Shown here: positions 1-46,483 of the stretch, piece after piece
Numbering within the stretch: the first letter of the stretch is position 1
Layout: each line of letters starts with the position of its first letter
Assembly (NCBI GenBank): GCA_029856235.1
Contig: JAHQWP010000055.1
Coordinates: 1 to 46,483 of the forward strand
From: Promethearchaeia archaeon
GTDB taxonomy: Archaea; Asgardarchaeota; Lokiarchaeia; Sigyniarchaeales; SOKP01
Direction of reading: 5' to 3'
Length of the DNA: 46,483 nucleotides
Position numbers and translations under genes: made by a program
The notes under the pieces: model-generated
Seen by the model: the letters and a program-made list of their open reading frames with translations, nothing else
What the model was told of the DNA's origin: nothing
Databases searched by the model: none

Positions 1-97
1 TTCCCATTCCTACAAGGTAATAATTAAATTATATAGAAAAATTTTATTAAGTGAAAGCTAAGCGTCGCCAAAAAGCGTCGTCAGCACATTTTTTTTT

Positions 98-197
98 GCA
101 GATATAGCCAAGCGGTACGGCGCTGGTCTGGAACGGTAACTTTAACCAGATAACCAGTGTGTGAGAACACTCGAGGGTTCGAATCCCTCTGTCTGCG
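98..197 (+). tRNA. tRNA-Ser(GGA), intron-containing
   Basis: Cloverleaf read by eye. The acceptor stem is 98-104 with 190-196, with discriminator G197 and no encoded CCA. The D stem is 107-109/119-121. The anticodon stem is CTGGT (123-127) with ACCAG (153-157), and the T arm is GAGGG/CCCTC around TTCGAAT (173-189). The long variable arm (GTGT/ACAC hairpin, 159-170) marks a class II tRNA. G73 and the GGA anticodon (130-132) point to serine rather than leucine, which normally has A73 in archaea. The anticodon loop is interrupted by an 18-base intron (134-151). A T-rich tail follows directly. Confidence 0.93.
134..151 (+). other. tRNA-Ser intron (BHB type, position 37/38)
   Basis: This 18-base insertion lies between tRNA positions 37 (A133) and 38 (A152), the canonical archaeal site. 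The exon bases CTGG (128-131) pair with intron bases CCAG (146-149) as the 4-bp central helix. The three-base bulges are AA^C (132-134) and AT^A (150-152). The outer helix is the anticodon stem. The inner helix is weak. The archaeal splicing endonuclease EndA is expected to remove it. Confidence 0.88.
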
Positions 198-210
198 TTT
201 TAATTTTTTT
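198..210 (+). terminator. oligo-T terminator after tRNA-Ser
   Basis: Runs of four T (198-201) and seven T (204-210) begin right after the discriminator base. Oligo-T stretches are the usual archaeal intrinsic termination signal. The convergent EMC3-like gene stops at 218, so the run may serve both directions. Confidence 0.55.
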
Positions 211-217
211 ATATAAG

Positions 218-892
218 TTAGACGTCCGGAAATTCTAAAGATTTAGCCTTACTACCACCCATCATTTGTTCCATGCCTCCTTGTGCTTGCGTTTGTAATT
301 TCAATATTCTCTGTATAAGGGTGTTTATTCCAAAACTACATAGAAAATACCAGGCTGTAAAATTTATCCAACCTTGCGTGACTCCAATATTCCGAAAATC
401 CCCATATACAAGATAAATCCAATCTGAGGCTACATTCGTCAAGCCAGCCATCATAGGACCTATTAATGGTACATCGTTAGCATTCATTGGCGATAACGCA
501 ACTGGATTTGCAGTACCGAAAAATCCTCTTACTACAGAAAAAATTATGATCATTGGAACAAAGGTTATGCAACTAGGTAACATGCGCTTCAACGCTAACT
601 TTTGTTGCGATTGTTTTATCATAGTATCAAGCCGTTCCCACCGCTTTCTTAACTTTCTATACCTTTCTGGGTCAGTTTCAGCAATTTCAATAATCTTCTC
701 TTTTTCCTCATCGTGTGCTTTTTTTATAACCTGTTTTCTATTTATCTCGTCCGTATCAACTAACCATTTGGTTAATCCCGTACTTATTAATGCTGTTACA
801 ATAGCTAATAATAATATAAAAATCATGGATCCCGGAGGAAAGCTTAGCCATTCTTCAAAAGCATTTGATCCTTGTAATAGTAACAAAAGCAT
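218..892 (-). CDS. EMC3/TMCO1-family (DUF106) membrane protein insertase
   Basis: This 224-aa integral membrane protein belongs to the archaeal DUF106 group, homologous to eukaryotic EMC3 and TMCO1 and distantly to YidC/Oxa1/Get1. These proteins help insert membrane proteins. Visible features are an N-terminal hydrophobic helix (about 23-43), then a charged cytosolic helical hairpin (about 50-100, with the stretch DPERYRKLRKRWERLD), then two or three further hydrophobic segments (about 108-125, 140-165 and 175-195). This is the typical DUF106 layout. It lies downstream of secY on the same strand with an 80-base gap. SecY and DUF106 also neighbour each other in many archaeal spc-type operons, usually with adk between them; here adk is at 10.6 kb. 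The ATG at 892 is the start. Confidence 0.85.
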   Translation of the reverse strand: MLLLLLQGSNAFEEWLSFPPGSMIFILLLAIVTALISTGLTKWLVDTDEINRKQVIKKAHDEEKEKIIEIAETDPERYRKLRKRWERLDTMIKQSQQKLALKRMLPSCITFVPMIIIFSVVRGFFGTANPVALSPMNANDVPLIGPMMAGLTNVASDWIYLVYGDFRNIGVTQGWINFTAWYFLCSFGINTLIQRILKLQTQAQGGMEQMMGGSKAKSLEFPDV

Positions 893-971
893 AATTATAT
901 TGAAATAATCTTGATAATTTATTAAACTTTTCAGATTAAATTTTCTAATGGAATATGATTATGATTTTAGA

Positions 972-2426
972 TTAATCCATACCCAAGAAAGACCGCATAC
1001 CCGGATACTGCATCGCAGCCATTTCCTTAGCCAAGCTCTCGCTGTACTGGTGGACGATCCCTATAGCTATTAAAAGTCCCGTACCTGAAGTCAATGCACC
1101 TAAAGAATCGGCGAAGAAACTCATTACTGCAATTATAATACCGTTTAATATAACGAGCGTTGGAATGTAGCGCTTTAAGATTCGCTCAATAATTTTGTCC
1201 GAACTTCGAAACCCGGGAATTTGCATTCCTGAATCTATAATCTGTTGAGCTATATCTCGAGGGGCTAACCCTGAGACATCGACCCAGACGCGGCCGAGCA
1301 TCACGCAGAGGAATATGAAGAAAATCAAGTATATCACGGCTCTAATTGGATCTGCAATTAATTGATCAAGTCCTTGAGGAGGAGTAAGGTAATAAAGTAG
1401 ACCATAATCTGGAACTAAATAACTACCTGTTGCTCCGCCAGCATCCGCAGGGTTGAAATGGCCGATCAGATCGATCAACCAATTAGTGTCTGGATTTCTA
1501 AGGGCTGAATCAGGGCCGGCTAGTATCTGCCCGAAAAATAAGAAATTTGCGTACAAAGCGTTTACTAAAATAACTGGAATATTCGAAACGTATAATAGCT
1601 TCATAGGGTATTTCCCCTTAAAACCTCGATAGCCCTTGTACGCAAGAGGAATCTCGATCCTAGTGGACTCGAACCAAATCACAATTAGAAATATTCCCAA
1701 AGTGGTAAGACCTCCAAAAATGGAAGGTAGTCTGTCAGCTCTAAAAAATAAAGCAGCAGTATCAATATTAGGATTCGTTAAAGATTGAAAGAAAGCAATT
1801 ATAATTCCTCTTGCACCCTGACCAGGACCTGCGTCAATAAAACTAAACATGCTCCAAAAAACTTGTCCTGCTACACCAGTGGCGATAAAAAGAGATACCC
1901 CGCTTCCAATACCCCATCCTTTTTGCAAAATTTCGTCGAGTAAGATAATAATGATTCCCGAGACGAGTAATTGTAAAAACACAAAGGTTGCATTCGAGAT
2001 AGTTAAATCTCCAAAAGCGCCTCCTATCAAATAAGCTACAATGTTAAGGATTGTTAAAAACATTGCGAATACTTTTTGAGCTCCACTAAACATAGATCTA
2101 TCGTAAGGATCGCTCATATCGACTTTTATAATTTTAGAACCGAGAAGTAATTGCATTATCAATCCTGCAGTTACTATTGGACCTATTCCAAGTTCTGTTA
2201 GTGTTCCCTTTTGACTTGCTAATATAACTCTTAGCCAGTAGTAATAATCTGTCGTTTCAGTAGAAGTGACTCCGTAAAGTGGTATATTTGACATTATCAA
2301 ATAGATAATTAATACAACAATAGTCCATAATAGTTTCTCTTTGAATTGTACCTCTCTTTGCGGTTGTTTAATCTCAGGCATTATCCTTACGAACGGAGAA
2401 AAGGCCTTGAGGAATCTTCCAGTCAT
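972..2426 (-). CDS. secY: Preprotein translocase subunit SecY
   Basis: This 484-aa polytopic protein is the channel subunit of the Sec translocon (Sec61-alpha orthologue). The N-terminus (LKAFSPFVRIMPEIKQPQRE) followed by a helix and the IPLYGV segment is the archaeal SecY/Sec61 signature, and about ten hydrophobic segments follow. The conserved cytosolic loop with RIEIPLAYKGYRGFKGKYP (near residues 255-275) and the C-terminal GLLIAIGIVHQYSE helix are present. Length matches the family. It sits downstream of the stalk-protein genes after a 262-base AT-rich gap and upstream of the EMC3-like gene. This differs from the usual position after rpl15. The start at 2426 is ATG. Confidence 0.96.
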   Translation of the reverse strand: MTGRFLKAFSPFVRIMPEIKQPQREVQFKEKLLWTIVVLIIYLIMSNIPLYGVTSTETTDYYYWLRVILASQKGTLTELGIGPIVTAGLIMQLLLGSKIIKVDMSDPYDRSMFSGAQKVFAMFLTILNIVAYLIGGAFGDLTISNATFVFLQLLVSGIIIILLDEILQKGWGIGSGVSLFIATGVAGQVFWSMFSFIDAGPGQGARGIIIAFFQSLTNPNIDTAALFFRADRLPSIFGGLTTLGIFLIVIWFESTRIEIPLAYKGYRGFKGKYPMKLLYVSNIPVILVNALYANFLFFGQILAGPDSALRNPDTNWLIDLIGHFNPADAGGATGSYLVPDYGLLYYLTPPQGLDQLIADPIRAVIYLIFFIFLCVMLGRVWVDVSGLAPRDIAQQIIDSGMQIPGFRSSDKIIERILKRYIPTLVILNGIIIAVMSFFADSLGALTSGTGLLIAIGIVHQYSESLAKEMAAMQYPGMRSFLGMD

Positions 2427-2688
2427 GGTATTTCAGTTTAGTAGCTTTAACGAATATTATCTTTTTTTGTAAAAATAAAAAGTTCTTAATTTAGAAAGTT
2501 AACTTATAAAAAAATAGAATTTTAAAAAAACTTTTTGATTTATTTGGTATATGTTAGCAGATTTCTGATTTTTTAGGAAATCGAAATCGTTGAATATAAA
2601 AATAGTAGAAAAAATAAATTAAAAAAATTTTAAATAAATTTCATGTGCTCTGGTTCAATTTTGCATTATTCATATTGATTCTCAGAAA

Positions 2689-2982
2689 CTAAAAGAGACT
2701 CCCAATGCCTGTTGGCTCTTCTTCTTCTTCGGGTTCCTCTTCTTTCTTCTTCTTTTTTTCCTTTTTCTCAACAACGCCCCCAGCTGGAGCGGCAATAACA
2801 GGTGCTGAGCTAGCAGATTTGATAATATCCTCAATTTTTGTATCTTTTAATCCAGCAATTAATTTAACGATTTGATCTTTATCAACTGTTGCACCAGCAG
2901 CAGTTAATACTTTTTCTACATTCGTTTCGTTAATTTTTCCTCCAGCTTTATGTAACAATAAGGCAGCGTAAATACTTTCCAT
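2689..2982 (-). CDS. rpl12: Ribosomal protein P1 (archaeal L12, stalk)
   Basis: This 97-aa acidic stalk protein binds the C-terminal part of uL10 as dimers and recruits translational GTPases. The N-terminus MESIYAALLLHKAGG and the helical dimerization domain (1-60) match archaeal P1. An Ala/Pro hinge follows, then a charged Lys/Glu tract, and the tail ends GIGSLF, corresponding to the factor-binding GLGALFG motif of the family. A GAGGTT ribosome-binding site lies 8 bases before ATG. It is the fourth gene of the uL11-uL1-uL10-P1 series, 77 bases after uL10. The tract of alternating Lys and Glu blocks just before the tail is unusually Lys-rich. Confidence 0.95.
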   Translation of the reverse strand: MESIYAALLLHKAGGKINETNVEKVLTAAGATVDKDQIVKLIAGLKDTKIEDIIKSASSAPVIAAPAGGVVEKKEKKKKKEEEPEEEEEPTGIGSLF

Positions 2983-3059
2983 AATTTTTAACCTCTTTTT
3001 TGTTTTTTTATCATTAAATTGTATTTTTTATTGATATTTTTAAAAAAAATCTTAAATTT

Positions 3060-3953
3060 TTATCCAAATAATCCTCCAATCCCAACTTCCTCTTCGTCTT
3101 CTTCCTCTTCTTCGGGCTCTTTTTCTTCAACTTCAGTTTCTACTGGGGCAATAGCTTGAATTCCTTCCCCCAAAATAATCGCGTTTAATAAAGTGGCCTC
3201 AGATGTAGCCTTTCGAATATAATCCTCTGTCATATCTTCTGAATAGAATGGCATTTCAAATAGAATTGCAATTCCTTCTCTATATGCTTTAATAAAATCT
3301 TGTTTGAACTTATCCATATCCATATAAAGTAAATCTTCCGAGATAATTTCACCATCGCTCCATGCGTATTGAATTTTTATCAACGATTCAATCGGGGTTA
3401 TTCCTAACTTTTTTAGGACTGCAGCTTGTTTTACATCAACAAAATCTCCTGCTTTATGAGTTTGCGTGTCATCTCTAACCCAAATAGTATCGTTTTGAAT
3501 CCTCGTTGGAAGTCGAAGTGTCATGTTTAACTCACTTATAACTTGTCCGGTAGGTAAGCCAGTATCTCCTGCAGGAACCCAAATATCAACGGGGGTAACC
3601 TCGTCTGGTTTAGCAGGAACCATCCATTCACTTTGGAGAAAAATTTTCTTAAGCTCAAACACATCCATATTCGTGAAACATAACGCAGCTTGTCCTGGAA
3701 TTCCTTCTACTAACTCATCTAAATTTCTTTTTTTAGATTCCTCTTTATATTTTTCTACCGCTCTTTGTTGAAGACTTTTCTTTGACATCCGTATTATTGC
3801 TTTTCCTCTTAAAATTTTCCGTATCTCTTGTATTTGTCTATCGTTTAATTTTGCGACTTCTATTACTGCAATATTTTTGTAAGTTTTAAACAAATCAATT
3901 AAATGATCAACTTCATCCAATTTCCATTGGGGTATGTCGTGTTTTCCGATCAC
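3060..3953 (-). CDS. rpl10: Ribosomal protein uL10 (P0)
   Basis: This 297-aa protein forms the stalk base, binding 23S rRNA beside uL11 and carrying P1 dimers. The RNA-binding N-terminal domain (about 1-110), the archaeal/eukaryotic insertion domain (about 110-185, containing WVPAGDTGLPTGQVISE) and the P1-binding helices are followed by a Glu-rich linker and terminal VGIGGLFG. Start choice: the GTG at 3953 has a GAGGTG site 7 bases upstream that overlaps the end of uL1, suggesting translational coupling. Length is slightly below the roughly 335 aa of many archaeal P0 proteins, suggesting fewer P1-binding helices. Confidence 0.95.
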   Translation of the reverse strand: MIGKHDIPQWKLDEVDHLIDLFKTYKNIAVIEVAKLNDRQIQEIRKILRGKAIIRMSKKSLQQRAVEKYKEESKKRNLDELVEGIPGQAALCFTNMDVFELKKIFLQSEWMVPAKPDEVTPVDIWVPAGDTGLPTGQVISELNMTLRLPTRIQNDTIWVRDDTQTHKAGDFVDVKQAAVLKKLGITPIESLIKIQYAWSDGEIISEDLLYMDMDKFKQDFIKAYREGIAILFEMPFYSEDMTEDYIRKATSEATLLNAIILGEGIQAIAPVETEVEEKEPEEEEEDEEEVGIGGLFG

Positions 3954-3957
3954 TTTT

Positions 3958-4686
3958 TTACACCTCTATACTCTTTAAATATTGTTCATCAATCTTTATA
4001 GGATGCCCCATAGTCGTTTTTAAAAACATAGATTTAATATTATTATATTTGTGAGGCATCTGATCGGCAATATATTCCACAATAGCCTTCATGTTTTCAA
4101 ACACCTGTTCTTTTTCCATAGACTTTTTCCCAATTTTAACTTGAATTATTAGTTGCTTTTTTAACTGAATTCGGATTATTTTTAAGTATCGATCAATCGC
4201 TACTTGTAAATCATCTGGATTAGAAATAATACCATATCCACTTGGAAAAGGTTTCGGCATTTTACCTAGTGGTCCAAGAAATCTTGCTAAGTACCGGGCT
4301 ACATTTGGCATCATTTTGTCTTCAACTATGAAAAAATCGTATTTTTTTACGAATTTTTTCTTTACTTTTTTTTCTTCATTATTTAATTTGACTAATCCAT
4401 CGCTATCAATTGTCTCTAATCCTAGATTTTTAGCTTCCATAAGTATTTCGTCTGAAGCGATCACACAAACATTAGGTTTATCGCCAATTATTATATTATT
4501 TGGAAGTAATATTTCTTTGTCAATTCGTTGTTTAGGATCGTTCAGGTTAATATCCTTAAGATTTATTATGAAATCAATTGTTTCGTCGAATTTCCGTACT
4601 TTGTCTTTAAATCCATTTTTTTTAATCACCGAAAAATCGATTGCAGCGTTTAAAGATTTTCTTAACAGCTTATCATCTACTTTCAT
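3958..4686 (-). CDS. rpl1: Ribosomal protein uL1
   Basis: This 242-aa uL1 forms the mobile L1 stalk of the large subunit near the E site. Recognisable parts are the N-terminal region with RKFDETIDFIINLKDINLND, the central LGPLGKMPKPFPSGYGII segment, and the C-terminal half of domain I with VKIGKKSMEKEQVFENMKAI. It is 20-25 residues longer than typical archaeal L1. It starts 3 bases after the uL11 stop, with an AGGGGG site inside the end of uL11, so the two are likely translationally coupled. In methanogens L1 autoregulates this operon by binding a mimic of its rRNA site; I did not find such a mimic here. Confidence 0.95.
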   Translation of the reverse strand: MKVDDKLLRKSLNAAIDFSVIKKNGFKDKVRKFDETIDFIINLKDINLNDPKQRIDKEILLPNNIIIGDKPNVCVIASDEILMEAKNLGLETIDSDGLVKLNNEEKKVKKKFVKKYDFFIVEDKMMPNVARYLARFLGPLGKMPKPFPSGYGIISNPDDLQVAIDRYLKIIRIQLKKQLIIQVKIGKKSMEKEQVFENMKAIVEYIADQMPHKYNNIKSMFLKTTMGHPIKIDEQYLKSIEV

Positions 4687-4689
4687 TGA

Positions 4690-5216
4690 TTAAATATCCC
4701 CCTTTATTCTATCGTCATAATCCCCATTATCAATTTTCTTTTGAACCACGCGAGGGTCCCCACCTTCTACGGTTGCTCCAATTGATAAAGCAGTTCCTAA
4801 AACTGTTTTTACAGCGTTTTTAAATGTTTTCGCTAGAAAAATATCTTTTTTTGCATTAGCAACATTTACTATTTGTTCAAGTGTTAAATCTCCAGCCTTC
4901 TTTTCGGAACTATTAATGCTCCCTTTTTCGACCCCTAATTCTTTTAATAGCAGAGAAGCTGTGCTTGGTGTCTCTACGAAAATCTCAAATTGCTTAGTTT
5001 CCGGATCACATTCAATTCTCACTGGAACGGTCAGACCCTTGAAAAGCATGGTCTTTTCGTTAACGGCATCTACTACATCCTTAATGTATGCATAGGAAAT
5101 CGAACCGATTACCATCTTATGCCAGTAGGACCAACAGCAGGGCCGATAGGTGGTCCACCACTTGCAGCGCCACCCTTTACGAGAGCTTTTACTATGATCT
5201 TAGTTGTTTTACTCAT
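4690..5216 (-). CDS. rpl11: Ribosomal protein uL11, interrupted by a 29-base BHB intron
   Basis: uL11 binds the GTPase-associated centre of 23S rRNA. The gene is read as join(4690..5087, 5117..5216) on the complement, giving 165 aa. Exon 1 encodes MSKTTKIIVKALVKGG followed by the hallmark GPPIGPAVGPTGI. Exon 2 continues with (N)IKDVVDAVNEKT, then the rest of the N-terminal domain and the RNA-binding C-terminal domain (about 75-150). The unspliced frame would end after 35 residues (RW, then TAA). The Asn codon AAC is split after its first base (phase 1). Start: the ATG at 5216 has GAGG 4 bases upstream and a TATA box 25 bases away; an in-frame ATG at 5228 is too close to the TATA box. First gene of the stalk operon. 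A sequencing error alone does not explain the break, because restoring frame with one base leaves extra residues in a very conserved place. Confidence 0.9.
5088..5116 (-). other. Candidate bulge-helix-bulge intron in the uL11 mRNA
   Basis: This 29-base segment breaks the uL11 frame. In mRNA sense, exon 1 ends GGCATAA and the intron begins GATGG; the intron ends ATGCAT and exon 2 begins ACATTAAGG. The exon bases GCAT pair perfectly with intron bases ATGC (4-bp central helix). They are flanked by three-base bulges AA^G and AT^A, cut after the second base in each. The interior folds as GG-AATCG / CGATT-CC around a GTT loop, closed by an A-T pair. A short outer helix (TG with CA, then AT with TA across a mismatch) joins the exons. 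The tRNA-Ser intron in this window has the same geometry with bulges AA^C and AT^A. Confidence 0.85.
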
Positions 5217-5237
5217 TTTCCTCGTCATAAATTTTTA

Positions 5238-5245
5238 TTTTATAA
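5238..5245 (-). promoter_or_regulatory. TATA box for the uL11-L1-L10-P1 operon
   Basis: On the minus strand the sequence reads TTATAAAA, centred about 25 bases before the ATG at 5216. That is the archaeal TBP-box distance from a transcription start, so the transcript is predicted to begin at or just before the uL11 start codon (leaderless or nearly so). Confidence 0.6.
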
Positions 5246-5317
5246 TGCAAATTCAAAAATACATGTTAAAAGGCTAAGAACTATAAAAATAACGCAAAAT
5301 CTTTCGACTTTCTTCAT

Positions 5318-5340
5318 TTCAATATCTATTTTATATTGAA
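5318..5340. repeat. Perfect 8-bp inverted repeat in the divergent intergenic region
   Basis: TTCAATAT (5318-5325) and ATATTGAA (5333-5340) are perfect inverted copies around a 7-base loop. The site lies upstream of the uL11 TATA box, between divergent genes, so it could be an operator or the terminator or processing stem of an unseen short transcript. The rest of 5217-5558 (about 340 bases) contains the uL11 promoter, this repeat and the larger hairpin at 5360; I see no gene. Confidence 0.6.
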
Positions 5341-5359
5341 ACCGTATTATTATTACGTT

Positions 5360-5391
5360 CTAAGTCCTTCAAAAACGAATTTTGAACTTAG
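5360..5391. repeat. Second, longer inverted repeat (hairpin) upstream of the stalk operon
   Basis: CTAAG (5360-5364) pairs with CTTAG (5387-5391), and TTCAAAA (5368-5374) with TTTTGAA (5380-5386). There is a 3-base bulge TCC on one side and an ACGAA loop. Twelve base pairs in total in a non-coding stretch is notable. It could be a terminator-like stem or a protein-binding palindrome. Confidence 0.6.
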
Positions 5392-5558
5392 TAATTATTA
5401 ACAATGAAGTACACCTAAAAAATTTTATTAAAAAAATCCTTCACATGATCTGAATTTATTTATTTTATCGATGATAATATTAATTGAGAAAATACAAAGT
5501 ATTATTTCAGAGCTAAATCTATTCAAATTTTAGAACTCATTAAGGGTAAGGTTGCAAG

Positions 5559-6404
5559 ATGATAATTTGGATATTAAATAGTGATTCGGGAATTAAATTG
5601 CTCTATAAATCTTTTTTGAAAACAGATGCCGACGAGGATATCGTATCTGGTTTCTTAACGGCTTTCCATCATTTCTCTATGGAAGAATTTCACCAATCGC
5701 TGGAATCTATAGAAATGGGAGGATTAAAATGGATATATACTTTGGAACCGAAATTCAAATTACTATTTGTTGCTGCTGATGTAAGAAGCGTAAAGACTGA
5801 GATTTTAAGGGGACGCCTTAATGTAATTAAAGAAGCTTTTTTAAAAGAGTTTGAGCCCGTGTGGATAAAAAAGAAGCGTAGTTGGGATGGAAATATGAAT
5901 GTGTATTTACCATTTCTCAAAGTTATTGAAGATTACTATGGCCAATGGGAGGAAGTTGAATCGATAAGCCAAGTAGCGGACTTTTTTGACGTCTTAGGTG
6001 TATTTCAACAGATATTCATTAAGTTAAGAAATATATTAGAAAATAAAATGTATACGAAGTCCAAATCCTTAGTTTTAAATCAAATAGAAAAAACGTACAA
6101 CAAGTTAAAAAAGCAAGAGGAATATTTGCAACAACCTGAATTAGAAAATATAACCTTTAGTAAAGAATCGTGGTTCACCATTATTGATATAAATTTACTT
6201 AAATGTGAAAAGGAAGTAACCACTAAATATTTAAAGTCTCTTCTTTACGAAACGGTTCATATAATACACGATGTGAAAGGGAAAAATCTGTGTTTTAAAT
6301 ATTTTAGTGATGAAAAAGTGTATTCTTATATTTATAATAATATGGACTTGTTAAAGGATTTGAATTTAAATATGTTCTTTTTAGAGCTATTTTTGTTAAT
6401 ATAG
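5559..6404 (+). CDS. Longin-like domain protein with C-terminal helical extension
   Basis: A 281-aa soluble protein. Residues 1-115 have the pattern of a longin/roadblock-like fold: a first strand IWILNSDSGIKLLYKSF, a helix with DEDIVSGFLTAFHHFSMEEF, a strand pair IEMGGLKWIYTLEPKFKLLFVAADVR, and a long helix before FEPVW. The same order of elements appears in the protein at 18563. Longin domains occur in SNAREs, adaptor subunits and GTPase regulators of eukaryotic trafficking, and Asgard genomes carry many. The C-terminal part (about 120-281) is mostly charged helices that I do not recognise. It is divergent from the stalk operon with its own upstream region. A partner small GTPase is not present in the window. 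Confidence 0.6.
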   Translation: MIIWILNSDSGIKLLYKSFLKTDADEDIVSGFLTAFHHFSMEEFHQSLESIEMGGLKWIYTLEPKFKLLFVAADVRSVKTEILRGRLNVIKEAFLKEFEPVWIKKKRSWDGNMNVYLPFLKVIEDYYGQWEEVESISQVADFFDVLGVFQQIFIKLRNILENKMYTKSKSLVLNQIEKTYNKLKKQEEYLQQPELENITFSKESWFTIIDINLLKCEKEVTTKYLKSLLYETVHIIHDVKGKNLCFKYFSDEKVYSYIYNNMDLLKDLNLNMFFLELFLLI

Positions 6405-6449
6405 TTTAAGATTTCAATTGAAGATCCTTACTAAAACTTTTATATGTAT

Positions 6450-6653
6450 TTAAAACCTACAACAGAGACGACGACCATAATCGAGATTATGCTTTAAATA
6501 TTCGTCAGACAAGAATTCCATAATTTCTTCATAATTCAATTCTATTTTAAAAACATTGTTGATTTTATCAGGAATATCCTCAATTTCTACTCCTGGAGTT
6601 GATACCAATCTAAAGATTTCATCTTTAATTTCTTTAGATATTTGTTTTATCAT
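6450..6653 (-). CDS. Small hypothetical protein (67 aa)
   Basis: A short, charged, probably helical protein with ATG at 6653. Residues 4-50 look like three amphipathic helices, and the pattern KEIKDEIFRLVSTPGVEIEDI could fit a compact helix-turn-helix, but no motif is decisive. The C-terminus carries GRRLCCRF with two adjacent cysteines. It stands alone, convergent with the longin-like gene (45-base gap) and upstream of the FAH pair on the same strand. Coding is likely but not proven. Confidence 0.4.
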   Translation of the reverse strand: MIKQISKEIKDEIFRLVSTPGVEIEDIPDKINNVFKIELNYEEIMEFLSDEYLKHNLDYGRRLCCRF

Positions 6654-6732
6654 ATAATTATAATAAAGTAATTTGAATGAAAAATATTAGCATTAATTTG
6701 ATAAAAAAAAACCTTCTGCTATAGAAAAATAC

Positions 6733-7410
6733 CTAAATCTGTTCTAAAATAACCTCATGTTTAATTGTGCCTATTTTTTCAATCGAGGCTTCTAAAACAT
6801 CACCAGGTTGTATCGGACTAATTCCACTTGGAGTACCTGTAGCTACTATATCTCCCCTCTTTAATGTTACAAACTTCGACAAATATTCTAGCATTTGAGG
6901 GATTTTAAATAACATGTGTTTAGTATTCGACAATTGTCTTGTCTGTCCGTTAACTTTTAATTGAATAGATAAGTTATGAGGATCTGAAATTTCACTACAC
7001 GGAACAATTCTTGGTCCTATCGGTCCAAAAGAATCGAAATTTTTGCTTCTATACCAGGGTAAATTTATATTTCTATCGCTTTTTTGCATAAATCTTGCAG
7101 TTAAATCCAGAAAAACTGTGTATCCTTGGATATAATCGAAAGCTTTCTCTGCTGAAACATTTTTACATGTTTGAAAAATAATAAACGCGAGTTCTACTTC
7201 ATGATCAACTCTATTATACTTCTCACTTTCGTACAGAATTTTTGGATAAATTATAGGTTCATTATCTGTTAAAAGCGTGTTCAGAGTCTTCACAAAGAAC
7301 ACGGGTTCTGTAGGAACGGGTGCATTAGTTTCTTTAATATGATCTATGTAGTTCCGTCCTAAACACAATATTTTCGTTGGATTAATTGTTGTTTTTCCAA
7401 TTTTTACCAT
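6733..7410 (-). CDS. Fumarylacetoacetate hydrolase (FAH) family protein, copy 2
   Basis: A 225-aa enzyme of the FAH C-terminal-domain family (FAHD1-like acylpyruvases, oxaloacetate decarboxylases, 2-hydroxyhepta-2,4-dienedioate isomerases). Family landmarks are ILCLGRNYIDHIKE at the N-terminus, the metal-binding motif DHEVELAFII (about 92-101), and GDIVATGTPSGISPIQPGD near the C-terminus. The metal ligands would be the acidic residues of EVE and the Asp of the FLDLTAR segment. It begins directly at the stop of the neighbouring paralogue (TAA then ATG) with GGTGA upstream, so the two are one operon from a tandem duplication. The substrate cannot be predicted. Confidence 0.82.
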   Translation of the reverse strand: MVKIGKTTINPTKILCLGRNYIDHIKETNAPVPTEPVFFVKTLNTLLTDNEPIIYPKILYESEKYNRVDHEVELAFIIFQTCKNVSAEKAFDYIQGYTVFLDLTARFMQKSDRNINLPWYRSKNFDSFGPIGPRIVPCSEISDPHNLSIQLKVNGQTRQLSNTKHMLFKIPQMLEYLSKFVTLKRGDIVATGTPSGISPIQPGDVLEASIEKIGTIKHEVILEQI

Positions 7411-8091
7411 TTATCTCACCTTCTCTTCTAAAATAACTTCATTTGATAGAGTTCCAATTTTTTCAATCGATGCTTCTATAAGATCTCCAGGTTTGATTGG
7501 ACCTATGCCAGACGGTGTACCTGTAGCAATAATATCTCCTGGTTCCATAGTAAAAAACTGTGAAATATTTTCTAAAAGCTCGGGGATTTTAAATAACAAA
7601 TGCTTCGTATTTGAGGTCTGTTTAATTTCTCCGTTTAGCTTTAGCTCGATTTTAAGATTGTGGGGATCATTGATTTCCAGATGTTTAACAATTCTCGGAC
7701 CAATTGGACCAAAAGTATCTAGTGATTTTGAGCGAAACCAAGGCAATTTTGAAGTAATATCTTTAACTTGTAACTTTCGAGCAGTTATATCATTGAAAAC
7801 AGTATAACCGAGAATATGATCGTACGCATCAATTGCTTTTATATACTTGCATTTATCTTTTACAATAAAAGCTAACTCTACTTCATAATCGATCCTGTTA
7901 TATTTGCGGTTGTTAAATAGCCATTCTGGATAAATAATTGGTTCATCGTTGCCAATAAGGCAGTTTAAAGTTTTTGGAAAAAGAACCGGTTCTTTTGGAA
8001 CTTCTAACTTCGTTTCTTCAATGTGGTCCAAATAATTAGTTCCTACACAAATTATTTTTGTTGGATTAATTGTAATATCACCAATTTTCAT
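7411..8091 (-). CDS. Fumarylacetoacetate hydrolase (FAH) family protein, copy 1
   Basis: A 226-aa paralogue of the protein encoded immediately downstream, aligned without significant gaps. It carries IICVGTNYLDHIEE, DYEVELAFIV and GDIIATGTPSGIGPIKPGD. The family cleaves or decarboxylates short 2-oxo acids with Mg2+ or Mn2+. The copies differ in residues lining the entrance (LEVPKEPVLFPKTL here, APVPTEPVFFVKTL in the other), so they could form a heteromer or have split substrates. FAHD1 enzymes are dimers. It is the first gene of the two-gene unit, divergent from thiW. Confidence 0.82.
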   Translation of the reverse strand: MKIGDITINPTKIICVGTNYLDHIEETKLEVPKEPVLFPKTLNCLIGNDEPIIYPEWLFNNRKYNRIDYEVELAFIVKDKCKYIKAIDAYDHILGYTVFNDITARKLQVKDITSKLPWFRSKSLDTFGPIGPRIVKHLEINDPHNLKIELKLNGEIKQTSNTKHLLFKIPELLENISQFFTMEPGDIIATGTPSGIGPIKPGDLIEASIEKIGTLSNEVILEEKVR

Positions 8092-8248
8092 AATTATTTG
8101 AGCACCATTACCAATTAATTAGGTCTTTTTGATAAATTGAAACCAAATTTGATGTTTCTTCGTGTAAGAAATTATATTTATTTAAAGAATGATTAAATTT
8201 TAAAGATAATATATTTTCACCTAACTAAAAATACTCTGAAAAGAATAG

Positions 8249-8257
8249 TATATAAAA
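8249..8257 (+). promoter_or_regulatory. TATA box upstream of thiW-like gene
   Basis: TATATAAAA about 31 bases before the ATG at 8284. It would place transcription start close to the start codon, leaving no room for a riboswitch. Confidence 0.5.
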
Positions 8258-8283
8258 TTAATACAACATGTGCAAGATATAAA

Positions 8284-8874
8284 ATGAGCGAGAATAAAAT
8301 CGATCGTGATATTGAGGATGCTTCAAATAATCAGGTTCTCCAGAGTAATATAACTAAAAAAATCGCTATAGCCGCAATTTTTATTGCTCTAGGGTTAATA
8401 ATAGCCATCCCTAACCCATTTATTTATGTTCAGTTTATTGGAGCAAAGATCTATCCCTTTGCCCATCTTATAAATGCTATAACAGGTATATTAATTGGAA
8501 TGCTTTTTTCTTTTATTACAGGATTGGGTATAGCAAGTTTGAGGTTTTTTTTAGGTTTAGGTTCACCTTTTGCGTTTCCAGGGCATTTATCCGGGGCCTT
8601 TATTGTTAGTTTAACTGCACATTATTTAGAAAAAAAATATCCACGCAAGGTTGATTTAGCAGCGTTATCAGAACCTATTGGAACCGTTTTTCTGGGAGCA
8701 ACTATAGCATATTTAACCGCACCTATAATTGGTTTCACACCGGATTGGAATATATTATTTTTATTAGGATATTGGAGTTCTTGGGCTTTAAGTAGTATAC
8801 CTGGTAGTATTATGGGATATATTATTTTAAAAATATTAAGAAAATCAGGAATTTCAAGAGAGGATATTATTTAA
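8284..8874 (+). CDS. thiW: ThiW-like ECF transporter S component (thiamine precursor uptake)
   Basis: A 196-aa membrane protein resembling ThiW, the substrate-binding subunit of energy-coupling-factor transporters for thiamine precursors (hydroxyethylthiazole). After about 25 polar residues there are five to six hydrophobic segments. The typical S-component sequence FIYVQFIGAKIYPFAHLINA is followed by GLGIASLRFFLGLGSPFAFPG, characteristic of ThiW. The family needs shared EcfT and EcfA subunits, which are not in this window. The next gene (12-base gap) is probably co-transcribed. No TPP riboswitch was recognised upstream. Confidence 0.75.
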   Translation: MSENKIDRDIEDASNNQVLQSNITKKIAIAAIFIALGLIIAIPNPFIYVQFIGAKIYPFAHLINAITGILIGMLFSFITGLGIASLRFFLGLGSPFAFPGHLSGAFIVSLTAHYLEKKYPRKVDLAALSEPIGTVFLGATIAYLTAPIIGFTPDWNILFLLGYWSSWALSSIPGSIMGYIILKILRKSGISREDII

Positions 8875-8886
8875 TTTCCGATTTTT

Positions 8887-9474
8887 ATGACTGTTTTAAA
8901 CGATTTTGATTTTGAAAAGATTATAGGGTCTCACACTTTATTATATGGGGAAACTGATACTAAGAAGACCTTTTATACAGCCAAATTTATCGAGTTTCTT
9001 CTCGAAATAAAAAGAGTTCCACCTAAAGATGTTAGCGTATTAGATTTTGCGCCAAAATTAGCGTATGTAAATACACTGAAGATAGGAGGTAGAATTCAAG
9101 ACTATTATTCTAATAGTAAAAAATGTAATGTTATTGCCTTAAAAGGGGATATTATACCTCCAAGAATAAATGCTCGCAATAAAAAAGAATTATTTGATCT
9201 CTTATGTCATAATCATAAAAAAATTGTAAAAATCCTTGATACCTTTAATGCGAATCCCACTGAAATATTAATCATTAATGATATTTCAATTTATCTCCAT
9301 TTGGGAAGCAAAAAACATTTAGTGGATACAATAAGTAAAACTAATACATTTTTTGGAAATACTTATTATGGTTCATCTATAAGTAGTAAATTTTCGAAAT
9401 TATTAAGCATCAAAGAAAAGATTAGAGTTGAATTCCTAATAAAAAATATAGAAAATTCTTTTAAAACTAATTAA
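8887..9474 (+). CDS. P-loop-like protein with degenerate Walker A, linked to thiW
   Basis: A 195-aa soluble protein with a RecA/KaiC-like look. Strand SHTLLYG leads into ETDTKKTFYTAKF (about 20-33), which fits Walker A except that the invariant glycine before Lys-Thr is Lys. A Walker-B-like strand EILIINDISIYLHLG lies near 135-150. A middle segment, DVSVLDFAPKLAYVN, resembles the second strand of such folds. It follows thiW by 12 bases, so a role in thiamine precursor handling is possible from context only. I do not recognise a named family. Confidence 0.5.
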   Translation: MTVLNDFDFEKIIGSHTLLYGETDTKKTFYTAKFIEFLLEIKRVPPKDVSVLDFAPKLAYVNTLKIGGRIQDYYSNSKKCNVIALKGDIIPPRINARNKKELFDLLCHNHKKIVKILDTFNANPTEILIINDISIYLHLGSKKHLVDTISKTNTFFGNTYYGSSISSKFSKLLSIKEKIRVEFLIKNIENSFKTN

Positions 9475-9629
9475 TCCATTTCTCTTCTCTTATTTGATTA
9501 CTTTACTTTTAAATTATAATTGTAAATGATAATAGTGACTCCAAATATTTTCAATCAAATACCGAACTGGTATGATAATTCTATAAGTTAAATTTAGATT
9601 TTTTAGAAATTATAATAGTGAATAAAAAT

Positions 9630-10469
9630 ATGCCTGGTTTAAAAGGAAAGACTGCCTTTATTACGGGAGCAAGTCGAGGAATTGGGAAAGCAATAGCTAT
9701 GAAAATAGCTGGAGATGGTGCGAATATCGCTGTTGTGGCTAAAACTAAAGACCCTCATCCAAAATTACCGGGAACAGTATATTCTGCTGTTGAAGATATT
9801 GAATCTGTTGGAGGAAAAGGTCTTGCTTGTGTAGCTGATGTGAGATTCGAAGATCAAATCCAAGCTGCCGTTAATGCAACTATTAAGGAATTTGGAGGGA
9901 TTGATATCTTGATTAACGATGCAAGTGCGATAAATCTGACCCCTACATTAGAAACTTCCATGAAACGATTTGATTTAATGTTTTCTGTTAATGTTCGTGG
10001 AACGTTTTTATGTTCTAAATTATGCATCCCTCACTTAAAAAACTCGGAAAACCCCCATATATTAAATCTTTCACCACCTTTAAATATGGACTCGAAATGG
10101 TTTGCTCATCATGTTGCTTATACTATGTCAAAATACGGAATGAGCATGTGTGTTCTTGGTATGGCTGAAGAATTCAAGAAAGATGGAATTGCAGTCAACG
10201 CTCTATGGCCCAGAACTGCAATTGCCACAGCAGCAGTAAAGAATCTATTAGGGGGAGGCATGGCTGTCAAACACTCGAGAAAACCTGAAATTGTTTCTGA
10301 TGCCGCTTATGTAATTTTAACAAGACCCAGCAGAGATTATACAGGTAATTTTTTCATCGATGATGAAGTGTTGATTGAAGATGGAATTACCGATCTTAGT
10401 AAATATTCTGTTGTACCAAACGCTCGACTTACACCGGATTTTTTTCTGTACGGTGGAGGTCAAACTTAG
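9630..10469 (+). CDS. Short-chain dehydrogenase/reductase, HSDL2-like
   Basis: A 279-aa NAD(P)-dependent oxidoreductase of the classical SDR fold. It has the cofactor motif TGASRGIG (about 12-19), an ND-A-S equivalent of the NNAG motif (INDASAINLT), and catalytic Tyr and Lys in YTMSKYG. The segment VVAKTKDPHPKLPGTVYSA and the C-terminal DDEVLIEDGITDLSKY strongly resemble hydroxysteroid dehydrogenase-like protein 2 without its sterol-carrier domain. The ATG at 9630 is preferred; an in-frame GTG at 9618 would add four residues. The substrate is unknown, perhaps an acyl-CoA or lipid. It stands alone between intergenic gaps of about 150 bases. Confidence 0.85.
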   Translation: MPGLKGKTAFITGASRGIGKAIAMKIAGDGANIAVVAKTKDPHPKLPGTVYSAVEDIESVGGKGLACVADVRFEDQIQAAVNATIKEFGGIDILINDASAINLTPTLETSMKRFDLMFSVNVRGTFLCSKLCIPHLKNSENPHILNLSPPLNMDSKWFAHHVAYTMSKYGMSMCVLGMAEEFKKDGIAVNALWPRTAIATAAVKNLLGGGMAVKHSRKPEIVSDAAYVILTRPSRDYTGNFFIDDEVLIEDGITDLSKYSVVPNARLTPDFFLYGGGQT

Positions 10470-10631
10470 TTCTTTGTTTAATTTATATCATACTACTCTT
10501 TCTTTTTTAATTTAAACAAGAAAGAAATTACACCATACTGGTATCCTAATTTTAGTAAATAATATTTAAGAAAGTTATTTAATACACTCATACACTTTAA
10601 TATTAAAAAAAAAAATCGCTTAATAAAAGGG

Positions 10632-11294
10632 ATGAATAAATTGAAAACTAAAGTACGAGTAGTTCTATTCGGTCCTCCCGGAAGTGGAAAAGGGACTTTT
10701 TCTTCTCAAATAAAGAAAATTTTACCAGAAATCCCCCATATTAGCACGGGGGATATTTTTCGGGAAAATTTAAAAAACGAAACTCCTCTCGGTTTAAAGG
10801 CTAAAGAATTTATGGATAAGGGTGAATTAGTCCCGGACGAAGTAACTATTGATATGGTGGCGGATAGACTAGGTAAAGAAGATGTAAAGGAACACGGATT
10901 CATATTAGATGGCTTTCCGAGAACCTTAAATCAGACTGAAGCTTTAACTCAGATAACAGATGTAGATTTATTATTACTACTAGATGTAAATCGCGATATC
11001 ATAACAAAAAGAATTTTAGGAAGATATTCTTGTAAAAGCTGTGGTGAAATCTTTAATAAGTACACTCTTCCACCAAAAGTAGAAGGTATATGTGATAAGT
11101 GTGGCGCTGAAATAAAATTCGAACAACGAAGCGATGATAACGAAGAAACTTTAAAAAATAGGTTAGACGCCTACGAGAAAAACGCAAAACCAATAATAAA
11201 ATACTACAAAAAGAAAAAACTACTGAGAAAAGTGAATGCTGAAAATACTTTAAAATTAACCGAAAATGATATTATAAAGATTCTAGAATTGTAA
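10632..11294 (+). CDS. adk: Adenylate kinase with zinc-finger lid
   Basis: A 220-aa NMP kinase converting AMP and ATP to two ADP. The P-loop GPPGSGKGT spans 14-22, the AMP-binding helix follows ISTGDIFRENL, and LDGFPRTLNQ lies near 92-101. The long lid carries four cysteines (134, 137, 154, 157; CKSC and CDKC) predicted to bind zinc, as in Gram-positive bacterial Adk. This is the bacterial/eukaryotic-type Adk, not the archaeal AdkA or the eukaryotic CINAP type. Separate from the secY cluster, where archaeal adk often sits. Confidence 0.95.
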   Translation: MNKLKTKVRVVLFGPPGSGKGTFSSQIKKILPEIPHISTGDIFRENLKNETPLGLKAKEFMDKGELVPDEVTIDMVADRLGKEDVKEHGFILDGFPRTLNQTEALTQITDVDLLLLLDVNRDIITKRILGRYSCKSCGEIFNKYTLPPKVEGICDKCGAEIKFEQRSDDNEETLKNRLDAYEKNAKPIIKYYKKKKLLRKVNAENTLKLTENDIIKILEL

Positions 11295-11330
11295 ATTTAT
11301 CTTTACTTTAATTTTTTTTATAGGGTTATA

Positions 11331-12080
11331 ATGAAATATAAAATCTGTGTTGCAGTACCAATTAAAACTGACAATCTTAATTCGAACAAGCAACTTATAG
11401 AAAGTGTGCTAGATAAAAGTCCTGATCTTATTGAATTTAGATTTGATTATATAAATGATGTTAATCTTGTCACGCATTCCTTTCTAAAAGAATCAGTTAG
11501 TATTATCCCTCCAAAAATACCAAAGATTTTTACGTTTAGGAAAAAACAAGAGGGAGGGCAGTATAATTTAAGTAAAAATGAAAGGTTAGATGTTTTAAGG
11601 CGTTTAATTGAAGTAAAACCAGACTATTTAGATATTGAAATTAATTCAGAGCCTGAAATTTTACAAACACTTATTGATTTGGCTTATGATAACAATGTAA
11701 AATTAATTTTCTCATATCACGATTTTGAAAAATCTATTACATACGAACAAATTGCTGAAATGTTGATAAGGTTTGATGAAAAGTTAAAAAATGAACTATC
11801 TATTGATTTAAATAAAATTAAGGAAAGTATTTTTAAAATAATATTAACGGCTCGGGTTTTTGATGATAACATAAATGTATTAAACATCTGCAAAAAACTT
11901 TCTCGGCAAGATAAGAAGTTTGTATGTTTTGCCATGGGGGAGGTGGGAATACTGGCTCGTATATTATGCGTTAAATTTGGATCTTCATGGACATATGGCT
12001 CGTTGGAAGAAAAAACTGCCCCGGGACAAATTAATATTGAAAAAATTAGAGAAATACATCAATTAATATTCGATAATTGA
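11331..12080 (+). CDS. aroD: 3-dehydroquinate dehydratase, type I
   Basis: A 249-aa TIM-barrel enzyme for the third shikimate-pathway step. Landmarks: LIEFRFDYI (33-41), FTFRKKQEGG (67-76), the catalytic His130 in FSYHDF, the Schiff-base Lys in SIFKIILTAR (about 169), and the C-terminal GSSWTYGSLEEKTAPGQI substrate-binding loop. It follows adk by 36 bases on the same strand. Other shikimate genes (aroK, aroE, tyrA) lie 8-11 kb away, so the pathway is dispersed. Confidence 0.93.
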   Translation: MKYKICVAVPIKTDNLNSNKQLIESVLDKSPDLIEFRFDYINDVNLVTHSFLKESVSIIPPKIPKIFTFRKKQEGGQYNLSKNERLDVLRRLIEVKPDYLDIEINSEPEILQTLIDLAYDNNVKLIFSYHDFEKSITYEQIAEMLIRFDEKLKNELSIDLNKIKESIFKIILTARVFDDNINVLNICKKLSRQDKKFVCFAMGEVGILARILCVKFGSSWTYGSLEEKTAPGQINIEKIREIHQLIFDN

Positions 12081-12096
12081 TGAATTCTACGGTTTA

Positions 12097-12270
12097 TTAA
12101 GCTTTATCGAATACCAAACCACAATTTCCGCATTTTATTTTTTTCTTGTAGACTGGAGCTCCTTGCATTGAGTAATAGAGCACATGTGTTTTATCTGGTT
12201 CCTCATGTAATCTTCTTGGGCTTTCTTCGCCACAATTCGAGCATTTAAATCGCTTTGTAGATTCTGTCAT
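12097..12270 (-). CDS. Small two-CxxC zinc-ribbon protein (57 aa)
   Basis: A short gene. It starts MTESTKRFKCSNCGEE and ends KIKCGNCGLVFDKA, so it has two CxxC knuckles 35-40 residues apart, predicted to bind one zinc ion. Between them lies HEEPDKTHVLYYSMQGAPVY. The start ATG (12270) and stop TAA (12097) enclose an intact frame with coding-like composition. Zinc ribbons of this size occur as transcription, translation or RNA-binding accessories in archaea; the role is unknown. It is convergent with aroD. The rest of 12081-12410 holds only AT-rich sequence. Confidence 0.7.
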   Translation of the reverse strand: MTESTKRFKCSNCGEESPRRLHEEPDKTHVLYYSMQGAPVYKKKIKCGNCGLVFDKA

Positions 12271-12410
12271 TTTTAAAATTTTCTCTGTTATATTTTGAAC
12301 AAATAATAGTTTAGGTAAATTTAAATTTAGGTTTTACAACAAATTTGCGTTATAGCATCTTTACAAATAGAAAAAAAAATTACATAATTCACAGTTAAAT
12401 ATTCGTTCTA

Positions 12411-12752
12411 TCAATTTTTCGTACTTTCTAAAATTTGTGTTAATTTTTGCCGATACACCTCAAAAGCTTTTCTACCTCCGCCACTGAGCTTGATAGAGGT
12501 GTTAGTTTTCTTGTTTTTAATACTTTTTTCAACAGTAACATAACCTGCGCTTTCAAGTTTACTAAGATGAGAAGATAGATTTCCATCAGTCAAATCAGTT
12601 TGTCTTTTAATCCAAAGGAAATCAGCGCTCTCAACAACATATAAAAGAGAGATGATCATCAAACGAGCTGGCTCATGAATCAGTTTATCAATTTCAATGA
12701 TTGGTATTACTTCTTCTTTTGAGTCATTAGATGTCATCTTCTTTTTTCCCAT
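12411..12752 (-). CDS. Winged-helix transcriptional regulator (HTH_34-like)
   Basis: A 113-aa DNA-binding protein. Residues 20-105 form a winged helix: DKLIHEPARLMIISLL, then the recognition helix in DLTDGNLSSHLSKLESAGY, then a wing with TVEKSIKNKKTNTSIKLS and a final helix. This is the ArsR/MarR-like HTH_34 type common in archaea as a repressor. It is the last gene of the four-gene series with the six-helix paralogues (10-base gap) and probably controls that operon; the three 50-bp-spaced repeats at 18.2 kb are a possible target by inference only. Confidence 0.75.
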   Translation of the reverse strand: MGKKKMTSNDSKEEVIPIIEIDKLIHEPARLMIISLLYVVESADFLWIKRQTDLTDGNLSSHLSKLESAGYVTVEKSIKNKKTNTSIKLSGGGRKAFEVYRQKLTQILESTKN

Positions 12753-12762
12753 AAGAGATCAC

Positions 12763-13398
12763 CTAAGCTTTTGATGATGGGTATTTCCTTAGGAACTGAA
12801 TGAGAAAAACTGATCCAATCAGAATTACAATAATCCCTATCAAACCTTGGCTCAAAAACAAGTCTAATGGAGAACCTACTAACGGAAAGAGCAATTCTGA
12901 GTTGAAAAAACCCAATCCAAATAAAATTGCATAAATGTACAATCGATGAAATTCTAAAAAATAAGCTAAGATACTTAGAGGTATTGTTATTAATAATAAT
13001 CCAACAACCAGTGGTTCGATTAAACCCCCAATATTTAACCGTTCAAAAATTCCGCTTAGGTTTACAAATAGAAATAAAAAAGCTAAGATAAGGTTAAAAA
13101 TTAAAAATCCTAGCATTCTTTTTTTTAGTTTTTTTCTTTTAGTACCAAATTTAACGAAACCTATGCGAGGTATCGTTATAAATTTCTTTCCTAATATTAA
13201 AAATAGGACAGTTATTGAATTCCAACAAAGTATGATTATCATACTACCTAATTCTGAGGGTAAACCAAAAATATCTCCAAAAGAAGCAACCGCCAATCCT
13301 AAAAATAATAAACCAAAATAAATGTCCCAAATTCCATCTTGAAACACAGATCTCCACGCTTTTTTTTCTAATGCTTTTAAATCCATTTGATCACTCAC
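12763..13398 (-). CDS. Six-helix membrane protein, paralogue C of a tandem triplet
   Basis: A 211-aa integral membrane protein of an unrecognised family. A 20-residue N-terminal amphipathic segment contains LEKKAWRSVFQDGIWDIYFG, the family signature. About six hydrophobic segments follow (near 25-45, 50-70, 95-113, 122-147, 150-165, 178-200), with a cytosolic loop motif RIGFVKFGTKRKK (about 79-91). It abuts paralogue B (stop and start adjacent), with the regulator 10 bases downstream. Function is unknown. Confidence 0.7.
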   Translation of the reverse strand: MSDQMDLKALEKKAWRSVFQDGIWDIYFGLLFLGLAVASFGDIFGLPSELGSMIIILCWNSITVLFLILGKKFITIPRIGFVKFGTKRKKLKKRMLGFLIFNLILAFLFLFVNLSGIFERLNIGGLIEPLVVGLLLITIPLSILAYFLEFHRLYIYAILFGLGFFNSELLFPLVGSPLDLFLSQGLIGIIVILIGSVFLIQFLRKYPSSKA

Positions 13399-14043
13399 TT
13401 AATTCTTTCCCTCCTCTTTCTTTATTGAATATCTCTTCAGAAATTTAATAAAAATGATTATCCCTGTTATCGTAATTACAAATCCTATCCCTCCAAATGT
13501 TATTATGTCATGATATGGAGCTCCAATAATTGGTACTAAAAGTTCACTAATAAATAACCCAAATCCTCCTAATATAGCATATAAATAAAGACGCTTTAAT
13601 TGCAAGAAATACGCTATTATACTAAACGGTAGTGTAATAAACAGTAGTCCTATCAACAGCATAACCATGAAACCTGGTAACTGCAACTGAAACATGCCTA
13701 GCAGCGTGAATATAAATGTTATCAAAGTAAAAACAACCATCAATCCTATAAATAATCCTAATAGTTTGTTTCGCTTTTTGCGAATTTGACCAAATTTAAC
13801 AAGACCCATTCTAGGTCGAGTAATATATTTCTTTCCAAGAAAAAAAACGAGCAAAACTCCAATATCCCAACCCATCACAGTTACTAAAACATTTAATGTC
13901 TCTGGCAATCCAAAAAATCCCCCTAACCAAGAAAAACCCATCCCCATAATTAACAAGCCAAAATATATGTCCCATAACCCATCCTGAAAAGTAGATATCC
14001 ACGCTTTTTTTTCCATAGCTTTTATATCAATGTGTTCAGTCAT
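13399..14043 (-). CDS. Six-helix membrane protein, paralogue B of a tandem triplet
   Basis: A 214-aa paralogue of its two neighbours. The N-terminal signature is MEKKAWISTFQDGLWDIYFG and the loop motif is RMGLVKFGQIRKKRNK. Six predicted hydrophobic segments occur in the same places. It overlaps the 3' end of paralogue A by 8 bases, indicating translational coupling. Triplication suggests a hetero-oligomer or dosage effect. No charged residues inside the helices suggest an obvious transport path. Confidence 0.7.
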   Translation of the reverse strand: MTEHIDIKAMEKKAWISTFQDGLWDIYFGLLIMGMGFSWLGGFFGLPETLNVLVTVMGWDIGVLLVFFLGKKYITRPRMGLVKFGQIRKKRNKLLGLFIGLMVVFTLITFIFTLLGMFQLQLPGFMVMLLIGLLFITLPFSIIAYFLQLKRLYLYAILGGFGLFISELLVPIIGAPYHDIITFGGIGFVITITGIIIFIKFLKRYSIKKEEGKN

Positions 14044-14680
14044 CCCTATTCATCTCCTCCTGAGGTAGTTGATATTTTCTGACAAATCGAATCAGATAGG
14101 TAATGCCAACAATAATAATAGTTCCTCCTAATAATAAATATGAGAATAAAAAATTAAAAGGGATTGGTATGATAAGTGATGAAATATCTGCTAAGAAAAA
14201 ACCACATCCCAATATTAGAGCATATACATACAGGCGAGTAAATTGTAGAAAAAAAGCTACAAGACAAAGTGGAACAGTTAAAAATAAAAGGCCTTCTAGA
14301 AGAACAACGATATTATAAGGAAGATTAAGACTTCCTCCAGAAATTGATAGATTAAAAAGAAAAAGGATTAGTAAAAGCACCATACTAACAGATAAAACAC
14401 CTATTGTTCTCAATTTTTTAACTTTCCGTTTTCGACCAAATTTTACAGCTCCTATACGCGGTTTAATGAGATATTTCTTGCTTAGAATAAAAAATGCGAG
14501 ACCAACTCCAATCATAATTGGCCCTAGCAACATGTTTAAAGGAACGGGTAAAATCTCAGTAAGAGCAATACTACCAAAACTTGCTATTAAAATTCCGAAG
14601 TATATATCGATAACTCCATCATCAAAGGTTGTTCTCCACGCTTTTTTCTCTATTTCTTCAAGTCCAATTTCATGATTCAT
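14036..14680 (-). CDS. Six-helix membrane protein, paralogue A of a tandem triplet
   Basis: A 214-aa first member of the triplet, starting MNHEIGLEEIEKKAW. The signature is present as TTFDDGVIDIYFGI and the loop as RIGAVKFGRKRK. It is the most divergent of the three. It lies 132 bases downstream of the ABC permease stop on the same strand, so it may have its own promoter or be part of one long transcript from 18.2 kb. Confidence 0.7.
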   Translation of the reverse strand: MNHEIGLEEIEKKAWRTTFDDGVIDIYFGILIASFGSIALTEILPVPLNMLLGPIMIGVGLAFFILSKKYLIKPRIGAVKFGRKRKVKKLRTIGVLSVSMVLLLILFLFNLSISGGSLNLPYNIVVLLEGLLFLTVPLCLVAFFLQFTRLYVYALILGCGFFLADISSLIIPIPFNFLFSYLLLGGTIIIVGITYLIRFVRKYQLPQEEMNRDD

Positions 14681-14812
14681 GTTAAAATTACCTTACATCT
14701 TGAATGAGTAATTACAATACACCTTACCTCATAATTTCATTTATTTGTTTTTATTCTGTAATTGATAATAAAAATTGATAGAAAAAAAATTGAGGTTTGA
14801 GTACACCTCTTT

Positions 14813-16492
14813 TTACTCTATTTTATTTAACTTTTTCATACCATAAATTAATAGTGGAATACTTGTTGCAAAATTGTAAAGGAATATTATACCATGTATA
14901 ACGAGTACCTTTAAAACCAAAGAATCTATATCAATGAAAATCAAGGCCATTATGGGTATGAAAAGTAAGGGTTGTAGGAGAACCATTGAAATCATAGCAT
15001 TGCTTTTCATATTTGAGTCCTTTTCTCCAAAAGCTGGGGAGAGGCATTCAATCCCCATAGCTTGACACATTGCAATTTGCGAAAATATCAGAAATTCTAT
15101 AAAGAATATAACAGTGCTAAAGATATCTAGGTGGGCAAAAATATTGAAAATAATCGAAATGGACGCTGCGATAAAAATATTTAAAATAAACATAGCGAAC
15201 AAGTAGGAATAAACCAAACCTTTTATTCCTCTTGGAGATCTTTTATATACCCAAATTAAATCTTTTGAATCTACGAAACCAAGGTGTCCAAGCATTATAC
15301 TTCCAATACCTCCTCCAATAGCGATTAAAATGGTTGTTCCAAACACCACACCAAAAATATCTTCGGTCATTCCTGAGATGAACCAAGTCATAAATCCTAA
15401 AAGTCCCACTACATAGATAATTCTAGCGTAATTCGCTTTCTTCCGTAAAAATCTTTTTAGCTGCATTACAACCAAACCAGCCCACTTTCGACCTGTTCCT
15501 TTTCTTACAATTTTATAGAATATGCTCTCGTGTTCAATAATCGTGATGCTGTTTTTTTCAATACCGCCTTCTAATGTGTAAAAAGACATGGCTTTATTGT
15601 AAGAGATGTACAAAACTACTAGTGGGACGATTATTGCTAATAACAGATTTATCCAGATGTTTAAAACAAAAGTATTAAGTAAAACCGGATCGATGCTATA
15701 TAAAATTATATTTGAAAACCATAGTGAGGGATAGAATGCTAACCAATTTTTCAACTCTGGATTTGCTAAAAGTTCGTTAAGGAAAAACATTACAGCGTAC
15801 ATTATTACAATCATAACAATCGTGAAAATCCAGATCAACGCTTTGCCTAAATCCCTTGCTTTTTCGTTTTTAGAAATCTTATGCTCAAACCAACTTGCAA
15901 TTATAGATCCAACTAAATTAGCAAAATAGACAACACCAAAAACGCAACTATATATTACGATGTATTGGACAAGTGTCAAATCTATGAGTGGATTTATCAT
16001 TCCTACTATGACTGGGGCTAATATTAGCACCGCCGTAGTAAATATAGGAGCTTTTCCTAAGAATTCGCCTAAGAAAATATCGTTAGGTTTAACGGGAGTT
16101 GCTAACAACGATTCTTTGAAACCAACTTCCATCTCTCTGTAAATATTGTTTAATGGATACATTACTAAGATTAGAAATAATGCCATCAAGAAAGATTCTA
16201 TAAGAATTGCTACAACTGGCTTAAAAATTTCAGAGAATTGAGCCGCTAGAGTTGGCATAAACATATCGAATAGGAAAGGTGCTAATACAAACGCCCATAG
16301 GAATAATAGAGAATAGAGAATCACAAAAAATACTGCCCGATGGTTTCGAAAACTGCTTGTCCTGACTCTAATTTCGTTCTTTGCGATAACTCTCCACAAA
16401 CTCTTCTTTTTATATTTCATTTCTAGTTTGTGCTTTTGAGTTAATTTGTTATTAGATGCTTCCCACTCTTTTTCAGTTGTTAATAAAGTCAT
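14813..16492 (-). CDS. ABC-2-type transporter permease
   Basis: A 559-aa polytopic protein with a cytosolic N-terminus (1-45; SLWRVIAKNEIRVRTSSFRNH) and two sets of about six hydrophobic segments separated by a cytosolic stretch near 300-350. It resembles NatB-like and other ABC-2 exporters, including the conserved YREMEVGFKESLLATPVKP region after the second helix, a typical coupling-helix segment. Its ATPase gene lies immediately upstream (7-base gap). The substrate is unknown; lipids, peptides or ions are all possible. A separate periplasmic component is absent. Confidence 0.82.
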   Translation of the reverse strand: MTLLTTEKEWEASNNKLTQKHKLEMKYKKKSLWRVIAKNEIRVRTSSFRNHRAVFFVILYSLLFLWAFVLAPFLFDMFMPTLAAQFSEIFKPVVAILIESFLMALFLILVMYPLNNIYREMEVGFKESLLATPVKPNDIFLGEFLGKAPIFTTAVLILAPVIVGMINPLIDLTLVQYIVIYSCVFGVVYFANLVGSIIASWFEHKISKNEKARDLGKALIWIFTIVMIVIMYAVMFFLNELLANPELKNWLAFYPSLWFSNIILYSIDPVLLNTFVLNIWINLLLAIIVPLVVLYISYNKAMSFYTLEGGIEKNSITIIEHESIFYKIVRKGTGRKWAGLVVMQLKRFLRKKANYARIIYVVGLLGFMTWFISGMTEDIFGVVFGTTILIAIGGGIGSIMLGHLGFVDSKDLIWVYKRSPRGIKGLVYSYLFAMFILNIFIAASISIIFNIFAHLDIFSTVIFFIEFLIFSQIAMCQAMGIECLSPAFGEKDSNMKSNAMISMVLLQPLLFIPIMALIFIDIDSLVLKVLVIHGIIFLYNFATSIPLLIYGMKKLNKIE

Positions 16493-16499
16493 TTAAAAC

Positions 16500-17339
16500 C
16501 TACCTCGTTTTTCTGTATTTTTTCTTCTTCTTCTTCTGCTTTTTCTTTTTACTTTCGCGTTCGATAGAATTTTCTTCTCTCCACGCTAATAGATCTTCTA
16601 TGTGAGTCGCTCCGGTGATCTTTAAGTATGCCTCCTCTAGATTTTCAGCTCCTACAGATTCAATTATTTCTTGTGGAGTCCCTTCAATTTCAAGTTTACC
16701 TTCAACAATGATGCCAATAACGTCACATAGCTCTTCAGCAGAATCGAGAAGGTGAGTGCATATGAAAATAGTCTTATCTGCTTTTTTAGCGAGTTCTGAA
16801 ATAAGATTTTTTACCATTCTGGCAGCAGCAGGATCTAAATTGGATGTTGGTTCGTCTAGAAAAATTATTTCTGGATCTTGGATTAAAGCCGCACATAGAC
16901 AGACTTTCTGCTTCATACCTCTGGAATAGCCTTCTAAAAGATCGTTTTCTCTGCCTTCTAAATCGAAAAGCTCAATCAATTCTTCAATACGATCGGATAT
17001 TACATCCTTCGGTAAATAATATAACTCACCAATAAACTCTAAGAATTCTTTTGCTGTTAATTTAGAGTATAACCCCGGCGATTCGGGTAAAAATCCACAA
17101 ATTCTTCTAATATCTTCGTTTTGGGTTAACAAGTCGTAACCGCCAACTGAAGCCTTTCCAGAAGTTTTTGATATAATTGCGTTGAGTATTCTAACAGTTG
17201 TGGTTTTACCCGCTCCATTGGGACCTAATAATCCATAGGTCTTACCATAAGGAATTTTTAAGCTAAGTTTATTAACCGCAAGAACATTACCGAACTTTTT
17301 GGTAAGATCTTCACTTACAATCGCATAACTTTCTGTCAT
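16500..17339 (-). CDS. ABC transporter ATP-binding protein
   Basis: A 279-aa ABC ATPase (CcmA/NatA type). Walker A GPNGAGKTT, signature SRGMKQKV, Walker B IIFLDEPTSNLDP with its D-loop, and switch His in ICTHLLDSAEELCD are all intact. The C-terminus is a Lys-rich tail (KKKKQKKKKKKYRKTR), unusual for the family and perhaps membrane- or nucleic-acid-facing. ATG at 17339 is preferred; a TTG at 17351 would add four residues. It pairs with the permease downstream. Confidence 0.92.
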   Translation of the reverse strand: MTESYAIVSEDLTKKFGNVLAVNKLSLKIPYGKTYGLLGPNGAGKTTTVRILNAIISKTSGKASVGGYDLLTQNEDIRRICGFLPESPGLYSKLTAKEFLEFIGELYYLPKDVISDRIEELIELFDLEGRENDLLEGYSRGMKQKVCLCAALIQDPEIIFLDEPTSNLDPAAARMVKNLISELAKKADKTIFICTHLLDSAEELCDVIGIIVEGKLEIEGTPQEIIESVGAENLEEAYLKITGATHIEDLLAWREENSIERESKKKKQKKKKKKYRKTR

Positions 17340-17412
17340 TTTTTTTATCAACTCTTTTTATTTTTTTTTATTTTAAATTTATAATTTTTTTATTAGATTT
17401 GAAATAGTTTTA

Positions 17413-17682
17413 TCACCAAATTATTAGTTCTATTATAAATCCTGAGCTAATAATTAAAGCTATTATTAAGAATCCTTTGATTAACGGATTCTTTAGGTTT
17501 TCCTTCGTAGTATTACCATTTCCATTAAGAGAGAGAAATATAAGGGCAAGCAATATGACATATTCGGTTGAATATGTATAAATGCCGTTAAATCTCCGTA
17601 TAATGTCTATGATAAGTATAAAAACTCCAAAAATATTGTAAAATACAAGGGATAGAGTTATTCCTTTCTCATATTTATTCAT
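17413..17682 (-). CDS. Small membrane protein (89 aa, about three helices)
   Basis: Unrecognised. Three hydrophobic segments (about 8-28, 38-52, 68-88) with a short polar loop containing NGNGNTTKENLKN. The length and placement resemble small membrane proteins that accompany ABC exporters and winged-helix regulators in archaea, but I cannot name a family. It lies 33 bases after the 63-aa membrane gene and upstream of the ABC ATPase on the same strand. Confidence 0.5.
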   Translation of the reverse strand: MNKYEKGITLSLVFYNIFGVFILIIDIIRRFNGIYTYSTEYVILLALIFLSLNGNGNTTKENLKNPLIKGFLIIALIISSGFIIELIIW

Positions 17683-17714
17683 TTTAATTCACATTCTCCG
17701 CTTTTTAGTTTATT

Positions 17715-17906
17715 TTATATTTGATTTTTCTCCATTCTTAATTTGAGTAAGTAGCCTAAATTCATAACTACAGAAATCCCAGTAAATAGACCCTTAAAAA
17801 AATTCAATAGTAGAAAATCTACAGCAAATATACTCAAAAAAACAGATAGTATTAATGAAGCATTACCAATCAAAAACAATCCTTCTTTTTTTTTTATAAA
17901 ATTCAT
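17715..17906 (-). CDS. Small membrane protein (63 aa, two helices)
   Basis: Two hydrophobic segments (about 10-30 and 34-54) between Lys-rich ends (MNFIKKKEG and RMEKNQI). Its start codon shares a base with the stop codon of the upstream 82-aa gene (17906), a strong sign that both are real and translationally coupled. Function is unknown. Confidence 0.5.
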   Translation of the reverse strand: MNFIKKKEGLFLIGNASLILSVFLSIFAVDFLLLNFFKGLFTGISVVMNLGYLLKLRMEKNQI

Positions 17907-18154
17907 TAACTTTCCTCCTCTAACCGAATTTTTCTCTCTTCTTCATTATTTTTTGCTTCCTGCCTTTGACGAGCTATGATCGGAACAAAAATCGCCACCC
18001 AGCTAGGGAAAAAAATATAGAAAGGAAAACTAGTACTGTCAGAACCGGATCCTCCAATTCCATTAACTACAACGAAAATATATATCACTGCTACAGAGAA
18101 TACCCCAATTACAAGTCCTATAATCATTTTTTGGTATTTATCCATATTTCTCAT
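17906..18154 (-). CDS. Small membrane protein (82 aa, two helices, charged tail)
   Basis: Residues 10-33 and 43-60 are hydrophobic, separated by a Gly/Ser loop (GIGGSGSDSTSF). The C-terminus is a charged helix (ARQRQEAKNNEEERKIRLEE). It is the first gene of the minus-strand membrane cluster. The ATG at 18145 (MDKYQK) is an alternative start with a GATGAG site before it. The upstream region carries the three 50-bp-spaced repeats. Confidence 0.5.
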   Translation of the reverse strand: MRNMDKYQKMIIGLVIGVFSVAVIYIFVVVNGIGGSGSDSTSFPFYIFFPSWVAIFVPIIARQRQEAKNNEEERKIRLEEES

Positions 18155-18231
18155 CTCGTTTTTTTTAACCTAAATTGAATTAATTCATTTTTTAATTTAT
18201 GAATTGAAGCTTTCTTTTCTTACTCTGGCTC

Positions 18232-18348
18232 ACTTTGCTACACAGAGTATATAATTAAAGATAGATAACATTAATATTTAAACTTTATGCAACAGAGTTT
18301 TACTAAAATCCGCCTAATATCAGAAAACAGGACTTTACTTTACAGAGT
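18232..18348. repeat. Three direct repeats at exact 50-bp spacing
   Basis: ACTTT-5N-ACAGAGT occurs at 18232-18248, 18282-18298 and 18332-18348, each start exactly 50 bp from the next. The 12 fixed bases are identical in all three; the intervening sequence is not conserved. The first copy adjoins a minus-strand TATA-like TATATA (about 18248-18253), so the array sits at the probable promoter of the membrane cluster. An inverted ACTCTG lies at 18222. I read this as a phased operator. The remainder of 18155-18562 is AT-rich and shows no gene. Confidence 0.65.
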
Positions 18349-18562
18349 CCATCATTCAAAACCCAAAATAATAATAAAAATAAGAATTAATCAGAATTAA
18401 ATCCTCAGTAAATCTTATTATACATAATCATACAAAAACACTACGAATCGTGAAATCATTAAAATTACTATAAAATCTCGCTGCCTTTAAAATTTGAGCT
18501 TTAATTTTGAATTGAATATATATATGTATACTGATTTTTTCTAGGACACTATTTTTATAAAA

Positions 18563-19045
18563 TTACCAAAATGCCTGTTCCATTTTTTTTATGGGATCAT
18601 CTAAAGAATCTTCAATTTCTTTGTCGAAATTTGAAAACATAGATATGTCGTTATCCCAATTATCTATAGCTTCCTTTGAGTATAGAGTAAAAAATTTATC
18701 CATTACATTTCTTAATTCTTGAAGCACTTTTTTAGGTTTAATTTTTTTGTCAGAATTAGCAATAAAGATAAAATGAGCTCGTTTTAGGATAGTAAAGCGC
18801 ATATCACTTAGCTCAAAATTAGATAATCCCCCTGTTGTAATCTCTTCAGCAAAGGAATTTAGTGCAGTCAATAAAGCGCCAAAAAGTTGTTCATCTAAGG
18901 TTTTTTCGTAAACTCTACTAAAAACAACTATTCCTCCCTCAGATACAATCCACATATCTCGTAAAATTTTATTTGAAACCAAAGACTTCACTTGAAGGTT
19001 TTTTGATTTAATTGAAAGCCAACTATATTTATTATCTTCTATCAA
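18563..19045 (-). CDS. Longin/roadblock-like domain protein
   Basis: A 160-aa soluble protein. Strands and helices follow the longin pattern: MWIVSEGGIVVFSRVY, helix LDEQLFGALLTALNSFAEEI, strand LSNFELSDMRFTILKRAHFIFIANSD, then helix KKVLQELRNVMDKFFTLYSKE. This matches Asgard proteins thought to act with small GTPases, and eukaryotic longin modules. The C-terminal 30 residues are acidic and probably flexible. It is monocistronic, divergent from a seven-helix membrane protein gene with 81 bases between. Its fold relatives bind GTPases or membranes; the partner is unknown here. Confidence 0.68.
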   Translation of the reverse strand: MIEDNKYSWLSIKSKNLQVKSLVSNKILRDMWIVSEGGIVVFSRVYEKTLDEQLFGALLTALNSFAEEITTGGLSNFELSDMRFTILKRAHFIFIANSDKKIKPKKVLQELRNVMDKFFTLYSKEAIDNWDNDISMFSNFDKEIEDSLDDPIKKMEQAFW

Positions 19046-19126
19046 TTAATAATTTTTTTTATAATTATTAAAAGGTTTAAAATTTAAGTCTAAAGATTTT
19101 TAAAAGAATATTTAGATATAATTTGT

Positions 19127-19876
19127 ATGTCTTATACACCATTTAGTAATAATATTTTGCCGATATTCTTCTATTATATTGGTTTAATATTATTCAGTCT
19201 TGTGATGACAGTTTTAATGATAAAGAAATGGAGACAGAGAAAAGTTAAATCCCCTCTTTATCTTTCGATCGTATTTATGTTACTAACGGTCGCTTTAATG
19301 GCTCTAACTATTGGCTTAGCTGAGGCTATCGCAACGGGCTTCTTTAAAGAAATATATAGAATTTCTTTACCTTTGGCTTATTGTATGATAATTATAGCAG
19401 ACATATTTTTATTTATATTTGCTGAGGAAATTACCAGTAAAGGAAAAAAAGCATTTGTTCCTTTAATTATTCTTGGAGTCGTTATTTCTGTTGTTTTGTT
19501 CCTCCCTTGGAACTGGTGGGGTGTCCCTCCTGAAGATTATGTTGGACAACCAAGCATTCGACTTTATTCAACGCTTTCTGTAATCCTTTATTCTTACATA
19601 GTTTACATCTTTATCTCTGTATTCTGTATAAAAGCAAGGAAGCAAGCACAAGATGCTAAAGCAAAAACAGGTTTGACACTTTTATTTCTATCCATGATTT
19701 CTATGATAGCGTTCTTTCTGATGTTTGTTTTCGATACACTACTCATTACACTTACTGATCATCCTGGTTATTCTGAATTCGTTTATATTGCTTGGATCTT
19801 CGCGATCTTGTTCTTTATTTTTATCTACCTATCATTAGTCATGCCAAAATGGCTCGTGGATAGGATAAAGAAATAA
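19127..19876 (+). CDS. Seven-helix membrane protein, unknown function
   Basis: A 249-aa integral membrane protein with about seven hydrophobic segments (near 10-30, 44-66, 78-98, 108-125, 148-168, 182-203, 215-238) and short loops. The extracellular-side loop WNWWGVPPEDYVGQPSIRLY is rich in aromatic residues. The topology is reminiscent of 7TM sensor proteins, but no retinal lysine pattern or other signature is visible. It diverges from the longin-like gene, and proteins of this type are frequent in Asgard genomes. Confidence 0.55.
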   Translation: MSYTPFSNNILPIFFYYIGLILFSLVMTVLMIKKWRQRKVKSPLYLSIVFMLLTVALMALTIGLAEAIATGFFKEIYRISLPLAYCMIIIADIFLFIFAEEITSKGKKAFVPLIILGVVISVVLFLPWNWWGVPPEDYVGQPSIRLYSTLSVILYSYIVYIFISVFCIKARKQAQDAKAKTGLTLLFLSMISMIAFFLMFVFDTLLITLTDHPGYSEFVYIAWIFAILFFIFIYLSLVMPKWLVDRIKK

Positions 19877-19906
19877 TATAATGAAATAAAACTTTTTTTT
19901 CTTTTT

Positions 19907-20434
19907 TTATAACAATTTAGTTTGTAAAAGTATTTCCTCTACGATCATCTTAATTGACTTTTCCGTCGTATCAATGATGATCTCTGCGGAAGAATTGTAA
20001 TAAATTTCTCTGTATCGCAAAACTTTTTCTATTTCCTTAAAGGGATCTTTCTTGTTGATAATTGGTCTGTTTTCTTTACCTTCCTTCATCGCTCTGCGGT
20101 AAATTACCTCCGGAGTTGCTGTTAATAAGACTATGTGGCAGGATTGCTTCAATATTTCAATATTAGCTTCGTTTAAAACAACTCCTCCTCCACAAGATAT
20201 AATCGATTTTGATAATCGAGCTGTTTTCCTACACGCTTCAATCTCATATTCTCTAAACTTAACCTCACCATCTTCTTCAAAAATTTTAGGGATCGACTTT
20301 CCAGCGATCTCTATGATAACTTGATCGGTTTCTATGAATTTATAATCAATTCCCAAGCGATCTTTTAATGCTTTTCCTACTGTAGACTTACCCGTTGCCA
20401 TAAATCCTATTAATGCGATGGAATCCTTTTTCAT
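19907..20434 (-). CDS. aroK: Shikimate kinase, bacterial (AroK) type
   Basis: A 175-aa P-loop NMP-kinase-fold enzyme phosphorylating shikimate. Walker A GFMATGKST (10-18), substrate-binding D and R in ETDQVIIE and FREYEIEACR, the GGGVV loop (ISCGGGVVLN) and the lid Arg in KENRPII are present. Most archaea use an unrelated GHMP-family shikimate kinase, so this is the bacterial form. It is convergent with the seven-helix gene (30 bases). aroE and tyrA are 0.7-2.5 kb away on the other strand. Confidence 0.9.
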   Translation of the reverse strand: MKKDSIALIGFMATGKSTVGKALKDRLGIDYKFIETDQVIIEIAGKSIPKIFEEDGEVKFREYEIEACRKTARLSKSIISCGGGVVLNEANIEILKQSCHIVLLTATPEVIYRRAMKEGKENRPIINKKDPFKEIEKVLRYREIYYNSSAEIIIDTTEKSIKMIVEEILLQTKLL

Positions 20435-20496
20435 ACTATTTACTCAAAATTTCTATTTTGCTATGGTGTAAATTAGAAAAATTAAAAAAAACTGTT

Positions 20497-21051
20497 CTAA
20501 TCCATTGAAAATCCATGAGTCTCTAAAACGCCCTTTTCCAACCCTATGTAATTTCCATTAACATATGCAAAGCAATTAAATTTTTCAGGATCTAATCTTC
20601 CATTTGAAACAAATTGTTCATCAGAGTGTGTTGCAACAACTTCTCCAAGATAACATACGTGAGAACCTAGTTCAATTCGTTGAATAACTTTGCATTCCAT
20701 ATTCCATGGAAATTCTTTAACCATAGGGACTTGAACTACTTCACTTTGCTCTTTAGTTAGATTTAATTCTTTCCATTTATTAACATCTCTTCCCGAACGA
20801 GTCCCACAATAATCCATTTCTTTCAACTGGTCTTTTGTTGGGTAATTAATTACAAACTCCCTGTGTTTCTCGATTAATTCGTAAGAATGGCGTTTTGGTT
20901 GTATTGAAATTGCTATAATTGGAGGTTTTAAACACACTTTTCCGACATAAGCGAGAGTAATTAAATTCGCTTCTTCACCAATCCCTACAGATATAACCGC
21001 AGCAGGCATCGGAAATGTCGAAGTTCCTATACTAAGAGAAATCTTATTCAT
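20497..21051 (-). CDS. Flavin reductase family protein (flavoredoxin-like)
   Basis: A 184-aa FMN-binding split-barrel protein. The opening PMPAAVISVGIGEEANLITL, KPPIIAISIQPKRHSYELI and FVINYPTKDQLKEMDYCG match the family, as does the SHVCYLGEVVATHSDE strand near the C-terminus. Such proteins transfer electrons as flavoredoxins or serve as NAD(P)H:flavin reductases in archaea. It stands alone, divergent from aroE. Confidence 0.85.
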   Translation of the reverse strand: MNKISLSIGTSTFPMPAAVISVGIGEEANLITLAYVGKVCLKPPIIAISIQPKRHSYELIEKHREFVINYPTKDQLKEMDYCGTRSGRDVNKWKELNLTKEQSEVVQVPMVKEFPWNMECKVIQRIELGSHVCYLGEVVATHSDEQFVSNGRLDPEKFNCFAYVNGNYIGLEKGVLETHGFSMD

Positions 21052-21158
21052 ATTTTAATATCATCCTTCATTTGTTTTCTGCTTTAGCTAAATAATTATA
21101 AATTATTCTTATTATTAATCTAATTAATAGTTTCAAATTTAATAATTATTCTAAAAGC

Positions 21159-22028
21159 ATGCTGAATAACCCGCAAATAAAAGAAGGGACTAAGGTCTTG
21201 TGTGTAATTGGTCATCCAATCGAGCATAGCATGAGCCCCGTAATGCATAATGCTGCTCTTAAAGAATTGGCTCTAGATTACATTTATCTAGCGTTTGATG
21301 TTCCTCCTAGGGCCCTTGAAACAACAGTATTAGGGTTTAAAAAGCATGATATAAAAGGGATAAATATCACCATTCCACACAAAGAAACTATTATGCAGTA
21401 TTTAGATCAAATTGACCCTCTAGCTAAAAACATTGGTGCTGTTAATACTGTTAAAAATATAAATGGAATTTTAATAGGTAGGAACACAGATGCATATGGG
21501 GCTAAAAAAGCTTTAATTGATGCCGGATGTATAATTAGAGATAAGAAAATATTGATTTTAGGAGCAGGAGGGGCTGCTAGAGCAATTAGTTTTGCGTTGT
21601 CCGAGAATATTGCCGAAATAATAGTGTGTAATAGGACAGAGAGGCGAGCTATTGAATTGGCTAAAGATTTAAGCGATAAAATGAATATTATAGCCACAGG
21701 AAAAGATATGAGTAAAGAAACGCTGAAAACCTTGACGAATGATGTGGATATCGTGATTAATACAACTCCTATTGGGTTGTATCCAGATGTAAAAAAAACA
21801 CCAATTCCCAAGGAATTATTAACTGATCATTTATTTGTCTATGATATTATCTACAATCCTCTCAAAACTCAATTTTTAAAAGATGCTACTGAAATAGGAT
21901 GCAAAACGTTGAATGGGATTGATATGTTCATTAATCAGGGGGCATTAGCGTTTGAATGGTGGACAGATAAAAAACCAAATACAATTTTAATGAAAGAGAA
22001 AATTATTGAAATATTGGGAAAAAAATGA
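21159..22028 (+). CDS. aroE: Shikimate dehydrogenase
   Basis: A 289-aa NADPH-dependent reductase of 3-dehydroshikimate. The substrate domain has VIGHPIEHSMSPVMHNAA (with the Ser-x-Ser binding pair), KGINITIPHKE with the catalytic Lys, and an NxDA segment (GRNTDAYGA). The NADP domain has GAGGAARAI and CNRTERRA. The C-terminus GIDMFINQGALAFEWW is typical. Its last four bases overlap the tyrA start (ATGA), a coupled pair. Confidence 0.95.
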   Translation: MLNNPQIKEGTKVLCVIGHPIEHSMSPVMHNAALKELALDYIYLAFDVPPRALETTVLGFKKHDIKGINITIPHKETIMQYLDQIDPLAKNIGAVNTVKNINGILIGRNTDAYGAKKALIDAGCIIRDKKILILGAGGAARAISFALSENIAEIIVCNRTERRAIELAKDLSDKMNIIATGKDMSKETLKTLTNDVDIVINTTPIGLYPDVKKTPIPKELLTDHLFVYDIIYNPLKTQFLKDATEIGCKTLNGIDMFINQGALAFEWWTDKKPNTILMKEKIIEILGKK

Positions 22029-22939
22029 CATTAGGAAAAAATATTACTATTATCGGTGGTTCTGGTGGTATGGGTAAAGTTTTTGGAAAATATTTTCAAG
22101 AGCATGGGTTTGTCGTAACCTTTCACGCTCGAAACGAACAAAAGTTAAAAAAAACTGCAGCAGAATTAAACGTCAAATTCGAAATTTCACTTGAAAAGAG
22201 TGTTAGAAATGCTGATATTGTCATGATTTCAATTCCAATAACCTCCACACCTGACATGATAAGAAGAATAGGACCGTTTTTGAAGAAGAATGCGCTAATT
22301 TTTGATGTGACATCTTTGAAATTTGCTGTTTTTAATGCTTTAACTGAAATCAAGAACCAATTTCCAGTTAATTGTATTTCGCTACATCCCATGTTTGGTC
22401 CAGGGATCACTGCTATGAAAAATTATGTAATGATGGTAGTAAAGGTAGGAGGAACCGATAATTACGAAACAATTATAACGGAACTATTAGAATTATTTAG
22501 ATCTGATGGATTAATTGTTACCGAAACTTTACCCGATACTCACGATAAAAGAGTAGCTCTTACTCTAGGCGTCCCCCATATGTTTAATATCCTTTTTTTA
22601 AATCTACTTAAAAGCACTAACGAACCATTAAATGAATTAACTAGATTTACTGGTACAACATTTTTACTCCAAAAAGTTTTTGCTGAGAGCATTATCCAAA
22701 GAGAAATGGAAATGTTTGGTGAGATTCAAATGGAAAATCAAGAGTTCCTTAAAATTTTGGATATATTTGAAAATCTACTCCATAAATATAAAAAAATAAT
22801 CGAGGAAAAAAATGTTATAGGTTTTAACGAATTATTCTCCCAAGGATTAAATTATTCAAAAGAAGATGACCATTTTGAAAATTCTTACAATTATTTTTAT
22901 GAATTTATGAAGGTATTAAAAAGCCAAAGCGAAGAATAA
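22025..22939 (+). CDS. tyrA: Prephenate dehydrogenase
   Basis: A 304-aa NAD(P)-dependent enzyme of tyrosine synthesis. The Rossmann motif is GGSGGMGKVFGKYF, followed by FHARNEQK, where the Arg after the second strand suggests NADP use. CISLHPMFGPG carries the catalytic His region, and THDKRVALTLGVPHM matches the helical domain of archaeal TyrA. It overlaps aroE by 4 bases, tying shikimate and tyrosine steps in one operon. No ACT or chorismate mutase domain is visible; the C-terminus is helical and charged. Confidence 0.9.
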   Translation: MTLGKNITIIGGSGGMGKVFGKYFQEHGFVVTFHARNEQKLKKTAAELNVKFEISLEKSVRNADIVMISIPITSTPDMIRRIGPFLKKNALIFDVTSLKFAVFNALTEIKNQFPVNCISLHPMFGPGITAMKNYVMMVVKVGGTDNYETIITELLELFRSDGLIVTETLPDTHDKRVALTLGVPHMFNILFLNLLKSTNEPLNELTRFTGTTFLLQKVFAESIIQREMEMFGEIQMENQEFLKILDIFENLLHKYKKIIEEKNVIGFNELFSQGLNYSKEDDHFENSYNYFYEFMKVLKSQSEE

Positions 22940-22991
22940 ATTTTTATCTATTAATTTTCGTGAGGTTATTTATATTTCATTTGGATTATAA

Positions 22992-23240
22992 ATATATGAA
23001 TCTAAATTAGAGGGTTCAACAACGGAAAATTTAACTTCCTTTCAAGTATATAGCACCGGAAACTTTGGAATTCTTAATATCCTGGTTGATAAAATATGGG
23101 TAAAGGATAAAAGAATTTATTTTAGGGTACAGGAGATAATATCTGCCGAAAAAAAATATTTAAGAAAAGAGAAACCCCCCAAGATTTATTCTATCCACGA
23201 GAATGATTTATTTAGCATAAGATGTAGGTTATATTTTTAA
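22992..23240 (+). pseudogene. Open frame without a standard start codon (small protein or gene remnant)
   Basis: An open frame of 83 codons including the stop, bounded by TAA at 22989 and ending at TAA 23238-23240. It begins ATA TAT GAA and contains no in-frame ATG, GTG or TTG. The protein would include STGNFGILNILVDKIWVKDK and RIYFRVQEIISAEKKYL, with ordinary coding-like composition. An ATG at 22996 in another frame is stopped after four codons (TAG). Either the start is AUA, or one base has been lost near 23004-23010, or it is a decayed gene. A TATA-like TTATTTATATTT sits about 25 bases upstream. It occupies most of the gap between tyrA and the next gene. Confidence 0.35.
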
Positions 23241-23259
23241 ATTTTAAAGATCCAATGGA

Positions 23260-23655
23260 TTATACTTTTGTACCACAATGGGCACAAAACATTGCGTCTT
23301 TATTTAATAAAGCTTCTCCACAAAAAGAACAAAACTTTAGCTGTTGCGTTTTATTATCATCTAAATAATCCTCAGCATTGAAATCGCTTTTTTGTTCTAA
23401 GCGTGTTATAGTTTGACTTTGAGTTGATGATTGAGCATTACTAATTGAATCTAGAGCAATTTGTGAGCGACAATGAATACAACGACTAGGAGTTTTGTTA
23501 AAATATACGATCCCATATACGATAAGACCAATTCCTCCAGTAAATATTATTAAGATAATTATTAGCGACCAGTTTACAGCTTCTCTCACTAATAATACAT
23601 TTTGTTTGCAGATGGGACAATATCCTAGTGTGTTATTTGTAGACATTTTCATCAT
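23260..23655 (-). CDS. Zinc-ribbon membrane protein
   Basis: A 131-aa protein. An N-terminal zinc ribbon half (CPICKQN) precedes one hydrophobic segment (about 29-52), then a second pair (CIHCRSQ). A polar Ser/Gln linker follows, then a C-terminal zinc ribbon (FCSFCGEALLNKDAMFCAHCG). The start may be at ATG 23655 or the third Met (MSTNN). The function is unknown; similar archaeal zinc-ribbon/TM proteins are common. Confidence 0.65.
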   Translation of the reverse strand: MMKMSTNNTLGYCPICKQNVLLVREAVNWSLIIILIIFTGGIGLIVYGIVYFNKTPSRCIHCRSQIALDSISNAQSSTQSQTITRLEQKSDFNAEDYLDDNKTQQLKFCSFCGEALLNKDAMFCAHCGTKV

Positions 23656-23801
23656 TAATTTATAAGTTTAACAACTTAGAAATAAATTATCTCCCTTAAA
23701 ATATTTATTAAATATTATTCAAATGGATATAATCACTATTATCATAAAATGAGAAAATTACTTATTAATTAAGAATAAATAATACTTAAAGTGAGAAAAT
23801 C

Positions 23802-24419
23802 ATGCAAGAATCAATTTTTATTGTTCTTGATGGGATTGATGGTTCAGGTACATCAACTCATAGTAAACTACTAGCAGGTTTTTTAAGCTTGAAAGGCTTA
23901 AAAACATATTCAACTCAGGAACCGTCAAATAGCGATATTGGAAAACTGTTAAGAACCTACCTTAAGGATGATAAAATTCCCGCTTCTACAGATGCTCTAT
24001 TATTTGCTGCAGATAGAGTTCTTCATTATAATAATGACATAAAAGAAAAATTAGAGGAAGGATATACCGTAATTTCTGATCGGTATTTAGAATCCTCAAT
24101 GGCATACCAATCAAGCCAATCTGAAAATATTAGCGTTGAATGGGTGCTGGATTTAAACAAATTTGCGGGTAAACCCGATTTAACAATAATCTTAGATATC
24201 GATCCTAAATTGTCATTAGCCCGGAAACAACATAAAGTTTTAGATAAGTACGAAGAAACTACATTATTAGAAAAAGTAAGACAAGTATATCTTAATCGAG
24301 CTAAAGATGAGGGATATTTTGTAATAAATACAGACGATATAATAGAAATAGTCCAATCAAGGATTCAGAATATCGTTATAGAAAAATTAGTTCAAAAAGG
24401 AATTCAAATTAAAAAATAA
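23802..24419 (+). CDS. tmk: Thymidylate kinase
   Basis: A 205-aa dTMP kinase. The P-loop is GIDGSGTST (11-19), in which Thr replaces the usual Lys before Ser-Thr, a variant I recall from other archaeal Tmk proteins. The DR(Y) motif SDRYLESSMAYQ (about 95-106) and the TQEPSNSDIGKLLR region bind dTMP. The LID follows near LSLARKQHKVLDKYE. It is upstream of the M28 peptidase on the same strand, and the ATG at 23802 gives the usual family N-terminus. Confidence 0.93.
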   Translation: MQESIFIVLDGIDGSGTSTHSKLLAGFLSLKGLKTYSTQEPSNSDIGKLLRTYLKDDKIPASTDALLFAADRVLHYNNDIKEKLEEGYTVISDRYLESSMAYQSSQSENISVEWVLDLNKFAGKPDLTIILDIDPKLSLARKQHKVLDKYEETTLLEKVRQVYLNRAKDEGYFVINTDDIIEIVQSRIQNIVIEKLVQKGIQIKK

Positions 24420-24431
24420 ATCATTTAAAAC

Positions 24432-24436
24432 GAGGG
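24432..24436 (+). promoter_or_regulatory. Ribosome binding site ahead of the AUA-start M28 gene
   Basis: GAGGG 8 bases before an in-frame ATA at 24445. It supports an upstream start for the M28 protein; no ATG, GTG or TTG lies between this site and the TTG at 24529. Confidence 0.45.
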
Positions 24437-24444
24437 AAAATAAA

Positions 24445-25719
24445 ATATCTCAAAATAGGCCTTTAGAGACCGCCCATTTTAACGAGGATAATTTATCAAA
24501 ATATGTTAACTCTTTTAGTTTTCCACGATTGGCTGGAAGTGAAGGCGAAAAAAAAGCGGTTAATTTAACATACAAATTATTCGAAGAGATAGGCTTTAAG
24601 AAAAACCAAATAGTGAAGCAATCTTTTACTTTTTCAGATTTTTATTCTATGACTTTAATGAAATTGCTACTAACATTAAATCTAGTCTTAGTCTTGAATC
24701 TCTTAGTATTCTCATATATTCATGGTGCTATAACAATGGTGTTAGTAATTTTTATAGCGATGGTGGTATATTTAATAATTAAGGGTTTAAAACATCCAGA
24801 AATTTCAGGTTTTTGGGGCGAATATTTTGGGGAAACTCTTAGTTCGACAAATGTGTTTACTAAAATTCCCGCTAAAAAGATAACCGAGAAGGATGCTGGA
24901 AATATAATAGTATCTGCTCATTTAGATTCTAAATCGCAATCTTACAATACTTTCTGGAGAGTAGTATTGTATAAAATTACATTTTATAGCGGAATAATGT
25001 TAATAGCGGATTATATTTTTTATTTTATTATCCTTTTTGGAAATTTGGATGTTTCCTTTTTTATTACAATTTATGGCGGTTGGATATCAATCGTTTTAAT
25101 CTCGTTTTCAAATATATGTTTACTCTTCCTTAATACCCATAATAGATCTCCTGGAGCATTAGATAACGCTTCAGGAATGGCTATAGTTTTTGAATTAAGT
25201 TCTTTCTTTATTGAAAACCCTTTAAATTATTTGAACATCTGGTTTTGTCAATTTTCTGCAGAAGAGTTGGGAACAATGGGTGCACGGGTATTTTTAGACG
25301 AATATGAAAATTTGTTTGTTAAAGGAAAAGTATTTCAAATTAACTTTGATATGGTTTCTTGTAAGTCTCATAAAAATAATCGAATTGAGTATATTCAGTC
25401 TTATGGAATTGGTATGCACAAAATTTACTCTCCAATTTTAAACAAATATATTTTACTCGCGGCTAAAGGTAAACATATAAATGTCAAAAGGATACATGCA
25501 AGCACAGGAACACATTCAGATACGGTTCCTTTTCGTTTAAGAAAATACGATGCAGTTGATATAGCTACTGAAGCAGCATCGTTATATACTCATACAGTCA
25601 AAGATACTCCTGATAAAGTAGATCCTAAAATTTTGTTAGACACTTGTATTTTGTTTAAAGAAACAATAAAGATGATAGATAATAATTATAAAATTAAATA
25701 TGAAAATCAAGATCTTTAA
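24445..25719 (+). CDS. M28-family membrane metallopeptidase
   Basis: A roughly 424-aa protein if it starts at ATA 24445. The first standard codon (TTG 24529) would cut off FNEDNLSKYVNSFSFPRL, which is conserved in its paralogue at 40432. Zinc ligands of family M28 are present: His and Asp in SAHLDSK, Asp in LDNASG, Glu in FSAEELG, Asp in NFDMV, and His in TGTHSDT. Two hydrophobic helices precede the catalytic domain and two more are inserted between HLD and LDNASG, so the peptidase is membrane-anchored. Family members are aminopeptidases or carboxypeptidases. It follows tmk by 25 bases. Confidence 0.8.
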   Translation: MSQNRPLETAHFNEDNLSKYVNSFSFPRLAGSEGEKKAVNLTYKLFEEIGFKKNQIVKQSFTFSDFYSMTLMKLLLTLNLVLVLNLLVFSYIHGAITMVLVIFIAMVVYLIIKGLKHPEISGFWGEYFGETLSSTNVFTKIPAKKITEKDAGNIIVSAHLDSKSQSYNTFWRVVLYKITFYSGIMLIADYIFYFIILFGNLDVSFFITIYGGWISIVLISFSNICLLFLNTHNRSPGALDNASGMAIVFELSSFFIENPLNYLNIWFCQFSAEELGTMGARVFLDEYENLFVKGKVFQINFDMVSCKSHKNNRIEYIQSYGIGMHKIYSPILNKYILLAAKGKHINVKRIHASTGTHSDTVPFRLRKYDAVDIATEAASLYTHTVKDTPDKVDPKILLDTCILFKETIKMIDNNYKIKYENQDL

Positions 25720-25730
25720 CGTGATATTGA

Positions 25731-26990
25731 ATGGGTTATACAATAGCAGAAAAAATTCTAAAAGCACACTCTAATGTTAAAGAAATTTCACCCGGACAAT
25801 TTATTGAAGCAGATATTGATTTAATAATGGTACACGAACAATTGGGTGGAAGAATTCACTTAGAATATGAAAAACTCGGAATAGACTATGTCTGGGATCC
25901 TAATAAAATATTTTTTATTCTAGATCATTGGGTCCCCGCTCCAACTATTAACGCAGCACGAATGCACCAAGATTGCGTCAAATTTGCAAAAAAATATAAT
26001 TTTGTTCATAATATGGGGATTAACAAAGGAATTTGTCATCAAGTTCTACCCGAATTGGGATTTTCAAGGCCAGGGATGTTAATAGTTGGTTCTGACAGTC
26101 ATACTACAACATATGGTGCTTTTAATTGTTTATCAACAGGTATTGGTGCCACCGATGTTTCTGTCGTGTTTGCCACAGGAAAACTATGGTTTAAAGTTCC
26201 TGAATCTATAAAGGTTGAGCTAACTGGAAGATTAAATAAAGGAGTTATGTCTAAGGATTTCATATTAACTATGATTGGAGATATTTCAACCAAAGGTGCA
26301 ATTTATAAAGCATTAGAGTTTCATGGAGTAGGGTCTTCATGGCTATCAATTGATTCTAGGATGACAATAACAAATATGGTTGTGGAAGCAGGTGCTAAAT
26401 TTGGAGTTTTCCTGCCCGATGAAAAACTCAAATTGTGGTTAAAAAATAGAACAAATCAACCTTATGAATTTGTAAAACCGGATGAAAAAGCGGAATATGA
26501 GACAAAGTTAGAATATGACTTGTCAAATGTAACTCCGGTGATAGCTAAACCATCAAATCCTGGTAATTTAGCAACAATAGAAGAAGTACAAGGTGAAGAA
26601 ATAGACCAAGCATTTTTAGGTAGTTGCACTAATGGAAGAATGGAAGATTTACGCGTCGCAGCTAAAATTTTAAAAGGAAAAAAAATACATCCAGAAACTA
26701 GATTAATCGTTACTCCCGCGTCACGAGAAATTTATATGAATGCATTGACTGAAGGGTTAATTGAAATCTTTTTGAATGCTGGAGCTGTAGTTACACATTC
26801 TACTTGTGGAGCTTGCATAGGTGGTCATTTAGGTGTACTAGGTCCCGATGAAAGATGTATTAGTAGCACGAATCGAAATTTTATCGGAAGGATGGGGGAT
26901 CCAACAGCTGAAATTTTTTTGGCTTCTCCTGCAACTGTTGCTGCTTCAGCCTTAAAGGGAAAAATATCTGATCCTAGGGAGGTGTTATAA
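25731..26990 (+). CDS. leuC: Aconitase-family dehydratase large subunit (LeuC/homoaconitase type)
   Basis: A 419-aa large subunit of a two-subunit aconitase-type hydro-lyase. The N-terminal TIAEKILKAHS, GSDSHTTTYGAFNCLSTGIG, and the [4Fe-4S] cysteines in GSCTNGR and STCGACIGGHLG match 3-isopropylmalate dehydratase and methanogen homoaconitase. The small subunit is 2 bases downstream. No leuA or leuB neighbours help decide between isopropylmalate, homocitrate or dimethylmalate substrates; ilvD is 15 kb away. The ATG at 25731 fits. Confidence 0.87.
   Translation: MGYTIAEKILKAHSNVKEISPGQFIEADIDLIMVHEQLGGRIHLEYEKLGIDYVWDPNKIFFILDHWVPAPTINAARMHQDCVKFAKKYNFVHNMGINKGICHQVLPELGFSRPGMLIVGSDSHTTTYGAFNCLSTGIGATDVSVVFATGKLWFKVPESIKVELTGRLNKGVMSKDFILTMIGDISTKGAIYKALEFHGVGSSWLSIDSRMTITNMVVEAGAKFGVFLPDEKLKLWLKNRTNQPYEFVKPDEKAEYETKLEYDLSNVTPVIAKPSNPGNLATIEEVQGEEIDQAFLGSCTNGRMEDLRVAAKILKGKKIHPETRLIVTPASREIYMNALTEGLIEIFLNAGAVVTHSTCGACIGGHLGVLGPDERCISSTNRNFIGRMGDPTAEIFLASPATVAASALKGKISDPREVL
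26977..26984 (+). promoter_or_regulatory. Shine-Dalgarno site deciding the GTG start of leuD
   Basis: GGGAGGTG lies 8 bases before GTG 26993, inside the end of leuC. It settles the start and couples the two subunits. Confidence 0.75.
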
Positions 26991-26992
26991 TA

Positions 26993-27493
26993 GTGGAAGA
27001 TATTGAAGGCGAAATTTATATTTTAGGAGACGATATTAATACTGATGATATTGTACCTAGCCATACTTTAACAATGAGAGATCCTAATGAAATGGTTAAA
27101 CATACTTTAGAATTTATAGACCCTAATTTTGCTCAAAAAGTAGCTAAGAGATCAATAATTGTAGGGGGTCATAATTTTGGGACTGGAAGTTCCCGGGAAG
27201 AAGCTGTAAATGTTTTTAAAATTCTCGGGATAAAAGCCATTATTGCAAAATCATTTTCAAGAATATACTTTCGAAATCTTATTAATAATGGAGTTGCTGG
27301 AATCATGTGTGATTGGGACGAGGCAACATTCTCCGATGGAGATCAGGTACAAATCTCTATTGAAAATGGAGTAATTTTCAATAAATCAAAAAATCTTGAA
27401 ATAGCGTATGAAAAATTACCTCATTTCCTGAAAGAAATATTGAAATCTGGAGGAATTTTAAATCAGTTAAAAAAGAAATTGAAATCACCTTAA
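26993..27493 (+). CDS. leuD: Aconitase-family dehydratase small subunit (LeuD/homoaconitase type)
   Basis: A 166-aa small (swivel) subunit with the core GGHNFGTGSSREEAVNVFK, SFSRIYFRNLINNGV and an N-terminal GDDINTDDIVP. The residues after DDIVP, which set substrate choice in LeuD and HacB proteins (YLR-type in isopropylmalate enzymes), read SHTLTMRDPNEM here and match neither pattern I know. The GTG start has an exact SD. It is translated after leuC as one enzyme. Confidence 0.85.
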   Translation: MEDIEGEIYILGDDINTDDIVPSHTLTMRDPNEMVKHTLEFIDPNFAQKVAKRSIIVGGHNFGTGSSREEAVNVFKILGIKAIIAKSFSRIYFRNLINNGVAGIMCDWDEATFSDGDQVQISIENGVIFNKSKNLEIAYEKLPHFLKEILKSGGILNQLKKKLKSP

Positions 27494-27498
27494 CGAAG

Positions 27499-27762
27499 CT
27501 ATCCTTTCTCATAGATTATTCCGGTACCGCCTGATGGATATCGAAATTTAATGGCATCAGCTTCACAAACTTGATAGCACGCAGCGCATTCTAAACATTT
27601 CTCTTTATAATCTTCTGAAATAGAAATTTCATTGCCAATCTTACGCCATAAATTAGCTACACAAACCAATATGCATTGCTCGCATCTATTACATTTATTT
27701 TGATCAATTGATATAAAATCCAAAGTGCCAGGTATGTGTTTTGTTAAGCTATGGGATTTCAT
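27499..27762 (-). CDS. FixX-like ferredoxin
   Basis: An 87-aa protein with two cysteine clusters: CNRCEQCILVC, typical of a [4Fe-4S] centre, and CLECAACYQVC, a second typical cluster. The tail KFRYPSGGTGIIYEKG is characteristic of FixX, the ferredoxin partner of FixC. Its start overlaps the end of the FixC-like gene by 4 bases, so the two form a complex or electron chain. Electron-transfer flavoprotein genes (fixAB) are not in the window. Confidence 0.88.
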   Translation of the reverse strand: MKSHSLTKHIPGTLDFISIDQNKCNRCEQCILVCVANLWRKIGNEISISEDYKEKCLECAACYQVCEADAIKFRYPSGGTGIIYEKG

Positions 27763-29165
27763 GTATTACCCCTCCTTTGCTTTTTTTTCTTAGGAATTAA
27801 ATCCATTACTTTTGGAATTACGGACATTAATTTCTGAGGATCCATCATTTTATCAAGATCTTCTTCAAAAATATTAGCTACGAGTGGAAGAACGTATTTC
27901 ATTATAAAGGGTAGAGCCATAGGCATGTAAGATTTAATTTGGGAAGCTATCTGACGAACTCGTTTTCCGTGTGGTTGAGACCAATCATAAATCCCTCCCA
28001 TTACTTCCATAAACATTGGAACAAACCAAGACATCGTTTCTTGTGGACTAAAAGGGAGTGCCTTCCAAATATTATGTAGTTCTTCTCCAGCTTCGAAATC
28101 TTCACCAACAGTTGTATTTTTCCATAATATATCATATTTTGAGAGAAAGTTTTTAGAAAAATCTTCAGAGCTAATTGCTTCTGCAGCTACTTCTGCTGCA
28201 ATTTTCCCAGTTACCATAGCAGGATATATTCCTTCAGCTTCAAGTGGACAAGGAAATCCTCCTGCATCACCTATTAAGATAACTCCATCAGTATGAGTGT
28301 TATAAGGATATTTTAACCACGGAAGGAGGTGAGATTGAAGTTCTCTTGGTTTGGCATTCAATATTCTTAATAATCTCTGATAATATTTGAGGTTTATTAC
28401 GCGATTTAGATAAAATAATGGGTTGTTATCCCACTTATTTAACCAATTGCCAAGACCTTGATGAAATCCATCATGGAAGAACACTTGATAAGAGGCTGGA
28501 AAAATTGCAGACCACCATACTGCCAGAGTTTCATCTCCCATAATATCGTCAATTTTTTCAGGGCTTGCTTGAAAATCGTATTGAGGAGTTACTGTAATTT
28601 GATTTAGTGCCCATTTTGTTCTTAATCCGCTTTGTTTTGCAACCATTGAAACTGCTCCATCAGCTCCAATGACTATAGGTGCTTCATATTTATTGTTATG
28701 TTCATCTATTACACCACAAACTTTGCCATCCTTTTTCAGGAGATTAGTAATTAAAGTTGATGTTTTTAATTCAGCACCAGCATCTATAGCAAACTCAGAA
28801 ACCCAAGGATCGAACTCACTTCGGTAACAATTCATTGTAATCCAACTTTTTGCTGGTTCATATGACACTGACTCGGTGGGACGAGCCATTACATAACCGG
28901 CAACAACACCCTCCTGATTAATGAAATAATTTCGCGCAGCAGAACCGGCTCTCATAGAAGGACATTTTTCTGCTGTTAGTTCTTTCATCATACTTGGAAA
29001 ATCCTTCCACAATCGAGGACCTAAACCACACCCTGATGAATTTTTTTCACCAGGTTTTCGCCCTCGTTCAAAGAAAATTGTTTTTAGTCCTAACTCGGCT
29101 GAAGTTTTTGCTGACATTGAACCTCCAGGGCCAGCACCAACAATTATTACATCATAAGTGTTCAT
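27759..29165 (-). CDS. FixC-like FAD-dependent oxidoreductase (geranylgeranyl reductase superfamily)
   Basis: A 468-aa flavoprotein. FAD binding is shown by DVIIVGAGPGGSMSAKTSAE (4-23), the second GADGA motif (VIGADGAVSMVAKQ), and GDAGGFPCPLEAEGI. The family includes electron-transfer-flavoprotein dehydrogenase FixC and archaeal lipid-saturating geranylgeranyl reductases. Pairing with a FixX-like ferredoxin favours the FixC role, passing electrons from ETF to quinone or ferredoxin. The C-terminal half (350-468) has an amphipathic, membrane-adjacent look (YMPMALPFIMKYVLPLVANI). Confidence 0.85.
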   Translation of the reverse strand: MNTYDVIIVGAGPGGSMSAKTSAELGLKTIFFERGRKPGEKNSSGCGLGPRLWKDFPSMMKELTAEKCPSMRAGSAARNYFINQEGVVAGYVMARPTESVSYEPAKSWITMNCYRSEFDPWVSEFAIDAGAELKTSTLITNLLKKDGKVCGVIDEHNNKYEAPIVIGADGAVSMVAKQSGLRTKWALNQITVTPQYDFQASPEKIDDIMGDETLAVWWSAIFPASYQVFFHDGFHQGLGNWLNKWDNNPLFYLNRVINLKYYQRLLRILNAKPRELQSHLLPWLKYPYNTHTDGVILIGDAGGFPCPLEAEGIYPAMVTGKIAAEVAAEAISSEDFSKNFLSKYDILWKNTTVGEDFEAGEELHNIWKALPFSPQETMSWFVPMFMEVMGGIYDWSQPHGKRVRQIASQIKSYMPMALPFIMKYVLPLVANIFEEDLDKMMDPQKLMSVIPKVMDLIPKKKKQRRGNT

Positions 29166-29283
29166 GATAACTTCCGATTTAAGTGAATTTCATTTTCTAA
29201 AAGAAATATTATATTATAACTTTATGTGATTCTATATTTAAAATTCACTTATTTGGATTAATCAAGAAAATTATTTCTGAGTT

Positions 29284-29817
29284 TTACTCTAAATCTTCAA
29301 TTTCTTTCTGGATTTTTTCAATTCGTTCCTTAGCTTTAGTGAGAATCGGAGTTTTACCGTATTTACTAAACCACTTTTCAAATCTCTGCTCGATTGAGAC
29401 TTCTTTAGTTCCAGCTATATATTTATCCGCAAGACAGATTATTTTTTCTTCAAGGGTCTGGGGTAGAAAATCTCTCTCAGGTAACCCAACCTGCTTAGCA
29501 TCTTCTTTATCTAACCCCCCTAAAATATGGGTTTCGCAGATTCTGGCAAGTCGTTCCCCTAAACCTTTTTCTCTGATTATTTTAGCCCCAATTAAGGCGT
29601 GTTTAAATCCATGAGTTTTACATCTGCCAATATCGTGTAGCAATCCACCAATTTCAATTAAATTCATGTCAATCTCTTTCAACTTTATTTTTTCTGCTAA
29701 ATCTATCGCCTTATCGGCAACTTTTAGAGAATGACGCCTTACATTATAGGGAACTCTTAACTCTTTCAATAAATCAAAAGCAAAATCGCTACTAGGTAGA
29801 ATTTCTTCTCTTGCCAT
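29284..29817 (-). CDS. HD-domain protein (TIGR00295-like)
   Basis: A 177-aa HD-superfamily phosphohydrolase. The His-Asp motif is in GLLHDIGRCKTHGFKHA (about 59-75), with preceding VRRHSLKVADKAIDLA and following CETHILGG. This combination matches the archaeal uncharacterised HDIG-related family TIGR00295. The substrate is probably a nucleotide or phosphoester. It is a single gene with ATG at 29817. Confidence 0.8.
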   Translation of the reverse strand: MAREEILPSSDFAFDLLKELRVPYNVRRHSLKVADKAIDLAEKIKLKEIDMNLIEIGGLLHDIGRCKTHGFKHALIGAKIIREKGLGERLARICETHILGGLDKEDAKQVGLPERDFLPQTLEEKIICLADKYIAGTKEVSIEQRFEKWFSKYGKTPILTKAKERIEKIQKEIEDLE

Positions 29818-29912
29818 TACACTTTAGAAATTAATTATTAACTTTAAGGTTTAGTTATTCAATTTAACAACCATTTTTACCCAAATAATAATTTAATTTT
29901 TAAATGGGTAAA

Positions 29913-30401
29913 TTAATAGACCTCTTCATATGGACCACTGATAATTCCGCCGAGTAAACCCCCAATAATTGCTCCTAAGATCGCACTTAAAATCCCTCCG
30001 ATTGTTCCAGAAAGTTGAGCTCCTTGGAATAAAGCCATTAAATCTTCGCCAGAAATAACACTTAATAACATCCAGATTAAAAAATCAATAATTATAACTA
30101 AAGAACTTGCAATAAGACCTCTTTTTAACCCTTTAGAAATGGTGCCACTCAAAAAGCCAATAAATATGCTAGCGAGAAGCTGTGGGACAAAAAAGTCGAC
30201 TATGTTCGGAGTACCCGTGAAAAAAGCTAAAAGATCAAATTTAAAATTAGCACCTATTTGTATAACTATGACCTTTAAAAAATCAGTTTGTAGATAAATT
30301 TGTAATTGGATAATAATATTCTCCATATTGAAAAAATATACAGTAAAAAAGCTAAAGATAATTCCAACTATAATACCAATTACTAATCGATAGGATACCA
30401 T
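29913..30401 (-). CDS. Four-helix membrane protein, glycine-rich C-terminus
   Basis: A 162-aa protein with hydrophobic segments near 5-25, 68-88, 95-115 and 128-155. The last is a Gly/Ile-rich helix hairpin (GTIGGILSAILGAIIGGLLG), resembling glycine-zipper membrane modules. The function is unknown. It is divergent from uS2 with 206 bases between them. Confidence 0.55.
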   Translation of the reverse strand: MVSYRLVIGIIVGIIFSFFTVYFFNMENIIIQLQIYLQTDFLKVIVIQIGANFKFDLLAFFTGTPNIVDFFVPQLLASIFIGFLSGTISKGLKRGLIASSLVIIIDFLIWMLLSVISGEDLMALFQGAQLSGTIGGILSAILGAIIGGLLGGIISGPYEEVY

Positions 30402-30607
30402 TTTAAACCACTCGCTTGAAATTAGCTATTTGTATGAAATATCTTATATGAGTTTATAAATATTTAAAATTTAATTGACATATTAAATCTTTAGTTCTAC
30501 GAGATTTAGAAGAATTCTTTTAATAAAATATTAAAATTATGTCGTTTTTTATCATTTATCAAGAGTATTATTTTATTTACTAAATCTTTAATTATTGGGT
30601 ATCTACC

Positions 30608-31450
30608 TTGGCTAAAAAAAAGAAAAAAACCGAAACTACTAAGGATTCTGAGAAGGAAGAAGAAACTATTTCCGAAGAAGAATTAAGGAGAGATTTTGAG
30701 AAAGAATTCGAAGAAGATTTTGAAGATGAGTTAGATTTAGAAGAAGAACTTGAGTTACTCGATACCGAAGATATGGACACTGAAGTTGGAGATATCGATA
30801 AATTAGTCGACAAAGACGAAGAAAAAAAGCAAATGTATCTAAGTTGTGGTATCCATATAGGAACAAAATTGTTATCTGGAGATGCTAGAAGATTTATTTA
30901 TAGGCAGACAAATTACGGATTATATGTTATTGATTTAACTCAAACTGATAAACGACTTATGACTGCTGCTAAATTTCTAAGTAAATACGTAGAAGAAGGG
31001 AGCGATAAGGTAATAGTATCATCAGTTAGAAGATACGGTAAAGAACCAGTAAAACAATTTTGTAAAGTATTAGGGTGTAGAGCAATTACCGAACGATTTA
31101 TTCCAGGGTCTCTTACTAATCCTATAATTGATGATTACATTAAAGATGCTTCAGTAGTGGTTATCGTTGACCCTCACGCAGATAAAGTAATTTTAAGAGA
31201 AGCAAAATTAGCTCGAATTCCTGTTGTTTCTCTATTTGATACCGACGATATCCTCGATGGCATCGACCTCGCGATACCCGCAAACAATAGAGGTAAAAAA
31301 GCGTTAGGCTTAGCTTTCTGGTTGCTTGCAAGACAAATTTTGCTAGAATTAGGTAAAATCTCAAGTGAAGACGATTTTCCTTACACGCTAGACGAGTTCA
31401 CCTCAAAAATCGTACCGGTTTATCGTCAAGAGAATGCACCTTCACGATAA
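30608..31450 (+). CDS. rps2: Ribosomal protein uS2 with long acidic N-terminal extension
   Basis: A 280-aa small-subunit protein. The uS2 core begins near residue 75 with MYLSCGIHIGTKLLSGDARRF and continues with RTNYG-like TNYGLYVIDLTQTD, IVSSVRRYGKEPVK, RFIPGSLTNP and PVVSLFDTDD. The N-terminus MAKKKKKTETTKDSEKEEE followed by about 55 mostly acidic residues is an added, probably disordered segment; archaeal uS2 is usually about 200-230 aa. The start is TTG at 30608, giving the plausible MAKKKK beginning. It is monocistronic here, not in the usual rpoK/enolase cluster. Confidence 0.93.
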   Translation: MAKKKKKTETTKDSEKEEETISEEELRRDFEKEFEEDFEDELDLEEELELLDTEDMDTEVGDIDKLVDKDEEKKQMYLSCGIHIGTKLLSGDARRFIYRQTNYGLYVIDLTQTDKRLMTAAKFLSKYVEEGSDKVIVSSVRRYGKEPVKQFCKVLGCRAITERFIPGSLTNPIIDDYIKDASVVVIVDPHADKVILREAKLARIPVVSLFDTDDILDGIDLAIPANNRGKKALGLAFWLLARQILLELGKISSEDDFPYTLDEFTSKIVPVYRQENAPSR

Positions 31451-31550
31451 TTTATCTTAGTTTTAGTTCTCTTGAGATTAAATATCTCTAAATATGTTTT
31501 ATTAATTCAATATAATCTTCCCCTGTTCCAAATCCATCATTGGAATTATA

Positions 31551-32411
31551 TTAATTTTTCTGGTTATAATCATTCCTGCTAACCCATATCACAGCATCTC
31601 TTAGAAGCGGCCAATCTGATTCTGGATCGTAAGGTCCATTTTCTGGGTCAGGATAATCCACGCCATCTCGGTCATTATCCTCCTCTATCTCAGGATGCGT
31701 TCCTGTAATAAAAACACGCCCCTGACCATAATCACAGGTGGCCATTGATATATTCCCGGTCGCATTGTAAATCCCAAGAATAGTCACCAAGTTAGGGTCA
31801 GTGAGTTCTAGAAAACATCCTCCTTGGTAATACATAGTCATATTCTCAGGAGCTGAATCAGTTATAGAATGAGTGGTGTTGACGATATTGATAACAGCCA
31901 TTCCCCAGCCGGGTTCAGGACGTTCGGCAATTTCAAGTATAGGGCCCCAAGCAGCCGCTGGAAAGATGCCTAAATTGTTCTCCGGGCTCCCAACTTGATC
32001 CATCCAGACATTATATTCACAAGCTATATACGCCCCTTGACATATTCCTATATAACCACCACCACTTTTAACAAAACTTATTATTTTTGCTCTCCCTAAG
32101 CCTCCTAATCCTTCTTCATAAGGGATGCCATCTCCTCCAGGCATTATGACAACCTCGACTCCATTTAGAGCATCGTTCCTGATATCGTCGTCATCCATTA
32201 CTCTATATTCAATTCCTGCCCACTCGGCGAAATGGGTAAGGATAATATCCGCACCTTCAATAACACCCGGACCATTATAGATAGCAATAGTGATATTGCT
32301 TGGATTCTCGTCTGAGAGGGTCGACAATTGGAAAATGATGACTCCTAAAATAGAAACTGAGACTATTGATATTATTACAATCAATAATATGAGCGTTCTT
32401 CTGTTTTGTAT
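31551..32411 (-). CDS. Exported or membrane-anchored BPL_N-like protein (glutamine amidotransferase fold)
   Basis: About 286 aa if it starts at ATA 32411, which gives an N-terminus QNRRT followed by a 25-residue hydrophobic segment, a classic signal anchor. A GGTGAT ribosome binding site lies 6 bases before ATA. The first standard codon is TTG 32384 inside the hydrophobic stretch, which would leave no positive n-region. The mature part resembles the N-terminal domain of biotin-protein ligases (BPL_N): NITIAIYNGPGV, VVIMPGGDGIPYEEGL, GGGYIGICQGAYIACEY with a nucleophile-elbow Cys. Near the C-terminus FITGTHPEIEEDNDRDGVD is typical. It acts outside the cytoplasm; substrate unknown. Confidence 0.75.
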   Translation of the reverse strand: MQNRRTLILLIVIISIVSVSILGVIIFQLSTLSDENPSNITIAIYNGPGVIEGADIILTHFAEWAGIEYRVMDDDDIRNDALNGVEVVIMPGGDGIPYEEGLGGLGRAKIISFVKSGGGYIGICQGAYIACEYNVWMDQVGSPENNLGIFPAAAWGPILEIAERPEPGWGMAVINIVNTTHSITDSAPENMTMYYQGGCFLELTDPNLVTILGIYNATGNISMATCDYGQGRVFITGTHPEIEEDNDRDGVDYPDPENGPYDPESDWPLLRDAVIWVSRNDYNQKN

Positions 32412-32417
32412 TAGCTA

Positions 32418-32423
32418 ATCACC
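32418..32423 (-). promoter_or_regulatory. Ribosome binding site ahead of AUA in the BPL_N gene
   Basis: GGTGAT on the minus strand matches the archaeal 16S 3' end and lies 6 bases before ATA 32411. It is the main support for choosing that start. Confidence 0.5.
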
Positions 32424-32664
32424 ATCCTGAAATAAGTATCTGTAAGTATATGTTATACTAGGAATTTTTTTATCATTTAATACTAGAAATTGTAAGTATA
32501 CTTATAAAAGGTTCCTCAATTAATTAACTATAATTTATTTAATCGTTTTTCTTCTGTAATTCACGAGAATTTGTTATTTCATTTTTATCCTATGCATATC
32601 ACATTTTTAATCAACCTAAGATTTGCATAAATTAGAGAACTTTTATATTAAATGTGATAGTATC

Positions 32665-33441
32665 ATGAAAAAAATAATCGCGTTTGCTGGAAAAGGAGGC
32701 GTTGGAAAAACCACTAGCTTAGTTCTTTTTTTGAAATATATACTTGAAAAGAAAAAAGCAGAAGATATCCTTGTAATTGACTCAGATCCGGATGCTAATG
32801 TTGCTGATGTTATTGGTAAAGAGGTAAATTTTTGCGACACTATAGGAGGGAAAATGAAGGTATTGAAAGATAAAATACAAAGTCTGAAATTATCGCCCAA
32901 TACACCAAAAGGACAGTTGATCGAATCGGATGTATATAATTGCTTAATGGAAATGGACGATTTCGACCTTTTGGAGATGGGACGGCAAGAAGGAGAAGGT
33001 TGTTACTGTTTCATCAATGATGTCTTGAAGAGGGTAATTGATACTCTCTCTAAGAACTATGACTTAACGCTACTAGACTCTCCAGCGGGATTGGAGCATT
33101 TTGCGCGTAAAACTGGTCGCGATGTTACTGATCTCGTAATCGTATCCGACGCTTCGAAAATGGGTATCCACACCATGAAACGAATTTTAGAAATAATAGA
33201 CGAATTAACTCTAAAATTTGAGCGCATCTGGATATTAGGTAATCGCTTTCCCGACAATTTGAAGGATATTTTAGCGAACGAAGTTGAAAATCTGAAGAAC
33301 GATAGAGTTAAATTGCTAGGATTCATCTCTAACAACGAGGAGATAAGCAAGATCAACATAACAGGTGGCAATTTAATTGATTTACCTGAAGAAAATATGT
33401 CGTATCAAGAAGCAAAAGAGATTTTTGCCCAAATAATTTAA
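32665..33441 (+). CDS. CooC-like MinD/ParA ATPase (CO dehydrogenase maturation type)
   Basis: A 258-aa deviant-Walker P-loop ATPase. GKGGVGKTT (about 8-16) and the Asp-containing VIDSDPDANVADVIG are followed by GRQEGEGCYCFINDVL, with the CxC motif by which CooC dimers bind metal (nickel insertion into CO dehydrogenase). DLTLLDSPAGLEHFARKTGRDVTDLV also matches CooC. The CO dehydrogenase itself is not in the window. ATG at 32665 is chosen; a TTG at 32623 would add an unneeded tail. Confidence 0.85.
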   Translation: MKKIIAFAGKGGVGKTTSLVLFLKYILEKKKAEDILVIDSDPDANVADVIGKEVNFCDTIGGKMKVLKDKIQSLKLSPNTPKGQLIESDVYNCLMEMDDFDLLEMGRQEGEGCYCFINDVLKRVIDTLSKNYDLTLLDSPAGLEHFARKTGRDVTDLVIVSDASKMGIHTMKRILEIIDELTLKFERIWILGNRFPDNLKDILANEVENLKNDRVKLLGFISNNEEISKINITGGNLIDLPEENMSYQEAKEIFAQII

Positions 33442-33442
33442 A

Positions 33443-34111
33443 CTAGAGAAACTCATTAATTTTTTTATTTTGAGACGTATAGCGCTTCTCTACTCCATTT
33501 TTCATTCCTGGAAGCTTGAAGCATTTATCGGGAATCATACTTTTGAAATAGCGAGCGTTCTCTCTTTCTACGATATTTTGTGAATTATATAGTGACTCGA
33601 AAATTTCTTTGCCAGAAAATTGAATGTCTTCAAAATAAGGGATAATTGGGCGCCCATTACTTATTTTTTCAACAGTTTCTTTAAGAGGAAGCTTAACTTC
33701 TCTAATTTTCCCTTTCTCATTGATAATTCCAGTGCTTTGAGTATGTTCGTTATAGAGACAAATTATGCACTGTGGCCATCTCTCATGAAAATATTTCAAT
33801 ACATTATCCATTACATGATGTTTGAGTAATACAATTCCATATAATACGCCATGTTTATTAATTTCTGTTCGTGTAAACTGTTTAGCTCGATAAGCCTCAG
33901 TATTTACTTCTCTCATCATTCTTATAATTTTCTTTGCCATGGCTGTTCCTGAGTTTCGCAAGGATACTTCTGGTATTGTCATTACTTGTTTTAGTAAACC
34001 TAGATGGAACTTAGAGTGTCGGGGAAGATTGGCGATTAGTTCCTCCCTAGAATAGCCTTTTGCTCGTCCTACTACTTTTAGTGAATCTTCACATTTCCTT
34101 TCATTTTTCAT
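33443..34111 (-). CDS. DUF4130/TIGR03915-like protein, partner of the radical SAM enzyme
   Basis: A 222-aa protein that I recognise mainly by neighbourhood and weak motifs: in many bacteria and some archaea a TIGR03916 radical SAM protein is followed by a DUF4130 (TIGR03915) protein. The helical N-terminus (GYSREELIANLPRHSKFHLGLLKQ), LLKHHVMDNVLKYFHERWPQCIICLYNE, and the tail ENARYFKSMIPDKCFKLPG fit that family loosely. It starts 12 bases after the radical SAM gene. The family is predicted to act in DNA modification or repair, sometimes fused to uracil-DNA glycosylase. Confidence 0.55.
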   Translation of the reverse strand: MKNERKCEDSLKVVGRAKGYSREELIANLPRHSKFHLGLLKQVMTIPEVSLRNSGTAMAKKIIRMMREVNTEAYRAKQFTRTEINKHGVLYGIVLLKHHVMDNVLKYFHERWPQCIICLYNEHTQSTGIINEKGKIREVKLPLKETVEKISNGRPIIPYFEDIQFSGKEIFESLYNSQNIVERENARYFKSMIPDKCFKLPGMKNGVEKRYTSQNKKINEFL

Positions 34112-34123
34112 TATTTGACCTCT

Positions 34124-35416
34124 CTAATTTATAAAATGCTGAATTGTGGTTTGACTGTTTCCATTTATTTTTAGATACGGATCAGCACGTTTTAATATTA
34201 TCCCAATTGATTTAAGATCTTGCCGGCGATTAAAAGATATTTTTTGTGCTCTCAGATTAATAATTCTTTTTGCAGATATTGGACCTATCCCGGGCACTCT
34301 TAATAAATCTTGGTAAGATGCAGTATTGGGGTCTACACGTCCACGATCTTTAAAATATTCCTCAGCAAGGTGAATTTTTGGATCTCCACTTGGTAAATTC
34401 CCCTCTTCATTAATAACTTCTTTCAAATCGTTTAATTTGTAATGATATATTCTCAATAGCCAATCTGTTTGATACAATCGATGTTCTCTTTCTAAAGGAG
34501 CTGCTTGTTTTGTTGATAAAGGAGTACCTTCTATTGGGATAAACGAAGAAAAATAGGCGCGTCTTAAATCAATCTTTTTATAATCGTTATCGATCCTCTT
34601 AAGCAAATCCCAATCAGTTTCATGTTCAGCTGCTCCGATAACAAACTGCGTAGTTTGGCCACTATTAAGGATTGGAGCACCATCCCAACGAAATTTTTTA
34701 TATCCATCTTCTCTGCGATCCTTAATCATCTTTTCTTGGAATTTTAACTCCTTATCCTGCTTTTGATCTTTCATTATTTTTAAAGCTTCATCGTTATGTC
34801 TAATGCGAATCTGCTTAAGCCATCTTTGGCGTAAAATAATATCATTATGAAAATCTTTTTGTTCGGCAATTTCAGCAAGGTGTTCTTTAGTAGATGCTTC
34901 TGAATTTATTGAAATCCTATCAGAAAGGGTTATAGCTTCTTTCAAAAGGGATTGACTAACCCCAGGTAGCGCTTTAAAATGAACGTATCCTTTAAACTTA
35001 TATTTAAACCTCAAGAGTCGAATAGCTTCAAGCATATCCTCTGTAGTTCCATCAGCACTCCCACAGACTCCTGATGAGATAAAGACGCCTTCAACTACGT
35101 TCATAGAGTATAATTTCATGAATGTGCGAGCATATTCTTCGGGAGTAAAACTGAGTCTCTTTTTGCAATTATGAGAAAAACAATACTTACAACTATAGAT
35201 ACACTTATTAGTATAAAGCGTTTTAAATAAACTCATACAACGACCATCTGGGGTATAACTATGACAAATACCCGCACTAGCTGTATTACCTATAAAATCC
35301 TTGGAATCTCCAAAGAGTTTTGGATATTTATCCGTACGACTAGATGCCGTGCTAGCACATATATCATACTTAGAATTTTCTCCTAAAATTCGGATCTTTT
35401 CTAAAGTAGACGGCAA
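34124..35416 (-). CDS. Radical SAM protein of the putative DNA modification/repair type (TIGR03916)
   Basis: A 430-aa radical SAM enzyme. The [4Fe-4S]/SAM motif is C-x3-C-x2-C in NKCIYSCKYCFSHNC. It starts MPSTLEKIRILGENSKYD and includes ASSRTDKYP, typical of TIGR03916. The C-terminus has a helix-hairpin-helix DNA-binding module (LLRVPGIGPISAKRIINLRA, about 365-385). The TTG start has GAGGGG 4 bases upstream. Chemistry is unknown; the pairing with the DUF4130-like gene suggests a nucleic-acid lesion or base substrate. Confidence 0.85.
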   Translation of the reverse strand: MPSTLEKIRILGENSKYDICASTASSRTDKYPKLFGDSKDFIGNTASAGICHSYTPDGRCMSLFKTLYTNKCIYSCKYCFSHNCKKRLSFTPEEYARTFMKLYSMNVVEGVFISSGVCGSADGTTEDMLEAIRLLRFKYKFKGYVHFKALPGVSQSLLKEAITLSDRISINSEASTKEHLAEIAEQKDFHNDIILRQRWLKQIRIRHNDEALKIMKDQKQDKELKFQEKMIKDRREDGYKKFRWDGAPILNSGQTTQFVIGAAEHETDWDLLKRIDNDYKKIDLRRAYFSSFIPIEGTPLSTKQAAPLEREHRLYQTDWLLRIYHYKLNDLKEVINEEGNLPSGDPKIHLAEEYFKDRGRVDPNTASYQDLLRVPGIGPISAKRIINLRAQKISFNRRQDLKSIGIILKRADPYLKINGNSQTTIQHFIN

Positions 35417-35568
35417 TTTACCCCTCGCAATTTAAATTATGTTAATTACTGCTATGCTATCTCTTGAAAATTAATTTATAAGTAGGGGGACTAACATAAA
35501 TTATAGTTTATGAATTGTTTAATAAAAAGAAAATATTCTTTCATGAATGAATTTTCAAATTTGGTAAG

Positions 35569-35961
35569 ATGGTAACATTTTTTAGTCGAATTTATTATCT
35601 TCTAGGTATGGATGCGTCTTTTGATGAAGATGACGATTTTGATGACGATGATTCTGATGAAGATGATTTTGATGGAGTTAGGGACACAGATGGGGATGGG
35701 TTCAGTAATGATTATGAAGAATTAATCGGATCTGATCCTCAAGATCCTACGGATTTACCTTTCTATCCCTATGAAGATCTCACAGAAACTTTTCCAAAAA
35801 AAATAAAATCTAAATCATTACCTACTGCAGAAGAGGAAAATCAACAACCAATAAGACTAGCGAGAGGTAGTCCAACTAGAAATAGATGCCTTTTATTTCT
35901 GATTTTATTCATTTTCTTCATGATTTTAACTCCATTTATCGTTTTTATCATACTTTCTTAA
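35569..35961 (+). CDS. Acidic calcium-motif protein with C-terminal membrane anchor
   Basis: A 130-aa protein. Residues 17-38 form an Asp/Glu-only stretch, followed by DTDGDGFSNDYEELIGSDP (about 40-58), a thrombospondin-type-3 or EF-hand-like calcium loop with regularly spaced Asp. The middle is polar. The C-terminus has one hydrophobic helix (about 106-129) preceded by Arg residues (RLARGSPTRNR), giving a tail-anchored topology with the acidic part cytosolic or, if inverted, outside. No signal peptide. Unknown function. An in-frame ATG at 35608 (MDASFDED) is an alternative start. Confidence 0.5.
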   Translation: MVTFFSRIYYLLGMDASFDEDDDFDDDDSDEDDFDGVRDTDGDGFSNDYEELIGSDPQDPTDLPFYPYEDLTETFPKKIKSKSLPTAEEENQQPIRLARGSPTRNRCLLFLILFIFFMILTPFIVFIILS

Positions 35962-36201
35962 TGTGAATTTCATTTTAAACAAACTTAAATCTATTTTTAG
36001 TATTACAAATGAAAAGAATTATTGGTACAAATTTAGATGCTCGACCCATATAAATTACCCGATCATGCGTTGTAGATTGAATATATCTTGAATAGGTAAA
36101 AATGAATGAATTTTAATTTTTTCTTTCAAAGATTTTAAATAACAGCTTTCAGATAAATATTATGATGAATTTGTCAAAAATAATTCATTAGTACATAATA
36201 A

Positions 36202-36903
36202 ATGCTAAAGAAAAACCATCACAATGCGAGTATTATGAATTTAAAGCGAAATAAATTTAGGAAAACACTAATTTCAGATAAAACGATCAATTCGTTAAAA
36301 AGTGAAAAAGGTTGGCTAGGGAAAGGTTCAAATATCGACCCCATTATTATTAATGATTTAAAAAATTTATCCCCGAACTTAATGATACATCGCAATACTC
36401 TACATTACACTATTAAGAATCTTATCATCTACAATTTATCGTGTCGCTACACTCAAAATATCACGATCGAAAATTGCACAATTTACACAATTGAAATTAA
36501 AGGCTGTTATAATATAACTCTAGTAAACAATAAAATCTTAAATCTTAAAATAGTGGATTCTAAAGGAAACACCTTTATAGGTAATAAACTCTCGCAAAGT
36601 CAAAAACTAAAACATAACATTGATAAACCTGCAATTAGTCCTCTCAGTAGGCAGATAGGAAGCCCTCTTACTTGTTGCCTTGCTTTCACAACAGCTTCGG
36701 CATTTTTTTCAGGAACCGTCTTTTGGTTTATGGGTTTTATTCCGTTAGGTTTGCTTGCATTAATGAATTATTTAACCTACACTAGGAGAAAAAGAATAAA
36801 GGACAAAAAAGAAAATATTTATATTAATAACACTGAGCTTGAAAATAAAAATGCGAGCTTAAATGAAATTATAAGCCATTATAAGGACTTTGATAAGGTT
36901 TAA
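36202..36903 (+). CDS. Short beta-helix-like protein with two C-terminal membrane helices
   Basis: A 233-aa protein. Residues 65-140 show the repeating pattern of NosD-like parallel beta-helix turns (NLIIYNLSC, NITIENCTIY, NITLVNNKIL, NTFIGNKLS; about 20 residues per turn), too few for a full helix. Two hydrophobic segments (about 152-190) precede a basic cluster (YTRRKRIKDKKE) and a polar tail. No signal peptide at the N-terminus. It may be a membrane scaffold; I do not recognise a family. Confidence 0.45.
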   Translation: MLKKNHHNASIMNLKRNKFRKTLISDKTINSLKSEKGWLGKGSNIDPIIINDLKNLSPNLMIHRNTLHYTIKNLIIYNLSCRYTQNITIENCTIYTIEIKGCYNITLVNNKILNLKIVDSKGNTFIGNKLSQSQKLKHNIDKPAISPLSRQIGSPLTCCLAFTTASAFFSGTVFWFMGFIPLGLLALMNYLTYTRRKRIKDKKENIYINNTELENKNASLNEIISHYKDFDKV

Positions 36904-37001
36904 TTTCATTGAGGATGTTGAATTTTTTAAAAAACTTGATTAATTATATTAATTAGTAGTACTAATCAGAATACTAAATTAAACTGGAGTACAGAATTAG
37001 A

Positions 37002-38819
37002 ATGCCTTATTATACTGGAGGAGAAATAATTACAAAATATTTGATAAAAGAAGGTATGAAGTATGTTATAGGGATACCTGGTCATGGGAATTTACCTCTA
37101 GTTGATGCCTTTTATAAGGATAGGGATAAACTGCAATTGATTCAACCTAAACAGGAGATGTCGGGAGTACACCTTGCTGTAGGATATTATAGAGTCACAG
37201 GTAAGCCATTATGTGTTTTCACATCGATAGGACCTGGGGCAATTAATACTGCAATTGGTATCGCTGATGCTTATGTAGATTCCTTTCCTTGTCTTGTAAT
37301 CACAGGAGATACCCATGTACATATGAGAGGGAAGGGAGTACTACAAGAAATTGAAAGACATAAAGATTCGAATATGCCAAAAATCCTAGAGCCTATCGTA
37401 AAACGTAGTTTTGAGGTTGATACCGTAGGGCAGCTACCAACAGTAATGCAAAGAGCATTTAATATCATGTTAACAGGGCGGAAAGGTCCTGTCCACATTG
37501 ATCTTCCTATGGATGTGCAAGCAAATGCTATTGAAATAGAAATTCCAGAACCTTTTGAAAGAAGATCTCAAGGAAGAATAATGGGTGATTCAGAGATGAT
37601 TAAGAAAGCTGCTAATTTACTAAAGGATTCAAAAAGACCAGTTCTATTCATTGGCGGAGGAGCAATCAGTTCAAATGCTTTTAACGACGTAAAAACTTTG
37701 GCTGAAAAAATCGGAGCTGCTGTAGTTGTAACTATGATGGGAAAAGACATTATAGATAACTCTCATCTTTTATATTGTTGGTCAGCTGGTTCAAAAGGTA
37801 CTACAATCGGCTTAAACATGGCAACTAAAGCAGACGTAATTCTTGCTTTAGGTTGCAGATTTGCAGATGAAACAACTAGTTCATACAAAAATGGAATTAG
37901 TTTTACCATTCCACCAACAAAATTAATTCACATAGATATAGATCCTCACGAAATTGGTAAAAACTACCCCGTATCACTAGGGATTGTAGGAGATATTAAA
38001 GCTTGTTTAGGGCAGATTTTAGAAGAACTCCGCGATTATTCAATTGACTATATGACAACCAACTATTTTAAAGAAATACAAGAAGAGAAAAAGAAATGGT
38101 TCGATTTTCTTGACGAGTATCGAGATGATTTAAAAGTACCTGTAATGATTTCCACCGTTCTAAGAGAAATTCGTAAATTTTTCGATCGTGATGCTGTAAT
38201 AGTGACAAGTTCTGGGAATGTTCAAGCTCAAATGCTACAAGAACTAGAATTTTATGAACCAAAGACTTGTCTTACTGCGGGAGGGTTCTCAACAATGGGA
38301 TATAGCGTTCCAGCGGCAATAGGTGCAAAATTAGGTTCTATTGATATTGGAAAACCAAACAGACAAGTTGTAGCTCTTGTAGGAGATGGTGATTTCATGA
38401 TGACTATATCCGAAATATCTATCGCGGTGCAACTTGGATTGGATAATATTTATTTCGTTGTTTTGAACAATCATGGCTGGATTGCTATTAAAGACTTGCA
38501 ACAAACTGCCTTTGGGGAGGATCGTGGCTACGGAACAGCTTTCGAAGATAAGGATGGGAACTCTTACACTCCAGATTTCGCTAAAATAGGTGAAGCGTTT
38601 GGTTGTTATGCTGAAAAACTCTCAAAAAAAGAAGAGATTATTCCCGCGTTAGAAAGAGCTTCTAATTCAGGAAAGCCTAATGTTATTGAAATAGAAGTAC
38701 AAAGACAATTCCCTTATACTGGCTCCCCAGCTGTTGGCTGGTGGGATGTACCGCGCCCCGTTTATTTAAAAGAGCAGAGAAAACAATATGAAGAAGAAAT
38801 CAAAGACGAAAAACTCTAA
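37002..38819 (+). CDS. Thiamine diphosphate enzyme, IolD/acetolactate-synthase-like
   Basis: A 605-aa ThDP enzyme with the three usual domains: Pyr domain with the activating Glu in QPKQEMSGVHLAVGYYR; central transhydrogenase-like domain from about 190; PP domain with GDGDFMMTISE through VVLNNHG binding Mg-ThDP. The C-terminus PAVGWWDVPRPVYLKEQRKQ resembles IolD (trihydroxycyclohexanedione hydrolase) more than acetolactate synthase, which usually lacks the WWDVP-type segment. No iol genes adjoin, and no acetolactate synthase small subunit is present. The reaction is therefore uncertain between IolD-like and acetolactate-like. Confidence 0.75.
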   Translation: MPYYTGGEIITKYLIKEGMKYVIGIPGHGNLPLVDAFYKDRDKLQLIQPKQEMSGVHLAVGYYRVTGKPLCVFTSIGPGAINTAIGIADAYVDSFPCLVITGDTHVHMRGKGVLQEIERHKDSNMPKILEPIVKRSFEVDTVGQLPTVMQRAFNIMLTGRKGPVHIDLPMDVQANAIEIEIPEPFERRSQGRIMGDSEMIKKAANLLKDSKRPVLFIGGGAISSNAFNDVKTLAEKIGAAVVVTMMGKDIIDNSHLLYCWSAGSKGTTIGLNMATKADVILALGCRFADETTSSYKNGISFTIPPTKLIHIDIDPHEIGKNYPVSLGIVGDIKACLGQILEELRDYSIDYMTTNYFKEIQEEKKKWFDFLDEYRDDLKVPVMISTVLREIRKFFDRDAVIVTSSGNVQAQMLQELEFYEPKTCLTAGGFSTMGYSVPAAIGAKLGSIDIGKPNRQVVALVGDGDFMMTISEISIAVQLGLDNIYFVVLNNHGWIAIKDLQQTAFGEDRGYGTAFEDKDGNSYTPDFAKIGEAFGCYAEKLSKKEEIIPALERASNSGKPNVIEIEVQRQFPYTGSPAVGWWDVPRPVYLKEQRKQYEEEIKDEKL

Positions 38820-38878
38820 CTGTGATATTATATGCCTGCTAAAGATTATTCGGAATTATTCTACTACTCTAATATTAA

Positions 38879-40405
38879 TTATTTGTAAATAGCATAATTT
38901 TCTTCTAAGTTTTTCCTAAGGTTTTGTGAAAGATTGAATCTTTTAGCATAAAACTCAAAAATGATATTGTCGATTAATTTCTGTTCCTCTGTATAATTGT
39001 AGGATAAATTTTTCTTTAAATTTTCTATTATTTGTTTAACCAGTAAACTTACAGCTTGTTGTGTTTCTTTATCCGGTTTTATAAAAGGTAACGAGTGTAT
39101 TCCCGTTAGTTGAATACTGTTAGTATTATTTAAAATTCCTTTTGATAAATAGTTGTATAATGAACTATTCAATAAACCTAAAAAATATTCAATTGAGATT
39201 GAACTATCCTGAATGATAAATCCCATAGCTTTATTAGAATCCCAATAGCATCCCTCAGGCATATAACGCGCGGCTAATCTTGAACTAACACCACTAATTA
39301 CGATACCTTTTTTTTCAAAAGGAACGGATTTGGGAATGTCATATATTTGTATTGATTCTCGTTCCCAATCTAGAGCCTCCATAATAGGTCTATAATATTG
39401 ATCCCCACCGCCTCTTTTCAAATAAGGTTTCCAGCTTCCTGATTCCAGATCCGTTCTAGGAATGACCTTATATTTCTCACTTCTACTTTTATTTTTGCTT
39501 TTCTTTCTAAATATGTTTGCGAGTTCAGTGTCCTCAATCGCAGCAATGAATTTCTTATTGTTATGAGTGTGCATCCCGATGTAACCCTTGATAAAAAGTT
39601 CCAACATAGGTGCGTTTTCGAACATATCTAATATTTGGTCTTCAGCATTCACGAAAAATATATTAAAAGGGAGAGTTTTGTAGCTTTTCTGTTTAATCTC
39701 GGTAACTCTTGGAGGTTTCCAATACTCCTCCTCATTTTTAATACGCGGAATAATTTTCATTATGTTATTATCCCGAATTTGGCTGTTTTCCTCTTTGGAA
39801 AGTTTCGTAAGAGTAATAATTACAGAGTAAATGCTTACATTTTGCTTATCAAACAAATTAATGGGGGCAAGTAAAATTTCATTTATAATGCAGTTATCAA
39901 GGATAAATTTTCTTAATTTAAAATGAGTGCTTAAAGTTAAAAATGAATCGCTAGTGATGAAGCCTAATTTCCCACCCTCTTTTAATCGCCATATACTATT
40001 TACTATAAACATCGAATATGTTTCGTGAGCATTAATCTTACCATAAATTTGTTTCAGTTTAACTCTATTTTCCCTCACATAGCTACTTGCTTTATTTAAA
40101 TAAGGGGGATTTCCAACAATAAAATCGTATTCACCATAACACTCTGAATTAAAAGAGAGTAAATTGTCTAGAATTTTGAACTTTACTCCTAAACTTTCGA
40201 TAACAGCCTTATAATCCGGGTTTATGTCATGACAAAAGATTTGAGATTGATTAACACCGGCTTTTAATAAAGATTTGATAAAAATTCCAGGACCCACACA
40301 CGGATCTAATACTTTTTGATTCTCTGAAATAGCACCTAATTTTGATACTATATAATCTGCGGTTTTAGGGGGTGTTAAGACCACACCTAGTTCCTTTTCG
40401 TTCAA
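38879..40405 (-). CDS. Solitary N6-adenine DNA methyltransferase
   Basis: A 508-aa methyltransferase with the class-I layout of type I/IIG enzymes: motif X region GVVLTPPKTADYIVSKLG, SAM-binding DPCVGPGIFIKSLL (about 34-47), catalytic NPPYLN (99-104). The C-terminal half (about 250-450) resembles a TaqI-like target recognition domain with PFIKPDKE. No restriction nuclease or specificity subunit is next to it. The start codon is uncertain: TTG 40405 is the first standard codon, but the frame is open upstream to within the M28 stop. It may regulate chromosome biology or be a defence remnant. Confidence 0.82.
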   Translation of the reverse strand: MNEKELGVVLTPPKTADYIVSKLGAISENQKVLDPCVGPGIFIKSLLKAGVNQSQIFCHDINPDYKAVIESLGVKFKILDNLLSFNSECYGEYDFIVGNPPYLNKASSYVRENRVKLKQIYGKINAHETYSMFIVNSIWRLKEGGKLGFITSDSFLTLSTHFKLRKFILDNCIINEILLAPINLFDKQNVSIYSVIITLTKLSKEENSQIRDNNIMKIIPRIKNEEEYWKPPRVTEIKQKSYKTLPFNIFFVNAEDQILDMFENAPMLELFIKGYIGMHTHNNKKFIAAIEDTELANIFRKKSKNKSRSEKYKVIPRTDLESGSWKPYLKRGGGDQYYRPIMEALDWERESIQIYDIPKSVPFEKKGIVISGVSSRLAARYMPEGCYWDSNKAMGFIIQDSSISIEYFLGLLNSSLYNYLSKGILNNTNSIQLTGIHSLPFIKPDKETQQAVSLLVKQIIENLKKNLSYNYTEEQKLIDNIIFEFYAKRFNLSQNLRKNLEENYAIYK

Positions 40406-40431
40406 ATCTGCATTGGTTAAATCTTTTATAT

Positions 40432-41634
40432 CTAATCTTTACTATTAATTTGGTCATCAAATACTATTAAGTTATCGATAATAGTTTCACAGAGCCTTCT
40501 TAACAAGGAAATGTCAACTTTATCCACCGTATCTTGAATTGAATGGATATGTTCATAACATTCCAAATCACCAAATCCAATACCATGAAAATTCTTTTTT
40601 TTTAAATAATAACCGTCAGTATGAGAGCCAAACGGAATTTTCTTAGGATTGCCTTTAATTACTAAACCCTTGTTATTTTTAACAAACATAGCAAAAATAG
40701 TTTTGATTTGATCCGATGTCTTCTTATCGGGAAAGAAGTATGTACTTTTGGATATCGAATCAAAATTAAAAATTATAGATTCCTCTTTATCGAGGTGTTT
40801 AATTTTTTGGTAAAAATTCCTAATTCCCATAGTTCCGCATTCTTCTGCTCCTGTAAATATGAACCATAAATTAAAATTTTTTAATCTAGATTCTGGATTT
40901 GTAAAATATGAAAGTAATTCGAATACGCATGCGATTCCTGATGCGTTATCAATAGCGCCGTTAGAGATATTATTTGTAGTATTTAGTAGAAATAATATTG
41001 CAGTTATAAGGTTAAATGCTATTGGGATGATTCCAATAATATAGAAAAATAAAGAAAACATAGGAAAAATATAATTCTTAATTAAAACTACAATTAAGAT
41101 AATCAATCCTGAAAAAACCCATGTTCTTATAATTCTAACACGATAAAGAATAGAGAATCTTTGTCCTTTAGAATCAAGATGGCACATAAACAATATATTT
41201 TTCTCTGCGGTAGTTCTTTCTTTAAAAGCGGGGTCTAACTGACTTTTTTTTGGATTAGAAGCGACTTTAACATAAAGATTACTTGAATTTAGTAGCTTTG
41301 GTAATTTCATTGATTCTGGCTTAATCGCAAGAATAAATAAAATACCTAATATAAAGCCACTTATCATTAAAAGAATGAGTATAAAGATTGTAGCAAAATT
41401 AAGATAAAATAAAAAGAGTACAACGAATCCCAATAAAAAAGCTACTTTTGGATATATGCGTCCAAAAAATGTACTAAACATAAAGTCTTGGATCAATGGC
41501 TTAAGGTTCAAGTCTTCCACTTTTTTGAAAGCCAACTTTAGTGCTTTTTTTTCTCCTTCTGTTCCAGATAATCTAGGAAAAGAAAATGTTTCTAAATTTT
41601 CTTTAATACTATTTTCATCAAGCATTTTAATCAT
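40432..41634 (-). CDS. M28-family membrane metallopeptidase (paralogue of the 24.4-kb gene)
   Basis: About 400 aa, starting ATG 41634 (or 41625). It has an N-terminal SFPRLSGTEGEKKALKLAF, two hydrophobic helices (about 60-105), zinc ligands in MCHLDSKG, IDNASG, GAEECG, NFDSISKS and GSHTDG, and two further helices between HLD and DNASG. It shares this unusual inserted pair with the protein at 24445. It lies just downstream of ilvD. It is a membrane-bound exo- or dipeptidase of unknown side and substrate. Confidence 0.83.
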   Translation of the reverse strand: MIKMLDENSIKENLETFSFPRLSGTEGEKKALKLAFKKVEDLNLKPLIQDFMFSTFFGRIYPKVAFLLGFVVLFLFYLNFATIFILILLMISGFILGILFILAIKPESMKLPKLLNSSNLYVKVASNPKKSQLDPAFKERTTAEKNILFMCHLDSKGQRFSILYRVRIIRTWVFSGLIILIVVLIKNYIFPMFSLFFYIIGIIPIAFNLITAILFLLNTTNNISNGAIDNASGIACVFELLSYFTNPESRLKNFNLWFIFTGAEECGTMGIRNFYQKIKHLDKEESIIFNFDSISKSTYFFPDKKTSDQIKTIFAMFVKNNKGLVIKGNPKKIPFGSHTDGYYLKKKNFHGIGFGDLECYEHIHSIQDTVDKVDISLLRRLCETIIDNLIVFDDQINSKD

Positions 41635-41645
41635 AATATACAATT

Positions 41646-43310
41646 TTAATTTAAGTAAGCTCCGTTTTTTGCAGAACTTACCAATTTTCGATAAATACCT
41701 AAATATCCTTTCTCAATTTTAAATGTAGGTTTTTTCCACTTTTTTAATCTTTCTTCGAGTTCTTCATTAGATATTAGAATGTTCAGTTGACGATTCTCCA
41801 AATCGATTTCAATTTCGTCTCCATCTTGGACGATTGAGATTGGTCCTCCTTCGTATGCTTCGGGACAAACATGCCCTATACATGGCCCTCTAGTGGCACC
41901 TGAATACCTACCATCAGTTATCATTGCAACAGAATTTCCTAATCCCATACCCGTTAAGATTGCAGCTGGTATTGATAATTCCCTCATTCCAGGGCCTCCT
42001 TTAGGCCCCTCATACCTGATAATTAAAACATCTCCTTTTTGTATTTTATCGCTCATTAACGCTTCCTTCAAATCTGTTTCCGAATCATATACTTTAGCAA
42101 ACCCTTTATGATGCCTCATCTCGATGCTAACAGCACTCTGTTTTACTACGGCTCCTTCTGGTGCTAAATTTCCTTTCAAAACAGCAATCCCTCCTTCTGG
42201 AGAGATCGGATCGTTTAGTTCTCGAATTATTTGATAACCTAAAGGCTTTATTTTCGTTAGATACTGTTCTAAAGTCTCTCCGAATACATTTAAAGTAGAT
42301 AAATCTAAGCAATTCGACAATTTCTTCATTAAAACTTTAACACCTCCTGCTTCGTGGAATTCTGTGAGATTGTATTCGGATGAAGGTTTTAATTTAGTTA
42401 ACAAGGGAACTACTTTACTAATTTCATCAAAATCAAAATGGTTTAAATGACCACCAATTTCGTGAGATAGAGCGCACATATGGAGAATCATGTTCGTTGA
42501 TCCTCCAAAAGACAAAGCTACTTTGCAAGCATTCCTTATTGAATTGTGAGTTATTAATTTTAAGGCATTAATCCGCTTTTCAACCAAACTTACAATTCTT
42601 TTTCCAGTTTCGATACTCAATTCTTCTTGTTCTTTCCCTAAAGCACTTGTAGTAGCACAATTTGGTAAAGAAAGCCCCATTGCTTCAATGATGCTCGCCA
42701 TTGTGTTAGCAGTTCCCATCATGTTACACGCCCCTGCAGAACAACAAGTTTCTGATTCTATAAGATGCAGTTCTTCCTTAGTGATTTTATTTGCTTTATA
42801 TTGGCCAATGGCTTCTTTTATATCAGATGTTACATAAGTTTTACCTTTTAACGGTCCCTCTTCGAATGTTTTAGGTTTCATAATACCTCCCGTGAGAAAA
42901 ATAGTTGGTATATTGCACCTTGCACTAGCCAATAGCATGCCTGGGATTATTTTGTCGCAAGAACATATCATAACCATACCATCAAAGTTATAAGCTTCTA
43001 TTGTACTTTCAATTGATGCTGCTATAATCTCTCGACTGGGTAAAACAAAGTTTGAATTCTTACCTGAATTAGCAATCCCATCACATATGGCAATTGTATT
43101 AAATTCCATTGGAGTCCCTCCAGCACTTCTTACTCCGTCTTTTACAAACTCACTTAGCTTGCGTAAATGAATATGTCCTGGATTTATTTCGTTCCACGAA
43201 TTTACAATTGCTATTAGTGGTTTTTCCAAATCCTGATAAGAATATCCACATCCTCGCAATAAAGCTCTTCTGTAAGTTAATAAAGTATCTTCCATTTTTT
43301 TTTCTGACAC
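41646..43310 (-). CDS. ilvD: Dihydroxy-acid dehydratase
   Basis: A 554-aa Fe-S dehydratase forming 2-oxo acids in valine and isoleucine synthesis. Recognisable parts: [30 protein letters not shown] (about 115-125), [16 protein letters not shown], and the C-terminal [21 protein letters not shown]. Length fits. The GTG at 43310 or ATG at 43295 may start it; SD signals are weak for both. The M28 peptidase follows within a few bases. Confidence 0.95.
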
Positions 43311-43420
43311 GATATCTTATCAAATCCACTAAAATTATACTTATATTAAATTTAAAATTACTTCTAAATATTTTTTTTAAGTCTCTCTTTTCTATCTAAA
43401 TCGCAATCGGTTAGATACTT

Positions 43421-44182
43421 CTAAAATCTAAGAGATAAGCAGGAAAGTCCTCCATCCATTTTTTCAAATTCAGACATTTCAAGTTCTAAGATTTTAAAGT
43501 TATAGTTTTGTATTTGTTTCTTCAAGTTTGGATATCCTTTTGGGATAAGGACATATTCATTTATCCTTAAGCTATTTGTTGCGTAAGCTTCACTATTTAG
43601 TACCTTAATGAGTTTATACTTCTTAAAATCAGGGTGGTCTTTAAATTCCCCTGATACAAGTAAAATTGAATCCCCCAAATATGATATTCCCGTTTTCAAG
43701 TGAAGAACCTTTTTAAGAAGCACCTTGGATGAAGAATATCCAAAACTCTTCAAAATCTTCGTTAACTGATTGGCTCCTTCATTGTTTGTCCTATCCGAAA
43801 GTCCAATATAATAATGGTCTTCTACCTTCATTACATCACCTCCCTCTAACGTACCAGGAGCTTTTATGAATTCAATATTTTCGTAGAATCCATTTAGCTT
43901 TTCACTAATTTCAATTTCTTCCCCTTTTCGACTCTCTGCTCCAAGATTAGTTATTACCGCGAATTTTTTATCCACAACTGCAGTATCTTCAACAAAAGTA
44001 GAATCTGGATAGCGATCGTCCTCAATTAATTCAATTACTGAAAGATTACATTTTAAAAGAGCTTCAACATATTTTGAATGCTGATGTAACGCCCTTTGAA
44101 AGTCTGGTTCTCCTAGGTTGGAACTTGAAATCCCAAATTGAAAATTTTTGCATGGTTTTCTAACAATTGCTTGTTTAAACAT
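43421..44182 (-). CDS. Dimethylargininase (DDAH)-like amidinohydrolase
   Basis: A 253-aa protein of the guanidino-modifying (amidinotransferase/arginine deiminase) superfamily. It opens AIVRKPCKNFQFGISSSNLG, has DSTFVEDTAVV (substrate-binding acidic pair), APGTLEGGDVM, catalytic His region LHLKTGISYLGDS, and the nucleophile Cys in GGLSCLSLRF at the C-terminus. This order matches DDAH, which hydrolyses methylarginines, but arginine or other guanidines cannot be excluded. It lies between ilvD and a Gfo/Idh/MocA oxidoreductase. Confidence 0.85.
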   Translation of the reverse strand: MFKQAIVRKPCKNFQFGISSSNLGEPDFQRALHQHSKYVEALLKCNLSVIELIEDDRYPDSTFVEDTAVVDKKFAVITNLGAESRKGEEIEISEKLNGFYENIEFIKAPGTLEGGDVMKVEDHYYIGLSDRTNNEGANQLTKILKSFGYSSSKVLLKKVLHLKTGISYLGDSILLVSGEFKDHPDFKKYKLIKVLNSEAYATNSLRINEYVLIPKGYPNLKKQIQNYNFKILELEMSEFEKMDGGLSCLSLRF

Positions 44183-44322
44183 AATTTTACTAACATATCC
44201 GTTGATTTCATTTGAAATTATATTCGTATAGACTTAATTAGATATAATTCTCCTTAGGTTTAATTTTAATGTATAGATAAACAGAGCGATATAAATTTCA
44301 TAGAATATTTTATTAAATTGAT

Positions 44323-45429
44323 ATGTTAAAGGTTGGAATTATTGGCACTGGAGTCATTTTCGATTTAAGCATTCAGGGATATCTGAATAATAAGGATGTT
44401 GAAATTACATGCTTAAGTGATAAAACTATAGAAAAAGCAACCGAAAAAATTAAAAAATTCAAATTAGGTAAGGATACCAGAGTATATTCTGATTACAAAG
44501 AAATGTTAGATAAAGAAAAGTTAGATATTATTGAAATTCTTCTTCCTCATCATCTTCACGCTGAAGTAGTTGTCTACGCTGCCAAGAAGGGAGTTAAAAC
44601 AATCTCGGTCCAAAAACCAATGGCTTTAAGCCTTGAAGAAGCCGATATGATGATTGAAGCATGTGATAATTCCGGTTCAACTCTTTCAATATACGAGAAT
44701 TTCTTATTTGCTCCACACATATTAAAAGCAAAGGAGTTAATAGATTCAGACTATATTGGTGACCCTTCCTCCATTAGAATAAAAATTGCAATGGGAAGTA
44801 AAGGAGGCTGGAAGGTTCCAAACGGTGCTAATCAATGGAGAAAAGACCCCAAAATGGTTGGAGGTGCTAAAAAAGGCTCACCAGTCCTACTTGATAATGG
44901 ATGGCACGCTTTTTCTTTAGCGCCATGGTTTTTTGGAGAAGAAATTGAAAAAGTATTCGCACAGACAGGCAACTACAAAGGTATAGATGCACCGGCATAT
45001 GTAATGTTCAAATATTATCAAAAACACGAGCATCTTATTCCCCAATATGGGCACATGGAGTTCGTATTAATGCCAGAAATGCAAATTCCTTCTAAGTATT
45101 ATTCCACTGATGAATTTATAGAAATTATCGCAAGCAGAGGAATAATGAAAATAAATCAAGGAACATCCATAGGAAATACTATGTCAAAATCTGATATCTT
45201 TGCTCCAATTGTTATAATTCGCGATGGAAAAGTGGAAACTTTAAGCGAATTTGAAAAAGATTGGAAACATAGCTTTATTGCTGCAACGAAACATATAATT
45301 GAGGTTGCAAAAGGAAACAAAGAGCCAATATTATCCGGTGAACAAGCCAAAAATATTTTAAGATTCAACTTAGCTGCTATAAGATCTTCTGAATTGGGTA
45401 AAGAAATTTCATTGAATGAATTCATTTAA
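44323..45429 (+). CDS. Gfo/Idh/MocA-family oxidoreductase
   Basis: A 368-aa NAD(P)-dependent dehydrogenase. N-terminal Rossmann motif GIIGTGVIFDLSI, the EKP-like signature VQKPMALSLEEADMMIEAC, and a C-terminal substrate domain with conserved His in LLDNGWHAFSLAPWF. Such enzymes act on sugars, inositols or sugar-like acids. It converges with a paralogue on the other strand with 1 base between their stops. Substrate unknown. Confidence 0.85.
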   Translation: MLKVGIIGTGVIFDLSIQGYLNNKDVEITCLSDKTIEKATEKIKKFKLGKDTRVYSDYKEMLDKEKLDIIEILLPHHLHAEVVVYAAKKGVKTISVQKPMALSLEEADMMIEACDNSGSTLSIYENFLFAPHILKAKELIDSDYIGDPSSIRIKIAMGSKGGWKVPNGANQWRKDPKMVGGAKKGSPVLLDNGWHAFSLAPWFFGEEIEKVFAQTGNYKGIDAPAYVMFKYYQKHEHLIPQYGHMEFVLMPEMQIPSKYYSTDEFIEIIASRGIMKINQGTSIGNTMSKSDIFAPIVIIRDGKVETLSEFEKDWKHSFIAATKHIIEVAKGNKEPILSGEQAKNILRFNLAAIRSSELGKEISLNEFI

Positions 45430-45430
45430 T

Positions 45431-46483
45431 TTAAAGTTCATATTGATACTTAAATTCTTTGTGTTCTAATCCTTCTTGAATCCCTTTTTTAAGATCCATT
45501 CTAATACTTTTAAGATATTTGATAAGTGTTCCTCCATCCAGTTTCACAAGCTCTTTTACGTTACAAGAACCATTTTGCTCATTTTCTGGAGTGACTTCAT
45601 CCCACCTTACAATCCTTTTCTTTTGAGTTGATATAAATGGCATTTTAGCAAAAATACATAAATTTTTCCCTTGTTCACCAGTATAAATCGGGGAGCTCTC
45701 TTCTTGAATAGCTTTAATAAAATGTTCAGTAGAATTAAAAAAAGAATATCTCCAATCCCTTGGTAACTCTTCTCCAAATGTTTTGACTTCGCCACCACTA
45801 TACACAACAATAGGAGGATATTGAGGCGTTTTAGATATTAAATTTCCTCCGCAGGTACATTGGTTTAACCACATCATACCTTTCGTTCCAGAAATTTCAA
45901 TAAATTCGTCACAATCGTAATAATTACTTGGATAATAAACATTGGGAGCAAGTGTAAACTGCATTGAACCGTATTTAGGGGGATCATCTGATTCTTTGCT
46001 AGGGTATTTCCAAAAAATGAGACTTGGTGAATCCATTGCCGTTGTAAAATAATCGATCCAACTATATAGTTCGTCAACTTTCTCTTGATCCATTAGCCAT
46101 AACGCCATTGAAAATTTGTGAATTCCATCATCGTATATGAACCAACCTCCTCCACATTTCTCAAAATTACGACGCCAAAGATGAGCCTTCATATCTACGT
46201 GCATATTTGGACCTCCTATAGCAATGGTATTTATTCTGAAATTTAAAGGCTCTCCTATTATTCCTTGATCTAATAGTTCCTTTGCTCTTAAGAAAACTGG
46301 ATAGAACCTAAAGTTTTCATATAGTTTCAGTTTAACATTTTCTTCCTTACAAACATGAATCATGTTGTCACAATCTGTTATCGTGTGAGCCATTGGTTTT
46401 TGTACCGAAATCCCCGGAACTCCTGCTTTTGCTGAGTATTCTGTCATTGGGGCATGAAGATGATGGGGTGTTAAAATCTCTAC
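45431..46483 (-). CDS. Gfo/Idh/MocA-family oxidoreductase, truncated by window end
   Basis: The 3' part of a second family member; the reading frame runs open into the window edge, so the Rossmann N-terminus is missing. VEILTPHHLHAP at the edge, then SVQKPMAHTITDCDN, IYDDGIHKFSMALWLMD and a longer C-terminal extension (about 60 extra residues ending KEFKYQYEL) are visible. The first in-window ATG (46447) is internal, not the true start. It shares clear similarity with the convergent gene in VQKPMA, ENFRF and the GGWxxYDDGxH region. Confidence 0.82.
   Translation of the reverse strand, partial: VEILTPHHLHAPMTEYSAKAGVPGISVQKPMAHTITDCDNMIHVCKEENVKLKLYENFRFYPVFLRAKELLDQGIIGEPLNFRINTIAIGGPNMHVDMKAHLWRRNFEKCGGGWFIYDDGIHKFSMALWLMDQEKVDELYSWIDYFTTAMDSPSLIFWKYPSKESDDPPKYGSMQFTLAPNVYYPSNYYDCDEFIEISGTKGMMWLNQCTCGGNLISKTPQYPPIVVYSGGEVKTFGEELPRDWRYSFFNSTEHFIKAIQEESSPIYTGEQGKNLCIFAKMPFISTQKKRIVRWDEVTPENEQNGSCNVKELVKLDGGTLIKYLKSIRMDLKKGIQEGLEHKEFKYQYEL

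What the first reader, a model, noticed from the sequence alone, without database searches (positions are those of the whole stretch)
5088..5116. A 29-base BHB intron in a ribosomal protein mRNA (uL11)
Seen: the N-terminal uL11 coding segment (5216 to 5117) and the remainder (5087 down to 4690) are in different frames, separated by 29 bases. Deleting 5088-5116 gives GPTGI-N-IKDVVDAVNEKT, the expected uL11 continuation, with a phase-1 split Asn codon. The junctions fit an archaeal bulge-helix-bulge: 4-bp helix GCAT/ATGC, bulges AA^G and AT^A, inner hairpin of 8 bp. Known: EndA splices BHB introns in tRNA and rRNA and in very few mRNAs, cbf5 being the standard example. I know of no described uL11 case. 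Inference: splicing is required to make uL11, the first gene of the stalk operon, because the unspliced frame stops after 35 codons. It could thus act as a control point for ribosome stalk synthesis.
Basis: partly seen in the sequence, partly recalled or inferred. Interest (0 to 1): 0.93.

Follow-up and report, generated by a model that had tools for sequence, protein, structure and literature searches.

The report
Removable inserts in an archaeal ribosomal gene
In a family of Lokiarchaeota, archaea related to the ancestors of complex cells, the gene for ribosomal protein uL11 is often interrupted by one to three tiny introns at four fixed places; they look as if the tRNA-splicing enzyme cuts them out of the messenger RNA, which in the papers I could search is described inside the coding part of one other archaeal gene, but no RNA data were at hand to show the splicing itself.

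Summary
The window is from a Lokiarchaeota genome; its one uL11 gene is split by 29 nt (5088-5116, minus strand) that break the frame, and removing them restores the conserved GPTGINIKDVVDAVNEKT.

It is not a one-off. I found 36 insertions at four fixed positions within about 17 codons of uL11 in 27 genomes of one family; one gene carries three. Of the 33 tested in detail, all shift the frame or carry a stop, and 31 have the full 4-bp exon-intron helix between 3-nt bulges expected of substrates of the archaeal splicing endonuclease EndA. Helix bases covary. The genome has two EndA genes, one lacking the catalytic His, and an RtcB ligase. Translational bypassing explains 4 of 33 exactly.

So these are very probably EndA-spliced mRNA introns. 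Outside the family none of 151 same-phylum genomes with a match shows a break; a partial scan of other genes found no further case.

The "control point" idea is not supported: sister species differ in presence and site, and the intron-bearing 5' end of uL11 looks mosaic, as if exchanged in short tracts. Splicing itself was not observed.

The parts
5117..5216 (-). uL11 exon 1 (33 codons plus first base of the Asn codon)
   Evidence: sequence; PF03946 positions 1-25; tblastn to unbroken uL11 of G007, 70.6%
5088..5116 (-). 29-nt intron, site A, phase 1 in the Asn codon of GPTGIN
   Evidence: site A is interrupted in 15 of the 25 intron-bearing genomes, the window included
4690..5087 (-). uL11 exon 2 (rest of Asn codon to stop)
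   Evidence: 87.8% to G007
5119..5122 (-). central BHB helix, 5' strand GCAT (exon)
5116..5118 (-). 5' bulge AA^G, proposed cut between 5117 and 5116
   Evidence: cleavage inferred
5094..5115 (-). inner intron hairpin, 7 pairs with a T-T mismatch, central pentamer GGTTC
5090..5093 (-). central BHB helix, 3' strand ATGC (intron)
5087..5089 (-). 3' bulge AT^A, proposed cut between 5088 and 5087
   Evidence: cleavage inferred
5317..5391 (-). structured 5' leader of the uL11 operon, three conserved helices; present with or without introns (side finding)
3958..4686 (-). uL1, next gene of the operon, unbroken
   Evidence: PF00687 1.3e-45
3060..3953 (-). uL10 (P0), unbroken
   Evidence: PF00466, PF17777
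2689..2982 (-). P1 stalk protein, unbroken
   Evidence: PF00428 2.3e-13

Best explanation
The 29 bases are an archaeal BHB intron in the uL11 mRNA, one of a set of 28-37 nt introns that occupy four fixed sites near the 5' end of uL11 in one family of Lokiarchaeota. The exon's last bases pair with the intron's 3' end to form a 4-bp helix flanked by two 3-nt bulges, and the rest of the intron folds into a hairpin. A two-subunit EndA cuts in both bulges, RtcB joins the exons, and only then can full-length uL11 be made. Shown here: the frame break, the structure and its covariation, the conserved spliced protein, the genes of the enzymes. Inferred: the two-subunit assembly, cutting and joining in the cell. 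The introns turn over fast and appear to move between species within short recombined tracts of the uL11 5' end; a regulatory role is not evident.
For: Same gene broken at four sites in relatives: A aa 36/37, B aa 27, C aa 20, D aa 31. 33 introns in 25 genomes analysed in detail, 3 more in 2 further genomes. 33 of 33 shift the frame (26) or hold an in-frame stop (21) or both. After removal the genes give the conserved N-terminus (L077 readable from codon 20 only). 31 of 33 have all four central pairs in strict register; the other two, both site B, have 3 of 4; of the 3 found later, read from the letters printed, the site-C one has 4 and the two site-B ones have 3. Exon-intron covariation: site C AGGG/CCCT versus TGGG/CCCA, site B GCCT/GGGT versus GCCG/TGGT, site D GGCT/AGCC versus GGTT/AGTC. 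Inner helix at site A: 5 of 8 pairs with two-sided changes, 0 of 500 shuffles as many; the structure pairs 92.3% of cells, slid versions 25.8-48.4%. Two EndA genes, one with Ser where 1a79 has the His, one RtcB, tRNA genes with predicted introns.
Against: No RNA was seen: no spliced read, no peptide. A blind scan for BHB plus joinable frames in 553,126 bases of this genome and 235,016 of relatives found no excess over wrong-register controls, so the motif alone proves little and the case rests on homology. In one search two of the five measures do not stand out or stand out little (further pair types reached by 392 of 500 shuffles, cells paired by 19 of 500), and the +1 slide still has 4 pairs with two-sided changes; the central helix at site A is nearly constant and so says little about pairing there. 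Outer helices are strong at sites B and D only. 4 of 7 site-B introns lack one central pair. The shuffle probabilities of single introns are modest (0.007 to 0.185) and introns of one site share descent, so they cannot be multiplied.
Confidence: 0.93

Rival explanations
1. Translational bypassing: the ribosome hops over a short hairpin insert, as in phage T4 gene 60 and in yeast mitochondrial byp elements (recalled), without RNA cutting.
For: The inserts are short hairpins of 28-37 nt, and 4 of 33 have a take-off and landing codon pair that would give the exact conserved protein.
Against: 29 of 33 have no such solution, the window among them: its Asn codon exists only after joining A and AC. 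The BHB register fits 31 of 33 fully.
Confidence: 0.03
2. Assembly error, decayed gene, or a gene made as two polypeptides (the 141-aa frame starting at the ATG at 5115).
For: The genome is a fragmented metagenome bin with 8.26% contamination, and a 141-aa ORF does start inside the insert.
Against: Breaks at the same four sites in 27 genomes, among them a record titled chromosome (CP070831.1, L081); one uL11 in the genome; both exons keep the conserved protein. The ATG is not kept: the closest intron, G021, reads GAAGG where the window reads GATGG.
Confidence: 0.02
3. The intron is a conserved regulatory switch that ties uL11-operon output to splicing capacity.
For: The unspliced frame stops after 35 codons; the only introns found sit in the first gene of the stalk operon, and a scan of other genes found no further supported case.
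Against: 28 of 55 family genomes with a readable 5' end are unbroken; the window's sister G008, with 96% identical uL1+uL10, lacks the site-A intron and has one at site C; changes needed on the uL1+uL10 tree: A 13, B 4, C 9, D 2.
Confidence: 0.12

Closest known systems
cbf5 pre-mRNA intron of Crenarchaeota (Watanabe 2002, Yokobori 2009; of PMC2738675 I saw passages and the Background section)
   Same: Archaeal protein-coding mRNA, BHB-like structure, cut by EndA according to the paper, one gain and later losses
   Different: Other gene, other phylum; here four sites, up to three introns per gene, much faster turnover. cbf5 itself is not split between frames in the 56 of 58 Loki-related genomes with a match (one distant genome, G057, has an in-frame TGA)
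Archaeal tRNA BHB introns and their transposition in Thermoproteales (Fujishima 2010, as told in PMC4090602, passages seen)
   Same: BHB motif, similar introns at several sites, spread by an unknown route
   Different: tRNA, not mRNA
Abundant tRNA introns of Atabeyarchaeia and Freyarchaeia (PMC11291895, passages seen)
   Same: Asgard archaea with very many introns
   Different: tRNA genes only in the passages seen; other Asgard classes
Haloferax volcanii EndA substrates (PMC7714728, passages seen)
   Same: EndA acts on an mRNA
   Different: There it cuts in a 5' UTR; the paper calls cbf5 the only other additional BHB intron reported (2020)
Mitochondrial byp elements (recalled)
   Same: Short mobile hairpin inserts in coding sequence
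   Different: Skipped by the ribosome; the codon rule gives the exact protein in only 4 of 33 here

Membership tests
Archaeal BHB intron | 4-bp central helix between two 3-nt bulges on opposite strands | tested here: met
   31 of 33 full, 2 of 33 with 3 of 4 pairs; window full
Archaeal BHB intron | cuts in the bulges restore the mature product | tested here: met
   on paper: for 31 of 33 the register with four pairs gives the conserved protein exactly
Archaeal BHB intron | outer helix (canonical hBHBh' form) | tested here: inconclusive
   flanks such as GGACC/GGTCC at sites B and D, weak at A and C (letters, by eye); relaxed forms are cut by two-subunit EndA (PMC6379350, passages)
Archaeal BHB intron | splicing endonuclease able to cut relaxed or non-tRNA BHB | tested here: inconclusive
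   two EndA genes; one closest to A. pernix chain 3p1z, the other lacks the His of 1a79; a two-subunit enzyme and its activity are inferred
Archaeal BHB intron | ligase RtcB | tested here: met
   one gene, 1.6e-168
Archaeal BHB intron | removal from RNA | not testable with these tools
   no RNA data at hand
Translational bypassing element | matched take-off and landing codons giving the right protein | tested here: not met
   4 of 33; not in the window
Group I or II intron | catalytic core of hundreds of bases (recalled) | tested here: not met
   28-37 nt; two Rfam matches in 2400-5600, both below gathering score and neither an intron
cbf5-type mRNA intron | lies in cbf5 | tested here: not met
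   in uL11; cbf5 not split

The most novel reading that the evidence does not exclude
The uL11 introns are a mobile family of EndA-dependent mini-introns, marked by a shared hairpin with a purine-N-N-T-C pentaloop at four unrelated sites, that colonise one ribosomal protein gene again and again, by reverse splicing or BHB-guided transposition followed by short-tract exchange between species: a minimal selfish element living on the tRNA-splicing machinery of archaea close to the ancestry of eukaryotes.
Probability: 0.35. Interest if true: 0.93.

Novelty: new variant of a known kind. Interest (0 to 1): 0.88.

Why it matters
In the papers I could search, BHB introns inside coding sequences of archaea come down to the cbf5 case. 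Here a ribosomal protein gene of Asgard archaea seems to depend on tRNA-type splicing of its mRNA, with four sites, up to three introns per gene and differences between close species. That gives a natural series to test how such introns arise, move and are lost, in the archaeal group thought nearest to intron-rich eukaryotes. It also means that gene callers will truncate uL11, a marker often used in archaeal phylogenies (recalled), in these genomes.

Tried and rejected
A blind scan for BHB plus joinable reading frames had no power: the right register gave 6809 (own) and 4179 (relatives) candidates, wrong registers 6811-6893 and 4052-4199. Dropped.

A homology scan of 122 loci (1,414,078 bases, 1426 ORFs) for frame-breaking insertions of 14-150 nt gave 31 places: 18 in uL11; 12 from one ORF of G019 (L246) that fuses two neighbouring genes (six of the twelve read: ordinary gene ends); 1 weak place (L271, 113 nt, one supporting query, not followed). 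Its reach is limited: by my count it found 18 of the 30 uL11 introns in its loci, missing in-frame ones and ones near a gene start. uS12 (53 of 58 genomes with a match, G018 partial), uL2 (54 of 58, 53 over the cut-off, G001 partial) and cbf5 (56 of 58, mostly two stretches of one frame) show no split between frames.

A tRNA-derived origin was considered because the window's intron holds GGTTCGATTTCC, like a T-arm; apart from G021 the introns of the site do not keep it, so probably chance.

Rfam gave only sub-threshold matches. The spliced-alignment script stopped on its first run and was mended; it failed on L022, L026, L018, L027 and L011 and gave false N-terminal gaps at aa 6-12 in L030, L023, L019, L016, L015, L005 and L004; these rows have unbroken matches and count as intronless. 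The first boundary count mishandled genes with several introns and was replaced. The aligner misplaced site C, so that alignment was not used; L077 is misaligned in A1 but was kept. Fourteen of 15 site-A introns were aligned (L037, same core as L036, left out); 35 of the 42 leaders were aligned.

Full report
WHAT IS THERE. On the minus strand lie uL11, uL1, uL10, P1, SecY and an EMC3-like gene. uL11 starts at 5216 and its frame stops after 35 codons; 29 bases (5116-5088) separate it from the rest, which runs to 4690. The search shows no other uL11 in the genome.

RELATIVES. A search of 58 genomes with the uL11 N-domain showed split or shortened matches in many relatives. Reading those loci and 80 loci of named genomes, and aligning each of 64 distinct genes to unbroken uL11 with introns allowed anywhere, gave 33 insertions of 28-37 nt in 25 genomes, each at one of four sites: A, in the Asn codon of GPTGIN (15); B, in the Ile codon of GPPI (5); C, in the codon before ASGGPP (11); D, in the Val codon of GPAV (2). 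Two more genomes (L280, L283) add two B and one C, in all 36 in 27 genomes. L091 (G150) has A, B and C together. Each of the 33 shifts the frame or brings a stop.

HOW FAR IT REACHES. In the phylum search (227 genomes, 209 with a match) the window's family has 58 genomes with a match: the 27 above; 28 with an N-domain match at E 5e-18 or better (26 seen as one unbroken match in the lists; G139 and G148 by E-value only, their rows were cut); one cut by the contig start (G020, L041); and two whose weak match is not uL11 (G001, G005; no hit in L045 and L046). Seven more family genomes had no match. Of 151 genomes outside the family with a match, none shows a break by its best match (the match rows were partly cut from the output): the three weakest are a contig end (G128) and two unbroken frames (G164, G165). 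Loci of other archaea (L100-L138) show only small in-frame gaps. That the phylum is Asgard is my inference from the Lokiarchaeota titles.

STRUCTURE. With boundaries limited to those that keep the protein exactly, 31 of 33 introns have a full 4-bp helix between the exon's end and the intron's end with 3-nt bulges on opposite strands. Two site-B introns have 3 of 4; so do, by eye, the two B introns. Changes compensate between exon and intron at sites B, C and D. At site A the inner helix has 5 of 8 pairs changed on both sides (0 of 500 shuffles reach that), and the structure pairs 92.3% of cells against 25.8-48.4% when slid; but further pair types are no more than in shuffles (392 of 500 reach them) and the +1 slide has 4 such pairs. 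The best 5-nt loop of each intron, chosen by stem length, ends in TC in 24 of 33 and starts with a purine in 31 of 33; letter frequencies alone would give TC in about 6%, though introns of one site share descent. The loop type recurs at all four sites.

MACHINERY. Two EndA-family genes: L139 aligns best to the A. pernix chains 3p1z and 3ajv, with the Tyr, His and Lys of the active site (recalled) kept; L140 aligns to 1a79 with Ser where the His lies. PMC6379350 (passages) lists A. pernix EndA as a two-subunit enzyme of broad specificity. RtcB is present. tRNA genes with predicted introns are present.

RIVALS. Bypassing needs matching take-off and landing codons; 4 of 33 introns offer an exact solution, the window's none. 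Assembly error and gene decay do not fit breaks at fixed sites in 27 genomes with intact exons. The two-polypeptide reading rests on an ATG that G021 lacks.

TURNOVER. On a quick tree of uL1 and uL10 (62 rows, SH-aLRT support only) the fewest changes are A 13, B 4, C 9, D 2. The window (A) and G008 (C) are sisters with 96% identical uL1+uL10; G015 (A, C) and G023 (B) are sisters too. Exon DNA, compared without gaps in 15 chosen pairs of 13 genomes, suggests why: window and G008 share 93.8% in uL1 but 71.9% and 68.5% in codons 1-19 and 20-37, while G008 and G016 share 94.7% in codons 1-19 but 80.2% in uL1; G009 and G014 share 96.6% in uL1 but 56.1% and 74.1% in those codons; G004 and G016 share 96.3-98.6% in codons 20-60 but 77.0% in uL1. 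Window and G021, both with site A, show no such contrast (92.3-96.5% throughout). The 5' end seems to be exchanged in short tracts that carry introns along. Chimeric bins could mimic this in single cases, and the pairs were not picked at random. Such turnover speaks against an indispensable switch.

SPECIFICITY. Among 122 loci (1.41 Mb) the scan compared 94 ortholog clusters, uL11 included, 37 of them seen in 8 or more loci (13,605 query-locus matches outside uL11). Supported insertions were found in uL11 only, but the scan itself caught 18 of the 30 uL11 introns present, so a missed case elsewhere is possible. Searches with uS12, uL2 and cbf5 show no split between frames. Why uL11 is hit is open; most of the genome was not compared.

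LITERATURE. None of the listings, several of them capped, shows a uL11 BHB intron or an Asgard mRNA BHB intron. PMC7714728 (passages) calls cbf5 the one additional BHB intron reported by 2020; PMC2738675 (passages and Background) describes its gain and loss; [quoted passage not shown] PMC11291895 (passages) of tRNA introns in other Asgard archaea; passages of PMC12397907 and PMC13149111 add no mRNA case. Most subscription papers and bioRxiv preprints were not searchable.

VERDICT. EndA-spliced mRNA introns, a new variant of a known kind; splicing itself remains to be shown.

Noticed in passing
window 5317-5391 (-); family loci: Structured leader of the uL11 operon: helices CTAAGT/ACTTAG, CGYN/NRCG and TTTCRATAT/ATATYGAAA in 35 aligned species, 96.4% of cells paired, 27 cells with two-sided changes (0 of 500 shuffles reach that; the number of such pairs, 4, is reached by 263 of 500); no Rfam family. 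A possible autoregulatory site, with or without introns.
   Followed up: partly
window 98-197 (+): tRNA-Ser (GGA) with a predicted intron, missed by the default tRNA scan and found with the Rfam model; the same sequence occurs again on contig C217 (L157).
   Followed up: no
uL11 5' ends of G000, G008, G016, G004, G009, G014 (loci): Mosaic ancestry of the first 40-60 codons against uL1, suggesting short-tract exchange between species.
   Followed up: partly
L246:2385-4475 (-) (G019): Two neighbouring genes that are separate in the relatives read as one 697-codon frame in G019.
   Followed up: partly
introns of all four sites: Inner hairpins share a purine-N-N-T-C pentaloop; meaning unknown (common origin or a binding site).
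   Followed up: partly
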